Source: Oligoflexales bacterium
GTDB taxonomy: Bacteria > Bdellovibrionota_B > Oligoflexia > Oligoflexales > RGVZ01
Direction of reading: 5' to 3'
DNA length: 64,000 bases
Assembly: GCA_947494335.1 (NCBI GenBank)
Contig: CANLUT010000001.1
Span: 1,047,649 to 1,111,648, forward strand
Under the pieces are notes generated by a model. That model saw only the letters and a program-made list of their open reading frames with translations. It searched no databases and had not been told where the DNA came from. Made by a program: the position numbers and the translations under genes. Below are positions 1 through 64,000 of this stretch, one piece after another (position 1 is the first letter of the stretch; each line of letters starts with the position of its first letter).

Positions 1-613
1 CCTGGCGAAGACGATTTTCTGAAGGGTTTAGCGACCGCGCGAACCCGTCGATCGCTGACGGACTTGCAAAGCAAACGATACCCTCAAGAGATTGAATGTA
101 TCGTTCAATGTCATCATCATCAGGCATTTTTCCATGTGGAAGATGCAGGGCTTTCTCCGTGGCATAGACCGCCAATGGCTCAACATGAATGTCGTAGCGA
201 CTGAGATGGCCAGCGATGTCAAAGCTTGGTTCCTTTGAACATGGCCAGGCAACGTCTGTTCCCGGTCTCAGATTTTGCGCCATCCACTCAGTTATTTGTT
301 CTGCATTTGTAACACCCGTTGGTACTTCGGCATTGATTTTAAACGCCTTCAAAGCCTCCTTGGTTCCGGGGCCAACGGCTAAAACGCCCTCGCTGGAACG
401 CATTAGATTAAACAGGGCTGGATGGCGAGCTGCGTATCGTACCGCGTTACCGCTGGTGAATATAAAAATTTGGGGTTTTCGTTTCGGAAATTTTACGGTC
501 AATCCTGTCATGGCAATGCACGGCAGGTGCAGCACGTCGACATCCGTGGCATCCAGGATCGGTTTGTCATGATCCCAATCGTCGGCAGACCTTGTCCAGA
601 TCAATAGCGCCAT
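1..613 (-). CDS. hemD: Uroporphyrinogen-III synthase, 3' part cut by window edge
   Basis: The frame stays open from an ATG at 613 to the left edge (about 204 codons), so the C-terminus is missing. HemD cyclises hydroxymethylbilane, the HemC product, to uroporphyrinogen III in the cytoplasm. The translation begins MALLIWTRSADDWD and contains FIFTSGNAVRYAA near residue 50 and IVCFASPSAIDGFA near the end, the usual 'TSxxAV...F' and 'SPSAV..F' patterns of the family. It lies 79 bp downstream of hemC on the same strand, which strongly supports the call because sequence conservation in HemD is low. The ATG at 613 has a GGAG about 10 nt upstream; an in-frame stop lies just upstream of it, so the start is well constrained. 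Length and order fit the end of a hemA-hemC-hemD operon. Confidence 0.88.
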   Translation of the reverse strand, partial: MALLIWTRSADDWDHDKPILDATDVDVLHLPCIAMTGLTVKFPKRKPQIFIFTSGNAVRYAARHPALFNLMRSSEGVLAVGPGTKEALKAFKINAEVPTGVTNAEQITEWMAQNLRPGTDVAWPCSKEPSFDIAGHLSRYDIHVEPLAVYATEKALHLPHGKMPDDDDIERYIQSLEGIVCFASPSAIDGFARSLNPSENRLRQ

Positions 614-692
614 GGGCAATTAGCTCCATACCATCGACTACTCGTTTTATCATTTGCGCAACACTTCATTATGCAACGGTCCTCATTAACCT

Positions 693-1712
693 TCAAATCC
701 GATCTTTAAGACCCAGAGATGCAAGAACATCGTTTGCGCCATTTTTACGCAGACCTTCAATCAATGTGTCTTCTGCTACCTTGGCTAGATTCGTTGTGGT
801 TGTCGAGATCCTGCACTCTGCTCTAGCCAAGGAGGCACCATCTGCTGCTAACACAATTGCGCGGGCCATTAGAAATGGCTGCGCCCCTGCGCCCATTGTT
901 ACAAGGCATCCGAATGGCATGGTACAATCTCCCCCAAGCCGCGCTAACACTGAACGTTCAATATCAACAGCAAGCCTCGTGTGGGCGCATTGCAGTTTCG
1001 ACACAATAGTAAGGGCAGGGCCATCAGCTAGGGTTTCGATCGCCAAGGCGCCCTGTCCCGCGCAGGGGATAAACCAGGATGGGTCTAATCGAAACGCGGG
1101 TAGGGACGTCAGCCCGAGGCGTTCCAAGGATGCCTCGGCCAGAATAATGCCATCCCATGTGATCTCGGATTCAAGTTTCTTTAATCTTGTATCCACGTTG
1201 CCGCGGATAGGAATCGTTTTGATTTCTGGACAATCTGCTTTCAAAATAGCTTGCCGACGTAAGCTCGAGGTCGCAAGCGTCAGAGGGCCTAGCGTTCGCA
1301 GGGTTTGTGCATTAAAAACTTGCCTGTGGGCTAATCCATGTTTTTCGGCAATCCCAGAGCGAAAAACTATAACATCTGCGGACTCATTGCGCTTCAAAAC
1401 TGCAGCGAGGGAAAAACCTGAGGGTATTTTGGCTGGCATATCCTTTAGGCTGTGCACGGCAAGGTGTGCAGCACCTTTGCTCATAGCTTCTTCAAGTTCC
1501 TTGATAAAAAGCCCTTTACCACCGATCTCATGTAAAAAACGATCTTGAACAATATCACCGGTGGTTTTCCAAGTTTGAATGCTGACGTCCGCACCTAACT
1601 TACGGACGAGCTCAGCAACGTAATTGGCCTGCCAGAGTGCCAGCGTGCTTCCTCTTGATGCCAAGATGAGGGATTGCCTGATTTGCTCGACGGATTGAGT
1701 GGACTGGGTCAT
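693..1712 (-). CDS. hemC: Hydroxymethylbilane synthase (porphobilinogen deaminase)
   Basis: Polymerises four porphobilinogens into hydroxymethylbilane on a covalently bound dipyrromethane cofactor. The 339-residue protein has the family's normal length. Visible landmarks are SRGSTLALWQAN (19-30), the active-site loop HSLKDMP with Asp91, SSLRRQA (149-155), IRGNVDTRL (169-177) and the cofactor-attachment loop LGGDCTMPFG with Cys263. Its ATG overlaps the hemA stop codon by four bases (ATGA at 1709-1712), so translation is probably coupled to hemA. hemD follows on the same strand. Nothing unusual is seen except a slightly variant cofactor loop (GGDC rather than the common GGC). Confidence 0.97.
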   Translation of the reverse strand: MTQSTQSVEQIRQSLILASRGSTLALWQANYVAELVRKLGADVSIQTWKTTGDIVQDRFLHEIGGKGLFIKELEEAMSKGAAHLAVHSLKDMPAKIPSGFSLAAVLKRNESADVIVFRSGIAEKHGLAHRQVFNAQTLRTLGPLTLATSSLRRQAILKADCPEIKTIPIRGNVDTRLKKLESEITWDGIILAEASLERLGLTSLPAFRLDPSWFIPCAGQGALAIETLADGPALTIVSKLQCAHTRLAVDIERSVLARLGGDCTMPFGCLVTMGAGAQPFLMARAIVLAADGASLARAECRISTTTTNLAKVAEDTLIEGLRKNGANDVLASLGLKDRI

Positions 1713-3052
1713 GGACGGATGTCCTTGCCAAAGATAGACTGAAGCGCTTGGCTGATGTCTCGAGCTTCCTCTGGTGAGGCCTTTTTTAAAGATTGCGCGA
1801 TATCACCCGTAACTCGCGAGGAGACCGCTTCCACGAAGCCCTCTATGGCTTCCCGCTGCTTATCGGAGAGGTTGGCAAAAATATCTTTGCTAAAGGTTTT
1901 TGCAGCCTCGCGAGTGATGAGGTCACTCATGTAGCGAGCCGAATCGGAAATAACGGGAGCCACTTCTCGATGGGTTAACCACTCTGCGAAAGACTCCACA
2001 CCGGACGTTAAAATATCTGTCGCCTGTTTCAGAGCGTCTTTTCTTTTTTCCAGGTGCCCATCAACAACAGACTTAAGATCATCAATGTCAAACAAATATG
2101 CCTCAGAAACATCTGCAACGGATGGATGGATGTCTCGCGGTAAAGCGATATCAATGAGAAAGAGTGGCTTGTCACTTCGCTCTTCCACAGCCTTTTGTAC
2201 CATCGCGGTATCTACGAGATACGCGGGTGAGCTGGTCGCGCTGATCACCACATCGGCACGCGCTATTAGATGAGGCAAACTATCTAGGCTGTGATGTTCT
2301 CCAACTCCGAGGTGCTCGGTCAGCTCAAATGCTTTTTGACGACTTCGATTGGCGATAGCGAGAGACCTAGGTTTATAGGTGGCGATGTATTCAGCAGCGA
2401 CCCGAGCCATTTCTCCGGCGCCGATAATCAAAAAATTGAGCGTTGATAAATCACTAGACGCTCGTTTTGCTAAATCTACGGCCGCGTGGGAGATGCTCAC
2501 TTTATGGCGCCCGATTTCTGTGTTTGTGCGAATATTTTTTGCCGTAGCGAGTGCTGCTTGGGACAGTCTGTCCAGCATCGGGCCAAAGGTTCCGGAGCTT
2601 TTAGCAAGATTCATAGCGTCTTTGAATTGTCCTGTGATTTGGGTTTCACCAGGGACAAGAGAGTCCAAACTCGATGCAACCTTAAACGTGTGACGAATCG
2701 CATCAAGACCAGTCAGAGTGTAAACGGGAAAGGGATCTGTTTGATAAACTGCCGCCTGGCGGTTGCCTGCGATTTCATGGACGGCAGCGTAAATGTCTCT
2801 TAACGCTGTTTGAGCCGCAGCATGGTCTCCAGCGAGGACACCAAACACCTCACAGCGATTGCATGTCGATAAAACCGCCAGTTCTCGCAGGGAGAAGCGT
2901 TGTGCTGCTGTTGCGAGAACGGCCGAAATTTGATCGGGGCTTAAATAAAAAGACTCGCGCGTACTGATGGGGGCAGTTCTGTGATTATTGCCAACACAAA
3001 AAAACAGAAACGGCTGTTGATCGGACATAGATTTAATTTGGGTGACGTTCAT
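1709..3052 (-). CDS. hemA: Glutamyl-tRNA reductase
   Basis: NADPH-dependent reduction of glutamyl-tRNA to glutamate-1-semialdehyde, the first step of C5-pathway tetrapyrrole synthesis. An ATG at 3091 is in frame, but the ATG at 3052 is preferred: it forms an ATGA overlap with the upstream gene's stop, and GGAG lies 6 nt upstream. This gives 447 aa. Visible are VGNNHRTAPIS near the N-terminus, the catalytic cysteine in LSTCNRCEVF (Cys64 from the chosen start), the SLDSLVPGETQI segment, the Rossmann motif GAGEMA (about 211-216) and a C-terminal helical dimerisation region. It sits between a HemX/CcsA-like membrane gene and hemC, a classical tetrapyrrole operon order. A C5 pathway implies that no ALA synthase is needed. 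Confidence 0.97.
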   Translation of the reverse strand: MNVTQIKSMSDQQPFLFFCVGNNHRTAPISTRESFYLSPDQISAVLATAAQRFSLRELAVLSTCNRCEVFGVLAGDHAAAQTALRDIYAAVHEIAGNRQAAVYQTDPFPVYTLTGLDAIRHTFKVASSLDSLVPGETQITGQFKDAMNLAKSSGTFGPMLDRLSQAALATAKNIRTNTEIGRHKVSISHAAVDLAKRASSDLSTLNFLIIGAGEMARVAAEYIATYKPRSLAIANRSRQKAFELTEHLGVGEHHSLDSLPHLIARADVVISATSSPAYLVDTAMVQKAVEERSDKPLFLIDIALPRDIHPSVADVSEAYLFDIDDLKSVVDGHLEKRKDALKQATDILTSGVESFAEWLTHREVAPVISDSARYMSDLITREAAKTFSKDIFANLSDKQREAIEGFVEAVSSRVTGDIAQSLKKASPEEARDISQALQSIFGKDIRP

Positions 3053-3837
3053 AGAGGTCTCCACGGCGCCACAAATATCAAACCAAACCAACTCACAGCC
3101 AGCAAAGCAAAACCGATTAAACTCAGCCTCGCTACTCGCTGCGGCCTATAACTTAGGATACCCTTGAGTGCTAAGATGGACAGGTACCATAGCCACACAA
3201 GGACGGCCCAAATAACCTTTGGCATGATATTCATTTCACTGGGGACTGACCCAACCAGAAAGTACAAAGCTCCACTTACAAGCCCCAAACTGATGAAGGC
3301 AAAGCCGATCCAAAGAGCAATGTTCAGCGCATTGGTTAAATTTGAAATCGCCGGGAAGCTTTGCGGCAGATCAGTTAACTGCCGTTTTTTTAATTTTTTA
3401 TCGAGCCAGATAAAGAGCAAACTGATACCGCAAGCCACCACGGCGAAAGACTGACCGATGATCGCGGATGCTACGTGTATCCTCATGGCAGGCCCTAGGT
3501 CGTGGCTAACTGATGGTGAGGATATGGGGCTAAAAAAAATGCCGTACATTAAGGTTAGTGCAATGACGGGAGCAGTAAAAGCTCCTACGATTTCCAAGTG
3601 CCAAACAAACCAGCTGATAATTGTGGCCCAACAAACGGCCGAGGCAAAAAGATAGGAGCTGGTTTGTGTTTTCAACGCAAGCACGGTCGCAGACAAGGTT
3701 CCGACTAAAAACATCAGATAACCGAGACGTGAAAAGAGTCGATGCTTACGGGTTTCTTTAAAGCCTAAGGCCAACAAACCAGAGGTCACAAGAAATGCTG
3801 CTAACGAAACCACGGAAAATACTGCTGAATCGTTCAT
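3049..3837 (-). CDS. CcsA/HemX-family multipass membrane protein
   Basis: A 262-residue, very hydrophobic protein with about eight predicted membrane segments. The C-terminal part (MPKVIWAVLVWLWYLSILAL) resembles the tryptophan-bearing core of cytochrome c assembly proteins of the CcsA/CcmC/HemX group. It lacks the full tryptophan signature (WGxxWxWD) of true heme handlers, so HemX-like is the more cautious name. It is the first gene of the minus-strand heme operon and overlaps hemA by four bases. In Bacillus, HemX sits in front of hemA and affects GluTR abundance; a similar role here is inference from position. A weak AGGGA lies just upstream of the ATG. A role in cytochrome c maturation is the alternative. 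Confidence 0.8.
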   Translation of the reverse strand: MNDSAVFSVVSLAAFLVTSGLLALGFKETRKHRLFSRLGYLMFLVGTLSATVLALKTQTSSYLFASAVCWATIISWFVWHLEIVGAFTAPVIALTLMYGIFFSPISSPSVSHDLGPAMRIHVASAIIGQSFAVVACGISLLFIWLDKKLKKRQLTDLPQSFPAISNLTNALNIALWIGFAFISLGLVSGALYFLVGSVPSEMNIMPKVIWAVLVWLWYLSILALKGILSYRPQRVARLSLIGFALLAVSWFGLIFVAPWRPL

Positions 3838-3949
3838 TTAGTCCCTGGGCCCGGTTGCAATTAATTGGGCTTTAATTTCGATGCCCAAGTATGTAAGGAG
3901 TGGCATTAGATCGCAATAAAAAGTATATAGAATCATCCGTTGTTAATGG

Positions 3950-3972
3950 AGCCAGGGCAGAGTGCTCTGGCT
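3950..3972 (+). promoter_or_regulatory. Leader hairpin upstream of DAHP synthase gene
   Basis: The arms AGCCAGGG and CTCTGGCT pair over 7 of 8 positions with a short loop, ending 22 nt before the start codon at 3995. There is no T-run, so it is not a terminator. It could affect mRNA stability or translation; no leader peptide or amino-acid codon run typical of attenuation was seen. Confidence 0.3.
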
Positions 3973-3994
3973 ACATAAAAAGCAGTAGGGCATA

Positions 3995-5410
3995 ATGCAA
4001 CTGTCTGAAATCAATGAGTATTTTAATTCCGCTGGGCTTTGGCAGCCTGGTAGTTGGCGCCATTTTTCGGCCTCTCAGCAGCCCGATTGGGTTGATCAGT
4101 CGTCTTTAGCCGCTGTTACTGAGCAGCTAGGCAAGCTGCCAGGCTTGGTTGGCGCCCGGGAAATTGAAGCTCTTAAGGGGCAGGTCGCTGAGGCTGGTCT
4201 AGGCCGGCGTTTTATTCTCCAAGCAGGAGATTGCGCGGAGCGCTTCCAGGATTGTCGCGAGGATGTGATCGCCGACAAGATGCGCATCATCTTGCAGATG
4301 GCTTTAGTGATTGGGTTTGCTGGACGACGTCCCGTTGTCCCAGTGGGGCGCATGGCCGGTCAGTATGCTAAGCCGCGCAGTGAGCCCTATGAGCGTTTAC
4401 CAGATGGTGCAATGATCCCCATCTTTCGCGGGGAATCGGTGAATTCATTTGGAACAGACCTGAAGTCGCGTCAGTCAGATCCACTTCGGTTACTTCAAGC
4501 TTATCATTGTTCCAGTGCGACGTTGAATTTCATTCGGACACTGATGGGCAATGGGTTCGGTGCTATGCACAACCTTGACTCTTGGGATCTCGAAACGATG
4601 CCTAAAGGCGCTTACTGGAAGCGCTATGATCAGATTGTTTCAGGCTTGCGTGACGCCATGTCTTTTATTTCAGACGTTGCTACCGCCTCTGGTGGAGGTA
4701 ACGAGCAGGCTGCCAGTGGGCAAGGGTTTAAGCATTTTTTTGTGTCTCATGAGGCCCTTCTATTGCCTTACGAGGAATCACTTACGCGCTTCATTCCTGA
4801 AATGGGACGATACTATAATTTAAGCGCTCACATGCTTTGGATTGGCGATCGAACTCGCTCTGTGGATGGTGCGCATGTGGAGTATTGCCGAGGCGTTGGA
4901 AATCCTGTTGGCATCAAAGTTGGCTCTGTTACGGATGCAAAAGATTTGATTGACGTCATATCAAGAATCAATCCTCACAATGAGGCCGGAAAGATCACGC
5001 TCATCACGCGATTTGGAGCAAGCTCTGTTAGAAAATCTTTGCCGGCTCTTATCCGGGCTGTGAATCAGTCAGGACTGTCTGTGACCTGGAGTGTCGATCC
5101 TATGCACGGCAATACCGAGCGCCTGCTAGATGGTCGTAAGACGCGTCGATTTGAGGCAATTGTCGATGAAATCCATGGCAGCTTTGAAGCTCACAGAGAC
5201 TGTGGTTCGACTTTGGGCGGGATTCACCTTGAGCTCACATCCGAGTCTGTGACGGAGTGCACCGGAGGCACAGCAGGAATCACGGAATCTATGCTTGGTG
5301 AACGTTATGAAACCTGGTGTGACCCTCGGTTGAACGGCTCCCAGAGTTTAGAAGTCGCATTTATGGCCGCGGCCTGCCTTCGCCGCGAATATAATCGCCA
5401 TCTGATTTAA
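3995..5410 (+). CDS. Class II 3-deoxy-7-phosphoheptulonate (DAHP) synthase
   Basis: Condenses phosphoenolpyruvate with erythrose 4-phosphate, the first step of the shikimate pathway. The 471-residue sequence is the plant/mycobacterial type II enzyme, not the AroFGH type. It starts with a 'W.pgsWR' segment, followed by ILQAGDCAERF with the metal-ligand Cys80, GQYAKPRS (about 123), a SHEALLLPYEESLTR segment and a late WSVDPMHGNT segment holding a metal-binding His. Length matches the family (about 450-475). It is a single gene facing away from the heme operon, and a weak AGTAGGG precedes the ATG. No regulatory ACT or chorismate mutase domain is attached. Confidence 0.96.
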   Translation: MQLSEINEYFNSAGLWQPGSWRHFSASQQPDWVDQSSLAAVTEQLGKLPGLVGAREIEALKGQVAEAGLGRRFILQAGDCAERFQDCREDVIADKMRIILQMALVIGFAGRRPVVPVGRMAGQYAKPRSEPYERLPDGAMIPIFRGESVNSFGTDLKSRQSDPLRLLQAYHCSSATLNFIRTLMGNGFGAMHNLDSWDLETMPKGAYWKRYDQIVSGLRDAMSFISDVATASGGGNEQAASGQGFKHFFVSHEALLLPYEESLTRFIPEMGRYYNLSAHMLWIGDRTRSVDGAHVEYCRGVGNPVGIKVGSVTDAKDLIDVISRINPHNEAGKITLITRFGASSVRKSLPALIRAVNQSGLSVTWSVDPMHGNTERLLDGRKTRRFEAIVDEIHGSFEAHRDCGSTLGGIHLELTSESVTECTGGTAGITESMLGERYETWCDPRLNGSQSLEVAFMAAACLRREYNRHLI

Positions 5411-5501
5411 AAGACAAACTCGGGTTTTGTTCAGAAGACTGTTAGGACGGCCGCTGCAAATTCGCCGTCTGTTTCCAACTGCCTTGTGGTTTGCGATCAA
5501 T

Positions 5502-5530
5502 CTGCATTTTTTGTGCAGGTTGTTTTATTT
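5502..5530 (+). terminator. Possible weak terminator after DAHP synthase
   Basis: CTGCA and TGCAG pair around a T-rich loop, followed by a broken T-rich run (gttgttttattt). It lies about 90 bp after the DAHP synthase stop. The stem is only 5 bp, so the call is weak. Confidence 0.3.
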
Positions 5531-5579
5531 CGAACGGTTTTTCGCAATTGTGAATTATTGATCTAAAATAATTAACCGT

Positions 5580-5619
5580 CGAGGGCAGCCAGTTCCTCTC
5601 ATGGAACCGTCTGCCCTCG
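5580..5619. terminator. Strong hairpin between convergent genes
   Basis: A perfect 9-bp outer stem (CGAGGGCAG / CTGCCCTCG) encloses an inner GTTCC/GGAAC stem. It lies between the convergent DAHP synthase and metalloprotease genes, about 40 bp from the protease stop. Neither side has a clean T-run, so it may be a transcript 3'-end stabiliser or an imperfect bidirectional terminator. Confidence 0.45.
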
Positions 5620-5660
5620 AAGTTACAGCTTACGAAGCGACTGGGGTTAACAAAGGCGCG

Positions 5661-7121
5661 TTATGGCACCAATGCTGGTAATCCATTATATTGCTGCGCC
5701 ATCGCCATCATCACAATCGACATGAGGATCTGAGTATTTGCGCCTTGAGAGTTTGCCGAGATGACTTGTGCATACTGTGGCAACAGTGAGATTAGTTGAC
5801 CAGGATTAGAGATATTCGTCATCCCCATGATCTGGGCCACATTGATTGCTGTTGGCAGCTGTCCTGGCAAAGTTGTCGTGATTCCGCTGATATTAACGGG
5901 AATGAGCTGGCTCAGGCATTGATTTGTATTGAGTGCTATGCCTGCCATCCCAACAAGCTGCGGCACATTCATGGTTTGGATAGCAATCACCAGCGTTAGA
6001 ATATTGGTCATGTTTAGCTGCATACCGTTTTGCGCCATGGACGCGTTCTGCAGAAGCGTCAGAAGGCTTAACGCGCCTTGAGCATTGGGTAAGGATAAGC
6101 CGCTTTGGAAAATATTTGGCTGCATCCCGGGTAATACGCAGTTCATAGCGGTAAATAATGTGCCAGGAAAACTACCCAGTAGGTTGTTAAATCCTCCGAT
6201 AGCGCCCAAGCCAGGTAGGGTTGGAAGTATTCCTGCAAGATTTGGCAAAGGTTTGATCACTGGGGCTGAAGGTGTGACGATGCTTGGAACTGGCAAGGTT
6301 GGCAGCACTGGTTTTCCACTAATAGTGGCTGCACCTTTACCTAAAGCTGTTTGCAACAGGGCTGCGGCATCCTGGGGTTGGCCGCTTGAATAAGCGATAC
6401 CTTTGGCGAAGCCTAGAACCTGCGACGACGACGTAGGATACATAATGTCAGCTTTGTTGTCAGTGTGGTCTAGACCAAATGAATGCCCAGCTTCATGGGC
6501 AATTGTTTGCGCAATAGTTTCGAGGTCTCGATTTCCCATGAATACGAAAGCGATGTCGTTGGGGTTGGCGTTTGCAACGTCAAATGGTGCAATTCCTGCA
6601 ACCGAAGCGCCTCCTGGGCATCCAAGGTTTGCGTAGCTTCCTCCCACATGGACGGTAGTAAAGTCGCCAGTTGTCGGAAGTTGTGGCGTGACCTTTAAGT
6701 TGACGCCGGCATTTGAAAAGTATTCGGCGACTTTATTTAAGACGGCTTCTTGATCAGGCATCGAAAGACCCGATGCAGGAATGCTTACGGAGTCCTTGCA
6801 GGGTAAGAAACTTTGCGCCTTGCTATAGCCTTGCTTGACGGAGGCTCCAGCAAAATTCACGAAAAGCACCTGCTGCTGCGGCGTAGACAATGCTCCTGAC
6901 TGAGCTAATTGCATACGATCGGCTAGAAGTGAATCGTAATAAGCTTTAGGGGGCTCCACGATTTTGTCGCGCCCATGCACTCCAGCTGCGTCATCACTAC
7001 CGAGTCGGCTTGCCGGCTCAGATCCACATGACGACAGCGTGAAGCTACCCGTGAGACCTAGGCATAGGATAAAATGCCTGACCAAACTCTGGGCCAAAAA
7101 GGCCTGTGACTTGCGATTCAT
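5661..7121 (-). CDS. Matrixin-like zinc metalloprotease lipoprotein
   Basis: The start at 7121 is chosen over an in-frame ATG at 7169 because GGAGGA lies 6 nt upstream and the product then begins with a signal peptide (MNRKSQAFLAQ...) ending at a lipobox-like LSSC. The 486-residue protein has the metzincin zinc site HEAGHSFGLDH (about 209-219) followed by a Met-turn IMYP (about 226-229), so it is probably an active zinc endopeptidase at the envelope or secreted. Residues from about 280 onward are Pro-, Gly- and Leu-rich and then Asn/Gln/Met-rich and hydrophobic, without a domain I recognise. It faces the DAHP synthase gene and is not clearly in an operon. The substrate is unknown. Confidence 0.8.
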   Translation of the reverse strand: MNRKSQAFLAQSLVRHFILCLGLTGSFTLSSCGSEPASRLGSDDAAGVHGRDKIVEPPKAYYDSLLADRMQLAQSGALSTPQQQVLFVNFAGASVKQGYSKAQSFLPCKDSVSIPASGLSMPDQEAVLNKVAEYFSNAGVNLKVTPQLPTTGDFTTVHVGGSYANLGCPGGASVAGIAPFDVANANPNDIAFVFMGNRDLETIAQTIAHEAGHSFGLDHTDNKADIMYPTSSSQVLGFAKGIAYSSGQPQDAAALLQTALGKGAATISGKPVLPTLPVPSIVTPSAPVIKPLPNLAGILPTLPGLGAIGGFNNLLGSFPGTLFTAMNCVLPGMQPNIFQSGLSLPNAQGALSLLTLLQNASMAQNGMQLNMTNILTLVIAIQTMNVPQLVGMAGIALNTNQCLSQLIPVNISGITTTLPGQLPTAINVAQIMGMTNISNPGQLISLLPQYAQVISANSQGANTQILMSIVMMAMAQQYNGLPALVP

Positions 7122-7301
7122 AGCGGTTCCTCCAAAAGTGCATGCGCAAAACGCACGCGGTTGGCCCATCGCAGGGCTGCAGGGGCTTCGGAGGAAACTT
7201 TAAAATTATGAGTTAAAAATACAAGAGCCCGATAAAATTGAGTTTTATCTGCAGACTTCGAGAAATATTTAATAGGGGTAAGGTATCCGACAGAGGATTT
7301 C

Positions 7302-7910
7302 TTAGTTTAGATAGGGGTTTTGTGAAAGGGGTGGAACTGTTGCTGCTGATCCGCGCCCAATTCCCATTGTCTCAGTAATCTTGGACCACATTTCTGACCA
7401 CGGCGTGTTAAAAATCAACTCGCGGTCAATCGGGTGGAGAAGCCAAGCACCGGCTCGAATCTCGTCATCTAGCTGACCTGGGCCCCAGCCGGCGTATCCC
7501 ACCAGGAAACGGTACGGATTGAGAATATCGTGAATGAGCTCGCCAGTGGCTCGCTCCTTGATCGTTCGCTCGCTCTCGTCAATCAGGGAGTCAAGAACGC
7601 GTCCAGACGTACTGAGAAAGATGTCCTGGCCAATTTCGGTATCACCATCAGCCGGCTTTCTAGAGTGGAGGATGATGGCAGTACCAGTATCTACAGGACC
7701 ACCGTACCACGCTGGTATTGCAGGTGAGACATCCCGGTCAATCACGTTAATCATGGCCTTAAGAGGGACCGTGCTCGGACGATTGAGCACGAAACCGACC
7801 GCTCCCTCGCTGTTGTGTTCAGCGAGAAGCATGACAGTTCGTGAGAAATTGCTGTCCAGCATGCTAGGCATAGCCACAAGCAAGCATGGCGCCGAAACGT
7901 TTGTAATCAT
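7302..7910 (-). CDS. yqgE: YqgE/AlgH (DUF179) family protein
   Basis: A 202-residue cytoplasmic protein matching the YqgE/AlgH family from its first residues (LVAMPSMLDSNFSRTVMLL), with GFVLNRPS (about 39-46), YGGPVD (about 69-74) and FLVGYAGWGPGQLDDEI (about 135-151), all hallmark segments. Family biochemistry is unresolved. In many proteobacteria it neighbours yqgF (ruvX), which is absent here. No strong Shine-Dalgarno sequence is visible; AAGG directly abuts the ATG. It is transcribed divergently from the DUF3570 cluster. Confidence 0.93.
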   Translation of the reverse strand: MITNVSAPCLLVAMPSMLDSNFSRTVMLLAEHNSEGAVGFVLNRPSTVPLKAMINVIDRDVSPAIPAWYGGPVDTGTAIILHSRKPADGDTEIGQDIFLSTSGRVLDSLIDESERTIKERATGELIHDILNPYRFLVGYAGWGPGQLDDEIRAGAWLLHPIDRELIFNTPWSEMWSKITETMGIGRGSAATVPPLSQNPYLN

Positions 7911-8167
7911 CCTTGATCACCGTGCCGTTTGGACCGTCGTGCGATGATGATTAACACCACCGCCCTTGGGTTTGTTATCTCATCTTAATACAAAACTATA
8001 AATCTTTGCTCCCGGCCAGCTTACGGGATGATTCCGACCTCGGTCAAGATAATCTTTTGTTATGAAAAAAATATCCTGCGTCATTTTGTTTTTTTGTATA
8101 AACTTGTGCCTTAGAATTAAGCAATGTAAATGTTCTGTTTGGCAGCCGAAAAGCCAGGGTTGGATTT

Positions 8168-9184
8168 ATGACGGCGAATTTTTTGTTGTGTTTAATAGTG
8201 GCGATAAGCTTCATCGATGCTGCAGAGGCAAGTGACGTGTTCCAGCGAATGGGTCGTTATACATCGTCTGAAGGGGAGTCACGTTCACTTTTGAAAATTT
8301 CAGGTCGCGTGGACGCTCCGCATGCGATGTCTGGCAACCTGCAAACGTCCTTTAGTATTTCAGCAAGTTCGGAACTCGCTTCCTTTGAGGGGCAAGCGGT
8401 TACAGAGAACGACTACATCAAGAAAAATTTTACGTCTCGCCGCAAGACAGATAGTTCAATGGATGGGGGAATCGATTGGATTTATGGTAAGAGGTCCGAG
8501 GTCTCAATTGGGGCTAGTCGTTTATCCGACTCGGTGACAGTCAGTCAAGGTGTTCGTGGAAGCTTTGGTCAATGGCTCTTTGGCGATCAATTGCGAGTGG
8601 GGTTTTCAGCCCAGAGACTATCGACAACCAGGCCAGGAGCAACACCTCTTGATAAGGATGCAGTGACATTGACCCCGAGCTCAAGGCTTGACACCACGGC
8701 TTACGGTACATCATTTAAGAGCATTCTCAATCCCACAACAATCGTCACAGCCGACGTTGCATCTGTACGGAGCACAGATAGGCCGCCACTTCAATCCTAC
8801 GCTGCTGGATTAAAACAGTTTTTTCCAGACTGTGCCTGCGCGGTGCATGCAGATGCAGGAAGAGTGATTAATTTAGGAAAACTGTCTACAAGTATGACGA
8901 CCGGTGAACTTACTGCAGTCCAATGGAGTTTGGCTTATTTACAAACGTTTCCAGGGCAGCTGCACGGACGCCTTGGTTATCGGTATGCTCGCGAGGATGA
9001 ATTTACGCGAGCCTACCAAGACCACTTGGTTTTTGGCGCAGATAGCTATTCGGGCGCTTTGTCAAAAGACGTTGTTGGATTACTTCAGCAGCCTGTGACG
9101 CTGGACCTGGCGATGACGCGCTATATTCATAATAGCGCAGGCTCTGCCACTACAGTGGAAATGGGCGCCGGGGTCAAATTTTAA
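8168..9184 (+). CDS. DUF3570-like outer-membrane beta-barrel protein
   Basis: 338 residues: a signal peptide (MTANFLLCLIVAISFIDAAEAS), then alternating amphipathic strands and a C-terminal GVKF ending in Phe, typical of outer-membrane barrels. It carries a segment with Cys residues (FPDCACAVHADAG, about residue 218). The DUF3570 assignment rests mainly on context: the next gene is a DUF4266-like lipoprotein and thioredoxin-fold genes follow, a combination I recall as recurrent. The function of DUF3570 is not established. AGGG lies about 9 nt upstream of the ATG. It is the first gene of a four-gene plus-strand unit with gaps of 21 bp or less, except where starts are uncertain. Confidence 0.7.
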   Translation: MTANFLLCLIVAISFIDAAEASDVFQRMGRYTSSEGESRSLLKISGRVDAPHAMSGNLQTSFSISASSELASFEGQAVTENDYIKKNFTSRRKTDSSMDGGIDWIYGKRSEVSIGASRLSDSVTVSQGVRGSFGQWLFGDQLRVGFSAQRLSTTRPGATPLDKDAVTLTPSSRLDTTAYGTSFKSILNPTTIVTADVASVRSTDRPPLQSYAAGLKQFFPDCACAVHADAGRVINLGKLSTSMTTGELTAVQWSLAYLQTFPGQLHGRLGYRYAREDEFTRAYQDHLVFGADSYSGALSKDVVGLLQQPVTLDLAMTRYIHNSAGSATTVEMGAGVKF

Positions 9185-9205
9185 GGATGAATTGGCGGTT
9201 TCGGT

Positions 9206-9439
9206 ATGAAGCACTTAGGACAGGTTAAGCTTATCGTGGTGATGGCAAGTGTTGTTGCGGCAACAGCCGGATGTCGTGCCATCAAACCATACGAAAAAGA
9301 ATATTTGGTCCATCCTTTGATGGACGACGCCAGTGTCGAGCGTTTGAAAGGGCCATTTGGCCAATCTAAACGCTCCAAAGAAAAGCTGTCCTCATTGGGG
9401 TCCCAGTCTTCGACATCTTGCCCAACCTGTGGAGGCTAA
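9206..9439 (+). CDS. DUF4266-like small lipoprotein with C-terminal Cys motif
   Basis: A 77-residue lipoprotein: MKHLGQVKLIVVMASVVAATAGC is a signal peptide with a lipobox cysteine, followed by RAIKPYEKEYLVHPLMDD, which resembles the DUF4266 opening ('C..v.pwErg.la.p.m'). DUF4266 proteins usually end in a Gly/Cys tail; here the tail is SCPTCGG, with a CxxC pair. It sits 21 bp after the DUF3570-like barrel and just before a double-thioredoxin lipoprotein, so the CxxC tail is a plausible partner for thiol chemistry (inference). No FAD:protein FMN transferase (ApbE), which I recall as a frequent neighbour, is present here. Confidence 0.72.
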   Translation: MKHLGQVKLIVVMASVVAATAGCRAIKPYEKEYLVHPLMDDASVERLKGPFGQSKRSKEKLSSLGSQSSTSCPTCGG

Positions 9440-9444
9440 AGTCC

Positions 9445-11160
9445 ATGAACAGTACTCTCAGGATCTCTGGATTTTTACTTTCAGTTTTGATGTGGGCCTC
9501 TTGTGCAGCAAAGCTTCCTAGGGAAGTGACATTGAAGCGACCCGTTGGTTCTGAGACTAGAATCGATCTCTCTCAGGTCAACCTAACCAGGCTTGGCGAT
9601 GGTGCTTCGGTAAATATTGGCGCCTATATGGAAGAGCGCGGACTTGAGTGGTTAGCTTTAACCTTTGGCAGTAAGTCGTGTGGTGCATGTATGGAAAAGG
9701 CACGATTCTTTCAGGCCAATCTTGTCGGCAATGGATACGGTCTTCTCGGCGAGCGCGCTCAAGGTCGGTTTGAGTTGATTGGAGTGACGACGGATCCAGC
9801 AAGTGACCGGGACGAGCTCCTCGCTCTTATCGAAGATAGTGGTCTCAATCATATAGTTTGGTCTGATCCCGCCCCGGTTAAAGATAAGATGATGATGAAG
9901 TATTTTCAGCCTTCGGGCATGGATTTTAGTGTGCCGTTAACCGTTATGCTATCCCGCGAAGGGCTGCTCTGGCGAGTGTCAAGTAAAGACAAGCTGACGC
10001 CTGCTGAGATTATCCAAAAGATTGCTACGACAATTGATGCAAATGCCTTACCTCCAAATCCTCCGCCACCTGTGCCACCAGGAGATGATGAGCAGGCTGA
10101 TAACCGTCCACTACTTGCAAAGGAGAGACCGAACCGTTTAGATCAGGTTCCGGTGCGATCCTGCGGGGATCGACGCGAAGTTCTGCTCGGACAGGAACTC
10201 CCCCCGGTAGATGGAGCGTTACGTGCTGTGCTTGTTTATTCTGGTCGATGCGATGAGCAGGATGCGTGTGTGGATGCTCGACAAGCTGTCAGGTCGTGGC
10301 AGGCGCGGTGCTCCATTGGATTTTCAGCGAGTTGTGATCTGCGAGAGCTCTCAATTGATGATGAAAGTGCCTGCGCGTGGGATCAAACGATGTTAGGCGG
10401 CCGGGAGTTTTTTGATGTGTTTGCTGATCACTTCTCTTGGAGCTACACACCATTTTCAGCGGGACCCGGTCGATTAAAGCTACCTGACGTAAAAGGTCCC
10501 TTAACTCTGGTTTTTGATGCCCAAGGTCGTCTCGTTTTTTCCCGAGAGGGGGCTATTGGCGAGGATTTGGATCAACAGATGCGTGACAACAGGTTGTCCC
10601 AACGAATACCTGGACCAAGATTCGGAGTCATGTACGAGGATAGTTTTTCTGCTCATAAGATTCTTCCAACAAGGTCTACATTTGATCGTCTCCGGTTAAG
10701 GTCAAAATACACAATGATCATGTTCTGGAATACCTGGTGTTCAAGCTGCACAGATGAGATCGAAGAATGGCATCGGGAGCAGGACTCTGCATATGTGTAT
10801 TGCAAGTCCCATCCCGATTTTTGCCAAGTCCTCGCTTTAGAAACTGGTCGCGCCGATTCGGGCCTCTCCTCGGCGGATTATCTTCGTGGATTGGTGAGTG
10901 GCAACGATGACTTTGATGGTTGGATTGCGCGCCGTTGGACAATTCCTCTTGCGGTAGAACTTGAAACATCTGATGACGATCCTGCTCCGCTAGGGTGGTT
11001 CGCCGGATGGGTCAGGGCACGCTTTGGCTCGAGTGAGCCGCGAACGGTTCTTTATGATGTTGAAGGCAAGGTGGTTAACACTTGGCGCAGTTTGCCCGGT
11101 GAGCATGGTCCGCGCGATACTCTGAAAAAACTTTTTGAGACTGAGCGAAACGTAAGGTGA
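9445..11160 (+). CDS. Lipoprotein with two thioredoxin-like domains
   Basis: The ATG at 9445 is preferred (GGAGG about 9 nt upstream, no overlap with the previous gene) over an in-frame ATG at 9418. The 571-residue product starts with a lipoprotein signal ending at ASC. An N-terminal thioredoxin-like domain carries CGAC at 79-82. A Pro-rich linker (PPNPPPPVPP, about 200) leads to a middle region with several Cys, then a C-terminal thioredoxin fold with WCSSC (Cys432, Cys435). It probably acts as a periplasmic thiol oxidoreductase tethered to a membrane. The next gene is a TlpA-type thioredoxin, so the locus encodes three thioredoxin domains next to the DUF4266-like protein with its CxxC tail. 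The linker-to-middle region is unassigned. Confidence 0.8.
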   Translation: MNSTLRISGFLLSVLMWASCAAKLPREVTLKRPVGSETRIDLSQVNLTRLGDGASVNIGAYMEERGLEWLALTFGSKSCGACMEKARFFQANLVGNGYGLLGERAQGRFELIGVTTDPASDRDELLALIEDSGLNHIVWSDPAPVKDKMMMKYFQPSGMDFSVPLTVMLSREGLLWRVSSKDKLTPAEIIQKIATTIDANALPPNPPPPVPPGDDEQADNRPLLAKERPNRLDQVPVRSCGDRREVLLGQELPPVDGALRAVLVYSGRCDEQDACVDARQAVRSWQARCSIGFSASCDLRELSIDDESACAWDQTMLGGREFFDVFADHFSWSYTPFSAGPGRLKLPDVKGPLTLVFDAQGRLVFSREGAIGEDLDQQMRDNRLSQRIPGPRFGVMYEDSFSAHKILPTRSTFDRLRLRSKYTMIMFWNTWCSSCTDEIEEWHREQDSAYVYCKSHPDFCQVLALETGRADSGLSSADYLRGLVSGNDDFDGWIARRWTIPLAVELETSDDDPAPLGWFAGWVRARFGSSEPRTVLYDVEGKVVNTWRSLPGEHGPRDTLKKLFETERNVR

Positions 11161-11178
11161 TTTTTGTTGGGAGAAAAG

Positions 11179-11694
11179 ATGATGAATGTCGTAATCAAGA
11201 TGTTAGGTTGTGCTATTGGAGGTTTGCTGATCTCGCAATCAGCGCTGGCAGTGAAGGTTGGCGATGTTCTACCGAAGCTTACAGTTAAAGCGGGTGACGG
11301 AACCATGGCTCAGCCATGGAGCGGAAAGCCAGCACTTATCAACTTTTGGGCTACCTGGTGTGAGTCCTGCAAGGTTGAGCTGAAGGAGATGGCCGACGAG
11401 TTGAAGAAAAAACCTGATTCGGCCGCCGTCGTATTTGTCAGTTTAGATAAGGAGTCAGCAAAGGCTAAAGACTGGATGGCGCGTGAATTTAAGGACCAAT
11501 CAGCGATGGTTGAAAATCTTTTCTACGATGAGTCGTTTAAACTCGCAGACACTCTTGGAGTTGAGAGTTTTCCGATGACGCTGGTGGTTGATGCTCAGGG
11601 AAAGGTCCTAAAGATTCAAGATGGGTTTAAAGAAGGGACTGGATCGACGGCGGCACTTTTTGACGAATTAAGGGCTGCTGCCTCGAAAAAATGA
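11179..11694 (+). CDS. TlpA-like periplasmic thioredoxin
   Basis: A 172-residue protein with a signal peptide (MMNVVIKMLGCAIGGLLISQ...ALA) and a TlpA/ResA-type thioredoxin domain. FWATWCESCKVELKEM holds the redox pair Cys61 and Cys64, and SFPMTLVVD is the cis-Pro loop. It probably reduces disulfides in periplasmic or outer-membrane clients, here perhaps the DUF3570/DUF4266 pair (inference from position). GGGAG precedes the tandem ATGATG at 11179/11182; either could be used. A TTG at 11164 is less likely. It is the last gene of the cluster, followed 20 bp later by a strong terminator. Confidence 0.9.
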   Translation: MMNVVIKMLGCAIGGLLISQSALAVKVGDVLPKLTVKAGDGTMAQPWSGKPALINFWATWCESCKVELKEMADELKKKPDSAAVVFVSLDKESAKAKDWMAREFKDQSAMVENLFYDESFKLADTLGVESFPMTLVVDAQGKVLKIQDGFKEGTGSTAALFDELRAAASKK

Positions 11695-11714
11695 CTTCAT
11701 CAGGTATCTCATAG

Positions 11715-11748
11715 AAAAAGCCCCCGGCCGTTGGACCGAGGGCTTTTT
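11715..11748. terminator. Bidirectional intrinsic terminator
   Basis: AAAAAGCCC...GGGCTTTTT with an inner CGG/CCG stem gives a GC-rich hairpin flanked by an A-run on one side and a T-run on the other. It separates the convergent TlpA gene and the minus-strand secreted protein gene, so it can terminate both. Confidence 0.9.
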
Positions 11749-11768
11749 GTTTCAAAAGAAGAAGCTAA

Positions 11769-12443
11769 TTAGATGCCTGAGGTCTTCACTTTTGCAGAGT
11801 CACCCCGGAACTGGTAAACCGTGTTCATTTCGGAGTGCTTCATGACTGTTTCAACTTTGAATTTTGCTTGAAGAGCGATCATGGCAACCGGATCTTCCGA
11901 TGTGCCGCCGTTGAGGACAGTCACATTATCAACATTGTAATTAACGGTGTATCCCCACAGAACGTCTACGTTGCTCGGCAGAATGGTGACCGTCTCAAGA
12001 TATTTGCCCTTGCCATTATAGTTTCCGCCAAACTGGTGAACCGCTGTCAACGTGACATCGTAAACAGTCATCCCAAAACCGTTTGTTCCCCAAAGGCGAA
12101 CGCTCTGGCTTTGTAGGTCAGAGAAACCAGCAAGCCCAGCGCTGGTTGTCATCCCTTGTGGGAGTGCATTTGCAAAGTTATACTTGATGTTGACGACGGG
12201 GCGGTTCGCCGCGATCACTTCCCAGGTTTTCTTTCCTAGGTTGATGATTTGGTCGAGCGAAACGACTTCATCACTGAATGCTGATGCTTGTGGGTAAACG
12301 TTGATGCGGTCAATCAGTGCGAACGCGTCGGCAGGAGTATCGACAACCTCAAGATGCATGGTGATGGTGTCAGCTTCGTTGGAAGCGAGAGCCATGCTGG
12401 ATGCTGCCATAGAGATGGATGCCAGTAATGCGAATGCTTTCAT
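11769..12443 (-). CDS. Secreted protein of unknown function
   Basis: A 224-residue protein with a clean Sec signal peptide (MKAFALLASISMAASSMALA). I recognise no family. The mature part is rich in short beta-like segments (VVNIKYNFANAL, MTVYDVTLTAVHQFGG, VDVLWGYTVNYNV) and has no Cys, which suggests a small periplasmic or secreted beta protein. GGGAGG lies 5-6 nt upstream of the ATG, an excellent ribosome site. It stands alone between a bidirectional terminator and a long leader with several inverted repeats (12461-12536), a pattern that suggests an individually regulated, possibly well expressed gene. Confidence 0.7.
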   Translation of the reverse strand: MKAFALLASISMAASSMALASNEADTITMHLEVVDTPADAFALIDRINVYPQASAFSDEVVSLDQIINLGKKTWEVIAANRPVVNIKYNFANALPQGMTTSAGLAGFSDLQSQSVRLWGTNGFGMTVYDVTLTAVHQFGGNYNGKGKYLETVTILPSNVDVLWGYTVNYNVDNVTVLNGGTSEDPVAMIALQAKFKVETVMKHSEMNTVYQFRGDSAKVKTSGI

Positions 12444-12460
12444 TCATTCCTCCCGATATT

Positions 12461-12536
12461 GCCTCAGACGTAGAGGCGATTTGGTTAACCTTTCAAGAGC
12501 ATAGTCTTGAAGGGTAGGTTCCCAATCAGGGACCCT
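12461..12536 (-). promoter_or_regulatory. Structured 5' leader of the secreted protein gene
   Basis: Reading the minus strand, the region upstream of the start at 12443 holds AGGGT...ACCCT and TCCC/GGGA pairings, a CCTTTCAAGA/TCTTGAAGG hairpin (12489-12513, one bulge) and a perfect GCCTC/GAGGC hairpin (12461-12477) about 18 nt before the start. No known riboswitch pattern was recognised. Confidence 0.3.
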
Positions 12537-12687
12537 CACTTTTTGGCCGACTGACCGGTCAATGAGCTGGGCAGAGGTTTAGAGATTTACTAATATAAAG
12601 TCAATAAACAAATTCATCGGGTTATAAATGTCTGCCCAATAATTACGCATAGTTAGGGTTCTTCTTTTATGAATTTATTTTAAAGCT

Positions 12688-12693
12688 TATAAT
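12688..12693 (+). promoter_or_regulatory. Candidate -10 element for the GT9 gene
   Basis: A consensus TATAAT lies 47 bp upstream of the GTG start at 12740 in AT-rich DNA. No good -35 hexamer is seen at standard spacing, so only the -10 is called. Confidence 0.35.
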
Positions 12694-12739
12694 GATCATC
12701 TGTTGGTTTGCTTGCTAGACAAGGGATTGCGGGAGTTTT

Positions 12740-13771
12740 GTGAAGATTTTACTGATTCAACTAAGGCAGCTTGGCGATATTTTACTGACCACGCCTGTGA
12801 TTCGAGCTTTGCATGAACATGACACAAATGTAGTCGTTGATGTGCTGACTTATCCGATGGGTAAACTCATCATCCCGGGCAATCCTCTTGTACATCGTCA
12901 TATTGTGGCGCCTCAGAAAGGCGTACTCGAGTCTTTACGATTTGTGCGTGAGCTGCAGAAATATCGCTACGACGCTGTTATTGACTTTATGTCGACTCCG
13001 CGCAGTGCGGTGATGGCTCGACTAGTGAAGGCCAAGACCAGAATTTCATTTGCTACAGGTCGCCGCGCATTCTTCACCCATGTTATTCCACGGGATGATC
13101 ACAATGAATATATTGTTCGTGAGAAATTCAAATTGCTAAGGCCGCTTGGCGTTGAGGCAAATGACGTGCGGTTGATGCTTCCTTGGGGTGATGGGGACGC
13201 GGGGGCGCCGAAGATGTTTTATGCTGACCATCCGCATTTGGCAGCCTCCAAACGTCGCGTTCTACTAAGCCCCACGCATCGGCGTAGTGAGCGTAAATGG
13301 CCGGCGCAATCATGGGCAACACTCGCGCGATGGTTGGAAAAAAAACAAGATGCCGCGGTGATTTGGGCATGGGGACCAGGCGAGGATGGCGAGGTTGCGG
13401 CAATTCAGTCGCTGGCTCAGGGTGCAGGCATTATGGCGCCGCGGTTGTCATTTCGGGAGTTGGCAGCTTTAGCCGCCTCATGTGATCTCTTCGTTGGGAA
13501 TAGTAATGGCCCGAGCCATGTAGCTGTCGCAGTCAATACGCCAAGCATTCAGCTTCACGGACCGACTAAGGCCAAAAGTTGGTGCCCCCAGACAGAAAGA
13601 CATCGGGCGATACAGGATGTTTCGATGGCGGGTATCTCGACCGATTCTGTACAAGCCATGATTGAAAGTATGTGGCCGCTGATTGATCGAGGCGCTGCGG
13701 ATTTGCGAGCATTTGGATCTATATGTTGTAGCGATGATATTTGGCGGGTGAGACCGAGTTTGGCTAAATAG
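12740..13771 (+). CDS. Glycosyltransferase family 9 (ADP-heptose:LPS heptosyltransferase type)
   Basis: A 343-residue GT9 enzyme of the GT-B fold. It begins MKILLIQLRQLGDILLTTP, the family N-terminus, has a central LLSPTHRRSERKWPAQSW segment and a donor-binding C-terminal stretch LFVGNSNGPSHVAVAV followed by LHGPT. It probably adds a heptose or related sugar to the LPS inner core at the cytoplasmic membrane face. The start is GTG with GGGAG 4 nt upstream. Donor specificity cannot be read from the sequence. It is a single gene, not in an LPS cluster, and its 3' end overlaps the convergent deaminase gene by 8 bp. Confidence 0.92.
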   Translation: MKILLIQLRQLGDILLTTPVIRALHEHDTNVVVDVLTYPMGKLIIPGNPLVHRHIVAPQKGVLESLRFVRELQKYRYDAVIDFMSTPRSAVMARLVKAKTRISFATGRRAFFTHVIPRDDHNEYIVREKFKLLRPLGVEANDVRLMLPWGDGDAGAPKMFYADHPHLAASKRRVLLSPTHRRSERKWPAQSWATLARWLEKKQDAAVIWAWGPGEDGEVAAIQSLAQGAGIMAPRLSFRELAALAASCDLFVGNSNGPSHVAVAVNTPSIQLHGPTKAKSWCPQTERHRAIQDVSMAGISTDSVQAMIESMWPLIDRGAADLRAFGSICCSDDIWRVRPSLAK

Positions 13772-15056
13772 TTTTTATATTTGGGCCATCCGCAAGTAAG
13801 CATTGAGTCTTATGATTCATTCTTAGAAGCTCGCGATCGCTGAGGGAGAAATCTCGGCGCAGTAAGGCCTCCTCAGATGCCAGAGAGATATCAAATATTC
13901 CCGGATCGTCAGTGGATACAACCACCTCTAATCCGTGATCCAAAAATCTTCGCAGCGGATGTTGGCTTGAAGATTTCAACTGCCCAATACGCATATTTGA
14001 CGTTGGACAGGACTCGATGACAGGGTTGCGTTGGGCGATGATTTGCATGGCTGCGTCTTGAAATCGAGTTGTATGTTCGATTAAATCGTCATCGTAAGTC
14101 CAGATCACGTAATCTTGCTCGGTATGACTTTCAGCGTAATTTTGCAACCATTGATAATCTGCAGGTCCAAACCCATAGGCTTGCAGCTCGTTAAGCGTGA
14201 GTCGGATCCAAGTTAAGTGATCACGACACTCGTCCAGTGACTCATGGATACGGCTACCCTTAAATGCATTGATATCCATCCCCAGGGCTAGCGCGTGTCC
14301 CAGACGGTGCGCGCCGAGCATTGCGGTCTCTGCGCACCAGCGCGCGGCCGAGGCAAGGCTGATATTCTGCCACATCTCGCCAACATGATAGAGAATCGCA
14401 AGATGTTGGTGGTTTTTGTTATCGGCGTGAACCTGCTTGAAAAATCCTTGTTTAGACTTGGGTGGATGGCCCTTCTCACTGGCGCAAAAATCAATGCCTG
14501 TTACTAAATGTGCGACGTCTGGATTTGAGTCAAGAAAGTGGCGCAGGAACTTATATCCATTGTTGGTCTCCTCATCCGCTCTCATAAGCGAGACGGCAAT
14601 GCGAGGTTGGTATGTCTTGGTGGTGAAGCTGTTAGCCGTCAGTAAGAGATTGCGCAGATAAGCTGTTCGCTCCATTGTCGGTAAGTAGAGTGGTAGGAAT
14701 GTACGATATTCCTTGAAACCACCGCTTAATGAATGTTTTTTGAATACACTCTCAGCCAGCCATAAATCGTCGGGTGACGGCGGAAACAGGGCGATCAAGA
14801 GATTAAATTTCGCCTGGAAAATCTCGAAGCTCACCGGTTTGTCGCAGACGTACGTCTGTTTGAACCGAGCAAATCCGTCATCTGATGACCACCATCGGTC
14901 TGCATCAAGCTTGACGCCAGTCGTACGTTCATATTCCGAAAGAAACCATTGAAACCGCGTAGCTTGGGTTTTAGCACGAGATGCGGCTACCTGCCAAAAA
15001 TCTTGCGGGTCTAAGCAGCCGTAGAGGTGAAGATGGCACTCGTGCTGTAAAATCAT
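13764..15056 (-). CDS. Adenosine deaminase-family metal hydrolase
   Basis: A 430-residue member of the adenosine/AMP deaminase superfamily. It shows the metal pair HLHLYG near the N-terminus (His9 region), YHVGE (catalytic Glu), HRLGHA (metal His), ESCPTSNMRIG and STDDPGIF (metal and catalytic Asp), in the canonical order. It is longer than typical ADA (about 340) because of an inserted helical region between the first and second motifs. That makes it ADA-like with uncertain substrate; adenosine is the default guess. GAGG lies 8 nt upstream of the ATG. It is the last gene after dnaE and the NFACT gene on the minus strand (58 bp gap). Confidence 0.85.
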   Translation of the reverse strand: MILQHECHLHLYGCLDPQDFWQVAASRAKTQATRFQWFLSEYERTTGVKLDADRWWSSDDGFARFKQTYVCDKPVSFEIFQAKFNLLIALFPPSPDDLWLAESVFKKHSLSGGFKEYRTFLPLYLPTMERTAYLRNLLLTANSFTTKTYQPRIAVSLMRADEETNNGYKFLRHFLDSNPDVAHLVTGIDFCASEKGHPPKSKQGFFKQVHADNKNHQHLAILYHVGEMWQNISLASAARWCAETAMLGAHRLGHALALGMDINAFKGSRIHESLDECRDHLTWIRLTLNELQAYGFGPADYQWLQNYAESHTEQDYVIWTYDDDLIEHTTRFQDAAMQIIAQRNPVIESCPTSNMRIGQLKSSSQHPLRRFLDHGLEVVVSTDDPGIFDISLASEEALLRRDFSLSDRELLRMNHKTQCLLADGPNIKTI

Positions 15057-15114
15057 TGTCTAAACCTCGTAACAATGGGTTATCAAAGAAACCCAATGTC
15101 TTAGCCATATGCAA

Positions 15115-16587
15115 TCAGGTCTTTGTCCCCAAATCAACTGCAAAGATCGATGCCAACTCCTCAGGCGTATACCGGATCATGATTGTTTCAGCACGGTCAA
15201 TTTGCCAAAGACCAGGCGGCATACCTTTGCGCTTTTTAATGTTATGCCGTCGACTGACATAGACGTCTCCCTCTCTAGAGTGGCTTCGGTCAGAGAAATG
15301 CAGTGCTAAAATAGCCGCTTCACGGAGGAGGTTTGCAGGTAGATGCTCGCGGTGCTTTTGCCCAGAGACAATGACATGCCCCCCATGGGCGCCTCCTGCG
15401 ATATGAAACCACCAATCCTGGGATCTAGAGGCTTTCACTAACGCGTCACTTTCAAGGGCGCTGCGACCGACAAAGATAGATTCCCCGGTCGATGAACGAA
15501 AGATTCGACCAAGTGTCTTTGCGGAATGTCCGTCCCTTATTTTTTGAGGGCTGGTTTTGCTGGGTGTAGTTTTATGTTCGATTTGAAACTTGTGCAGTAA
15601 GTTTTGAACCTCAGATTGCGAGAGGACATTTAATCTTAGCATTCCAAGTGTATTTTCTAGGTCACTGATTTGTTGCTGTAACAGGTTTACACGTGGCTTG
15701 CCCATTGCCACCGAACGCTCCATTTTTTTTATCTTGATGTATCGTTCCTCTAAGTTAGCTCCGGGAGATCTTGTTGGGTCAAGTTCGATAACAATAGCAT
15801 CACTGCCAGTCATGGCGGTGTCGAGGCGTAGCTCGAATGACTCAGGCTGAATGCGCCACAGGTGATTCTTTAAAAGCTCGGCTTCTGTCATGAGGGCGTC
15901 TATATCTTTTTGTGCAGAGACCTTTCGCTCATCCTCAGCGAGCGTTTTTCGCAGCGTCTTAAGCCTTCGCGCCAGACGATCTCTAGCTGCTCTTTGATAT
16001 TCTGGTAGGCGACCCGGCTTTGCCTCTGAACTGGAGTCAGCGAGTTTTTGATGATCAACTTGTCTCAGACTTTGTAACCAGAGCTGAAACCCTTCATCCG
16101 GTATGTCTTGGGCTACCTGGATAGACTCTGGCACTGGCTTTGAAACCGTGAACTGTCCATTTTGCCGTAAGCGGGCAAGGCTTGATCCATCGCGTATGAT
16201 GCTAATCTCCCGTGGGGCCTTGGGATTCAGTGTCAAAAGAATTTTGGTCGAATGATTGTCGCTGTCTCTGCCTAAGATGGTCAGGCGGTAGATATCCTCG
16301 TCCGAGTCGTTTGTTGTAATTGCGAGCCCGCTGACGGCTCCGGCAGCTAAATGTTTGCGAATCAGCATGGCGACGCCGCCAGATGGCATGAGTGGTGTTG
16401 GTTTTTCCTGTGTAAATGTAAAGGCTGACTCATCATTTTGACATGAAATGAGCAGGAAACCTTTAACCCTGGTTTTCCCGTCAAAAAAGCTTGCTTGAAA
16501 CACGAGGCTTCCAGCCCCTGACTGCCAGCATTTATGAATCGTCAAAGATAGTCGCTGAGACATAGTTGAATTATTCGTAGCGCCCAT
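15115..16587 (-). CDS. NFACT family (Rqc2/RqcH/FbpA-like) protein
   Basis: A 490-residue protein with NFACT-N features (AMLIRKHLAAGAV, about 72-84), a central charged coiled coil (about 195-345) and the NFACT-R (DUF814) segment near the C-terminus: STGESIFVGRSALESDALV, QDWWFHIAGGAHGGHVIV. RqcH-type proteins bind stalled 50S subunits and recruit tRNA-Ala for C-terminal tailing; that role is established for relatives, not here. The Asp-Arg pair important for tailing in RqcH seems to be Asp-Ile (SDEDIYRL), so activity may differ. The start at 16587 overlaps dnaE by 17 bp; an ATG at 16563, 7 nt past the dnaE stop, is equally possible. Confidence 0.88.
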   Translation of the reverse strand: MGATNNSTMSQRLSLTIHKCWQSGAGSLVFQASFFDGKTRVKGFLLISCQNDESAFTFTQEKPTPLMPSGGVAMLIRKHLAAGAVSGLAITTNDSDEDIYRLTILGRDSDNHSTKILLTLNPKAPREISIIRDGSSLARLRQNGQFTVSKPVPESIQVAQDIPDEGFQLWLQSLRQVDHQKLADSSSEAKPGRLPEYQRAARDRLARRLKTLRKTLAEDERKVSAQKDIDALMTEAELLKNHLWRIQPESFELRLDTAMTGSDAIVIELDPTRSPGANLEERYIKIKKMERSVAMGKPRVNLLQQQISDLENTLGMLRLNVLSQSEVQNLLHKFQIEHKTTPSKTSPQKIRDGHSAKTLGRIFRSSTGESIFVGRSALESDALVKASRSQDWWFHIAGGAHGGHVIVSGQKHREHLPANLLREAAILALHFSDRSHSREGDVYVSRRHNIKKRKGMPPGLWQIDRAETIMIRYTPEELASIFAVDLGTKT

Positions 16588-19500
16588 TCAACCCGCTGGT
16601 TTGCACTGTGCGCATGAATTCGTTGGTGAGTTCGATCTGTTGGGCTGCGTTCATCACAACCGTGGAGTCGGGGTATTGGAGCTCGATTTTAAGCTTGGTA
16701 GGTCCTTTGTTTTTTGCAGCAAAGGATGCCAATTGGTTAAGTTTTACTTTGACGTCCGCTTCGATCGTGGCGCCTTGACGCAAATCTACAGAAATCGTGT
16801 AGGATTTGATTGCCTGCTGGCGAACCTCTTCAAGTGTCAGTATGCGGTCCAGCTTCATTCGCGTAGTCGTGCCATCTGGAAGCTTGCGAATGGATGCCTG
16901 GACCCAAACCGGCGCACCCTCAGGTGGAAACGCTGGGGGAATGTCTTTTTCAAACATCATTGCTTCTACGGTGGCGGAACGATCATCCAAAGTTACAAAT
17001 GCTCTCGGCTTTTGATCTTTCTTACTAATGCCGATACTTCCGCCTTGGAAGATTACCACTAAATGTATTTTGTCTTTGCCGTTTAATGACGCAAACTTCG
17101 GAGCATCTGCCAAATTTGTTTTGCTGAACTTACGACAATCTGCGGCATAAAAGTCAATTGGATGTCCAGTAAGATAGAGGCCCGTTAGTTTACGCTCTTC
17201 TTCAAGACTTTCTAATGTAATCGGGAATTTTTTAGATGGATCGCCCAGCCAAGATGGGTGTGCATCCTGACTAGATGATGTTTCCTGCTGCTCTTGGTCA
17301 TCGCCAAAATCAAACAGGCTACGTTGCCCTTGCTTTTTGGCAGTGAAGTGAGTTTCGCTGTATTTGACGACATCGGCGACGATGGAAAGCATGTGCTCTC
17401 TTGTCATGCCAAACTGGTCCATGGCACCAGTTTTGATGAGTAGTTCCATGGTTTTTTTACTAACATCTGCATGGAGGTTGACGCGTCGAGCCATATCAAA
17501 AAGATTTTTAAATGGTCCATTTGTCGTTCGTTCGTCGACAAGTGCTTTGACAGATGTGGCGCCAATGCCTTTGATCGCCGCCAAGCCCCAGCGGATGGAC
17601 CATTTTTCGGGGACAGTAAATTCAAGGTCGCTAGAATTGATGTCGGGGGGCAGAACCTTCATTTTCATGCGCAGACAGTCATTAGCGTAGTTAACGACCT
17701 TGTCTGTGTTGTCAAGGTCACAGGTCATGATGGCGGCCATGAAGAGTTCTGGAAATTTTGTTTTGAGGTAGGCAGTTTGATACGCAATGAGACCGTAGGC
17801 TGCCGAGTGAGACTTATTGAATCCGTATTCTGCAAACTTGGCCATCAAGTCGAAGATTTGGCCTGCTTTATCTGGGTCGAGGTTATTCTGCTTTGCCCCT
17901 TCAAGAAAACGCGCCCGCTGCGCATCCATTTCGGATTTGATTTTTTTACCCATCGCGCGGCGTAGCATATCGGCTTCGCCTGGGGTGTAGTTAGCAAGGA
18001 CAACAGCCGTCTTTTGCACCTGTTCTTGGTAAAGTATGACCCCGTAGGTCTCTTTTAGAATGTCTTTGAGTTGGGGGAGTGGATAAACAATTTCCTGGCG
18101 GCCATGTTTACGCTCTACGAAGTCATCAACCATCCCTGAGCCAAGAGGTCCTGGTCGAAATAGGGCAACCAAGGCGATGATGTCTTCAAATCGACTGGGC
18201 TTAAGCTTGGCCACCAGCTGTTTCATGCCGTCGCCTTCAAGCTGGAAGACAGCAGTCGTGTGGGCCTCTGAAATATCCTTGTAGACGTCTGGATCCTCGA
18301 GATCTATGGCAGAGATGTCAAAATTAGGATCCGCATAGCGTTTAATTAATTTGATTGCATGTTCAATAACCGTGAGTGTTTTCAGGCCAAGGAAGTCAAA
18401 CTTAACAAGGCCGACTTTTTCCGCGTTCTTCATTTCATACTGCGTAATGAGCCCGCCCTCTTCAGTTGTAAAAACTGGAAGGTAATCAGTCATCGGTCCG
18501 TCTGACATCACGACACCGGCGGCGTGCATGCCGGTTTGGCGATTAAGCCCTTCGATCTGAGCCGTAATGTCGAGAATTTCTTTTATTGTGCCATCGCGTT
18601 CGGCCTCCTCAACAAGTCGAGGTTCAGCTTTCATGGCGAGAGGAATGGTAGCCTCCACCTCTTCACCCTTATCGTTTGGAACTTTCGCGGGGATTAATTT
18701 AGCGATTTTATCGGCGCGCCCGTATGATATTTCCATCACTCGCGCCACATCCCGAACAGCTAGCTTGGCCTTCATTTTGCCGAACGTGGCAATCTGGGCC
18801 ACATTGTTAACGCCATACTTCTGTGTGACGTAGTCAATCACCTCGCCGCGGCGGTCCTGGCAGAAGTCGACGTCAAAGTCGGGCATGCTGATACGTTCAG
18901 GGTTTAGAAAACGCTCAAACAACAAATTAAAGCGCAGTGGATCGAGATCCGTAATGCGTAACGCGTAGGCTACAAGCGAGCCTGCACCAGATCCCCGTCC
19001 GGGGCCCACCGGAATACCATTGTTTTTTGCCCAGTTGATAAAGTCCTGAACGATCAGGAAGTATCCTGGAAATCCCATTTTTTGAATCACGGAAACTTCG
19101 TATTTCAGACGTTTGCGGTACTCATCGTGGCGCTCGTTATTAAATTCCGGGCCATAAATTTTGGCGAGGTGTTCAATTCGCTCTTCAAGCATTTCGGCTG
19201 AAATTTTTTCCAGGTAAGTGGCCTCGTCAAGGCCATCGGGGAGAGCAAATTTCGGTAGATAGTATTTTCCAAACGTAAATGAAACATTGCATTGGTCCGC
19301 AATAACAAGGGTGTTGGCAATCGCTTCAGGGTAGTCCTTGTAGGTTCTCAGGAACTCCTCGTTATTCAGCAAATGAAACCTAGCCTGTTTATTGCGACCG
19401 CGAATTTCCTTGAAAGTGATTCCTGACTTGATGGCAACAAAAACACTCTGTGCCGTCGCAAATTCAGGGTCAACATAGTGGGCGTCCGCTGTGGCGACGG

Positions 19501-20224
19501 TCGGTAGCTTGTAATACTCTGCCAGCTGATTTAGGTCGCGCATCAATGCGCGTTGCCCACTTAGATTGTTATCAATCAACTCGACATAATAGTGACCAAC
19601 CCCAACATAACTTTGAATTGAGTCAATATGCTGTGTGATAGCATCCACAAGCATCTTCTGGTGCCCATCTATGGGCGTAAAATTGAGTGGGCCCTCTGGT
19701 TGCAGGTTTCGCAACTCTTTGACCAGGTACGAAAGTTCGCCAAGTTGATCTCCAGAAAGAGCGATCATGTCACCCGACCATTCTGCGAGATGCTTGCATT
19801 TTACAATTGGGATTTCTCGTAAGCCCTCTGTATAGCCGGCACTGACGATTTTACAAAGGTTCTTGTAGCCTTGATTGTTTTTGCAAAGCAGCACCAAGTG
19901 GAAAGCTCCAAGGTGCGGCCATTCGTGTTTTTTTTGCGCAGCGTAGGCGAGAGTTAGGGGATGGCCTTCAAAATAAATTTCGCTACCAATAATGGCTTTG
20001 ACGCCTTCAGCTTTGGCTTTTGTGTAAAATTCAACGGCCCCAAAGAGATTTCCTGAATCAGTGATAGCAATGGCCTGATGACCCCATTCCTTAGCCTTTT
20101 TTACGGCTTGACCCGTGCGAATCGTGCCGTCAATGAGTGAATACTCCGTGTGAACATGCAGATGCACAAACGGAGCCTGCTTAGGCGCGTCGGAGGACAC
20201 TGATGAGGAGGATGGCTCGGCCAT
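16571..20224 (-). CDS. dnaE: DNA polymerase III alpha subunit
   Basis: The replicative polymerase, 1217 residues, typical DnaE length. The PHP domain opens with HLHVHTEYSLIDG (about 22-34). GPGRGSGAGSLVAYAL marks the palm entry, PDFDVDF (448-454) carries catalytic Asp451 and Asp453, and KFDFLGLKTL supplies the third acidic residue. Tandem helix-hairpin-helix, OB (LVVIFQGGSIGISKK, near 1030) and C-terminal tau-binding regions follow. It is the first gene of a minus-strand run with the NFACT and deaminase genes. The N-terminus has a short Ser-rich extension before the PHP domain. No proofreading exonuclease motif set is fused, so this is the DnaE1 rather than the PolC type. Confidence 0.98.
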   Translation of the reverse strand: MAEPSSSSVSSDAPKQAPFVHLHVHTEYSLIDGTIRTGQAVKKAKEWGHQAIAITDSGNLFGAVEFYTKAKAEGVKAIIGSEIYFEGHPLTLAYAAQKKHEWPHLGAFHLVLLCKNNQGYKNLCKIVSAGYTEGLREIPIVKCKHLAEWSGDMIALSGDQLGELSYLVKELRNLQPEGPLNFTPIDGHQKMLVDAITQHIDSIQSYVGVGHYYVELIDNNLSGQRALMRDLNQLAEYYKLPTVATADAHYVDPEFATAQSVFVAIKSGITFKEIRGRNKQARFHLLNNEEFLRTYKDYPEAIANTLVIADQCNVSFTFGKYYLPKFALPDGLDEATYLEKISAEMLEERIEHLAKIYGPEFNNERHDEYRKRLKYEVSVIQKMGFPGYFLIVQDFINWAKNNGIPVGPGRGSGAGSLVAYALRITDLDPLRFNLLFERFLNPERISMPDFDVDFCQDRRGEVIDYVTQKYGVNNVAQIATFGKMKAKLAVRDVARVMEISYGRADKIAKLIPAKVPNDKGEEVEATIPLAMKAEPRLVEEAERDGTIKEILDITAQIEGLNRQTGMHAAGVVMSDGPMTDYLPVFTTEEGGLITQYEMKNAEKVGLVKFDFLGLKTLTVIEHAIKLIKRYADPNFDISAIDLEDPDVYKDISEAHTTAVFQLEGDGMKQLVAKLKPSRFEDIIALVALFRPGPLGSGMVDDFVERKHGRQEIVYPLPQLKDILKETYGVILYQEQVQKTAVVLANYTPGEADMLRRAMGKKIKSEMDAQRARFLEGAKQNNLDPDKAGQIFDLMAKFAEYGFNKSHSAAYGLIAYQTAYLKTKFPELFMAAIMTCDLDNTDKVVNYANDCLRMKMKVLPPDINSSDLEFTVPEKWSIRWGLAAIKGIGATSVKALVDERTTNGPFKNLFDMARRVNLHADVSKKTMELLIKTGAMDQFGMTREHMLSIVADVVKYSETHFTAKKQGQRSLFDFGDDQEQQETSSSQDAHPSWLGDPSKKFPITLESLEEERKLTGLYLTGHPIDFYAADCRKFSKTNLADAPKFASLNGKDKIHLVVIFQGGSIGISKKDQKPRAFVTLDDRSATVEAMMFEKDIPPAFPPEGAPVWVQASIRKLPDGTTTRMKLDRILTLEEVRQQAIKSYTISVDLRQGATIEADVKVKLNQLASFAAKNKGPTKLKIELQYPDSTVVMNAAQQIELTNEFMRTVQTSGLNGRYE

Positions 20225-20375
20225 GCGGAGGAGAATCCTTCGTATAAATCAATCACAATGAACTGCTAATCCCGGATAGTACTCTTGCAGCTGCTGAGCG
20301 GCAACTCTTGATGCAGCAGTGGTTTCACAGGATTTCGAAATGCTTAAAAAATATGCAAACCAAGTTCATTTGGCC

Positions 20376-20858
20376 TTAAGATTGACATAAGCGACTTGCG
20401 AGTAGGCGCACAAATCCCTGGTCAATGCACTGGTCAAACATCTGCGGGTTTACGCGCTGGCTGTGACAGTAGTAGTTGTACTCCCAGACGTGACCATAGG
20501 TGTAACGATTGGCGCCAGCAACCTTGCCTTGCGGCGTATAAATACCAATCCACTCCATATTGTATTCGATCCAATGGTTGTAACCGCCCTGCGGATTTTT
20601 TGCGGTAAAAATACCAGGGCGATCAATGAGGTGCGCGACAACGCGCCCATCGCGGCCTAAAACAAGATAATCAGCCGGGGTCTGCTGGTTAGGTGGGGCC
20701 ACAACGAAGGAGACGCCACAGCTGACGGCGTTCGCTCTAACGGCATCGATGACCATTCTAGCGTATGACGGAATATTGTCTGCAGCCTGGGCCAGGCTAC
20801 TAAAAATTGCAGCGTTTAATAGCAAGAATGCTAAGGATAATTTCAATCGAGATTTCAT
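20376..20858 (-). CDS. Secreted protein of unknown function
   Basis: The frame is open further upstream, but the ATG at 20858 is the start: GGAG lies 6 nt upstream and the product begins with a signal peptide (MKSRLKLSLAFLLLN...AQAAD). The mature 135 residues contain four Cys, many aromatic residues (YNHWIEYNMEWIGIY, YGHVWEYNYYCHS) and a DYLVLGRDGRVVAHL segment, so a small disulfide-bonded periplasmic or secreted domain is likely. I recognise no family. It is alone, about 150 bp from dnaE on the same strand; no terminator is seen between them. Confidence 0.65.
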   Translation of the reverse strand: MKSRLKLSLAFLLLNAAIFSSLAQAADNIPSYARMVIDAVRANAVSCGVSFVVAPPNQQTPADYLVLGRDGRVVAHLIDRPGIFTAKNPQGGYNHWIEYNMEWIGIYTPQGKVAGANRYTYGHVWEYNYYCHSQRVNPQMFDQCIDQGFVRLLASRLCQS

Positions 20859-21198
20859 TGAGTTCTCCGCGTTAGGGGGCAGGTTTACCTGCCTAGGGTT
20901 TAGCACAAAACAAAGCCCTCTGTAAAAAGATCTGTGCAATCCCCGGTGGAGCCATGGTGTGGCTACCTGGGATAGACTCAGGCGTCGGCAACGATCTAGG
21001 TCCATTTTCCATAAACACCAGTAATTATTGATAAAATATTAATCAATAAGAATATAATTATAATTAATACAATTATTAATATTTCTTACTAGATTTTAAT
21101 AAAGAGCTTGCTATATATTAATACTTGGCCAAAGGGCCTATGTATTTATGTCCTGTAGTTGTGGTTGTTCATTAAGCTGACTTGTTGCGGAGATTCCC
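20859..21198. other. Intergenic AT-rich divergent promoter region
   Basis: 340 bp between divergent genes for exported proteins. From about 21020 to 21120 the DNA is extremely AT-rich. It includes a dyad TATTGAT/ATCAATA at 21026-21048 with a 9-nt AT loop, a possible operator. No ORF with a ribosome site and no RNA gene were seen. The plus-strand gene has GGAG 7 nt before its ATG. Confidence 0.4.
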
Positions 21199-22911
21199 AT
21201 GGTGACTTTTTCCTCTCACCGATTCAATCAACCTACGTTGCTGTTGCTACTGTTTTCGTCAGCGCTCGCTTTGACGAGTTGCGACTCCATGTCTGGGCAC
21301 ACAACATTACCTCTGGATCCCAGTGCTCCTCGGACCAAAGTAGAGCCGCGCCCGGATGTAGTTCCAAATAAGCCTGAGGATGATCAAGACGCATCTGTTG
21401 ACGATAATCAGGTCGCATTGGAGTCTTTGGCTTTGTCTGATGAAACACCGCGTCAGCTGGTGTGCAAGCGCAAGCAGGGGTCTTCCCTCGTTGGTGATAT
21501 GAGTGTTTTGACGCCGAAAGGGTCAAAATCAATTGCGAGCTTTACGTTGAATGGAAACGTTGGCGCGTGTGAAATGGCTCGTCGCGCCGCCCGTAATGGG
21601 ATCGTTTGTATCGAAAGTGCTAGCTCCTATCAGGCCATAAAGCTTAGTGATCGCAGGTCAGTGAAGGCCTTTGGTGGCGATTTAAAAAGTTGTTTAGCTT
21701 ACACTCAAAAGTTGCCTGCCGAGATCGCTGGAAATGATGACTTCCATTTTATTGATGCAAAAGAGCGCCAAGCTTACTTAAAAAATCTACCAAAGATTGC
21801 AGATCAGCAGATTAATGCTGCCATGCATTCTAATGAGTCCATATGGTACGACGAAGACTCCATGGTTTTTGTATACCAGGATTCTTTTGGCAATCCGACC
21901 GGTCCAGAAGGCTTGCGGGCAAACCGCGTGGCCTACGATGTCGGTTCTACGGCGTCTGTCCCAGACATTCGTGCTCTGACAGAGTACTTTGAGTTGCAAA
22001 CATTCAAATATCCATTCTCGATTACAGCGGGTCGTATGGATCGCGGTAACTCAGAGGCTGTGTACTTTTGGCAACCTCCAAAGGATGAGTCCGGTAACCG
22101 ATTGCCGGTCGTTTGGTGGAAATCCGGATCCCATTGGAACTGGGTATTCCCTGTGGGGACTGTCATTGGTGAAGTTTTGCTTGTTCGTGATGAGAGCGCA
22201 CCTGCATCGGAATGGTATGTCCACGAAATTCGTAGCCGGGTTCGTGAAATAGATGGCTGGCGCACGGATGTTTTTAGGCCATTTACTCGTGCCGTTGATT
22301 ACGCTGATGCCATTAAAAAAGCGCGCAAAGATTGGCAGTCTTCGGATCTAAAGCAGTTGGTAGCACATCTTGAAGATGGGTCAACGCTGATCCCTGGGAA
22401 GCTTGATAGTAAGTCTTACGAAAAGGCTGTGCCGAGTCTTCAAGGATTTTATGATTACTTGCCAGCAACAAAAGATACGGCCTTGATCAAAACACTATTA
22501 CGTAAAACTGTGTTCAAATCAGCTATGAATACTGAGTGGAAACGCTCAGGCGACAAGGTTACGTATGCGCCGGCCACATCGGCTTCCTTTCAGATTGTGC
22601 CAAAAAAACATATTGCGGGACTCTTCGAAAATAATGAGGCGTCATGTGCTCGCTGTCACGATCAGACAGGACGCCCACTTGGCCAGCTTGATAAGCGCGC
22701 CACTCTGTACGGCGAGATTTGGGGCGAGGATCATATATTTACCTGGCATCCATTTGAGCCTGTTGTCGACATGTATTCAGTTTCCGACGGTAGCCGCATC
22801 CCAAGCAAACGCTTAGTGAGGGCGGGTCTTCTTGTGCAGAAGAAGCCTGCGTCTGGAGATAGTATTTACCGTGAATTGCCGCGAGGCTATGTTCCGAACT
22901 TTAACCAATAA
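21199..22911 (+). CDS. Heme-motif (CxxCH) lipoprotein of unknown function
   Basis: 570 residues: signal peptide with lipobox LTSC, then an acidic linker. A Cys module C124-x12-C137-x27-C165 has exactly the same spacing as one in the next gene. A long middle region (about 200-470) has no recognised fold. Near the C-terminus CARCH (483-487) is a single covalent-heme motif, followed by HDQTGRPLG and, about 40 residues on, DMYSVSDG, whose Met could be the second axial ligand. It is best called a putative c-type cytochrome-like lipoprotein. GGAG lies 7 nt upstream of the ATG. The neighbour starts 43 bp downstream, so the two are probably cotranscribed. A bound heme is inferred only from the motif. 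Confidence 0.7.
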   Translation: MVTFSSHRFNQPTLLLLLFSSALALTSCDSMSGHTTLPLDPSAPRTKVEPRPDVVPNKPEDDQDASVDDNQVALESLALSDETPRQLVCKRKQGSSLVGDMSVLTPKGSKSIASFTLNGNVGACEMARRAARNGIVCIESASSYQAIKLSDRRSVKAFGGDLKSCLAYTQKLPAEIAGNDDFHFIDAKERQAYLKNLPKIADQQINAAMHSNESIWYDEDSMVFVYQDSFGNPTGPEGLRANRVAYDVGSTASVPDIRALTEYFELQTFKYPFSITAGRMDRGNSEAVYFWQPPKDESGNRLPVVWWKSGSHWNWVFPVGTVIGEVLLVRDESAPASEWYVHEIRSRVREIDGWRTDVFRPFTRAVDYADAIKKARKDWQSSDLKQLVAHLEDGSTLIPGKLDSKSYEKAVPSLQGFYDYLPATKDTALIKTLLRKTVFKSAMNTEWKRSGDKVTYAPATSASFQIVPKKHIAGLFENNEASCARCHDQTGRPLGQLDKRATLYGEIWGEDHIFTWHPFEPVVDMYSVSDGSRIPSKRLVRAGLLVQKKPASGDSIYRELPRGYVPNFNQ

Positions 22912-22954
22912 GTAAGTTGATCTTGAGTTGATGTTGTAACAATTGAGGTTGATC

Positions 22955-23494
22955 ATGAAACGTTTTCACATAGATATCGTCTTGTCTTTGATCGTGGCCG
23001 GAGGGGTCGTTTCGACGGCGTCCCTGGCCGAAAATTTGGAATCACATTTTGAATGCAAAGACTATGGTAACGGGACTTATAGGCCCTACTATCTTCAGGC
23101 CGTTACTAATGGAGCAAGCTACCGGGATTATAGTAAAGAACCAAAAGGGCAGCTGGGGCAACATCCCATGCAATCTCAAGAGGAGTGTTCGCGCGCTCTT
23201 GAAAATGCCAATCATCAGTACGGCGTAATTTGTAGTCGCACTGGTTTGAATGGTTGGAAACCGACTCTTTATACAGGAACGTTACCAGGTCGCGCTGATT
23301 TTGGTTACATGGGTGGTTCGTCGATCATGAAATTCGACGACTGTCTTAAGGCAACTGCTAATTCTTCCGCAGCCGGAATTTGTTATTGGGGTGGTTCGGC
23401 ATGGTATGTGGGACGCATCGATCGCTCTGAGGGCGTTTCAGGTCCATATAAATCTGTGGACGAATGCATCACGCACACCACCGGAGGGCGTTGA
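22955..23494 (+). CDS. Exported Cys-repeat protein of unknown function
   Basis: The ATG at 22955 (GAGG 6 nt upstream) is chosen over a TTG at 22943, giving 179 residues with a signal peptide (MKRFHIDIVLSLIVAGG...SLA). The mature part has six Cys arranged as a partly repeated module: C78-C93-C130 and C130-C143-C171, with 'A...GxxC' and 'S..(E/D)C' around them. The second copy's spacing (13 and 28) matches the module in the preceding lipoprotein exactly. It is rich in Gly and Tyr. I recognise no family. It shares an operon with the CxxCH lipoprotein and ends before a hairpin at 23535-23558. Confidence 0.7.
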   Translation: MKRFHIDIVLSLIVAGGVVSTASLAENLESHFECKDYGNGTYRPYYLQAVTNGASYRDYSKEPKGQLGQHPMQSQEECSRALENANHQYGVICSRTGLNGWKPTLYTGTLPGRADFGYMGGSSIMKFDDCLKATANSSAAGICYWGGSAWYVGRIDRSEGVSGPYKSVDECITHTTGGR

Positions 23495-23534
23495 GTTTAT
23501 GATGACGTCAACGCACTCACTAATTCAAATAGAA

Positions 23535-23558
23535 AAGGAGCCCTTTTCAGGGCTCCTT
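23535..23558. terminator. Hairpin terminator between convergent small genes
   Basis: A perfect 9-bp stem AAGGAGCCC/GGGCTCCTT with a 6-nt loop lies 40 bp after the exported Cys-repeat gene and about 20 bp beyond the stop of the minus-strand Cys-rich peptide gene. The A-run at 23533-23536 gives a U-run on the minus strand; the plus side is less U-rich. It probably works mainly for the minus-strand gene. Confidence 0.6.
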
Positions 23559-23579
23559 GTTGCCTTTAGTAAGCAACTA

Positions 23580-23732
23580 TCATCCATGATTGCCGTGATC
23601 ACACTCACAGCCGTCGTCGCAGTGGTCGCAACTATCACAGCAGTCGCAGTCACAACAGTTGCCAGCTATTAACGCTGGAGCCTGAGCGAACGAAAGACTT
23701 AACATTGCGGTCAAAAATAATTTCCTAATCAT
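23580..23732 (-). CDS. Small exported Cys/Asp-rich peptide
   Basis: A 50-codon gene with GGAG 6 nt upstream of its ATG. The product has a signal peptide (MIRKLFLTAMLSLSFAQAPA) followed by about 28 residues packed with nine Cys, seven Asp, one Glu and three His (for example CCDCDCCDSCDHCDDG). This composition resembles metal-binding peptides; disulfide-rich folding is also possible in an oxidising periplasm. No maturation enzyme such as an MNIO/DUF692 protein is nearby. Upstream lies a perfect 15-bp dyad (23757-23794), which suggests individual regulation. The low-complexity acidic/Cys tail has no family I recognise. Ribosome site, signal peptide and flanking hairpins make it unlikely to be a chance ORF. 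Confidence 0.75.
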   Translation of the reverse strand: MIRKLFLTAMLSLSFAQAPALIAGNCCDCDCCDSCDHCDDGCECDHGNHG

Positions 23733-23756
23733 GTGACTTCTCCTTGTTGGCATTTT

Positions 23757-23794
23757 AACGCCGGTTATACTTAAAGCTTAGTATAACCGGCGTT
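23757..23794 (-). promoter_or_regulatory. Perfect 15-bp dyad upstream of the Cys-rich peptide gene
   Basis: Two perfect 15-nt arms (AACGCCGGTTATACT and its complement) flank an 8-nt centre, ending 24 nt before the start codon of the peptide gene on the minus strand. One arm contains TATACT, a good -10 hexamer in the right orientation, so the dyad could be an operator over a promoter. As RNA it would form a long leader hairpin ahead of the ribosome site. It lacks a T-run, so it is a poor guaA terminator. Confidence 0.6.
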
Positions 23795-23839
23795 ACATTA
23801 AAATAGAGTGAGTTTTCCTACCGTATTCTCTCTACAGAA

Positions 23840-25417
23840 CTATTCCCATTCAATCGTCGCTGGCGGTTTGGTCGTAATATCAAAAACGACTCGGTTAATC
23901 CCCTGAACACGACGGACTATCATGTCAGAGACGCGGGTTAAGAAACTAAGCGGCAGGTCAGCAACGCCCGCGGTCATGCCGTCGCTGGATGTAACCGCTC
24001 GGAGTGCGATAGTCTGTTGGTAGGTTCGATTATCACCCATGACGCCAACGCTTTTTACCGGCAGTAAAACAGCAAAAGCTTGCCATGGAACGTGGTAGAG
24101 CCCATGTTCACGCAAAGCTGAAATGAATATATGGTCGGCTTCTTGAAGCATCGCAACGCGCTCGGGCGTGACGTCTCCGATGATTCGCACTGCAAGACCT
24201 GGCCCTGGGAAGGGGTGACGTTGAATCAACTCCTCCGGAAGCCCGAGTTCCAAGCCGATCGTGCGCACTTCATCCTTGAATAGCCAACGAAATGGCTCAA
24301 CGAGCTTAAGTGCCAGTCGATCTGGTAGGCCGCCCACGTTGTGATGGCTTTTGATGACTTTAGAGCCGGCGCCGTGCCCTGCTGACTCGATCACATCTGG
24401 ATACAGGGTCCCTTGCCCAAGATGGGTAAATTCGGGATGCTTTTTGGCGTAGCGTTCAAACTCCTCGATGAAAAGTCCACCGATGATTTTCCGTTTTTGC
24501 TCGGGCTCGGTGACTCCCTTCAGGCGTTCAAAAAAGAGCGCTGACGAGCGCAAAATTTCAAGGTGCCGAAGGCCGAGTACTTTCAGCCTTTCTGATACCC
24601 ATTCAACTTCGTGCTTGCGCAGAAGGCCTGTGTCACAGAAGACCGCTGTAACCTGATCAGGTCCCAATGCTTTTAGAAGTAACGCCGCTGTCACAGTTGA
24701 ATCGACCCCGCCGCTGCAAGCGACAAGTACATGCCCATCACCAACAACGTCGCGGATATGCTTACACAACGAATCCACTCTGGACTTTCCGTCCCACGAC
24801 AGAGCCAGATGACAGAGTTTAGTAGCAAATGTTTTTAAAAGCTCCAGCCCCTGCTCGGAGTGCGCAACTTCAGGATGGTACTGAAGGGCTGCAATGGGCT
24901 TTATTTTGTGTGTAATGGCAGCGACTACGTGATCGTCTGTTTCCCCTGAGATGTCAAATTCGTCTGGAATTTTGGCGATGTCATCGCCATGACTCATCCA
25001 TACAGTTTGCTTGACCGGTGTTGGTGGGAAAAGACAGGCCGCTGGGCCGCTGGATTTTTTTGCATGCATCACTGCATGACCATATTCACGTTTTGTCGCC
25101 GCGCGAACATGGCCTCCCGCTTGTTCGACAAGTAGTTGCATGCCGTAGCAGATGCCAAGAATAGGTACGTTAAGCGGTAAAACCCATTTTGGTAACGGGC
25201 GACTTCCGTCTTCGTAAACAGAGTCAGGCCCCCCTGAGAGTATGATGCCGTCAATCTGAAAGCCTGCAGGGGGCTGACTCTCCCTACCATCGATGACTTC
25301 GCTGTAGATGCCGATCTCTCGTAGGCGACGCACAATCAAGAGAGTGTATTGCGAGCCGTAGTCAAGAACCAGAATGCCATTATGTTGAGGGCGTGTGGTA
25401 TGAGTGACTGGCGACAT
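23840..25417 (-). CDS. guaA: GMP synthase (glutamine-hydrolysing)
   Basis: Converts XMP to GMP using glutamine and ATP. The 525-residue protein has the class I amidotransferase triad (Cys90 in LGICYGMQL, His181 and Glu183 in YHPE), the ATP pyrophosphatase P-loop SGGVDS (235-240) and the C-terminal dimerisation domain ending FDITTKPPATIEWE. It lies 25 bp downstream of guaB, the usual guaBA operon. Length and motifs are entirely ordinary. Confidence 0.98.
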   Translation of the reverse strand: MSPVTHTTRPQHNGILVLDYGSQYTLLIVRRLREIGIYSEVIDGRESQPPAGFQIDGIILSGGPDSVYEDGSRPLPKWVLPLNVPILGICYGMQLLVEQAGGHVRAATKREYGHAVMHAKKSSGPAACLFPPTPVKQTVWMSHGDDIAKIPDEFDISGETDDHVVAAITHKIKPIAALQYHPEVAHSEQGLELLKTFATKLCHLALSWDGKSRVDSLCKHIRDVVGDGHVLVACSGGVDSTVTAALLLKALGPDQVTAVFCDTGLLRKHEVEWVSERLKVLGLRHLEILRSSALFFERLKGVTEPEQKRKIIGGLFIEEFERYAKKHPEFTHLGQGTLYPDVIESAGHGAGSKVIKSHHNVGGLPDRLALKLVEPFRWLFKDEVRTIGLELGLPEELIQRHPFPGPGLAVRIIGDVTPERVAMLQEADHIFISALREHGLYHVPWQAFAVLLPVKSVGVMGDNRTYQQTIALRAVTSSDGMTAGVADLPLSFLTRVSDMIVRRVQGINRVVFDITTKPPATIEWE

Positions 25418-25442
25418 GAATATCCTTCCTGGCTAGGAGGCG

Positions 25443-26933
<1,491 letters not shown>

Positions 26934-26955
26934 TCAGTTATGCATCATCGGCCAG

Positions 26956-26983
26956 ATTGTAAATTGTTGGGGAGCCCAGTCAA
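26956..26983 (-). promoter_or_regulatory. Sigma70-type promoter for guaBA
   Basis: On the minus strand TTGACT and TACAAT are separated by 16 bp, ending 38 bp before the guaB GTG. This is the best-matching -35/-10 pair noticed in the window. No purine-responsive operator or riboswitch was recognised nearby. Confidence 0.55.
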
Positions 26984-27113
26984 CATGTGAATTTTAAAAA
27001 GCCGATGAAGATGGTTGAGGGCGCGTTTTTCATGCCTTTTGCTGAAACGTCCAAGGTCAGGGAGCACTGTAGTATGATAATTGCTTAAATGATTGCCAAT
27101 CAATCGTGCTTCT

Positions 27114-29858
27114 TTAAGGTACCCGAGGGGCCTTTCTGATGACGTTGTTGTAAAAGTCTGCGATGTAAATGCCGTCGGACCCATCAAGTGTCATAGCGAC
27201 AGGATACTCAAGCGTTGAATTGATAGCATAACCATTGTTTCCCGAGTAGCCATTACTTCCATTGCCAACAACCGTTGTTATAGTCCCGGTGCTCGATAAT
27301 ACCATTCTTACGACATGATTAAACTGATCCACAATCAGTACATTGTTTGCGGAGTCGACCCTAACGTCTTTAGGTGAGTTCAGAGTTGCTGCGGTGGCGT
27401 TTCCGTCATTCCCAGTATAGTTTGCGGATCCTGTTCCAGCGAATGTCGAGATTGTGCCAGTGGACAGGTTAACAACTCGAATTTTATTATTTAGGGAGTC
27501 GGCGATATAAAGTTTGTTATCGGCGCTCACAGCAACCCCGGTGGGGTTTGCAAGCTTGGCGCTTGTGGCCGCTGCGCCGTCACCGCTTGATCCAAGTTCG
27601 CCACTGCCGGCGACCGTAGAAATAATTCCGTTGGTGGATATTTTTCGAATCCTATTATTTGATTGATCGGCGATAAAAAGCTCTCCGGCGGCATTGAATG
27701 CAATACCCGATGGGAAGTTTAGACTGGCAGATGACGCTGGTCCACCGTCTCCATCATAGTTTGCTGAACCGTTTCCGGCCACCGTGGTGATGATTCCCGT
27801 GGCTACGTTTACTCTGCGAACCCGGTGATTGTATTGATCTGAAAAATATAGATTTCCGCTGGCATCGAATGCAAGGCCATACGGGTAGCGGATACTGGCG
27901 TTCACGGCGGCTGAACCATCGCCTGAGTAAGTGGGGAGTCCATTACCTGCATAAGTGGAAATGATGTTGGTTGAAACGGCGACTCTACGGATCTTGTTAT
28001 TTTGAGTGTCGGCAATATAGATATTTCCTGCACCATCGATAGCGACGCCGGATGGTCCGTAAAGTCGAGCCAACGTCGCAACTGCACCATCGCCACTAGA
28101 TCCGATAACGCCAGTTCCGGCTACGGTTGTGATGATGCCGTAGGTTGTTATGGTGTAGATCGCTGCCTGGAATCCGGAGTTGCTGAAGTTGGCTCTTGTA
28201 GCCATGGCCCGAAGCGTTGTTGTGGCTGAAATAGTGACTGGGCCGGTATAAACGGTGGAGCTGGTGGTGGGTGTTGTATTGTTTGTCGTGTAATAAATCG
28301 TCGCACTGGGTGTTGTCGTGGCGATGGTAACGGACCTTGCTGTCGAGTAAGCACCTTGCGCCACACTGAAGGTCGGAGTGGCAACCGCCCCATTGATTGT
28401 ATAGGTTGCGGAGCTCACGGACGAGTTGATGTATGCAGTTTGGATTGCAATTGCTCTGATCGTAAGGCTTGTAGCGACCGAAATCGCGGACGTGTAAAGT
28501 GTTGAGGACGTTGTCGGGGTCGATCCGTCAAGTGTATAGCGAATCGAAGCACCGGCTGTTGCAGAACTCAGAACAACGCTTTGAGACGGACCATAGGCAC
28601 CTGCGGCGACGCTGAATGTTGGCGCTGCAGCAGAGCCGTTAATCGTATAGGCTGCCGACGCCACAGATGAATTAGAGAAATATTGCTTCACGCCGATCGC
28701 CCTTACCGTTTGCGACGAACTTACTGTTAGCGCTGAGCTGTAAACTGCAGAACTTGTTGTTGGGGTTGAACCGTCAACGGTGTAGTGAATGGTTGCCCCA
28801 TTGGTTGTCGTGCTGATGGCGACCGTCTGCGCAGGGCCGTAAGCTCCTGCCGCAACGCTGAAGGTAGGAGTGGCAACGGTTCCATTGATCGTGTAGGTCG
28901 CGCTGCTTACTGTCGAGTCGATATAATCTTGTTTGGTTGCAATCGCGCGAACTGTCTGCGACGTGCTTACCGATACCGGACCAGAGTAGGGCGTAGAACT
29001 CGCTGAGGGCGTGGAACCGTCCGTCGTGTAATAAAGCAACGCTCCGGTGGTGGTCGACGCGAGGACGACCGTTTGAGCGGGTCCGTATGAGCCGGCGGCC
29101 ACACTGAATGATGGCGGCGAAACGGCGCCGTTAATCACATAGGACGAGGACGTCACTTGAGAGTCGGCCCAACCAGCTTTGACGGCAAACGCCTTAATTG
29201 TCTTTGATGACGAAACGTAAACAGGCACGGTGTAAATGCTGGAGGATGTGGTTGGATCTGTGCCGTCGGTTGTGTAGTAAATAAAGTCTGGGCTGTAAGA
29301 AGAGTTAATCGCTACGGATTGCGGAGGACCAAAGGCGCCACTTGCGGGGCTGAACGTTGGGTCAGGAAGCGCAAGTCCTATCGTGTATTCAAACGTGCTT
29401 ACAGAAGAGTTGTTATAACCGCTTTTGACGGCTATGGCTTTCAGCGTCAAAGAATTGCTAAATGAGATTGGCGCAACGAAAAGGTTGGATGCGGTCGTTG
29501 GGTTTGTACCATCGGTTGTGTAGTAAATACTAACGTCCGCTGTATTTGAAGCAAATGACACCGCTTGCGGGACGGTGTAGACCCCGGCCGGGGGCGAAAC
29601 CACTGGCGCTTCAGCATCTGGAAGAACAATAACAGTGGGCGTTGAGGACACTGGAGGAGACTGCGGTGCCGGAGTCGTGGTGGATGAATCGGTTGCAGGC
29701 TCGGGGTCTAGGTTGACTCCGCAGTCTTCTTGACGAGGCTCCTCACCCTCATCACTCAGTCGAATTTGGATGGACGTCGGACTTTTCTCGCAGTCGTTCT
29801 TTTCACAGGCAGTCAGCCCGGCTGTGATTGATGCGATGATGAAGAGCTTAAAAAACAT
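27114..29858 (-). CDS. Lipoprotein with six chitobiase-type repeats and an NHL beta-propeller
   Basis: 914 residues. A lipoprotein signal (MFFKLFIIASITAGLTAC) and an acidic/Thr-Pro linker are followed by six tandem repeats of about 82 aa (about 85-571), each with the chitobiase/beta-hexosaminidase C-terminal signature (YYTTDGTxPTTSS...Y...I..S.T..AIA...G). From about 572 to the end there are six NHL repeats (ITTVAG.G...GDG..A..A.L..P.G.A.D..GN.YIAD..N..IR), enough for one complete six-bladed propeller. It is probably an outer-surface adhesin or glycan-binding scaffold (inference); no catalytic residues are recognised. The repeats are close enough to recombine, so copy number may vary between strains. 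It is a single gene, 195 bp upstream of guaB on the same strand. Confidence 0.9.
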   Translation of the reverse strand: MFFKLFIIASITAGLTACEKNDCEKSPTSIQIRLSDEGEEPRQEDCGVNLDPEPATDSSTTTPAPQSPPVSSTPTVIVLPDAEAPVVSPPAGVYTVPQAVSFASNTADVSIYYTTDGTNPTTASNLFVAPISFSNSLTLKAIAVKSGYNNSSVSTFEYTIGLALPDPTFSPASGAFGPPQSVAINSSYSPDFIYYTTDGTDPTTSSSIYTVPVYVSSSKTIKAFAVKAGWADSQVTSSSYVINGAVSPPSFSVAAGSYGPAQTVVLASTTTGALLYYTTDGSTPSASSTPYSGPVSVSTSQTVRAIATKQDYIDSTVSSATYTINGTVATPTFSVAAGAYGPAQTVAISTTTNGATIHYTVDGSTPTTSSAVYSSALTVSSSQTVRAIGVKQYFSNSSVASAAYTINGSAAAPTFSVAAGAYGPSQSVVLSSATAGASIRYTLDGSTPTTSSTLYTSAISVATSLTIRAIAIQTAYINSSVSSATYTINGAVATPTFSVAQGAYSTARSVTIATTTPSATIYYTTNNTTPTTSSTVYTGPVTISATTTLRAMATRANFSNSGFQAAIYTITTYGIITTVAGTGVIGSSGDGAVATLARLYGPSGVAIDGAGNIYIADTQNNKIRRVAVSTNIISTYAGNGLPTYSGDGSAAVNASIRYPYGLAFDASGNLYFSDQYNHRVRRVNVATGIITTVAGNGSANYDGDGGPASSASLNFPSGIAFNAAGELFIADQSNNRIRKISTNGIISTVAGSGELGSSGDGAAATSAKLANPTGVAVSADNKLYIADSLNNKIRVVNLSTGTISTFAGTGSANYTGNDGNATAATLNSPKDVRVDSANNVLIVDQFNHVVRMVLSSTGTITTVVGNGSNGYSGNNGYAINSTLEYPVAMTLDGSDGIYIADFYNNVIRKAPRVP
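28146..29606 (-). repeat. Six tandem ~246-bp coding repeats
   Basis: DNA encoding the six chitobiase-type modules of the surface lipoprotein. Repeats 3 to 6 share long near-identical stretches such as TFSVAAGAYGPAQ, pointing to internal duplication. Confidence 0.8.
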
Positions 29859-30142
29859 CGTTAGTCCTTAGAGGTTAGCGGGATACACCCACTTTCCCGT
29901 ATGGAAGGATCGGTATTGTAGGCGAAGAGTTGATATAAACACGGAAACAGGTCTTTAACCTTTTGAAAGTATGGAGAAATATGCTGTCATTATGGGTCTG
30001 GTTTACTGAGGGCGACTGGCAACTCACTCGAGGTCTCGCTGGATTTTTAAAAAACCGGGCAATCCTTGCTCAGTTTAGTGACTTAGCCCCTGTGGGACAA
30101 TCATAGTGAGGCATGGTGCCTGTAGTGAGGTTTTGATCTGCG

Positions 30143-31252
30143 GTGATCAAGGCTGAATTTAAAAATAAAAGTTATCTGTTGTGGCAACGGTGGTTGATTT
30201 CGTTGTTGCCTCTTTTTGCGTTGTTGTTGTTCGATGCAAAATTACATGCTGCGGCTCCGGCGGTTCAAGGGATTACGAGCGGAGGAATTGCAGCAGGTCG
30301 AGGTGGAGGTGCAGCGACTAACAACGGACCTTTAAAAGCATCATCTCCGACATCAACAGCTTTTTTTGAAAAATATGTTTTGTTTGATGTGAAGCATTTT
30401 ACGACTGATTTTTACGATGAGCATGGAACAAGAGTTAAACGTGATGCCTCAGTCCGCACAAGTCTACGCGGAGGGTTTAGATTATTGGGTGGGGTTGTCG
30501 ATGCAAGCGCAGGCGTCGGCGCTGCAAAGCTAACGTCAGAGCCCCGAATTTATCACAATCGCTCAGATGCCTTGCTGCAGATTTACCCTTTGAAGAGCCC
30601 GATTTTTGATTTTCTAGTTTATGTAAATGCGATGTTTCCCGTACGTGTTCAAGATCTCGATCCAACGGAATACATGGAAGGGGGGCGTTTTGACGATGAT
30701 ATGCGTCGTGCGATAGATGCCACCATTGTCTTCGCTGGGGCCTCGCCAAAAATGAAACTTGATTTTCCAACTACAGCCGGGCGCTTGCGGCATTTTCTCA
30801 CACTAGACGTTCGCATGATGACTTACTCGAAGGCCCTGATTGGAGACGGCTCAGATTCCGGTTCAGGCATCCTTGAATTCTCAGACTCAGCAACAACGGC
30901 CGCCGAGGATATCCCTGGTTTGGTTGACTGGGCGCCGCGCTACGCGAATCAAATCATCACGGGGCTCAGTTATTCGCCGCCTTTTTTACCAGGTCTTGAT
31001 CTCGAATATGCTGGCTCTTACGAATCAAGATTTGTTCCCGATTATTTTTATAATAAGTGCTCTCAAAGTTGGAACTATACGTATGACGTCGACAGGGTGT
31101 CATTCACCCGATTTGCAATCAGAGCAAATGTCTCGAGTGATCTCTCGCTGGATTTGGAGTCTTATTTCATCCGTAATGGTTTTTTCAAAACCGATCGGGT
31201 CAACAATCAGAGTCGGTTTAAAAATATCGCCACGGTAACTTTTAAATTCTAG
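30143..31252 (+). CDS. Outer-membrane barrel-like exported protein
   Basis: 369 residues starting at GTG (only a distant AGG is visible upstream, so the start is uncertain). A long N-terminal signal (about 35 residues, LLPLFALLLFDAKLHAAA) precedes a Gly/Ala-rich linker, then alternating strands with paired aromatics and a C-terminal TVTFKF ending in Phe. This fits an outer-membrane beta-barrel. No family is recognised. It stands between the surface lipoprotein (divergent) and proS (convergent, 9 bp apart). The 284-bp upstream region holds no ORF with a ribosome site. Confidence 0.7.
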   Translation: MIKAEFKNKSYLLWQRWLISLLPLFALLLFDAKLHAAAPAVQGITSGGIAAGRGGGAATNNGPLKASSPTSTAFFEKYVLFDVKHFTTDFYDEHGTRVKRDASVRTSLRGGFRLLGGVVDASAGVGAAKLTSEPRIYHNRSDALLQIYPLKSPIFDFLVYVNAMFPVRVQDLDPTEYMEGGRFDDDMRRAIDATIVFAGASPKMKLDFPTTAGRLRHFLTLDVRMMTYSKALIGDGSDSGSGILEFSDSATTAAEDIPGLVDWAPRYANQIITGLSYSPPFLPGLDLEYAGSYESRFVPDYFYNKCSQSWNYTYDVDRVSFTRFAIRANVSSDLSLDLESYFIRNGFFKTDRVNNQSRFKNIATVTFKF

Positions 31253-31261
31253 CGCCCAAAT

Positions 31262-32794
31262 TCAGTAGTTTTTTGCGAAGATCACTTGGGTCGACGTTGG
31301 CTTGCCCGTGAATAAGCATTTTCCAGGGGGCACCTTTTCGCCAAGTGGTATACAACGAGGCGTAACTTTAAGCTCAGCAAGCTTGTCGTTAATGAGTTTT
31401 GCGTCCGCAGGGTCAGCCGACCAGTACGCGCGCGCAAAACCACCGTGAATTTCAGGCTTCGCATCGTTTTTGGGAGTAAACCATTTTGAAAACTCGCTCA
31501 GATCAGTGAAGGTTTGAGTGCGAGATTCCCTGAGGGCTAAAGCCCTGTTAAAGAGGTTTTTCTGCATCTCATCCAGCACATTTGTGATGGTTGATACGAA
31601 CTCAGAACGCCCAACGCCCTTTTTATCCTTGACGCCAAGGTCTCTGCGTCCGACAAAAAGACTATCGGCTTGCATGTCGCGAGGACCAACTTCCGCGCGG
31701 ATGGGCGTGCCTTTTTTGATGTGCTGCCAGGTTTTTTCACCGCCTCGGATATCTCTTGCGTCAAGCTCGACTCGAATCTTATCGCCCATGTAGGTTTGCC
31801 CCTCGAGTTCTTTTTTTACGCGGTGGCAGTATTCCAAAACCTGAGTTTTTTCTTCGTCATTACGATAAATCGGAAGCAGCACAACATGCTTAGGGGCTAG
31901 CCGCGGTGGCACGATCAGACCGTCGTCGTCTGAATGCGTCATGATAAGACCGCCAATTAGTCGTGTAGAAACACCCCAAGATGTGGTCCAAGCAAATTCG
32001 TCAGCGCCCTGTTGGTTTTGGAATCGAATGCCCGATGCTTTCGCAAAATTTTGACCAAGAAAGTGACTTGTACCCGCCTGAAGGGCTTTACCGTCCTGCA
32101 TCATGGCTTCAATCGTGTAGGTGTTGACGGCGCCTGGAAATTTTTCGCCAGGGGTCTTTTCACCCTTAATCACAGGCATCGCCATGTACTCATGAGCAAA
32201 CCACTCATAGACATCCAGCATCTGCATGGTTTCTTCGACAGCTTCGGCCGCTGTCGCGTGGGCCGTATGGCCTTCTTGCCAAAGAAATTCGGCCGTTCTG
32301 AGGAACATGCGCGTGCGCATTTCCCAACGCATCACGTTGGCCCATTGGTTGATCAGTATTGGTAGGTCACGATAGCTCTGTACCCATTTGGCGTAAGATG
32401 CACCGATGATAGTCTCTGATGTCGGGCGGATGATAAACGGCTCTTCGAGCTCTCCGGCAGGAATTAGCTTGCCATCTTTGCCTGCCTCAAGGCGATGATG
32501 GGTGACAACAGCGCACTCTTTTGCAAATCCTTCAACGTGCTCAGCTTCCTGCTCGAGAAAGCTTTTGGGGATCAGAAGGGGGAAGTAGGCATTAACATGT
32601 CCCGTTTCCTTAAACTTGCGGTCCAGCACCTGCTGGATGTTTTCCCAGAGAGCATAACCCCAGGGCTTGATCACCATGCAGCCCCTCGTGGGAGAGTTTT
32701 CTGCCAAGTCAGCAGCCTTAATCACCTGCTGGTACCATTCTGGATAATCTTCAGTACGAGTCGGGGTAATGGCAGACTGAGGGGCTTTGGACAT
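31262..32794 (-). CDS. proS: Prolyl-tRNA synthetase, archaeal/eukaryotic-type
   Basis: Charges tRNA-Pro. The ATG at 32794 is used (AGGAG 10 nt upstream); the frame continues upstream to 32851 but the extra residues are not conserved-looking. The 510-residue protein is the short class (about 480-510) without the large editing insertion between motifs 2 and 3 found in most bacterial ProRS. It shows RGCMVIKPWGYALWENIQ, the motif 2 region MRTRMFLRTAEFLWQEGHT, and a C-terminal domain ending FAKNY, typical of the ProS type 3 group. Bacteria with this form often rely on separate editing factors; none is visible here. Confidence 0.96.
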   Translation of the reverse strand: MSKAPQSAITPTRTEDYPEWYQQVIKAADLAENSPTRGCMVIKPWGYALWENIQQVLDRKFKETGHVNAYFPLLIPKSFLEQEAEHVEGFAKECAVVTHHRLEAGKDGKLIPAGELEEPFIIRPTSETIIGASYAKWVQSYRDLPILINQWANVMRWEMRTRMFLRTAEFLWQEGHTAHATAAEAVEETMQMLDVYEWFAHEYMAMPVIKGEKTPGEKFPGAVNTYTIEAMMQDGKALQAGTSHFLGQNFAKASGIRFQNQQGADEFAWTTSWGVSTRLIGGLIMTHSDDDGLIVPPRLAPKHVVLLPIYRNDEEKTQVLEYCHRVKKELEGQTYMGDKIRVELDARDIRGGEKTWQHIKKGTPIRAEVGPRDMQADSLFVGRRDLGVKDKKGVGRSEFVSTITNVLDEMQKNLFNRALALRESRTQTFTDLSEFSKWFTPKNDAKPEIHGGFARAYWSADPADAKLINDKLAELKVTPRCIPLGEKVPPGKCLFTGKPTSTQVIFAKNY

Positions 32795-33017
32795 GGGGGC
32801 GTAACTCCTAAAATAAATCGCAACGAAGGCGGCAGTTATCGATAGCAGCAATCGAGGCGGCTATCATCCCTATATGGCTGATAAAATTTAAGTCAGCCGT
32901 AGCCAGTATATTGCAGCATCTTATGGCGATAAACAAACGAATTTACTTTAAAATCTGACGTTAGCAGACTATCCTTGACAGTTAACAGTCTAAATTTTGC
33001 TTTGCAGAGGCTCTCCC

Positions 33018-34820
33018 GTGGTTTCAAAGGGTCACATAGATCAGATTTCATCAGCTCCAAAAATTCTGGGCGATAGGCTAGCGGTTGCGCGTGGCGATAA
33101 GCCGGCAGAGTTGGTTATTCGTAACGCCCACTGGCTTGATGTTTTTTCAGGCACCTGGCAGACCGGGGACGTCGCCATATTTGATGGTCTTATCGTGGGT
33201 GTGTCCGACAGTTACGAAGCCAAGTCCGTGATTGATGCCAAAGGTGCAGCTCTGGTTCCCGGTTTTATTGATTCGCACGTCCATATTGAAAGCTCGATGA
33301 TGACGCCGCGGCAGTTTGCAAAGGCTGTATTGCCGCGCGGCACAACGGCAGTGATCTGGGACCCCCACGAAATAGCTAATGTTAAGGGAACGGCGGGAAT
33401 TCAATGGGCACTCGACTCCAGCGAGGGGCTGCCGATGGATTTTTTTGTGATGGTGCCCAGCTGTGTTCCGTCGACTTCGGGTGATTTAAACCTGGAAACT
33501 AGTGGTGCCTCATTGACTGCAAAAGACATTGCTCAGTTTGCCGGTCATCCTCGTGTTCTTGGCCTAGCTGAAATGATGAACTGGCCTGGCCTTGTCCATG
33601 GTGACAAGGACGTGGTGGATAAGCTTTTAGTCTTTCAAGATAAGCGGCGCGATGGCCACTGTCCGGGGTTATCAGGCAAGCTGTTAAACGCCTACGGTGT
33701 GGCTGGTATTCATTCTTGTCATGAGTCAACGACTAAGGCAGAGGCGAGCGAGAAACTGACCAAAGGGATTCATGTCCTCATTCGCGAAGGCAGCTGTGCA
33801 AAAGATGCAGACGAGCTTCTGCCTTTGGTGAACTCTTGGACATCAGCCACTGTAGGGTACTGTAGTGATGATCGCAATCCTCTCGATATTGAAGAGGCTG
33901 GACATCTCGACTGCATCGTCAATAAAGCTTTGATTATGGGGTTGGATCCTGTCGCCGTCTTCCGAGCGGCATCCTTTGCGCCTGCTCGCATGTACGGCTT
34001 AGGCGACCGAGGTGCGGTCGCGCCTGGTTATCGTGCTGACTTGGTGTTGCTCAGACCTGTTGCTGGCGAGAGGGACTTTTCAAAAGGTGTTTCCATTGAA
34101 AAAGTTTTACGAGGGGGCGCCGAAGCGTCGACGTTGCTTAGCGGCATGTTGCCAGTAGAACGGGTAAATTTAGACAAAGGAAAAGCCAATCTTCAGATCA
34201 AAGGCACAATCAAAGCCAGTGACTTTGAAATTCTAGCACGTGGAAATGAGACGACTAAAGCGCGGGTGATTGGGGTTAGACCTAGACAAATCGTAACAGA
34301 TCATCTGGAGCTGGATGTTGCGTGCTCAGATGGTAAAATTTCTTTATCGCCCACACCCGGCATTAACAAAATCTCTGTGATTGAACGGCATCAAGCCTCT
34401 GGCCAAATGGCAACTGCTCTTGTAAAGGGTTTTTCCCTCGTCAATGGAGCCATTGCGACCTCGATAAATCATGATTGTCATAATGTCATTGTGACGGGTT
34501 CATCAGATGAATTGATGGCACGAGCTGTTGATGAGCTGCGCAAGATTGACGGTGGCATCGTTGTGGTCTCAAGCGCTGGTAAAATTGCGTCGATGGCTCT
34601 TCCTATTGGTGGTCTGATGACTTCAGAGGAGCCTGAGCACGTGGCCGAGTCGCTGCGTCACTTAAAACAGCTTGCCCGCGATATCGGGTGCACGCTGGAA
34701 GAACCTTTTTTGCAGCTGTCGTTTCTAGCTTTGCCGGTCATTCCTAGCCTCAAGATCACCGATCGTGGTCTCGTAGACGGGACGACCTTTAAAGTTGTAG
34801 CGGTTGAAATGGAAAAGTGA
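33018..34820 (+). CDS. ade: Adenine deaminase
   Basis: Hydrolyses adenine to hypoxanthine for purine salvage. 600 residues from the GTG at 33018 (AGAGG 7 nt upstream); a TTG at 32997 is in frame but lacks support. It is an amidohydrolase: metal motif DSHVHIESS near residue 89, DPHEIANV, an HSCHE-type segment (GIHSCHESTT), CSDDRNP, then a C-terminal domain with NHDCHNVIVTG and GGLMTSEEP. This domain set matches the bacterial Ade (YerA-like) family in order and length. The next gene, a thiol dioxygenase, starts 10 bp after the stop, so they are probably cotranscribed. Confidence 0.95.
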   Translation: MVSKGHIDQISSAPKILGDRLAVARGDKPAELVIRNAHWLDVFSGTWQTGDVAIFDGLIVGVSDSYEAKSVIDAKGAALVPGFIDSHVHIESSMMTPRQFAKAVLPRGTTAVIWDPHEIANVKGTAGIQWALDSSEGLPMDFFVMVPSCVPSTSGDLNLETSGASLTAKDIAQFAGHPRVLGLAEMMNWPGLVHGDKDVVDKLLVFQDKRRDGHCPGLSGKLLNAYGVAGIHSCHESTTKAEASEKLTKGIHVLIREGSCAKDADELLPLVNSWTSATVGYCSDDRNPLDIEEAGHLDCIVNKALIMGLDPVAVFRAASFAPARMYGLGDRGAVAPGYRADLVLLRPVAGERDFSKGVSIEKVLRGGAEASTLLSGMLPVERVNLDKGKANLQIKGTIKASDFEILARGNETTKARVIGVRPRQIVTDHLELDVACSDGKISLSPTPGINKISVIERHQASGQMATALVKGFSLVNGAIATSINHDCHNVIVTGSSDELMARAVDELRKIDGGIVVVSSAGKIASMALPIGGLMTSEEPEHVAESLRHLKQLARDIGCTLEEPFLQLSFLALPVIPSLKITDRGLVDGTTFKVVAVEMEK

Positions 34821-34830
34821 GGAGTTACCC

Positions 34831-35400
34831 GTGAGAACCATGATTGAAGAGATTCGCCGATTGCTGCGCCAGGGCGCGATTGACGGCGCACAGATCCACG
34901 AGATTCAGGAAGTCGTGATGGAGTCATTGCCTGACATGGTCTCAAGGCTCGCTAATCGTGATTATGAACCAGGAAGATATTTGCTGTATAAGGATGCAGA
35001 TTTTGGTTTTGTTGTGATGATGCTGGTTTGGAATCGCGGACAAGCGACGCCCATTCACGCCCATGGGACTTGGGGCGTGGAAGCAGTCATTAAAAACAAG
35101 GTGCGTGTAACAAACTACGCTTGCGACAAAGAGTGTGCTCGCGAAATTGGTTCAGTTGTGCTTCCGACTGGTGCGGTTGCTTATGTTCTGCCGCCTGATG
35201 CCGATGTTCACCGAGTGGAGCACTTCGGAGATCAACAAGCAATTACGGTTCACATCTATGGCAAAGAACTGCATGAGAATTTGGTTTACATCCCAGGCGA
35301 AGGCTTCAAGGCAACACCCGTCAGTTGCAACAAGTTGCCAGATGACTTGGATTGGTTTTCAGGGGTCTGTTGGCCTGGTCGAGAATTACCGTTAGCTTAA
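34831..35400 (+). CDS. Cysteine dioxygenase-family cupin
   Basis: A 189-residue cupin of the thiol dioxygenase family that oxidises cysteine (or a related thiol) to the sulfinate with Fe(II) and O2. The iron ligands are visible as TPIHAHGTWG (His76, His78) and ITVHIYG (His141). GTG at 34831 has AGGAG 6 nt upstream, better than the ATG at 34840. Its substrate (cysteine, 3-mercaptopropionate or another) cannot be fixed from the sequence. It is coupled to adenine deaminase, an unusual partner, and followed by an intrinsic terminator. Confidence 0.9.
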   Translation: MRTMIEEIRRLLRQGAIDGAQIHEIQEVVMESLPDMVSRLANRDYEPGRYLLYKDADFGFVVMMLVWNRGQATPIHAHGTWGVEAVIKNKVRVTNYACDKECAREIGSVVLPTGAVAYVLPPDADVHRVEHFGDQQAITVHIYGKELHENLVYIPGEGFKATPVSCNKLPDDLDWFSGVCWPGRELPLA

Positions 35401-35432
35401 CAAGAAACACGGGCCCTATAAGTTCGGACATC

Positions 35433-35464
35433 CCGGCATGACTTGGGGTTGCTGCCGGTTTTTT
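35433..35464 (+). terminator. Intrinsic terminator after ade-cdo
   Basis: A CCGGCA/TGCCGG stem with a 14-nt loop is followed by six T residues, 33 bp after the dioxygenase stop. Confidence 0.75.
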
Positions 35465-35573
35465 GCGAAATACAAAAAATCAGAGTTCAATGTAAGAGTT
35501 CGATTATCCGATGTTCTTAGGCAACGAATTTTGTTGATATTTGCCAACATAAAGAACATTGGATCGGACCCCT

Positions 35574-37913
35574 ATGAGTGCAAGCAATAAGTCGACCCTG
35601 TCCTCTTTTTTCAATAAACACGGCACCGTCATGGTCATTTGCTTGGTTTTGAATGCCCTGATTGGCGCATTTATGTGGCTGCACATCACGAGTCGATTGG
35701 GAAATCTTGGGCAAGGCGTTATTGCCATGGAGAATTTGTTGCTTGATTACCGCTTCGTATTACGTGGCAATATCAAACCCAGTGGCAAGATCGGGATCCT
35801 GGGAATCGATGAAAAATCGATACAAAAGTTTGGTCGATGGCCGTTTACTCGCAGTGTCTATGAGCAGGCCTTTGCCAATTTGAAGAAAGCTGGTGCAGAG
35901 TGGATTGGCTTTGACGTGATTTGGGATAAACCGGAGTTGCCTTTGCTGGCAGATGCCGAAGCGGAGCTGTCTCGGCTAAATAACAGCCAGGTCGATTCTC
36001 AAGGAGTCTTAAAGACCATCCAGTCACTGAAGGAAAATAGTCGAGCCGACCAGTCATTAAGCCGTGCTATTCGAGACTACGGAAAAGTTGTCCAAGGTTA
36101 TATGTATTTTGGCAAAGACGAAGCTGAAAATATCGCGCCGCTAAAAGGTCAAGAGTTCGCTTCCATGGATTTACTCATGAATTCAGCAGTAGCTGCTGTA
36201 ATCATGCCAGACGGATTCGATCTTAATAACTATCCCGAACTAAAAGTAGGGGCTGTGATTACAAACACGCCCATGATTGCACAAAGCTCACCCGATTTTG
36301 GCTTTTTCAACAATGAGGCCGTCGATTCCGTGGTGCGCTGGGCTAGTTTACTCATGAGCGCTAATAATAACTTAATGCCGTCTGTTTCTCTAAAAATGGC
36401 GGCTAATATGACAGGCCGCAATATCGTTGCGATGTTTGGACGAATTGGTGTTGACGAGTTGATGCTCAGCAATCCAGAAGACGACGCCGATGTGATATCA
36501 ATTCCAGTGGATCCTCTCGGCGGCGGCCAGATCATGATCAACCATCTTGGGCCAACCAAAACGTTAACTCACATCTCACTTGCAGACGCTTGGGATGATA
36601 CGTTTTCGGATCAGGAACGTCGTCGAATCAAAGGCATGTCATTTCTCATGGGGCCTACAGCGATGGCGATTAACGATATTCGTGCAAACCCATTTGATTC
36701 GAAGTTTGATGGCGTCGAAAACCATGCCACTGTGATCGATAATATAGTTTCAAAGAGATTTTTTAAGCGCCCGGCTGATATTTATAAACTCGAGATGCGG
36801 ATAGTGGGGATCGTTGGCCTTATATTCTCGCTCGTCTTGATTTTTACATCTCCGCTCATGTCAGCCGCCGCTGTTGTGGCCTTTTATGTGGGTTATTATT
36901 ATTTGGATAAGCATCTTTGGTTTTCCAAGGGCATATGGGTCTACATGGGGCTGCCTTATATTCAAATTACTGGCATGTACATGGTAGTGACATTTTACCG
37001 ATATCTAACTGAAGAGCGAGAAAAGAAAAAAATCAAAGGCGCCTTCCAGCATTACTTGTCTCCGGACGTTATGAATCAGGTTTTAGATGACCCAGAGAAG
37101 CTGAAGCTTGGCGGTGAGCGTCGCGAGTGTTCGGTCTTCTTTAGCGATGTTCGTGGATTCACAACGATCTCCGAGTCGTTGCCTCCTGAAAAACTAGTTG
37201 AGTTGATGAATGATTATTTGTCGCCGATGACGGAAATCATTCTCAGAAGCGGCGGCGTGCTCGATAAGTATATTGGCGACGCCATCATGGCCTTTTGGGG
37301 GGCTCCGATCGAGCGCCCCGATCAGGCTGATGTGGCTGCCCAGGTCGTGCTGCAGATGATGGAAAAACTTGAAGAGCTGCGCCGAACGTTTCCCCAGAAA
37401 GGCTTTCCACCCATTGATATCGGATGTGGTGTAAATACGGGATTCATGTCGGTTGGTAACATGGGAAGCTCCGAGCGCTTTGCTTATACAGTTATGGGTG
37501 ATGCTGTGAACTTAAGTGCCCGCTTGGAATCGATCACCAAGGAGTACGGTGTGCGCAGCATCTTTAGTCAGTACACGGTAAAAAAATTAAAGAATCCAAA
37601 TTCCTATTTCTTACGCGATATGGACGATATCGTCGTCAAAGGGAAAAAAGAACCGGTTAAAATCTTTGAGTTGATCCATCCGATGATCCTTCGGTCCGAG
37701 GATCAGGTTCGAGACCTCATTGGAGAGTTTCACCTGGCGCGTGACTATTACAAACAGCAAAAATGGGATAATGCGAAAAACCATTTAAGTAAGTGTTTGA
37801 TGATTCGTCCTCAAGATGAGCCGTCACAGTTATATCTGGAGCGCATTGAGGAGTTTCAGGCATCTCCACCTGGTGATGACTGGAATGGTGTTTATGTATT
37901 CCATCACAAATAA
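35574..37913 (+). CDS. CHASE2-domain class III adenylate cyclase
   Basis: 779 residues. An N-terminal membrane segment (about 20-42) leads to a periplasmic CHASE2 sensor domain (DYRFVLRG...ILGIDEKSIQKFGRWPF), then two or three membrane helices (about 405-485) and a class III cyclase domain. Metal-binding Asp525 (FFSDVRGF) and Asp569 (YIGDAIMAFWG) are present. DKYIGD carries the adenine-specifying Lys, and YTVMGDAVNLSARLE has Thr at the second purine position, as in class IIIb enzymes, so cAMP is the expected product. The last ~60 residues look like a TPR-type helical pair. The ATG at 35574 has a weak GGA; a TTG at 35559 is in frame. No downstream effector is adjacent. Confidence 0.93.
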   Translation: MSASNKSTLSSFFNKHGTVMVICLVLNALIGAFMWLHITSRLGNLGQGVIAMENLLLDYRFVLRGNIKPSGKIGILGIDEKSIQKFGRWPFTRSVYEQAFANLKKAGAEWIGFDVIWDKPELPLLADAEAELSRLNNSQVDSQGVLKTIQSLKENSRADQSLSRAIRDYGKVVQGYMYFGKDEAENIAPLKGQEFASMDLLMNSAVAAVIMPDGFDLNNYPELKVGAVITNTPMIAQSSPDFGFFNNEAVDSVVRWASLLMSANNNLMPSVSLKMAANMTGRNIVAMFGRIGVDELMLSNPEDDADVISIPVDPLGGGQIMINHLGPTKTLTHISLADAWDDTFSDQERRRIKGMSFLMGPTAMAINDIRANPFDSKFDGVENHATVIDNIVSKRFFKRPADIYKLEMRIVGIVGLIFSLVLIFTSPLMSAAAVVAFYVGYYYLDKHLWFSKGIWVYMGLPYIQITGMYMVVTFYRYLTEEREKKKIKGAFQHYLSPDVMNQVLDDPEKLKLGGERRECSVFFSDVRGFTTISESLPPEKLVELMNDYLSPMTEIILRSGGVLDKYIGDAIMAFWGAPIERPDQADVAAQVVLQMMEKLEELRRTFPQKGFPPIDIGCGVNTGFMSVGNMGSSERFAYTVMGDAVNLSARLESITKEYGVRSIFSQYTVKKLKNPNSYFLRDMDDIVVKGKKEPVKIFELIHPMILRSEDQVRDLIGEFHLARDYYKQQKWDNAKNHLSKCLMIRPQDEPSQLYLERIEEFQASPPGDDWNGVYVFHHK

Positions 37914-37928
37914 GTTAATGGCGAATCG

Positions 37929-38801
37929 TTAAGGGGTCTGCGCTGAAGGCGCCGATTCGGGTGCGTCTTCAACCACCATGCGCATCCGCTGATAAAAGTC
38001 CTGCCAATTCGCCGGATCGAGGAGGATTGCTCTATGAGCGGTCCACCAGTCGAAGTAAGTGAACGCTTTATAATGCATGTTTCTGGTCGCAGCCTTGATA
38101 GGACCTGAAGACAGGTAAGGCATGGATGTTTCGTAAATATTGATCCACTGATAATTGGTTGCCTTCGCAATGTAAGGCTCTATGTGGGCCAAATCACGAG
38201 GCGCGCGGTGGCAATCGTGAGGGTCTCCCCACCAACGGAACGTGTTCTGTACTGCGTTAACAGGAAACCAGGCGCTGTGACACAAGTCGTAGCTAACAGG
38301 GTCAATTGTAAGAAGATTCGTTAGCTTGGCGCGTTGATAGAGACCGACCTGATAGGCGACGCGCATAGCCATCCATCCGCCATGGGAATGCCCAGCGATC
38401 ATCACGTCCATTAGTTTGTCATCTGATGTTGAACTCGATTCTTCAAGCTCTTTAAGCTCTTTGCCAAGCATGAGGGCGATCTCTAGCGGTGCAGAGCGCG
38501 GATTCATTTCAAGGGGCTGCGACCACTGACCGTTGGGTTCAATCGTATAAAGGAAAAACCGCTCGTTCCAGTCCCCAATGTGCTGCGTAAAGCCGCCGTC
38601 GAAACAGCCCCAGTAAACACGAGCGTCAGGGTGTTCCTTTGCGATCTCCAGGAATTGATGAGCGGGTGCGCGGTTTGATAGCGTGCAGGATAAGAATCCT
38701 TGCAGGTACACAAAGCGCAAAGATCTCGCTGACGCAACGTCTGCGAAGACGGCCAAGGTTAGGGTTATCAAAAAATTAAATTTTAAAAACATTCGTCCCA
38801 T
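37929..38801 (-). CDS. Secreted alpha/beta hydrolase-like protein
   Basis: 290 residues with a signal peptide (MFLKFNFLITLTLAVFADVASA after a short MGR). The nucleophile elbow GHSHGG sits near residue 137, preceded by strand-like DVMIAG; a DPV segment and a late His (TAHRAIL) could complete the triad. An esterase/lipase-like serine hydrolase acting outside the cytoplasm is likely, with unknown substrate. It has six Cys in the mature part. ATG 38801 or 38792 may be the start; neither has a clear ribosome site. It converges with the adenylate cyclase gene, 15 bp apart. Confidence 0.75.
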   Translation of the reverse strand: MGRMFLKFNFLITLTLAVFADVASARSLRFVYLQGFLSCTLSNRAPAHQFLEIAKEHPDARVYWGCFDGGFTQHIGDWNERFFLYTIEPNGQWSQPLEMNPRSAPLEIALMLGKELKELEESSSTSDDKLMDVMIAGHSHGGWMAMRVAYQVGLYQRAKLTNLLTIDPVSYDLCHSAWFPVNAVQNTFRWWGDPHDCHRAPRDLAHIEPYIAKATNYQWINIYETSMPYLSSGPIKAATRNMHYKAFTYFDWWTAHRAILLDPANWQDFYQRMRMVVEDAPESAPSAQTP

Positions 38802-38942
38802 AGCTTTGGTTTCATTAACACATACATTGTGTTATGTCAATTCTATAAGATATTAAATATTATTATGCTAATCTTAATTAATTAAAATGACTGCTGTTTT
38901 TTAAGTGGTCCTATCCCATGGTCTAGGTTATAAGGCCGCCCT

Positions 38943-39833
38943 ATGACGCAGATGTCTGGACCTAAATTTGACCGAGTGAATGTTGAGATTATCAATACCT
39001 GTAATCTCAAGTGCTCATTCTGCCCAACCCCAGAGCGCCAAATGGCGCGTATGAGTGTTGAGCAATTCTCTAATGTTGCGCGCACATTAAAACCAATGAC
39101 CAAAGAGGTGGTGTTGCACCTTCTCGGTGAGCCGCTTTCACATCCGCAGTTTTCCTCGATCATTCAGGCTGCCTCTGATGCAGCGCTTCCCGTGAATATT
39201 GTAACCAATGGTTTGCTGCTCACGGGTGAGCGCGTGACGGCAGCGTTGCATCCGGTTGTGCGTCAGATCAGTATTTCATTGCAGAGTTTCGGGGATAATT
39301 TTCCGGATCAAAATCCTGAGACATATGTGGCCAAAATCAGGTCTTTTACCGATCGCGCGCAAATTGAGCGCCCAGATTTATATTTGAATCTACGCTTTTG
39401 GGATTTAGACGGTACTGGCGCAACCGAAACTAACCATAACCAAGAGCTAAGACGTGAGATCGCAAAAGCTTACAATGTGGATTGGGACGGTTTAAGCGTT
39501 GATGTGCGACGTAAGAAAAATCACAAATTAAGTGGGCGCCTCTATCTGCATTTTGACAGTCGGTTTACGTGGCCATCCATGGATAATCCAATTCTTCAGG
39601 ACAATGGTTTTTGTCACGGCTTAAAGGGGCATTTTGGTATTCATGCAGACGGCACTGTTGTGCCGTGTTGTCTTGATCATCAAGCAACGATTGCTTTGGG
39701 AAATATTTTTTCTAAGCCCTTAGAAGAGATCTTAGAGTCGCCGCGTGCGCGAGCAATGAAAGAAGGATTTAAACGCGGAGAACTAGTCGAAGATCTTTGT
39801 AAGCGCTGCGGCTACATAGAACGATTTCGCTAG
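38943..39833 (+). CDS. Radical SAM/SPASM-domain protein
   Basis: 296 residues. The radical SAM 4Fe-4S motif is CNLKCSFC (Cys20, Cys24, Cys27), with EVVLHLLGEPLSHP matching the GGEP-like SAM-binding strand. The C-terminus has GFCHGLKGHFGIHADGTVVPCCLD...GN and LCKRCGY, a SPASM-like auxiliary cluster region. Such proteins modify peptides, proteins or small molecules; no precursor peptide gene was found next to it, so the substrate is unknown. AAGG is 7 nt upstream of the ATG. It is a single gene flanked by convergent tRNA-Arg. Confidence 0.88.
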   Translation: MTQMSGPKFDRVNVEIINTCNLKCSFCPTPERQMARMSVEQFSNVARTLKPMTKEVVLHLLGEPLSHPQFSSIIQAASDAALPVNIVTNGLLLTGERVTAALHPVVRQISISLQSFGDNFPDQNPETYVAKIRSFTDRAQIERPDLYLNLRFWDLDGTGATETNHNQELRREIAKAYNVDWDGLSVDVRRKKNHKLSGRLYLHFDSRFTWPSMDNPILQDNGFCHGLKGHFGIHADGTVVPCCLDHQATIALGNIFSKPLEEILESPRARAMKEGFKRGELVEDLCKRCGYIERFR

Positions 39834-39883
39834 GTAGAGAGCGGCTTTAAAAAAAAGTGGGTGATTGTCTTGATAAGGCGAAG

Positions 39884-39956
39884 CGAGGGGTGAGGGACTC
39901 GAACCCCCGATAACCAGCTTAGAAAGCTGGGGCTTTATCCACTAAGCTAACCCCCC
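39884..39956 (-). tRNA. tRNA-Arg (anticodon UCU)
   Basis: A 73-nt cloverleaf: acceptor GGGGGGT/ACCCCTC (one G-U), D stem GCTT/AAGC, anticodon arm CCAGC-TTTCTAA-GCTGG with anticodon TCT, 5-nt variable loop, T arm GGGGG-TTCGAGT-CCCTC, discriminator G. CCA is not encoded. It reads AGA/AGG arginine codons. Confidence 0.96.
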
Positions 39957-40061
39957 GTAGAAGTTAGGTTAATTAGCAAATAAATAAATGCTACGCAAGC
40001 CAGCTTTTTAAGTGCTTGGGATTGCTAGAGCTCGGGGTCTTTAGTCGTTCAGTCTGGGCGC

Positions 40062-40092
40062 AAAAAAAGCACAGACTTAAACCAGCTGTGCT
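40062..40092 (-). terminator. Intrinsic terminator of the ferritin-like gene
   Basis: On the minus strand a perfect 7-bp stem AGCACAG/CTGTGCT with an 11-nt loop is followed by a run of seven T, 25 bp after the stop codon at 40117. Confidence 0.9.
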
Positions 40093-40116
40093 CGTCGGCG
40101 ATGGGTTGCGCCTAAC

Positions 40117-40650
40117 TTAAACCTCACGACTAAATTCGCAAACCTGACGAAGCAGTGCGTTAATGATCGGACGATCAGTTTCGGGTGCGAGGTCAATAAG
40201 TTTACGGTAACGTCGAGCCAATGCCACTTCGATACGATAAACACTCACGCCTAGCATAGGGTCTTGAACAATCGGCGGCATGTAGCGCGACACTTTTGCA
40301 GCGACTGTACCGGTCACCGCGATCAAACCCGACGGATCTGAACTTGGTAAGCCTTTTTGAGCGAAGATGAGTCTGACAAGTTGACGAAGAGCTGCATAGT
40401 GGGAGTCGGTTCTGTCAATGGCACTGGCACCTTGTCGGTCAGACGTGGAGCTCGCTCGCTGCTTGGCCGCGTAAAGAGAGACCGCTGTTTGCTCCAACTG
40501 CAGCGCTCGGTTTAATGCATGAATATAGGGCGTGTCGTTATAGGTTAGTGATGGAGGCGGCACGAATGGCCGCCCGCCAAAAGTCGATAGGGACAGGCTA
40601 CCAATAGAGTCCGGGTAGGTTATCTGATTGTACGTCTTTCGAAATCCCAT
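40117..40650 (-). CDS. Small helical protein, possibly ferritin-like
   Basis: 177 residues, no signal peptide. After a Pro-rich N-terminal stretch the protein is mostly helical: ALNRALQLEQTAVSLYAAKQR, SHYAALRQLVRLIFAQKG, and YRIEVALARRYRKLIDL. The order of Glu, His and Glu in amphipathic helices resembles ferritin-like or COQ7-like four-helix proteins, but the usual ExxH pair is not complete (DxxH), so metal binding is uncertain. It is monocistronic, with its own strong terminator. I would not name a function. Confidence 0.6.
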   Translation of the reverse strand: MGFRKTYNQITYPDSIGSLSLSTFGGRPFVPPPSLTYNDTPYIHALNRALQLEQTAVSLYAAKQRASSTSDRQGASAIDRTDSHYAALRQLVRLIFAQKGLPSSDPSGLIAVTGTVAAKVSRYMPPIVQDPMLGVSVYRIEVALARRYRKLIDLAPETDRPIINALLRQVCEFSREV

Positions 40651-40743
40651 GGGTCCTCTGTCTAATTATTAAGCAGCCCTTCTTGACTGTAAAGGATCGC
40701 CTGTCAGATTTCAAGCCTTAATTTATTAGAATTATGCAATGAT

Positions 40744-41691
40744 TTAGAATCTATAGCCCAGCCCTATACCCGCAACGGGTAGGGGCTTATTGATGACCTT
40801 CCCAAGCTCTGCCTCAGCCTTATCTGCAAGGTCTGTCTGGCTTTTAGACCTAAGGTCCGACAGGGCGCCGGAAAGCTCCTCCGGGGTGCCATCAGGGGCC
40901 AGTATTGAGGCCGTGATGTCGGTGCTTTCACGAGAAGTGATCGGAGCAAAAATACCAAGTTCTGCCATGAAGGCTACCTTCGGTGAGAAGGAATAAATCC
41001 ATCCCGTGGCCAAACGTCCTGCAAAACTCTGAATGTTGACATCTGCATTGAGCGCGATCTTATTTCGCGTTTGAATTGCTGCCGCGTCATTACCGCATGG
41101 AGGTTCTTTACGTGCCTCATTAATGCTGCATACGCGCAAGGGCGCAGCCGTCTCGCCTTTGATGCCAACAGAGCGAAATCCCGCCGCCCAGGTTGTATAC
41201 CAGGCGCCCCCCAAAGGGTGCCAAGCCAAACCAGTGTAAACATGAGGACCCCAGGTTACCTTGAACTTAATATCAAACGCTGGATAAGCGACCGCCAATG
41301 TCTTAGAGCGATCGGAGGTAATGACGTCACTGGGCATCGATACATTCACATCGATGGGCATTGGTCCACTGAGGCCGAGAAAAAAAGCAAGTTTAGATGA
41401 TGTGCTGTAGCGATACTCGAGACGCGTAAGCTCAGGCGTAGCCCCCCAAACTCCGATGACGTGCCGGCGAATTTTCTTGCGGCGCTCGTCCTCTGGTTCT
41501 GGTTCAAAGTCGGCCTCATCCATGATCGGCTTTCCTTGTTTGGATTTTCGACGGTAGTAAAAATCTTTTTTTGCCTGTCCGCCCGCTTTCCAGCTTGGCG
41601 GCAGTTCGTCTTCGCCGAGGGCGGCAGAAGGCGCCGTCAGTGCGACAGCAGCTAGGGAGATCACTGGAATTATTTTCCAATCAAAAGCCAT
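40744..41691 (-). CDS. Outer-membrane protein of unknown function
   Basis: 315 residues starting at ATG 41691 (GGAA 5 nt upstream). A signal peptide (MAFDWKIIPVISLAAVALTAPSAALG) is followed by a charged basic/acidic segment (about 30-75), then barrel-like alternating strands with many aromatics and a final GIGLGYRF ending in Phe. A helical, charged stretch (about 265-300) interrupts the strands. Its family is unknown. It sits divergent to the small DHp gene, about 97 bp away. Confidence 0.7.
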   Translation of the reverse strand: MAFDWKIIPVISLAAVALTAPSAALGEDELPPSWKAGGQAKKDFYYRRKSKQGKPIMDEADFEPEPEDERRKKIRRHVIGVWGATPELTRLEYRYSTSSKLAFFLGLSGPMPIDVNVSMPSDVITSDRSKTLAVAYPAFDIKFKVTWGPHVYTGLAWHPLGGAWYTTWAAGFRSVGIKGETAAPLRVCSINEARKEPPCGNDAAAIQTRNKIALNADVNIQSFAGRLATGWIYSFSPKVAFMAELGIFAPITSRESTDITASILAPDGTPEELSGALSDLRSKSQTDLADKAEAELGKVINKPLPVAGIGLGYRF

Positions 41692-41788
41692 CAAATTCCA
41701 ATTAAGTGATGTGTGTCGTAAAATAAAATGACGCGTCTTCCTTTATTTTACCTGAGGTTGTCTTCGATGTCGTTGTTTGGGGTGTGAG

Positions 41789-42016
41789 ATGGACAAAAAT
41801 CAACAACCGGCAGGTGGCGATGAGCGCAAGACGTTGCACGACTTAGCAAACGCCCTGACCATTGCGCAGGGTAAACTGGCGCTTCTCGTTCGTCAGGTGC
41901 AGCAATCCTCAGAGCCTATCAGTCAAAGCGAAATGGTTCAAAAGCTTGATCAGATTTTAAGCACAATGAACCGAATGGCAGATCTCATCCACGTGCGGCG
42001 CGAGACTTTAAAATAA
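41789..42016 (+). CDS. Stand-alone histidine-kinase DHp-like protein
   Basis: 75 residues from ATG 41789 (GGGG 6 nt upstream). The sequence is two amphipathic helices. The first, LHDLANALTIAQGKLALLV, matches the H-box of sensor kinases with phospho-accepting-type His17 (compare HDLNN..L). The second, QKLDQILSTMNRMADLIHV, matches the second DHp helix. There is no ATPase domain, sensor or receiver domain in the frame or next to it. It could be a phosphotransfer intermediate, like Spo0B or ChpT without their second domain, or a dimerising inhibitor of a kinase. Both are inference. Confidence 0.65.
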   Translation: MDKNQQPAGGDERKTLHDLANALTIAQGKLALLVRQVQQSSEPISQSEMVQKLDQILSTMNRMADLIHVRRETLK

Positions 42017-42188
42017 GCCCTACGCCGCCATCTCAGGCGCTTTTCTACCAATGCGATCTTCCGGTTGCTTATCCCACGTTGCGATGTTTAAATCTTCGTT
42101 GGTATTGCTTAAAAAATATACAAAATAAAGATCCAAGCAGGGGCGGATACGCCTGAGGTTTTGGGATCGTCTTCAATCGGGAAGAGTC

Positions 42189-43124
42189 ATGTCGGTATCG
42201 TCTTCACAGGATCAAGCTACAGCCAGGCTGAGAGAGCGATTGCAACGAATGGTTGGGGATCATGCAGGCAGCACAAATCCCCGACGATCTGACGCCTGTG
42301 CATTAAAATCAAAGTGTCAGACGTGCTGGAATCATAGCGGCGTGGTCCTGGAAGCTAAGGCTTCGACTGTCCATGCTCAGCTTTGTGACTGTGTGAAGTC
42401 TTGTGGTCTTTGTGCTGGAAGCTGTATGGCGCCAAAGAACGGCGCTGTTACGGATTGTGCGCAGCCGAGCCCTAGGCGTGTGATTGCGATTATAAATGAA
42501 GCTCGAATTCCTGCGCGCTACATCGATGCCGACATATCTAAATTTGAAGGATTTTCGGCTAACGAGCGCAGTCAGAAAACAACCTTGATGAATTGGTTTA
42601 AGTCGTTGGTCCCTGGAAAAAGCTCCGGACTACTTCTTAGTGGGCCAGTGGGATTGGGTAAGAGTTGGTTGCTATCCGCGATGGCTAAGCATTTAGCCTT
42701 TCAGGGCATCAGTGTTCGCTATGCGGATTTTTTTCAACTGGTTCATGAACTCCGCGATGCCTACGCTAACGATCTCGCAGATAAGTCGAGTTTAAAACCT
42801 CTTCAGAATGTTGACGTCTTGATTATTGATGAGCTTGGCAAAGGACGTAATACGGAATGGGAGCTCAGCGTCGCCGATAGTTTGATAAGTGAGCGATACA
42901 ATGGGAACAAGTGCGTCATTGCCGCCACGAATTACCCGCTTAAAGGCGGCGATCAAGCCAACCGTCAAATTGATTATCTGCGGGCCGATCATTCTGCTAC
43001 CAACCAGATGAACGCACAAACATTTGAGCCGCTGAGCCAGCGTATTGGTTCGCGCATGTTCTCGCGCCTCTATGAAAACTGTTTATGCTTAGAGATCAGT
43101 GGGTCTGATCGCAGGCGTCGTTAA
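42189..43124 (+). CDS. DnaC/IstB-like AAA+ ATPase with Cys-rich N-terminus
   Basis: 311 residues. The N-terminal part has nine Cys between 37 and 90 in CxxC-like groupings (KCQTC, LCDC, SCGLCAGSC), probably a zinc-binding domain. The C-terminal AAA+ domain has Walker A GPVGLGKS (152-159), Walker B LIIDELG (211-217) and an arginine-finger-like C-terminus (QRIGSRMFSRLYE). This is the architecture of DnaC/DnaI helicase loaders. An IstB transposition helper is less likely, because no istA or IS ends are nearby. GGAAGAG precedes the ATG. The next gene starts 3 nt after the stop and is unknown, so it is probably a functional partner. Confidence 0.85.
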   Translation: MSVSSSQDQATARLRERLQRMVGDHAGSTNPRRSDACALKSKCQTCWNHSGVVLEAKASTVHAQLCDCVKSCGLCAGSCMAPKNGAVTDCAQPSPRRVIAIINEARIPARYIDADISKFEGFSANERSQKTTLMNWFKSLVPGKSSGLLLSGPVGLGKSWLLSAMAKHLAFQGISVRYADFFQLVHELRDAYANDLADKSSLKPLQNVDVLIIDELGKGRNTEWELSVADSLISERYNGNKCVIAATNYPLKGGDQANRQIDYLRADHSATNQMNAQTFEPLSQRIGSRMFSRLYENCLCLEISGSDRRRR

Positions 43125-43127
43125 TCC

Positions 43128-44012
43128 ATGAATAGTCAACCGTCGTCGACATGCCGCATTGGCTTCCTCAACCGCTGGAGTCCGGAGAGTCATCTCTGGG
43201 GAGTTGTGCTAGACGGCGGTATCCTTCAGATCGACCGTAAAGCCTTCTTGTGCTGTGGTGGGGATGGTCTACTAATGGAGTCGATAAGCGAAAGAATTGC
43301 CTCTTTTTGTGGGCTGACGACGCGATGGAACTTGTTGGATTTTGTTGTTCGCCAAGCCTCGCTTTCCCCCGAAAAGGTCCAGGATTTTTGGCGTGGCGTT
43401 CTACTTCAAGCCGAACGCATGGACAAATCTGTTTGCGATCACGAAATGCGGTCGCTCGTTGGCGAGCATCTTGATCAATGGCTTAGCGCCGATAAAGGAA
43501 AACCTTTTTCCTGGCTGTCGCCTGGCTTAGGCGCCAACGGGATCAAACCACATCTGATATCGATTACGGCAGCCGTGCTTTCGTGGCACTACGAGAAAGC
43601 CGTTTTAATGGCTAAGCCTGGGGTTGCGCCGTTACCCATAAACCTCTGGCAGGACATGCTAAAGAGGCATCCGCAGTCCAAGGCGATGATGCTGATTGAG
43701 CTGCCATCGGATCTTTGGAACGCGTCTAAACTGGAGCCGTTGGAGGCTGCGATCGCGTTTGCCTATGAGCGTTGCTTGCCAACATGGTTATATATCAATC
43801 AGCCTGAAGAGTCGCCCTCGGCAGCCTCAGATAGCCGGGGAGATGTCCGAAAGTCGCGCGGTTTTCGGCAGGTAGTGGCATCGCGGCTTGATCAAATCAA
43901 ACATAAGAGTCCTCTTGAATGGCTTTCTGCTCAAGCGCGGAGTCGTTTAACGGAGATTTGTCAGCTGCCAACAGCGCCCAAAGACGTGCCTGGTATTCCA
44001 GAGTTTATTTAA
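43128..44012 (+). CDS. Unknown protein coupled to the DnaC-like gene
   Basis: 294 residues, no signal peptide, no membrane segment. It starts 3 nt after the DnaC-like stop, with no clear ribosome site of its own, so translation is probably coupled. It is rich in Trp, Cys and His in the N-terminal half (GFLNRWSPESHLWGVVLDGG) and has a central AAVLSWHYEKAVLMAK segment; no NTPase or nuclease motif was recognised. Position suggests a role in helicase loading or primosome assembly. That is inference only. Confidence 0.6.
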   Translation: MNSQPSSTCRIGFLNRWSPESHLWGVVLDGGILQIDRKAFLCCGGDGLLMESISERIASFCGLTTRWNLLDFVVRQASLSPEKVQDFWRGVLLQAERMDKSVCDHEMRSLVGEHLDQWLSADKGKPFSWLSPGLGANGIKPHLISITAAVLSWHYEKAVLMAKPGVAPLPINLWQDMLKRHPQSKAMMLIELPSDLWNASKLEPLEAAIAFAYERCLPTWLYINQPEESPSAASDSRGDVRKSRGFRQVVASRLDQIKHKSPLEWLSAQARSRLTEICQLPTAPKDVPGIPEFI

Positions 44013-44118
44013 ATAAGTTTTCAAAACACCAACACGCTTATCTTCACCCTTAGTCTATAGAGACTTTGCGCGGGTGGCCCTTCGATTAGTAGCTGTACTA
44101 AAGAGGACTTACCCAGCG

Positions 44119-44152
44119 CCGATAACTGTTTGCGGTTGCAAACAATTATCGG
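44119..44152 (+). promoter_or_regulatory. Leader hairpin fused to the Shine-Dalgarno sequence
   Basis: CCGATAA-C-TGTTTGC / GCAAACA-A-TTATCGG pairs over 14 of 15 positions with a GGTT tetraloop. The 3' arm ends in the first two bases of GGAGG (44151-44155), the ribosome site of the gene at 44162, so the structure could control translation. There is no T-run. Confidence 0.5.
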
Positions 44153-44161
44153 AGGCTAACC

Positions 44162-44953
44162 ATGCGTCGTAACCACCTTTTAAACTGCATGATAATCGCA
44201 GCACTTTCGAACATCGCTCAGATCTCGTTGGCGGCTGACACCGATCTGATCGGGAAAAAAATTGACAATGCGCAGATCATGGAGCGCGTAGCACTCATTG
44301 GTGTGATCGCCGGTGGCTCTGATGCCAGCGGTGTGGCGGTCATAAAAGACACCAAAACTGGTCGCACCTATGCCATTAAAACCGGAGACAATCTCCCGGG
44401 TGTAGGTCACATTAAACTCAGTAGCGTCAAACGTGAGTTGGCAGTCTTTAACGTTGATGGGCGTGACTATTCGGTAAGACTGAGTGTGGGCGGGTACGCT
44501 CAAACTGCAGATGATGACGAAGACCTTGATGCCGATTTAAATGAAGAGCATGAAGGACCAGGTCTTTTCGAAAAATGGCACGGCTCAGGGGTCGCCGATA
44601 TCGACATTGGACAAGACGACGCGGGAAGTGGTCTTGCAGCGAAAATAGTTGATACACGCAGAGATGAATCCGAGGTTAAGAGTAAGAGTTCAGAGAAGGT
44701 GAATACGTCGACAGATAAAAATCCGAACCACACTGAAATAGTGGTTGAGACGAACGATCAGGGGCTGGCTGAGGAAGCAAATGCGCTGCGTACGGACAAA
44801 GACGGACCCGTGCATGAGTTCTTGGACGAATTGACGACCGCAAAGAGCCAGGACAGCAAATTAAAGAACAAAATTAACGCCGCTAAGGCCAATAAAAAAC
44901 AAATAAAAGCCGAAAACGTCAATGTGGACGTTCGTAATGCAGCGGCAGAATAA
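44162..44953 (+). CDS. Exported protein with a GspC homology-region-like domain
   Basis: 263 residues with a signal peptide (MRRNHLLNCMIIAALSNIAQISLAAD). Residues about 42-105 (LIGVIAGGSDASGVAVIKD...YAIKTGDNLPGVGHIKLSSV) match the HR fold of type II secretion GspC/PilP (G.i.g....s.AiI.d...g....y..Gd.l.g...i..I). The rest is acidic, low-complexity and probably disordered, ending in a Lys/Asn-rich helix. There are no other T2SS genes around it, and no N-terminal anchor helix plus PDZ as in true GspC. Its 3' end overlaps the convergent gene by 35 bp and its terminator lies inside that gene. Confidence 0.7.
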   Translation: MRRNHLLNCMIIAALSNIAQISLAADTDLIGKKIDNAQIMERVALIGVIAGGSDASGVAVIKDTKTGRTYAIKTGDNLPGVGHIKLSSVKRELAVFNVDGRDYSVRLSVGGYAQTADDDEDLDADLNEEHEGPGLFEKWHGSGVADIDIGQDDAGSGLAAKIVDTRRDESEVKSKSSEKVNTSTDKNPNHTEIVVETNDQGLAEEANALRTDKDGPVHEFLDELTTAKSQDSKLKNKINAAKANKKQIKAENVNVDVRNAAAE

Positions 44954-46409
44954 GTCCGGCAGAGTAGGTTTGAGCCTGACTGACAACGACTTGGTGCTGA
45001 CCGATTTTGATCGACGGTAATTTGATTTCAAAGAGGCTCCGCGTACTTGCGGGGCTTTTTTGTATCAAGTCACTAACTTGCTCAGCAAGATAAGGAAGGC
45101 CGGAAGGGGCGTAATCATCGGCCAAAAGCCCCGAGTTGGCAATAACGCCTCCGTCCCTAAACTCTACAGCGATAAGAGACCCTTTGAGCAAGCGGTTACT
45201 ATTTGAAGTGAGTTGAAAGACTACTTTCGCATTCAGGCGCAGTTTAGCAATAACCGCCGTTGGTGAATTCACAGTGACCGTAAGGTTTTGAATATCCAAG
45301 TTTGCTAACTCAGGTGACAGTTCGTCACCACTCCATTTGTAGGAGTCAGCGCCAAGGATGTGGACTTCAAGAGGATCATCAGCAGACATGACGCTGTGCA
45401 GATTTGGAAATAATGGGGCCCACATATCGTGGCTGAGTGCGCGCCCAAGCATGCCGTGACTGCCACGCAGTCGTGCGCGGATAATGCCCTTTGACTGAGC
45501 CTCCGCTAACATAGCATCCAGCGTTTGCCAGGAGACTCCAAAAAAACTCAAATGGCTTGGCCACTCATTGTTGCTAGTAAAGCTGGAAACTTGGTCCGGA
45601 TCAATTGTGAGCGACGTTGCAAAGGAGCACACAAACCTGTCCGCATTTATGTCAAGACGACTGGGATGGACGCTGACATGTGCGTTGAAGGATGGGACGT
45701 CCTGGCCCTCAAACGGTAGCGTGACGTTTAGAGAAAGCATGGGGCTAAGCTCTGCCGTTCGTTCACTAAGTCCCTTGGCCAGCGCCTGCGATAAGGCTGA
45801 CGAAATGGTTTCCTTGTAGCCCTCAATCAAGCTAGGAAGCGTCCATCTAACGAGCCAATTTAATCCGAAAAGCACATTGCAAGTTTCTGGATACTGAACG
45901 TCAAAGTTGTTGTCGTTAAGGTCAAAGATTGCTTCTGACACGGAAAGTGCCAGCTGACCGTCTGAGGACACGGTTGGATGCACAATGACGGTAACAGGTA
46001 TGTCAGATGACGGACTTGAAACGGGAATGTTCGAGCAAACGCTGGTTCCAGACTCATTCATTTCCAAACGACGGATAAGTCCATCAAAGCTGCCTAACAA
46101 TAATTTAAAGCGAATGCCACCCTGCAACAGGTTGGATTCGGTGATGCGAGTCTTAAAAGAGTAGCGAATGCCGCGCGCCGTGATCGTACCAAAAGCGTAA
46201 GGACTGCTGAGAGGCCCTGGCGCCTCGCCAGCAAGAGGTTCTGCATCTAACGCGTCCTGAACGGCACGCTCAATGGTTGAGAGATCTCCCCTCGTGAACT
46301 GAACCAGAAGGTTTTCTGAGGCTTCTGTCGCCGAAAGAGTTTGGGAGCACAGAGCCATCAAGATCATCGAAATAATAGTAAGTATCGTCTTACTCATGAC
46401 TTGCGTCAT
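44919..46409 (-). CDS. Exported protein of unknown function, possibly lipid-binding
   Basis: About 497 residues from ATG 46409; ATG 46397 or 46424 are alternatives. A signal peptide (MSKTILTIISMILMALCSQTLSA) is followed by a beta-rich, repetitive organisation. An N-terminal half has a TITARGIRYSFKTRI pattern, with a long amphipathic helix region (about 205-235), and a second half has similar strand patterns. This two-lobed layout recalls BPI/TULIP lipid-binding proteins, but no diagnostic motif was seen. It overlaps the upstream RG-rich gene by 20 bp and the convergent GspC-like gene by 35 bp. Confidence 0.6.
   Translation of the reverse strand: MTQVMSKTILTIISMILMALCSQTLSATEASENLLVQFTRGDLSTIERAVQDALDAEPLAGEAPGPLSSPYAFGTITARGIRYSFKTRITESNLLQGGIRFKLLLGSFDGLIRRLEMNESGTSVCSNIPVSSPSSDIPVTVIVHPTVSSDGQLALSVSEAIFDLNDNNFDVQYPETCNVLFGLNWLVRWTLPSLIEGYKETISSALSQALAKGLSERTAELSPMLSLNVTLPFEGQDVPSFNAHVSVHPSRLDINADRFVCSFATSLTIDPDQVSSFTSNNEWPSHLSFFGVSWQTLDAMLAEAQSKGIIRARLRGSHGMLGRALSHDMWAPLFPNLHSVMSADDPLEVHILGADSYKWSGDELSPELANLDIQNLTVTVNSPTAVIAKLRLNAKVVFQLTSNSNRLLKGSLIAVEFRDGGVIANSGLLADDYAPSGLPYLAEQVSDLIQKSPASTRSLFEIKLPSIKIGQHQVVVSQAQTYSAGLILPLHYERPH
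45036..45061 (+). terminator. Plus-strand intrinsic terminator inside a convergent gene
   Basis: GCTCCGC/GCGGGGC (7 bp, one G-U) with a 6-nt loop is followed by six T. It lies 83 bp after the GspC-like stop and inside the 3' coding part of the minus-strand gene. Confidence 0.8.
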
Positions 46410-46872
46410 ACCATCCGTCGGCATTTCGTCTTTCGTGAATCAACGCCCATGCCGCCCCGCAAAAGAGCTTTCCAATACTATTGAGCTCAGCGTCATCCAT
46501 CGACCCTTCTGCCTTTACGACAATATTCAATTGATCACAGCTTTGAGCCAACTGCTTAAGATTTTCAAAATCAGACCGCGCCTGAGCTAGAGTGTCAAAG
46601 AATATAACCTTATATGTGCGATCTCTCTTTTGCGGTGCGACTGCAAGCTCGCCCGCAGGTCGACTTAGTTGGCGTTTTGGCTGGGTGATGCTTGTAATGC
46701 TGGCTTTGCCATGGGCAGGCTTGTCTTGCCTCATGCGTGGCGCATCGGTGCCCTGGGGTGGTCGTTGACCATGATTGTTCTGTTGGCGTTGATCGGGCCT
46801 TGGCTGTCCCTGATCTTGCCGTCCGTCACCGCGGTTGTGGTTTCTATGTCGTCCTCGTCCTCTGCGCGCCAT
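46390..46872 (-). CDS. Conserved-looking protein with an Arg/Gln/Gly-rich N-terminus
   Basis: 160 residues. The first ~50 residues are extremely rich in Arg, Gln, Gly, Asn, His and Pro (MARRGRGRHRNHNRGDGRQD), like disordered RNA-binding tails. The last ~75 form a compact domain (YKVIFFDTLAQARSDFENLK ... WALIHERRNADGWYD) that I do not recognise. It is located between glyS and the exported gene, 20 bp after glyS, so it is probably cotranscribed with glycyl-tRNA synthetase. A link to RNA or translation is inference from composition and context. GGAAGG lies 11 nt upstream of the ATG. Confidence 0.65.
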   Translation of the reverse strand: MARRGRGRHRNHNRGDGRQDQGQPRPDQRQQNNHGQRPPQGTDAPRMRQDKPAHGKASITSITQPKRQLSRPAGELAVAPQKRDRTYKVIFFDTLAQARSDFENLKQLAQSCDQLNIVVKAEGSMDDAELNSIGKLFCGAAWALIHERRNADGWYDASHE

Positions 46873-46892
46873 CTCTATAAAACCTTCCTTGG

Positions 46893-48425
46893 TTAACAGC
46901 CTGTTTGTTCTGAATTCAGCCGCGTCTGTATCACAGCGAGGACGTCATCAATTTTGATTCTCTGCTGGGTGGCTGTGTCTCGGTCACGTATGGTCACAGT
47001 GTTGTCACTCAGTGACTGCATGTCGACTGTCAGACAGTAGGGCGTTCCAATCTCGTCATGCCGTGCATAGCGCTTTCCGATAGATTGCTGTTCATCATAA
47101 CTGACATTTAGACCCGCTCGACGCAGGGTTTTGACGATTTCGCGACCCTTCTCTGGGAGCCCGTCTTTTTTCACCAGAGGTAAGATCGCTGCCTTGAAGG
47201 GTGCAAATTTTGGATGAAGCTTGAGCACAACGCGAGACTTATCATTCCCCTCGTGGTCTAAGCCTTTTTCCTCGTGGTAGGCGTCCAGAAGGAAACACAG
47301 AACGCTCCGAGTCAAGCCGGCTGCAGGCTCGATCACGTAAGGTGTGTATCTCCATCCAGGTTTGCCAGTCTGGGGATCAGTTTTATTTTGATCAAAATAA
47401 CTAAGTTTAACGCCGGTTGCTTCAGCATGCTTACCCAAGTCGTAATCGGTGCGGGATGCAATGCCCTCTAGCTCGCCCCATCCCCAAGGGTAGAGATATT
47501 CGACGTCGTAACATTCATCGCTGTAGTGCGCTAACTCATCATCGTCGTGTGCGCGCAAACGAAACTTATCGCCGCTGTTGGCATAGCGCTTGTACCAGGC
47601 CATGCGTTCACCACACCAATATTTCATCCATTCGCCCTGAGTGCCCGGCTCACAGAAAAACTCCATCTCCATCTGTTCAAACTCGCAGGAGCGGAAAATA
47701 AAATGCTCAACAACAATTTCATTGCGAAAGCTTTTACCGACCTGCGCAATACCAAAAGGCACCTTCATGGACATGGATTGTTGCACATTAAGAAACTGAA
47801 CAAACATCGCCTGTGCGGTTTCCGGGCGAAGATAGACGGCAGATCTAGCACCCACTTCGTCAACCGCAGCGCGCTTTTCTTCGGAGGACATCTCAGGTTT
47901 GACGGCTGCGAGCATGTCACCTGTTGGGTCTACGGGGCCAAGGCTTGTGCGGAACATTAGGTTAAATTGCCGCTCGGAGCTGAGGTTGGGGCAGGAGCAG
48001 ACTGGGCAGACGTAGCCCTTTTCAGAGACCGGGCCTTTTTGCTTTTCACCGGAGGTTTTACCCCCCTTGTGAAACGTTATCTCGGTTCCCGGAGCATGCT
48101 TTGGCGCTTTGTCAGCGCGAAAACGTTCACGGCAGTTTAAGCAGTCGACCAGGGGATCAGAAAATCCGGACAAGTGCCCAGAGGTCTGCCAAACCTTTGG
48201 GTGCATCATGATGCTGGCATCGATACCAACCACATCCTCGCGCTCATAAACCATGGAGCGCCACCATTCGTTAGCAATGTTTCGTTTTAGCTCTACGCCC
48301 AAGGGGCCGTAGTCGTAGCAGCTACGAAGGCCGCCGTAGATTTCCGAGCTTTGAAAGATAAAACCACGTCGCTTGCAGAGAGAGACGATTTTGGCCATGG
48401 TGTCTTGGGAGGTTTCGTGAGACAT
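46893..48425 (-). CDS. glyS: Glycyl-tRNA synthetase, alpha2 dimeric type
   Basis: 510 residues of the single-chain class II GlyRS (not the alpha2-beta2 GlyQ/GlyS). It shows RRGFIFQSSEIYGGLRSCYDYGPLG near the N-terminus, two zinc-knuckle-like pairs (CLNCRERF, CPVCSCPN), YLRPETAQAMFVQF (motif 2 region), SRTDYDLG and a C-terminal anticodon-binding domain. It charges tRNA-Gly. The first ATG at 48425 is used; an ATG at 48398 is also in frame and neither has a strong ribosome site. Confidence 0.97.
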   Translation of the reverse strand: MSHETSQDTMAKIVSLCKRRGFIFQSSEIYGGLRSCYDYGPLGVELKRNIANEWWRSMVYEREDVVGIDASIMMHPKVWQTSGHLSGFSDPLVDCLNCRERFRADKAPKHAPGTEITFHKGGKTSGEKQKGPVSEKGYVCPVCSCPNLSSERQFNLMFRTSLGPVDPTGDMLAAVKPEMSSEEKRAAVDEVGARSAVYLRPETAQAMFVQFLNVQQSMSMKVPFGIAQVGKSFRNEIVVEHFIFRSCEFEQMEMEFFCEPGTQGEWMKYWCGERMAWYKRYANSGDKFRLRAHDDDELAHYSDECYDVEYLYPWGWGELEGIASRTDYDLGKHAEATGVKLSYFDQNKTDPQTGKPGWRYTPYVIEPAAGLTRSVLCFLLDAYHEEKGLDHEGNDKSRVVLKLHPKFAPFKAAILPLVKKDGLPEKGREIVKTLRRAGLNVSYDEQQSIGKRYARHDEIGTPYCLTVDMQSLSDNTVTIRDRDTATQQRIKIDDVLAVIQTRLNSEQTGC

Positions 48426-48652
48426 GCGCTAAAGTCCATGAGTCTAAAAAGTAATCAAATCCCTTTTTATTACAACCATTTGAGGTGGAGGGGCTATCTC
48501 ATCTTATACAGCTTCTTGCAGATGGAAACAATAAAAGGTGAACGGCGTTTTTTGGTCGCACTCAGTTGTCTTGTCCGTCGACTCATTTGGCCAATGCTCT
48601 AAATATTGGGCAAGTGGCTGTTTATCTTGAGTTTTGCGTGAGCTCACTATAG
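48426..48652. other. Divergent intergenic region glyS-ahcY, upstream half
   Basis: No ORF with a ribosome site and no RNA gene was seen. A plausible weak promoter for ahcY lies at its right end (see the next entries). Confidence 0.4.
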
Positions 48653-48653
48653 T
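48627..48653 (+). promoter_or_regulatory. Candidate ahcY promoter
   Basis: TTGAGT and TATAGT separated by only 15 bp, placing the start of transcription just before or within the inverted repeat that follows. The spacing is short, so the call is tentative. Confidence 0.35.
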
Positions 48654-48694
48654 ATGGGATCAGCTCGGCACATGACTGCAGCGGCGATCCCATA
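48653..48694 (+). promoter_or_regulatory. Inverted repeat in the ahcY leader
   Basis: Nine-base arms TATGGGATC/GATCCCATA enclose a 24-nt segment, about 37 nt before the ahcY start. It could be an operator or the closing stem of a leader RNA. It does not match the SAH riboswitch consensus as I know it. Confidence 0.4.
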
Positions 48695-48730
48695 TGGTGG
48701 GGATCGATCAATATTTGGGAGTTCCTCAAC

Positions 48731-50083
48731 ATGAGTAAGCGCATTGCATCCGCAAAAAAAACAAATGGAAAATCCAGCGCAGGAAAAAGTGCTTTTTCCG
48801 ATTACAAGGTTAAAGACATTGGTCTCGCCGAATGGGGACGCAAAGAAATTGAAATTGCAGAAACTGAAATGCCAGGTCTTATGGCATTGCGCAAAGAATA
48901 CGGCAGCAAAAAACCCCTAAAGGGCGCGCGCATTGCTGGCTGTCTCCACATGACCATTCAAACTGCAGTGCTGATTGAGACTTTGACTGAGCTTGGCGCG
49001 GAAGTCCGCTGGTCAAGCTGTAACATTTACTCCACACAAGACCATGCTGCAGCTGCGATCGCGGCTGCGGGAATTCCCGTGTTTGCCTGGAAGGGCGAAA
49101 CCCTGAAGGAATATGACTGGTGCATTGAGCAGACACTGATGTTCGGTGATAAGCCCCTTAATATGATTCTCGATGATGGCGGAGACCTGACGATTCTTAC
49201 TCATGAAAAATATCCTCAACTGCTAAAACACATCAAAGGCATCTCGGAGGAGACCACGACCGGAGTGCATCGTCTGTATCAGATGGTGGAAAAAGGAAAA
49301 CTCAAGGTTCCAGCAATTAACGTGAATGACTCGGTAACGAAGTCAAAATTTGATAACCTTTACGGTTGCCGTGAATCCTTGGCTGACGGCTTGAAGCGTG
49401 CTACGGACGTGATGGTTGCCGGCAAGGTTGTCGTCGTCGCTGGCTACGGTGATGTGGGCAAAGGATCTGCACAGTCAATGCGCGGTTTGGGAGCGCGCGT
49501 GTTGATCACCGAAATTGATCCAATCTGCGCATTGCAGGCTGCGATGGAAGGCTATGAAGTTGTGACAATGGAAGATGCGGCGCCGCTTGCTGATATTTTT
49601 GTAACGGCGACGGGTTGTGACAACGTCATTTCCGAGAAGCATTTCAAACAAATGAAAGACAATGCCATCGTTTGTAACATTGGCCACTTCGACAGTGAAG
49701 TTGACGTTGCTTGGCTTGAGAAAAACTGCCGCGACGAAATCAACATCAAACCCCAAGTTGATCGTTTCGTGATGTCGAATGGACGCTCCATTATCTTGTT
49801 GGCGCGCGGACGACTGATGAACTTAGGTTGCGCGAATGGTCACCCAAGCTTTGTGATGTCCAACAGCTTCACCAACCAGACCATGGCTCAGATTGAGCTC
49901 TGGTGTAATCCAGGCAAGTACAAGGTTGGCGTTTATACACTACCGAAGAAACTGGATGAGAAGGTTGCGGCACTCCATCTTGATAAGCTCGGCGTTAAGC
50001 TGACCAAGTTAACAAAGAAGCAGGCCGATTATCTTGGCATCCCGGTTGATGGCCCATTCAAGCCAGATCACTACCGTTATTGA
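48731..50083 (+). CDS. ahcY: Adenosylhomocysteinase
   Basis: Cleaves S-adenosylhomocysteine to adenosine and homocysteine, regenerating the methyl cycle. 450 residues with [16 protein letters not shown] (substrate loop), the NAD-binding [15 protein letters not shown], the [10 protein letters not shown] region and the C-terminal KPDHYRY that completes the neighbouring subunit's NAD site. It has an unremarkable sequence with a short Lys-rich N-terminal extension. GGGAG lies upstream of the ATG. It is a single gene ending in a strong terminator. Adenosine from this reaction could feed the ADA-like enzyme at 13764. Confidence 0.98.
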
Positions 50084-50103
50084 TCGTATTTAGTATTTTT
50101 CAC

Positions 50104-50159
50104 AATCGCGGCATCGCAAGGGCTCAAAAGCCTAAGTGGTGCTGCGATTTGGTTTTTTT
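50104..50159 (+). terminator. Intrinsic terminator of ahcY
   Basis: AATCGCGGCA/TGCTGCGATT (one G-U) with an inner GGCT/AGCC stem is followed by seven T, 21 bp after the ahcY stop. Confidence 0.88.
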
Positions 50160-50313
50160 GGCTCATATGCTGGATTCCTGAGGTGAGGCTCTGGTATGCT
50201 AGTGGTAACCCATTGAAAATTGTCCATGATTTGTGACTCCTAAAAAACACCTTAAGTTTTTAGGGTTTTGGCCGATAAGACCATACATTCGTTAGGGTGG
50301 AGGTAAGCGCCTT

Positions 50314-50598
50314 ATGAAAGAGCAAAAACCGTCCAATGATTCTAGAAAACGCCACAACGAGCAGCTGATCCGGCGGATGAAGTCCGGAGAGCCTCTGTGG
50401 AGCTATGACAGCAAGGCAAGCTGGTTTCCACCGCGCCCCATGATTGAAAAAGATCCCGAGGCCATCAAGCGTCTATACAACAACGCGCCTGCTGGAGAAA
50501 CATCTCAGTATCAGGACGCGACTGTTCGTCACATTGAAGGTCGTCTGAAAGTTCTTCCAGGAATGAAGGACCAAAAGAAAACGGAAAAAACCGGCTAA
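50314..50598 (+). CDS. Small soluble protein of unknown function
   Basis: 94 residues, very charged, without signal or membrane segment (MKEQKPSNDSRKRHNEQLIR). A central WSYDSKASWFPPRPMIEKDPE stretch may be the only ordered part. I recognise no family. GGAGG is 11 nt upstream of the ATG, a little far. A terminator for it lies inside the convergent gene at 50627-50654. Confidence 0.55.
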   Translation: MKEQKPSNDSRKRHNEQLIRRMKSGEPLWSYDSKASWFPPRPMIEKDPEAIKRLYNNAPAGETSQYQDATVRHIEGRLKVLPGMKDQKKTEKTG

Positions 50599-50599
50599 A

Positions 50600-51583
50600 C
50601 TATAGAATCCAGTAAAACGCAAAATCAGCGGCTGGCAACCAACCAGCCGCTTTTATTGTCTCGCCATCAAGATCACGTCCGCTAAAAATCGCGTATTGGG
50701 GGCCTCCTCCGATGCGCAGGTGAAATCCATCTGCAGTCCACTCTTGTGCCAGCGTCATTCGAATGGAGAATGTTTCAAGGGCCTCGAGTTTAGTCCTCTC
50801 AAAGCGCGTGCTCAGCAAAATCTTGTCAAGATCGTTGCGCTCCCATTCTGCGCTGATTTGAAAGCGATCTTCTGTAAATCCAGCCAAAGATTGAGTCTGC
50901 ATGGTTCTGTTGGCGAAAGAATGACTGTCGCCCGACTCTCCAGAGCCGTATTTTGCTTCCCGAAGTTTATTTTTGCCATAGTCACTGAGGACGGCCTCGC
51001 TATTGCCAAACGCCGATGCCCAAAAGCTATGAATAATCAAACGGGGTGAAATACGATTGCTCCAGGATACCGAAGGGCGCGTAATGTTAGCGCTGAGTTT
51101 GGAAAATCTTTGACTCGTATCTCCAAGCCAGATGTTTTTTCTCGCGACACTGACGTGCTTGATGCCAATAGCCCAATCATCTTCTCCAAATTTTGGAAGT
51201 TGCCATTTTAATTGTACTGTTTTTGCGCCAAGGGCTAGGGCAGCCGGATCTGCGCCGACCATCAGCCCGTAGCCCACGCCGGCCTCGACTATTGAGCCAA
51301 TAGCAAAACGCCTCTGACTCAGAACAGATGCCGTCCATTCATCTGGTAGCCCTTGCTTAAAATCCTGATCTTGAGGTTTCAGCAGTGGCATTTGAACCGG
51401 CGCTAACATGTGTGTGGAAGTGTCCTCGGCACGCCCAGGCTGAGCAACCAGCAATAGAAAAAAAATTTGCCCGATGATCCTGCAAATGCCTCCGGGTACG
51501 TACATAATCGCGAAGAAGCCTTTAATTTCTTTGGGAGTCACTTTTATCTTTTTCATTATCTTGTTCTTCATTTGTGGTGTCAT
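50600..51583 (-). CDS. Exported barrel-like protein of unknown function
   Basis: 327 residues from the first ATG. The signal peptide is internal to a long basic N-terminus (MTPQMKNKIMKKIKVTPKEI, then a hydrophobic IIGQIFFLLLVAQPGRAE), so a later ATG at 51505 may be used. The mature protein has alternating strands rich in Trp, Phe and Tyr, consistent with an outer-membrane or periplasmic beta protein; it ends in FAFYWIL. No family is recognised. It converges on the small gene at 50314, with 1 bp between stop codons. Confidence 0.65.
   Translation of the reverse strand: MTPQMKNKIMKKIKVTPKEIKGFFAIMYVPGGICRIIGQIFFLLLVAQPGRAEDTSTHMLAPVQMPLLKPQDQDFKQGLPDEWTASVLSQRRFAIGSIVEAGVGYGLMVGADPAALALGAKTVQLKWQLPKFGEDDWAIGIKHVSVARKNIWLGDTSQRFSKLSANITRPSVSWSNRISPRLIIHSFWASAFGNSEAVLSDYGKNKLREAKYGSGESGDSHSFANRTMQTQSLAGFTEDRFQISAEWERNDLDKILLSTRFERTKLEALETFSIRMTLAQEWTADGFHLRIGGGPQYAIFSGRDLDGETIKAAGWLPAADFAFYWIL
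50627..50654 (+). terminator. Plus-strand intrinsic terminator inside a convergent gene
   Basis: A perfect 9-bp AGCGGCTGG/CCAGCCGCT stem with a 7-nt loop and a short T-run (TTTTATT) lies 28 bp after the plus-strand stop. On the minus strand it codes for GWLPAAD of the exported protein. Confidence 0.75.
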
Positions 51584-51730
51584 TGCTCTGAAATAGCTCG
51601 CTGTAACTAGCTAAAAGCAGTGGAATTTTAGCATATTTTTAAAAAAAGCCTCAAGTTTTCTTCAGTTTCCGAGATGAAATGCCGAAAAGCCTAGTGTTCG
51701 GTGGGGAAGCCCACATTTAGAGGAGTCGTT

Positions 51731-51937
51731 ATGAAAAAGTTTACCCTAATTGTTAGCCTTATGGCTGCCGCTTTGCTGGCGCAGGGTTGCGTGTCGACCA
51801 AAGGTCGAAAAGTAACAAAAAACAAACTAAAGATTCCAAAACAGACCCACAGCTATGCTCTGATGGAAGATGAATCGCTGTCTGACCCTGAAGTGGTGCG
51901 TCGTGGTAATAAAGTTCGTGGTACGGACGAATATTAA
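51731..51937 (+). CDS. Small lipoprotein
   Basis: The ATG at 51731 is preceded by GAGGAG (6 nt spacing), better than an in-frame ATG at 51701. The 68-residue product is a lipoprotein: MKKFTLIVSLMAAALLAQGC, then a Lys-rich linker (STKGRKVTKNKLKIPK) and an acidic C-terminal tail. No family is recognised. A GTGGG/CCCAC hairpin lies just upstream at 51701-51714. It is probably abundant-lipoprotein-like in style, but this cannot be shown here. Confidence 0.72.
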   Translation: MKKFTLIVSLMAAALLAQGCVSTKGRKVTKNKLKIPKQTHSYALMEDESLSDPEVVRRGNKVRGTDEY

Positions 51938-52066
51938 GCCTTTCGGCGGCAAGGTCGTTGAATACTTCTCCATCAAGTGAAAATAAAAGTGTGGGTCAAA
52001 CTAACCCAGCTATCAACGCGTGACCAACAATCAATTAGAAAAGAAGTTTGCCCATAGGAAGTCGTG

Positions 52067-52382
52067 ATGACAGCGGACTCCTGACGGCAGATTGATTCAT
52101 TTTGCAGGCATTGAAGCCCTGGTCGGGCAAGGCTTACCGAATACCTGGCATGGGTGGCAACGGGGTGCGTGGTTTGTGGCGCGATCGGCAGACGCCAAAT
52201 TTAAGTTATATCACATTGCTCCAGATGGTGACGAAGGTGCGATGGTGGCTGTTCGGACCATGATTCAGTCGCCATTCCCCTCAGAACCATTTGCCATCTA
52301 TGGGGGCGGATTTGACGCCAACCATGTGGAAAACGTCAATCATAACACCGCATGGCTTTATCGCGGCGAATTTGCAAAATAA
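52067..52382 (+). pseudogene. Small ORF interrupted by UGA after five codons (frameshifted or +1 recoded)
   Basis: An ATG at 52067 has AGGA 8 nt upstream but meets an in-frame TGA (52082-52084) after ATG-ACA-GCG-GAC-TCC. In the +1 frame the reading continues without a stop to 52382 and gives a protein-like sequence (GRLIHFAGIEALVGQGLP...NTAWLYRGEFAK) of about 100 residues. Alternatively the gene starts at a TTG at 52092 (96 codons) with no ribosome site. The sequence at the junction is UCC-UGA-C, the same as the eukaryotic antizyme +1 site, though bacterial recoding at this site is unproven. The sequence looks globular, with no signal peptide. It could be an old frameshift, a sequencing error, a TTG start or programmed recoding. 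Confidence 0.5.
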
Positions 52383-52428
52383 GTTTTTTAGCGATCCGCA
52401 CTTTCAGACAACGATTTCCCACGTGCAT

Positions 52429-52488
52429 CCTGTATGAAGCTAGCAGCCTATGCTTAACGCATGGACCTGGGAGTTTAAATCATACAGG
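52429..52488 (+). promoter_or_regulatory. Long leader hairpin covering the Shine-Dalgarno of the Cys-repeat lipoprotein
   Basis: CCTGTATGA pairs perfectly with TCATACAGG; an inner ATGC/GCAT pair lies in the 42-nt loop. The 3' arm includes the AGG of the AGGAG at 52486-52490, 6 nt before the ATG at 52497. Confidence 0.45.
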
Positions 52489-52496
52489 AGTCTTCA

Positions 52497-53813
52497 ATGA
52501 AAACATGTTTAACAAAGTGGAAGCGCGTTGTGTACGTTGTGATTTCCTTGTCCTTGATTGGCTGTGACTCGTCACCGGCATCAAGGTCTAAACGTCTTGT
52601 GACAAACGATGAATTTGCACAGGTTAGAGATCTTACCCATGATGACTTTGCAAGAAAGGCGATTGCTGCACAAACAGAAATCGAGTCTGGACGCGCGCCT
52701 GGCGCTTGTACGGCGCTGCTTTTATCGGAGGGCAAAGATGTCTACGTTCAAGAATCGGTGACAGCCGATGATTCCCATGTTCTAGATGCTGTTTGTTCAC
52801 TCGACGACATGCAGATGGCAAATCTTCTTAAAGAGTCACGTCATTCCAACCGAACCTCGAATCACAATATGAGCCTTCTTGCGGATACATTGACTCAGCA
52901 CGGCAAGATCAAAGGCGACCTTCGCTATAATGATTCGAATGTCAATGAATACTCAGATGATTTTGCAAAACAGGATGCTTTGATTATCAGAAAGGTTTAC
53001 TGCGCTGAGCGTAGCGCGGAGTCTTTTAAGGCGACTGCAAGCGAGTCGTTTAAGAGTATTGTCTCCCCCCTGACTTTGGAAAAGTTTAATGCGTGCGTTC
53101 GGGCAAAATCCTACGGCCTGTACTGTGATGCATCCGTGTCTGGAGATAAGGTGATCATGACGGTGAAATGGGAGCCGATCGATCTGGTACGCGATATATT
53201 ACCAGCAGTTGCCCTTGATTGGGGTGCTGCTAGCAATTTTCAAGCGACAGCGGAGTTACCAAAAGTGCTTGGCATCGGTAGTGGTTACACGGTGTCGTTC
53301 ACCAAGCATGACTCTCGGTCTGGTAACGTCGTCGGAGTCAGCGCCCACGACCGAGGTCGTAATTTCAACTTCTCCTGTCGCCTTGATCTCGAAAAAAGAA
53401 AGCCTTTTACGCCTTGGGTTAAAACGAGACGGCCTGAGTGCGGCGTAGAACTTGCAAAATCAGGTGAGGGTATTGAGTGTGGGGCGAAAAGCTATAAGAG
53501 ATTACGCAGCGCGGTTTGCGGTGTTGAGTCATTTAAGGTAGCGCGCAGTCGGGCTTGTGGCGTGGAGCGCTATAAGTCACGTCATGACTGCGATCTTTGC
53601 GGCCAGTCAAATTTATTTGGCGGGTGTAACAAATGTGCACACGTGTCATTTGGCGTAGACGAATACCGCGAGTGTAGTGACCTAAGTCATGGCGTCGCTC
53701 TGTATTCCGAGTGTGAACATCCAACACACGGACCAGAGACCTTTTACTCATGCCGCCACGTCAACTTTGGCGTTGAGCTGTACCGCGAGTGTGAGGACAC
53801 CAGCGAGCGTTAG
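52497..53813 (+). CDS. Lipoprotein with a C-terminal Cys/Gly-Val/Tyr repeat domain
   Basis: 438 residues. A lipoprotein signal (VVISLSLIGC) is followed by a mostly helical/acidic region (about 25-300) with scattered Cys. From about residue 315 the protein changes to short repeats with Cys and 'G-V-E/D-x-Y/F' (CGVELAK, CGVESFK, CGVERYK, then FGVDEYREC, HGVALYSEC, HGPETFYSC, FGVELYREC) and a CxxC-rich patch (CDLCGQSNLFGGCNKC). I recognise the tandem 'GVxxY..C' style from other bacterial exported proteins but no function. AGGAG lies 6 nt before the ATG, inside a leader hairpin. It ends 3 bp from the convergent serS. Confidence 0.75.
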   Translation: MKTCLTKWKRVVYVVISLSLIGCDSSPASRSKRLVTNDEFAQVRDLTHDDFARKAIAAQTEIESGRAPGACTALLLSEGKDVYVQESVTADDSHVLDAVCSLDDMQMANLLKESRHSNRTSNHNMSLLADTLTQHGKIKGDLRYNDSNVNEYSDDFAKQDALIIRKVYCAERSAESFKATASESFKSIVSPLTLEKFNACVRAKSYGLYCDASVSGDKVIMTVKWEPIDLVRDILPAVALDWGAASNFQATAELPKVLGIGSGYTVSFTKHDSRSGNVVGVSAHDRGRNFNFSCRLDLEKRKPFTPWVKTRRPECGVELAKSGEGIECGAKSYKRLRSAVCGVESFKVARSRACGVERYKSRHDCDLCGQSNLFGGCNKCAHVSFGVDEYRECSDLSHGVALYSECEHPTHGPETFYSCRHVNFGVELYRECEDTSER

Positions 53814-53816
53814 GTT

Positions 53817-55082
53817 TCAACCAATGTGGGTCATGCCGCCGAGATAGGGCTGCAGGCACTTGGGGATGGCGACTCGGCCATCCTTTTGCTGATGGACCTC
53901 GAGAAGCGAAATTAAAACGCGAGGGCTGGCGATAGCCGTGTTGTTTAACGTGTGACAGACCTTGACCTGCCCGTCCTTGCCTTTGTAACGCAACTTTAAG
54001 CGTCTAGCCTGGAATTCGTGGAAGGTGGAACAGGAGTGTGTTTCGCCGTAGTTACCGCGAGACGGCATCCAGGTCTCAATGTCATGCTTTCTGACCTGAC
54101 CTTGTCCGAGGTCTCCCGTGCAAACATAAACGACGCGGTAAGGGAGGCCGAAGTCCTGCAAGCATTCCTCAGCGTTGGTCAAAAGTTCGTTATGATAGGT
54201 TTCCGAAGTTGTCTCATCGGCCTGACCGATGATGACTTGCTCGATTTTTTGGAACTGATGAACGCGGTAGAGGCCTGAAGTGTCCTTGCCGTAAGTTCCG
54301 GCTTCACGCCGGAAACATCCACTCCATGCCATCATTTTTACGGGTAGTTTTTCTTCTGGAAGGATTTCTCCAGCGTAAAAACTTGTGAGCGGAACTTCCG
54401 CTGTGCCGACAAGTGCCATCTCATCTTTTTCAACGTAGTAGGCTTGTTCGCGTCCTGTTGGAAAATACCCGGTTCCCACCATGCAGTCTTCCCGGACTAA
54501 TACCGGGATGCTCATGGGCTGGTAGCCTTTTTTGATGAGTTTGTCATAAACGTAACGCAGCACCGCTTGCTCAAGCTGCGCACCGAGTCCCGTCAGGACA
54601 TAGCTTCGTGAACCAGCGATCCGCACGCCGCGCTCGAAGTCAACGAGACCGTGCTTTTGCCCAAGTGTAATGTGGTCCAAAGGTTTGAAATCAAATTGTG
54701 GTGGTGTGCCCCACTTCTTCAGCTCAACGTTCTCGGAGTCGTCTTTGCCGATCGGAACATCCGCACGCGCTGGCTGGGGAACAAGTAACATCATGGCATC
54801 AAGCTCAGCTTTTTTCTGGTTCAGCTCAGCCTCAATGGTTTCCATTTTTGCCTTTATGGCCTGGACCTCTGCCTTCATGGCTTCGCGCTGGTCTGGGCTT
54901 GCTTTGCCAATTTCTTTTGAGAGGCGGTTACGGGAGCTTTGTAGCTCTTCCCATTGTGTTTGTAGTGGGCGCACCGTGCCGTCGAGTTTGAGTAGGGCGT
55001 CAATATCGATATTGTTGCGCTTATCGCGCGCTCCCTTTTTCACAAGGTCAGCATTGTCTCGGATATATTTGATGTCCAGCAT
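53817..55082 (-). CDS. serS: Seryl-tRNA synthetase
   Basis: Charges tRNA-Ser. 421 residues: an N-terminal coiled-coil arm (about 28-105) contacting the tRNA's long variable arm, motif 2 region WSGCFRREAGTYGKDT, and motif 3 region CHTLNNTAIASPRVLISLLE near the C-terminus. Length and order are typical of the bacterial enzyme. It faces away from dus; the 240-bp gap between them contains the large inverted repeat at 55175-55245. Confidence 0.98.
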   Translation of the reverse strand: MLDIKYIRDNADLVKKGARDKRNNIDIDALLKLDGTVRPLQTQWEELQSSRNRLSKEIGKASPDQREAMKAEVQAIKAKMETIEAELNQKKAELDAMMLLVPQPARADVPIGKDDSENVELKKWGTPPQFDFKPLDHITLGQKHGLVDFERGVRIAGSRSYVLTGLGAQLEQAVLRYVYDKLIKKGYQPMSIPVLVREDCMVGTGYFPTGREQAYYVEKDEMALVGTAEVPLTSFYAGEILPEEKLPVKMMAWSGCFRREAGTYGKDTSGLYRVHQFQKIEQVIIGQADETTSETYHNELLTNAEECLQDFGLPYRVVYVCTGDLGQGQVRKHDIETWMPSRGNYGETHSCSTFHEFQARRLKLRYKGKDGQVKVCHTLNNTAIASPRVLISLLEVHQQKDGRVAIPKCLQPYLGGMTHIG

Positions 55083-55174
55083 GGCGTAGGGTTCCCAAAA
55101 GAGTAAGACGGTGCGTTCAGTAGTCGATGATTGTAATAAAATCGCAGGTTTGGCGCAATCCCTTCAAAGTTGCA

Positions 55175-55245
55175 AATTTGGGGACACACGACCAAACCCA
55201 AATCAAACCATCGGCAATTCGGGTTTGGTCGTGTGTCCCCAAATT
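55175..55245. repeat. Perfect 25-bp inverted repeat (REP-like hairpin)
   Basis: Two 25-nt arms, 55175-55199 and 55221-55245, are perfect reverse complements around a 21-nt loop. The outer part reads AATTTGGGGACACACG, an arm end I have seen repeatedly in dispersed palindromes linked to RAYT/Y1-type transposases. No transposase gene is in the window. It lies in the divergent serS/dus promoter region, 82 bp before the dus start. Confidence 0.75.
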
Positions 55246-55326
55246 ATTAATAAAATAGGGTTTATTTTAATTGATTTTAAAGGCGGGGTTTGATAACTAG
55301 CGCCCCATAGGCGGAGACCTTTTTTG

Positions 55327-56433
55327 ATGATCGCGAGCACCACAGAAAACGTGTTTACGAAACGCTTGGGCTTACCTTATGCGCCCGTGATTCTCGCGCC
55401 CTTGGCGGGCGTGTCGGATCATCCGTTTCGCAGGGCTTGTGCGCGTCATGGCGCTGATCTGACCTACGTAGAAATGATCTCGGCGACGGCGATGGTTTAC
55501 GAAAGTCGTCGCACATTCGATATGCTGAAACGCCACGAGGAAGAAAAAATCCTTGGCGTCCAAATCACTGGAAAGTCGGCAGAAGAAGTAGGGCAGGCAG
55601 TAGCCATGCTCGACAAAATGCCGTTTGATACGATCGACATCAACATGGGTTGTCCCGTCAATAAGGTTGTCAAATCCGGCTGCGGTAGTGGGATTTTGAA
55701 GGATCCAAAGCGCGTTTATGAAACGACTAAAGCCGCACGGGCAGCGACGTCCAAGCCTTTATCTGTCAAAATTCGGTTGGGCTGGGACCGCAATACGGTG
55801 ACTTGGCCGGAAGTGCTCGATGCCGCAGAACAAGGTGGGGCGGAGTGGATTACGATCCATGGGCGCCTACGCAGTGACGATTACGGTGTTGCCGTTAACC
55901 TTGATGCCATGGCTGCACTCAAACAGCGCGCCAAGATCCCCGTGATTGGAAACGGCAACGTGTTCTCTCGCGACGACGCAATTTATATGCGCGAACGAAC
56001 GGGAGTCGACGGCGTCATGGTGAGTCGCGGCGCCTTAGGAAACCCTTGGGTATTTCATGACATCAAGCATGGCAAAACCGACGTGAGCGTTGATCAGTGG
56101 GAACAGCTCGTACTGGATCACCTTGCCTGGCAACAGAGTGAGTACGGAGACACCGGTTCGGGGGCTGTTTGTATGCGTAAGCACCTTCTTTGGTACGCCA
56201 AAGGATGGCCAGCGGCAAAAAAGCTTCGAGAATCCATCAGCCACACAGCCCGTATTTCAGATTGCGCAGACTTGGTCCGCGAGTACGCCGCAGAGTTGCG
56301 AACAGCGGGCATCGAAATCAGATCGACCGTTTGGCCTATGGACCTGGAGAATCGCTTTCAGTGGGATCCGAAATATGATATGGACCGCCAACTTGACCGA
56401 GGGGTTGGGGATGATGGCCTGCAGGGAGTTTAA
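55327..56433 (+). CDS. dus: tRNA-dihydrouridine synthase
   Basis: Reduces uridine to dihydrouridine in tRNA using FMN/NADPH. 369 residues: APLAGVSDHPFRR near the N-terminus, GVQITGKSAEEV, INMGCPVNKVVKSGCGSGIL with the catalytic-type Cys in the GCP loop, then barrel strands ITIHGRLRS and VIGNGNV. The C-terminal helical domain holds ICMRKHLLWYAKGWPAAKKLR-like features of the DusB group. GGAG lies 10 nt before ATG 55327 (7 nt before a TTG at 55324). Subfamily (DusA/B/C) is not settled; DusB-like is the best guess. Confidence 0.95.
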   Translation: MIASTTENVFTKRLGLPYAPVILAPLAGVSDHPFRRACARHGADLTYVEMISATAMVYESRRTFDMLKRHEEEKILGVQITGKSAEEVGQAVAMLDKMPFDTIDINMGCPVNKVVKSGCGSGILKDPKRVYETTKAARAATSKPLSVKIRLGWDRNTVTWPEVLDAAEQGGAEWITIHGRLRSDDYGVAVNLDAMAALKQRAKIPVIGNGNVFSRDDAIYMRERTGVDGVMVSRGALGNPWVFHDIKHGKTDVSVDQWEQLVLDHLAWQQSEYGDTGSGAVCMRKHLLWYAKGWPAAKKLRESISHTARISDCADLVREYAAELRTAGIEIRSTVWPMDLENRFQWDPKYDMDRQLDRGVGDDGLQGV

Positions 56434-56534
56434 ATTTGTTACCAGTTGTGCCAATTCGTCGTTTTATTTGAGTTTGTGTTCTTTGTATGTGTTGAAAAGG
56501 TTCGCTTGATTCTTGTAATTAAAGATGGATTCTA

Positions 56535-56562
56535 ACCTGCTTTTGATGCAGACAAAGCAGGT
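56535..56562 (+). promoter_or_regulatory. 5' leader hairpin of an outer-membrane protein gene
   Basis: A perfect 9-bp hairpin (ACCTGCTTT/AAAGCAGGT, 10-nt loop) ends 30 nt before the start at 56593. This resembles mRNA-stabilising 5' hairpins of abundant outer-membrane protein mRNAs such as ompA; the role here is inference. Confidence 0.35.
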
Positions 56563-56592
56563 GGTCATAAAACGAATATGGGAGGGTTGAAA

Positions 56593-57528
56593 ATGAGAAA
56601 GGGTTTACTTGCCGGGATAGGGTTTATTTTTCTTGCCACCGGCGCGATGGCAGAGGACGTCAAAAGCACAAAGAAAGCCGCGATTTTGACTCCGCTCGAA
56701 AATATGTACGGTCGCGTTGAAGCTCGTCACACAAGTTTAGAATGGCTTGATGCAGACAAGAATTCTGCAAATCAGGTGACCGGCTACAGTCTCCGCCCCC
56801 GCATCGGAACAAAGATGTTCAACAACCGCCTTGATACTTATGTTGAAACGCCTCTTTCCAGTTCAGCCCGCTCCAGCAACTTTAGCCAAAAGCAAAGCGT
56901 CTGGGTCTCGACATTCAACGCCTTCGAATCCGAGCACTTCACAGTGACCCCATACCATGAAAGTTACCTGGCTCATGAAAACACTCCATTCAGCACAATC
57001 GTGGCATTGAATCTGGACGCTTTCACAAGCCTAAAGTCTTCTGTTGGTGAGTTTACAGTTCACGGTGGTCTTGAGCCAAAGTTCAACACTGGAACTCGTG
57101 AAACGATGACCAGTCGCGTTAATCGCGATCCTGGCAAGACTTACTCTCTCGTAACAACGAAAGACGATGGTTCTGCTGAAGTGAAGCAACAAGAACCAGA
57201 CTCGACGCTTGAATACATCGCCGGCGTTGCATACGTCCCATCATTCGCACCGAAGTTCCGCTTGTCGACAGACACCTATTTCGATCGCGTGTATCATCCA
57301 GTTTATAACGCAGTATCGGACGAAAAGGGCGAGCGCCTTGAGAAGTCTGGCTACGCTTTGGAAGACTCAACGTTGACAGACGTCATTTTGAGCTACCAAG
57401 CTGACTCGCTAACGACGATTCAAAACCGCACATTGATTTTCCACGAAGGTCTTTACGCTGCTAATTACAAAGGTAAAGATACACCACGCATTCAGAATCG
57501 CTTGTCGCTCATCTACAAATTGTTCTAA
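56593..57528 (+). CDS. Outer-membrane beta-barrel protein, likely abundant
   Basis: 311 residues from ATG 56593 (GGGAGG 6 nt upstream; an ATG at 56578 is in frame but overlaps the ribosome site). A signal peptide (MRKGLLAGIGFIFLATGAMAED) is followed by alternating strands and a C-terminal SLIYKLF ending in Phe. The codon choice differs from neighbours: it is rich in preferred-looking C-ending codons (CGC, TTC, AAC, GAC), which suggests high expression. It has a leader hairpin and a strong terminator, so it behaves as a single well expressed gene. No porin family is recognised. Confidence 0.75.
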   Translation: MRKGLLAGIGFIFLATGAMAEDVKSTKKAAILTPLENMYGRVEARHTSLEWLDADKNSANQVTGYSLRPRIGTKMFNNRLDTYVETPLSSSARSSNFSQKQSVWVSTFNAFESEHFTVTPYHESYLAHENTPFSTIVALNLDAFTSLKSSVGEFTVHGGLEPKFNTGTRETMTSRVNRDPGKTYSLVTTKDDGSAEVKQQEPDSTLEYIAGVAYVPSFAPKFRLSTDTYFDRVYHPVYNAVSDEKGERLEKSGYALEDSTLTDVILSYQADSLTTIQNRTLIFHEGLYAANYKGKDTPRIQNRLSLIYKLF

Positions 57529-57562
57529 GAGCGATCAGAGACCAGAATTCCCGTATTCAATA

Positions 57563-57606
57563 AAAACACCTCTGCATACACGTATAATGTACTGCAGGGG
57601 TGTTTT
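57563..57606 (+). terminator. Intrinsic terminator of the outer-membrane protein gene
   Basis: AAAACACCTCTGCA pairs with TGCAGGGGTGTTTT (one G-U) around a 16-nt loop and runs into T-rich sequence, 34 bp after the stop. Confidence 0.88.
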
Positions 57607-57855
57607 GTTTTTATTTCCGTAACAACAAACATGCTTTCCTCATCAATCGTGCAGTTCGCTGAACTTACAAGTAAATTGAAACACCCTAATAGCTTTGAAA
57701 TAATCTAGATTTTTTTATGTTTTATCGCCCCAAAGCTAATGGGAGCAACGGGGCAATTCGATTCGTCTTAGGGTATAATAAGGCGTAGATCGTGCCATTG
57801 ATTCATCATGTTACAATGGCTGAGCCTAGGTAAATTTTATCGGTGAGGATGCCTC
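57607..57855 (+). promoter_or_regulatory. Leader and promoter region of the lipoprotein gene at 57856
   Basis: A consensus TATAAT at 57774-57779 gives a likely -10; no good -35 is seen at 17 bp. A perfect GCCATTG/CAATGGC hairpin (57794-57820) follows in the leader. The ribosome site is GAGG, 8 nt from the ATG. Nothing else was recognised in this gap. Confidence 0.4.
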
Positions 57856-58476
57856 ATGAAACGCGCACCTGTTTTATTTCTAGTTTCAACGGCTCTAATG
57901 GTTGGATGCAAGTCTCGTGGAAATATGTCTCCAGCCAAACCCGAAGCCGTCGCTGTTAAGCCAGATGAGGCGGCGCTGACCACAGCGACTCCGTCCATTC
58001 CTGGCCAAGCGCAGCCTGCCGCAAGCGTTGATGCTTCATCTACGGCGAACGTCGCAGATCCTCAAGCCGAGACACCGTCGAAATCTGGCGACGCTGCGGC
58101 ATCAGACGACAACGCAGCGCCCCCCGCGGGAAGCCCAGTGGCCGGAATTGAAATTTGGCAAGATGGCGCTATCGTCACCACCGTCTCGACGGGCAAGATG
58201 ATTCAGTTCAGACCCACATCATGGACACGCGACACAAGCGCCACATCAGGCTGTGAGGTCAATCGCGGTATTTTGCAGGCATCATGGACGATCGGGTCGC
58301 GCGCAGCGGCTGACATTCAGCGATTCGCAGGTCAAGAGTGCCGACTCTTCGATTATGCCGGGACATTCACCAAAGCTGGTAACGTCACTGTTCAGCTAGA
58401 CGTTGTTTCGGCTGATGGTGGGCAAGCTCATGCGGAAATGGTGATATCTGTTGTTGGCGCTTCGACAGCAGAATAA
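57856..58476 (+). CDS. Lipoprotein of unknown function
   Basis: 206 residues: a lipoprotein signal (MKRAPVLFLVSTALMVGC), then an Ala/Pro/Ser-rich linker of about 75 residues (for example AVAVKPDEAALTTATPSIPG), then an Ig-like or beta-sandwich-looking domain (about 97-200: GIEIWQDGAIVTTVSTGKMI ... GNVTVQLDVVSADGGQAHAE) with two Cys that could form a disulfide. No family is recognised. The linker length suggests it reaches across the periplasm. It converges with addA, 15 bp apart. Confidence 0.7.
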   Translation: MKRAPVLFLVSTALMVGCKSRGNMSPAKPEAVAVKPDEAALTTATPSIPGQAQPAASVDASSTANVADPQAETPSKSGDAAASDDNAAPPAGSPVAGIEIWQDGAIVTTVSTGKMIQFRPTSWTRDTSATSGCEVNRGILQASWTIGSRAAADIQRFAGQECRLFDYAGTFTKAGNVTVQLDVVSADGGQAHAEMVISVVGASTAE

Positions 58477-58491
58477 TTTCCCCATTCATAC

Positions 58492-61400
58492 TTAGCAAAT
58501 GTCGACCATATGGGCGTGGCTTGTGAAAACAATGACTCCACGCGCTTTTGTGTTTCCCATGGCTTTTGATGCGATGAAGCAGTACTGGCCAACTTGATGG
58601 GAGTAGCCTAATTTATCGCAAAGACTTCTTAATTTCTGATCTTCAATGCCCTGAGACCTTAAAGCCAAAGTTTTGAAATCGACCACCGTGATTGATTGGT
58701 CGGTATGAATCAAAATCAAGTCGGCCTTGGCGTTAACCAGATTATCTCCAGAAATTCCTGCCATGGGCGCCTCGCAGATCATCTTTTCAACTGACTTCGT
58801 AAGAAGTTTCCAAGTATTGGAGTTGATAAGATTTCGGACCTCTTTTTTTGCAAGCGTTAAAAAATCTGCAAAACTGATTTCAGAATCCTTAAAAGCCCCA
58901 TCTGGAACTAATCGCTCTAGCCTCGTGTCAGACCATTCTGAATTGAGGCAATGATTTTCAATCAGTTTATGTACCAACGTTCCGTAAACTTTCCCTAACT
59001 CCGGGGAAAACAATTGCTCACCCAAAACCTCATTAAGAGTCGATTCCCCATGGGACGTTTGTATGGTTTCCTTTGTGCCGTGCGCCGACGGCGATAGAAT
59101 TAGCAGCGGCGGTCGGCCTGATGGTTGTAACAGTGGTTGTTTGACGATGGTCAACTCAGCCTCTTGTGTTTGGTTGGACGATCTTTCGATCACTGTTTCA
59201 CCACGTACATACAATGTCCCTCCTGCCGAGGTAACCTTTGTCGTGACGTCACTAAGCGTCCTTGCCGCGAAGCCCACCCTGTCATAGTAGGATTCTGGAA
59301 TTGGTTTTTTGGATGGAGCTCCGGTTAAGACCAGGTGGCTCGAGGCACGTGTGAGGGCAACGTAAAGTAGACGCGCTTTTTCCTCTCGCGACTCGATTTC
59401 GTTAAGCGTGAGCAGGTCTTCAATCTCTTTTGACCCGCGCGGTCTGGTCTTTTCTGTGCCGATATACCACAAGCCTGGTCGTCCGGGGCGACTATCCCGA
59501 ATCCATCCAGTCTCAGGCTTATGCCAATCGCTGGCCAAGTCTGAAACGACGACACAGGGAAATTCAAGACCTTTACTTTTGTGAATAGTCATTAGTGACA
59601 CGGCATTAGCCGCTAATGTGGCATTTCCCGTCTCATCCTCTTCTGCAGCATCGTCCATGGCTAAGCTTAAAGATTGAGCGTCCAAGGCGTTATCGGCGGA
59701 CTCAGAGCGAACCATATCAAACCACTTTAAAATGTTGGCGCGCGCCAGTGATCCCTCAACCGCGCCGAAAGCCTGCTCATAGCGATCTAATATGCGATGT
59801 TCTGATAAAAGATGACCAACAATGGAGGACATCCTTTCACGTTCATGGGCCTTGCTAAGCCCCATCAGGAGTGCGAATGTTTTTGGCTGAAGGCTCTGGA
59901 GTCGCTCCATTAACCCCTCAGCATCTGGCGTTAGAAGTTCCATGAGCGCCAGATCAGAAAGACCGCAGATGGGCGAGCGCAGAAGCGAACATAAAGCCAA
60001 CGTGTCCGCAGACCAAGTTAGCCATGTCACAAGAGCTCTGAGATCAGCGATTTCAGGTCGCTCAAAAAAACCTTGCTTCTCTTCCTTCTGGCAAGGGATA
60101 GATCTCGCGCGCAGTGCATCTTCGAGCATGTGAGCATGGGTTTTCTTGGGGTAGAGAATGACGAAGTCTGAGAATTTTGGTGTTCTCCAAAGCTTGGCCT
60201 TATCGTCAAAGACTTTTAACCCCATCTGCCCAGTGGTCGCTTCGTGAATGTGATCAGCAATTTGTTGCGCCTGTTGTTCATAAGCACCTTCGGTGGTCTC
60301 CGGCTTTTCGGTGTTGGTTTCTAGAGGGTAAATGCAGACACTGCCATAGACCCCAAGTCCATGAGATGAGGTTTGACGGATTTTCGCAGGGAGATGATGC
60401 GGGAAATCCTTGATCAATGTTTTATCCTCAAACACAGCGTTAACCATGTCTAGGACCAGTCCAGAGCTCCTGTAGCTTTCACTCATTTGAATCGCGCTGG
60501 CGCCAAGGGGTGTTAAACCATCCTTAGCGGCATCCATAAGCAACGGATCAGCCTCACGAAAGCGGTAAATAGACTGTTTTTTATCACCAACAATGAACAC
60601 ACTGTTCGGCGGTGTCGCAGCGTCCTCCTGACCACCGGCCAACAGATCCTTTGCCAAACGCTCGAAGATCATCCACTGCAATTGGCTCGTGTCCTGAAAT
60701 TCATCCAGCATCAGGTGTTTTGTGTGCCCCCAGGCCATAGCTCTCGCGCCGACGCTGTCATGATCCGTAGCCATGAGGCTGACACCTTTCGCCGCGTCAG
60801 AGAATGTGCCGCGGGATTCATCCACTTTAAGGCGATGTAGTGCGCGCTCTTTCGCATGGTAAAGACTCCACAGCAGGCGCGCAGAATTATTGAGATCGGC
60901 TAGCATCGTCGCCGCATTCCAGGCTTTCAACAGTCCAGATAATTCTTGGTAGGAGGGATTATCCTTGGCAGCCGCAGATCTAAAGGTTGTCCCACTGAGG
61001 CTGTCTTTTTTGGTAGTCACGATCTGACTGCCAATCAATCCGCTCATATCGCAGCGGCCAAGATGCTCGAGGGCCTGCTGCCTTTTATCCGCGTTTGTGA
61101 CAAGGTTTATCACGGTGCGAAATAGCTCTTTGTGAGCTGTGATGAACTGCTCGTCAGTCTGCGCGTCCTGCGTCACAGCGTAATAGCGCGCTGGATCCTG
61201 CCCCGACGTCAAGGACACGGACCATAAAAACGTATCACAATTCATGATCGGTGCAATGGCCCGACGGAGCTGTTTGATGTTGCCACTTGGGGCATGCATG
61301 GCGATGGACTGCATCAGTTGACGATTTTCGTCATGATCGTCAGTCATCGCCAAGACTGAGTTCCAAGCCTTCTGTTCAAGTCGGTCTTCGGCCAATCCGG

Positions 61401-61878
61401 ATAACAGCTCCCATGGAGATTCAAGCGATATCGCAGATCGATCGTCAGTGATCCGAAGAGCTGTTTCCAGAGGAAATTGTTGGACCCACTGCATAAAAAG
61501 CGAATCAATCGTTGTGATTTTTAAGGATTGCGTATTTTCAAGGATCAGCTTTGCAGCGCTTGCAGCGCTGCGGATGCTCCCTCTGGATATTGGAGATAAG
61601 GCCTGCCATTGTTTAATTGAGTCAACAAAACCTGAAAATTCAGGGTGGCTCTCGCCAAGGCGTACGGCGTCACGAATAATGCGTTCACGCATCTCAGCTG
61701 CCGCCTTGCGGGTAAAAGTCACGGTCAGGATGGACGACGGATCTGCACCGGCTACAACAAGGGCTAGGAAGCGTCGACTCAGCTGCCAGGTTTTGCCGCT
61801 GCCTGCCGATGCTTCAACAATGTAACTCGCCCACGGATTATATGGGCTTTGATTTTGAGGCTTTTGCTGTCGATTCAT
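58492..61878 (-). CDS. addA: AddA-type helicase-nuclease
   Basis: Processes double-strand breaks with AddB. The 1128-residue UvrD/SF1-type helicase has Walker A EASAGSGKT (22-30), VTFTRKAAAEMRERI (motif Ia), LMLDEFQDTSQLQWMIF (motif II), VGDKKQSIYRFREADP (motif III region), LMTIHKSKGLEFPCVVV (motif V) and RLLYVALTRA (motif VI). A C-terminal RecB-type nuclease follows: AKADLILIH, then VVDFKT. Its start overlaps the addB stop by four bases (ATGA), so the genes are coupled. AddA and RecB are hard to separate by sequence; the AddB partner next to it fixes the call. Confidence 0.94.
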   Translation of the reverse strand: MNRQQKPQNQSPYNPWASYIVEASAGSGKTWQLSRRFLALVVAGADPSSILTVTFTRKAAAEMRERIIRDAVRLGESHPEFSGFVDSIKQWQALSPISRGSIRSAASAAKLILENTQSLKITTIDSLFMQWVQQFPLETALRITDDRSAISLESPWELLSGLAEDRLEQKAWNSVLAMTDDHDENRQLMQSIAMHAPSGNIKQLRRAIAPIMNCDTFLWSVSLTSGQDPARYYAVTQDAQTDEQFITAHKELFRTVINLVTNADKRQQALEHLGRCDMSGLIGSQIVTTKKDSLSGTTFRSAAAKDNPSYQELSGLLKAWNAATMLADLNNSARLLWSLYHAKERALHRLKVDESRGTFSDAAKGVSLMATDHDSVGARAMAWGHTKHLMLDEFQDTSQLQWMIFERLAKDLLAGGQEDAATPPNSVFIVGDKKQSIYRFREADPLLMDAAKDGLTPLGASAIQMSESYRSSGLVLDMVNAVFEDKTLIKDFPHHLPAKIRQTSSHGLGVYGSVCIYPLETNTEKPETTEGAYEQQAQQIADHIHEATTGQMGLKVFDDKAKLWRTPKFSDFVILYPKKTHAHMLEDALRARSIPCQKEEKQGFFERPEIADLRALVTWLTWSADTLALCSLLRSPICGLSDLALMELLTPDAEGLMERLQSLQPKTFALLMGLSKAHERERMSSIVGHLLSEHRILDRYEQAFGAVEGSLARANILKWFDMVRSESADNALDAQSLSLAMDDAAEEDETGNATLAANAVSLMTIHKSKGLEFPCVVVSDLASDWHKPETGWIRDSRPGRPGLWYIGTEKTRPRGSKEIEDLLTLNEIESREEKARLLYVALTRASSHLVLTGAPSKKPIPESYYDRVGFAARTLSDVTTKVTSAGGTLYVRGETVIERSSNQTQEAELTIVKQPLLQPSGRPPLLILSPSAHGTKETIQTSHGESTLNEVLGEQLFSPELGKVYGTLVHKLIENHCLNSEWSDTRLERLVPDGAFKDSEISFADFLTLAKKEVRNLINSNTWKLLTKSVEKMICEAPMAGISGDNLVNAKADLILIHTDQSITVVDFKTLALRSQGIEDQKLRSLCDKLGYSHQVGQYCFIASKAMGNTKARGVIVFTSHAHMVDIC

Positions 61879-64000
61879 GATGGCACCTCGAAGTTGCCTT
61901 CTTGGGCGTCGTCTGCTGCATCACCCATAGATTCCAGCACGGTGTCTTGCCTCGCAATTCTGTCACGGTGGCGCGGGTCATCGCGTCGGCAAACGCCTGC
62001 AAATGAGCAGGTCGAGCAATCGGATGGATCGGCCGCGAACGTCTGTGTCAACTTAATCTCGCGCAGTCGGGACGCCCAGCGTCTCTCCACAGCAGCAAAG
62101 GCGTCTACAAGTGAGGCCGGTTTATTTCGTTTACTGAGTAATCCCTTGCTTATGAGATCGTTTTTAGCAGTCTCACCGATAGCAACAAAGGTAGGTTTAC
62201 CGTCCGTTAAATTTAAATACCCGGCGGTCATGACATCAATCGCAGGCTGGACGGATGATGTAGAACCTCCAAGTCCAGTCATTGACAGTGCCTTTGCATA
62301 AAGCGGCAATTGGGGCTCAAGCCCTTCGGCAACCATGCGGGTTTTCGGCACAGTCGAGGTTTTGTAGTCCATGATCAGCGGACCTGCTTCGGGACTTCGA
62401 TGAAGCACATCGATACTGCCGTGCAGCTCAATCTCCATGTCATCAATCATCATTGCGAGTTTATTTGATTTTCCAAATTCGACTTCTGTTGTGACAAGGT
62501 CTGGATCCCAGCCTTTCTCGAACAAGACCTGCCAATAGTTGGCGATCGTTTGCCAACCGCTTCCATTCATGTGTTGGAATTGTGCGGTTCTGGCTAAATC
62601 TTCTGGAATGATGGAGCGTGCAATGGCATCCAAACGTTCGTGGGCCCAAGCTCCAAAGGCGGAGACTAATTTTGGATGATGTCGCCATTGCAATCTTGGC
62701 TCGAGATCTGGGAGATCCTCTTTTGCAAAGAATAACTCCAAAACTTTATGGAGCAGGTTACCAGTGCTCAGATGGCTGCGGTCTTCCGGTAGTTCGATGG
62801 ACTCAAGGCGGCGGCAATGAAGCAAATATCGATAGGGGCACCAGATCAGATGGCGCAGCCTCGATGCCGACATCGAGCTGATTAGGCGCCCCGCATCCTG
62901 AACCTTTCCCTCGCAATCCGTATTAGTGGAAAGCGTTAAAATATCGAATAGGGGCTCCTGCTCCTTGTTACATAGGATCGATGCGGCCTTTTCCCCGGGG
63001 TCTATGATCCGCGGCTCGATTTTGCTCGCAAGCATTTCAATCCATCGAGAGCGAATTAAAGGCTTTTCTGCGTCCCATTGAGCGTAGGTCAATTCGACAG
63101 CCTCTAAGCGACTGGTCAGCAAGTGGAATGTTGTGTCTTCAAGGGATTCAAGATCTTTCCAAGCAGGAAGCCCCATGGCCCGTCGCATTTGATTGTCGAT
63201 GAGGCTATCGCGCGGAAGACCCTGCGGAAAGCTTCCTTCAGTACAACCTAGAATAAAAACGGCAGAAAATGGTATGTAGCGAGCCTCCGTCAGACCGATA
63301 ACCTGCAGCCCACTGAGGGGCTCTCCCTTGTCCCGCAGGCTTTCCTGACTAGCCATGCGGTAAACGTTAGCTAAAAATTTAGACCAGTCCGCTGAAGTGT
63401 ATTGACGAATGACGTCCAACTGGACCACCTGTTTGACGGCTTTGTCAAAGGCTTCAGACCAAGGCTCCTCTTGGGTTGAGCTATCGCTAGTGGATAATGC
63501 TTTCATTAGGCTTACGACCGTATTTAAAAGACGCTGACTCGCAGCCTCGATATCCGTATCCGGTGATCGGAAGCACCAATGAACGGCCTCTTTGATGTAA
63601 TTTGCCGAAGCCGCATCGATGCGACGTTCGAAATAGCGGATGACGTCATCACCAAAGCGGCCAAACGCAGGAAGATTTTTTAGCTCACGTTGAAATGCGG
63701 AGTCATCGAATCCCGTCGGAGCATTAAAAAGATTCTTGGTGATAGAGCTCAAAATATATTGTGCAAATCCATGAATTTCGTTACCGCGACCTAAACTTGT
63801 CACAAGACGAAACCACCGACCAACTTGGCTTTGGGACCATGAAGTGGCCAATGGCATGTTGATCGGAACATTTAACGACGAACTCAAAGCGCTTATAGCA
63901 GGCCCGTACGTTTCCTCATCGGGAACGATCACTGCGATATCATGGGCAGGCATGCCTTCATCAATGAGGCGCTGGACAGACTTTAAAACATAAGTCACCT
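61875..64000 (-). CDS. addB: AddB-type nuclease subunit, 5' part cut by window edge
   Basis: At least 707 residues are visible; AddB is usually about 1000-1150, so the N-terminal helicase-like part lies beyond the right edge. The frame is open to the edge. C-terminal nuclease landmarks are GSIDVL, LIMDYKTST (catalytic Asp and Lys). Cys residues for the 4Fe-4S cluster appear as IWCPYRY (first Cys) and DCSTCSFAGVC near the end. These iron-sulfur cysteines are typical of AddB. It overlaps addA by four bases. Confidence 0.92.
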   Translation of the reverse strand, partial: VTYVLKSVQRLIDEGMPAHDIAVIVPDEETYGPAISALSSSLNVPINMPLATSWSQSQVGRWFRLVTSLGRGNEIHGFAQYILSSITKNLFNAPTGFDDSAFQRELKNLPAFGRFGDDVIRYFERRIDAASANYIKEAVHWCFRSPDTDIEAASQRLLNTVVSLMKALSTSDSSTQEEPWSEAFDKAVKQVVQLDVIRQYTSADWSKFLANVYRMASQESLRDKGEPLSGLQVIGLTEARYIPFSAVFILGCTEGSFPQGLPRDSLIDNQMRRAMGLPAWKDLESLEDTTFHLLTSRLEAVELTYAQWDAEKPLIRSRWIEMLASKIEPRIIDPGEKAASILCNKEQEPLFDILTLSTNTDCEGKVQDAGRLISSMSASRLRHLIWCPYRYLLHCRRLESIELPEDRSHLSTGNLLHKVLELFFAKEDLPDLEPRLQWRHHPKLVSAFGAWAHERLDAIARSIIPEDLARTAQFQHMNGSGWQTIANYWQVLFEKGWDPDLVTTEVEFGKSNKLAMMIDDMEIELHGSIDVLHRSPEAGPLIMDYKTSTVPKTRMVAEGLEPQLPLYAKALSMTGLGGSTSSVQPAIDVMTAGYLNLTDGKPTFVAIGETAKNDLISKGLLSKRNKPASLVDAFAAVERRWASRLREIKLTQTFAADPSDCSTCSFAGVCRRDDPRHRDRIARQDTVLESMGDAADDAQEGNFEVPS

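Follow-up and report, generated by a model that had tools for sequence, protein, structure and literature searches.

In a 64-kb stretch of DNA from an Oligoflexales bacterium (the window), a 50-residue open reading frame (ORF) downstream of guaA appears to be a small gene, recently gained or new, for a Sec-exported, metallothionein-like chelator of a thiophilic metal. Composition points to this reading, to which we assign a probability of about 0.58. The features that bear on it are listed below.

23580..23732, minus strand: 50-aa peptide ORF, Sec-type signal peptide plus Cys/Asp/His-rich tail (translation)
23661..23732, minus strand: predicted signal peptide MIRKLFLTAMLSLSFAQAPALIAG (inspection of translation)
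23583..23660, minus strand: 26-residue tail NCCDCDCCDSCDHCDDGCECDHGNHG with 9 Cys, 3 His and 8 acidic residues
23740..23745, minus strand: Shine-Dalgarno (SD) sequence AAGGAG, 7 nt spacing to the peptide ATG
23840..25417, minus strand: guaA (GMP synthase), upstream, 107 nt ahead of the peptide ATG
23756-23771 / 23780-23795: perfect palindrome between guaA and the peptide, 16-bp arms and 8-nt centre
23535..23558, minus strand: terminator-like hairpin, 10 bp stem, 4-nt loop and T-rich tail TTCTATTTGA

The ORF and its proposed product

Translation of the minus strand from 23732 to 23580 yields the 50-residue sequence MIRKLFLTAMLSLSFAQAPALIAGNCCDCDCCDSCDHCDDGCECDHGNHG, beginning with an ATG at 23732 and ending with a TGA at 23580-23582. 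A plus-strand reading from 23580 runs into stops. The first-pass annotation had placed a 50-aa peptide with nine Cys and seven Asp in its last 28 residues at 23580-23732 without stating a strand; its coordinates are exact, its counts are right and the strand is minus. The ribosome site that it described is present as AAGGAG, 7 nt ahead of the ATG. An in-frame ATG further upstream would give a 57-aa product (MPTRRSH...) and has no SD sequence. The signal peptide that it had called is likewise borne out by inspection of the translation, which reveals a basic start and a hydrophobic run. R3 and K4 form the n-region, followed by L5-F15 (an 11-residue hydrophobic run) and then by a region of small residues. 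Candidate cleavage sites lie after A18, A20 or G24, their position being uncertain by inspection. There is no twin Arg, and the residue ahead of the first Cys, N25, does not fit a lipobox.

Residues 23-50 contain 9 Cys, 7 Asp, 1 Glu and 3 His. The Cys of NCCDCDCCDSCDHCDDGCECDHGNHG are spaced as two CC, three CxC and two CxxC, the C-terminus reads CDHGNHG, and the single Pro of the whole peptide falls within the signal region. CC/CxC/CxxC spacing with three His is the ligand pattern of metal-thiolate clusters. Like a metallothionein, the peptide is a small, Cys-dominated chain with 9 Cys in 26 residues arranged in CxC/CxxC clusters. Of the metal-binding composition claimed in the first-pass annotation, the richness in ligands is thus confirmed, while metal binding itself is what that composition would suggest.

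Under the favoured reading, the small gene, recently gained or newly arisen, would encode a Sec-exported peptide whose cleavage would leave a strongly acidic, Cys/His-rich chain of about 26-30 residues, either periplasmic or extracellular. With no fold of its own, the mature chain might wrap around Cu(I), Zn(II), Cd(II) or Ag(I), the metal being held by Cys thiolates with His and carboxylates assisting. The peptide could then act as a disposable metal sink or buffer, metallothionein-like but outside the cytoplasm. Expression, export, cleavage, metal binding and the choice of metal are all steps that we infer. A single-sequence structure model of the peptide gave a mean pLDDT of 53 and a pTM of 0.14 with no confident fold, which agrees with a chain that needs metal to fold but does not prove one. 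As a counterpoint, the Cys of the tail could instead form disulphides in an oxidising periplasm.

Chance expectation and genomic setting

The Cys content of the tail was compared with a null model of 1,433 simulated 64-kb sequences (third-order Markov, window's composition; 92 Mb in total), in which ORFs of 30-110 aa were scored for Cys number in their last 28 residues. Nine or more Cys were reached in 0 of 1,433 simulated sequences; at least eight occurred in 6 and at least seven in 37. None of the simulated ORFs reaching 8 Cys had a signal-peptide-like start. The genes of the window have a Cys content of 1.2%. No tandem repeat was found beneath the peptide ORF and synonymous codons are mixed (TGT 5 and TGC 4 for Cys; GAC 5 and GAT 2 for Asp), so the Cys/Asp composition does not stem from simple sequence. 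Codon usage lent the ORF no positive support as coding sequence; over only 50 codons, the log-odds of -5.4 bits (-3.4 bits for synonymous choice only) are uninformative.

On the minus strand the gene order is guaB, guaA and then the peptide ORF. The palindrome at 23756..23795 carries a HindIII site at its centre, occurs as a single copy genome-wide and is not a repeated element. It folds strongly (z about -6.5) and is not a classical terminator, since a T-run is absent on both sides; an operator or an RNA processing/stability hairpin is possible. The hairpin at 23535..23558 starts 21 nt beyond the peptide stop on the same strand. Its stem is also called on the plus strand, with a poorer tail there, and may therefore serve both directions. 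No promoter-like site was found for the peptide. The SD sequence, the signal peptide, the non-random Cys/Asp/His tail and this same-strand, terminator-like hairpin together make it probable that the ORF is a real gene.

The next two genes beyond the peptide sit on the plus strand, leaving none co-directional. The nearer, at 22943-23494 (+), encodes a 183-aa exported protein without a Pfam or NCBIfam match, whose homologues (56-57% identity) occur only in G004 and G035, the G035 copy having an in-frame stop. The other, at 21199-22911 (+), encodes a lipoprotein-like protein of 570 aa with a single CxxCH motif (CARCHDQTG); it has no Pfam or NCBIfam match, and homologues at 43-57% identity are found in five relatives. 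No metal-homeostasis gene was recognised adjoining the peptide, and the window showed no recognisable genetic tie to a metal system.

Conservation and motif searches

No homologue of the peptide was found among 57 other genomes of the phylum, nor in GTDB genome contigs, plasmids, phages or viral contigs, and there was no significant match in Pfam, NCBIfam or PDB. The first-pass annotation had named two observations that together would speak against it, no homologous peptide in related genomes and no transcript from this strand; the first of these is what the search returned. Weak matches in relatives (E 0.02-0.8) were rejected: the best eight are fragments of longer or broken frames that, read in frame, have neither a signal peptide nor a Cys tail, and their loci contain no exported ORF rich in Cys. 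The best PDB match, a zinc alcohol dehydrogenase loop (E 0.3), is not significant, and Rfam gave sub-threshold chance matches only.

The peptide locus differs in every relative. In the nearest (G002, GuaA 86% identical), the gene directly after guaA is the orthologue of the one at 20376-21005 in the window, so the 2.8-kb stretch that bears the peptide is missing there; in several other relatives dnaE follows guaA. The 183-aa and 570-aa neighbours have homologues in a small number of relatives, where they lie on separate contigs and the peptide is missing. Searched as a whole, the intergenic DNA matched nothing elsewhere.

Because similarity searching is weak for a biased sequence of 50 residues, a motif scan was added. 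The DNA pattern for CC[DE]C[DE]CC, scanned over all genome contigs, gave at least 119 stretches, 80 of which were read in frame. These were mostly chance frames and C-terminal tails of long actinobacterial proteins, with a few mini-ORFs; none of the 80 combined a signal peptide with a short tail in the manner of the peptide. Two Gemmatimonadota contigs, L108 and L151, carry stand-alone mini-ORFs of about 24 aa, MSKEMGACCDCDCCSDGCCGGDCC and MMDDTEPCCDCECCKDGCCGGDCC (both minus, at reverse-complement positions of about 1776 in L108 and about 993 in L151). A hairpin lies shortly past the stop in each, and L151 has a clear SD sequence. The two resemble the peptide in their CCDC[DE]CC core, in standing alone and in the hairpin past the stop, but they have no signal peptide and the likeness is limited to the motif used in finding them. 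They are possibly an unannotated family of cytosolic mini-metallothioneins. Since unrelated bacteria carry such CCDC[DE]CC mini-ORFs with hairpins, the motif recurs among small genes. L112 (Amycolatopsis) has a short end of similar kind, MTMRIDDCCDCDCCDTGCC, and Cys/Asp-rich tails such as CCDCDCCDCDCC close long actinobacterial proteins in L079, L100, L105, L110, L129, L130 and L153.

The function proposed for the peptide is drawn from its composition; the claim stands on one sequence and is limited by the lack of any homologue.

Known systems and rival explanations

SmtA binds four Zn through 9 Cys and 3 His, and the tail of the peptide has the same ligand count. Bacterial metallothioneins (SmtA/BmtA, PF02069; MymT) are, like the peptide, small and very Cys-rich with CxC-type spacing. 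Unlike it, they are cytosolic and have no signal peptide, whereas the peptide has a predicted Sec-type signal and an unusual alternation with Asp. PF02069 (Metallothio_Pro) found no match in the peptide, its tail or the whole genome, while the control, Synechococcus elongatus, did match; nor did the peptide match any PDB metallothionein. Among exported proteins, Csp1 has many Cys and stores copper, with a Tat signal and a four-helix bundle (PMC7558416). The peptide shares predicted export and Cys richness with Csp1 but has no Tat signal and only 50 aa, and its 26-30 residue tail has no predicted helix or fold comparable to the bundle.

The likeliest rival is an orphan ORF at the 3' side of guaA that yields no functional protein: it may be translated without being under selection, and the hairpins would simply end and stabilise the guaBA transcript. 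The lack of a homologue in any collection, a locus that differs in every relative and codon usage without a positive signal would all fit. We nevertheless consider it rather unlikely, as a 9-Cys ORF tail, joined here to an SD sequence and a signal peptide, was unseen in 92 Mb of simulated sequence. Hairpins after the ORF also recall CutF, a small Cys peptide that is exported by Sec and has mRNA hairpins behind it (PMC9973294). Such an arrangement would suit a leader peptide of the CutF/CruR/CzcI kind that senses metal, its nascent export being delayed by metal and expression of a downstream gene altered as a result. This is improbable here: no co-directional gene that could be the target follows directly, the next two being on the opposite strand, the hairpin is terminator-like, and the peptide has no Pro-rich C-terminus or stall motif and no DUF2946 match. 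Overlapping the peptide, a hydrophobic plus-strand ORF (23391-23672, or a later start, ending ...MIAVITLTAVVAVVATITAVAVTTVASY) stays open across the same stretch, with GGAGGG ahead of an ATG pair near 23499. That this is the true product is a remote prospect, given that the ORF crosses the hairpin, that no SD sequence precedes its internal ATG at 23586 and that in G004 the homologue of the 183-aa gene has nothing similar after it.

Other rivals accept an exported Cys-rich peptide and dispute its role. A signal peptide and many Cys would also suit a secreted disulphide-rich peptide, bacteriocin-like or predation-related, that binds no metal. Membrane-active disulphide peptides are, however, unlike tails with an odd number of Cys, CC/CxC spacing and strong negative charge; the tail has all of these, with adjacent CC, and lacks hydrophobic residues and, His apart, basic ones, which makes such a role very improbable. 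Bufferins are small Sec-exported Cys-rich peptides that sequester copper in the periplasm, and the bufferin/oxazolin class requires an MNIO enzyme (PMC12452194). The peptide shares with this class (Buf1 DUF2282, Buf2, EGKCG) a Sec signal peptide and a Cys-rich core, the bufferin design (PMC12452194), and could on that ground be a Sec-exported RiPP precursor with MNIO-modified Cys. Its Cys motifs differ, however, and MNIO (PF05114) is absent from the genome (97% complete), although control genomes do match. No modifying enzyme was recognised adjoining the peptide, which has no Pfam or NCBIfam match to Buf1 (DUF2282) or any other known precursor signature. The missing MNIO contradicts the RiPP reading, which is largely refuted and scarcely tenable.

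We return, then, to the exported chelator. To our knowledge, the bacterial metallothioneins described so far are cytosolic, and the small exported Cys peptides with a known role in copper buffering are modified by enzymes. The exact phrase 'periplasmic metallothionein' matched no paper, a result for that wording only that does not prove absence. Tentatively, and with the odds against it, the peptide might be an exported metallothionein confined to one species and perhaps born de novo, in which alternating Cys and Asp form a metal sink without the help of a modifying enzyme. If the favoured reading is true, an unmodified exported metallothionein-like peptide would represent a simpler solution to metal buffering, and, since no relative has it, it would offer a test case for the origin of short metal-binding genes.
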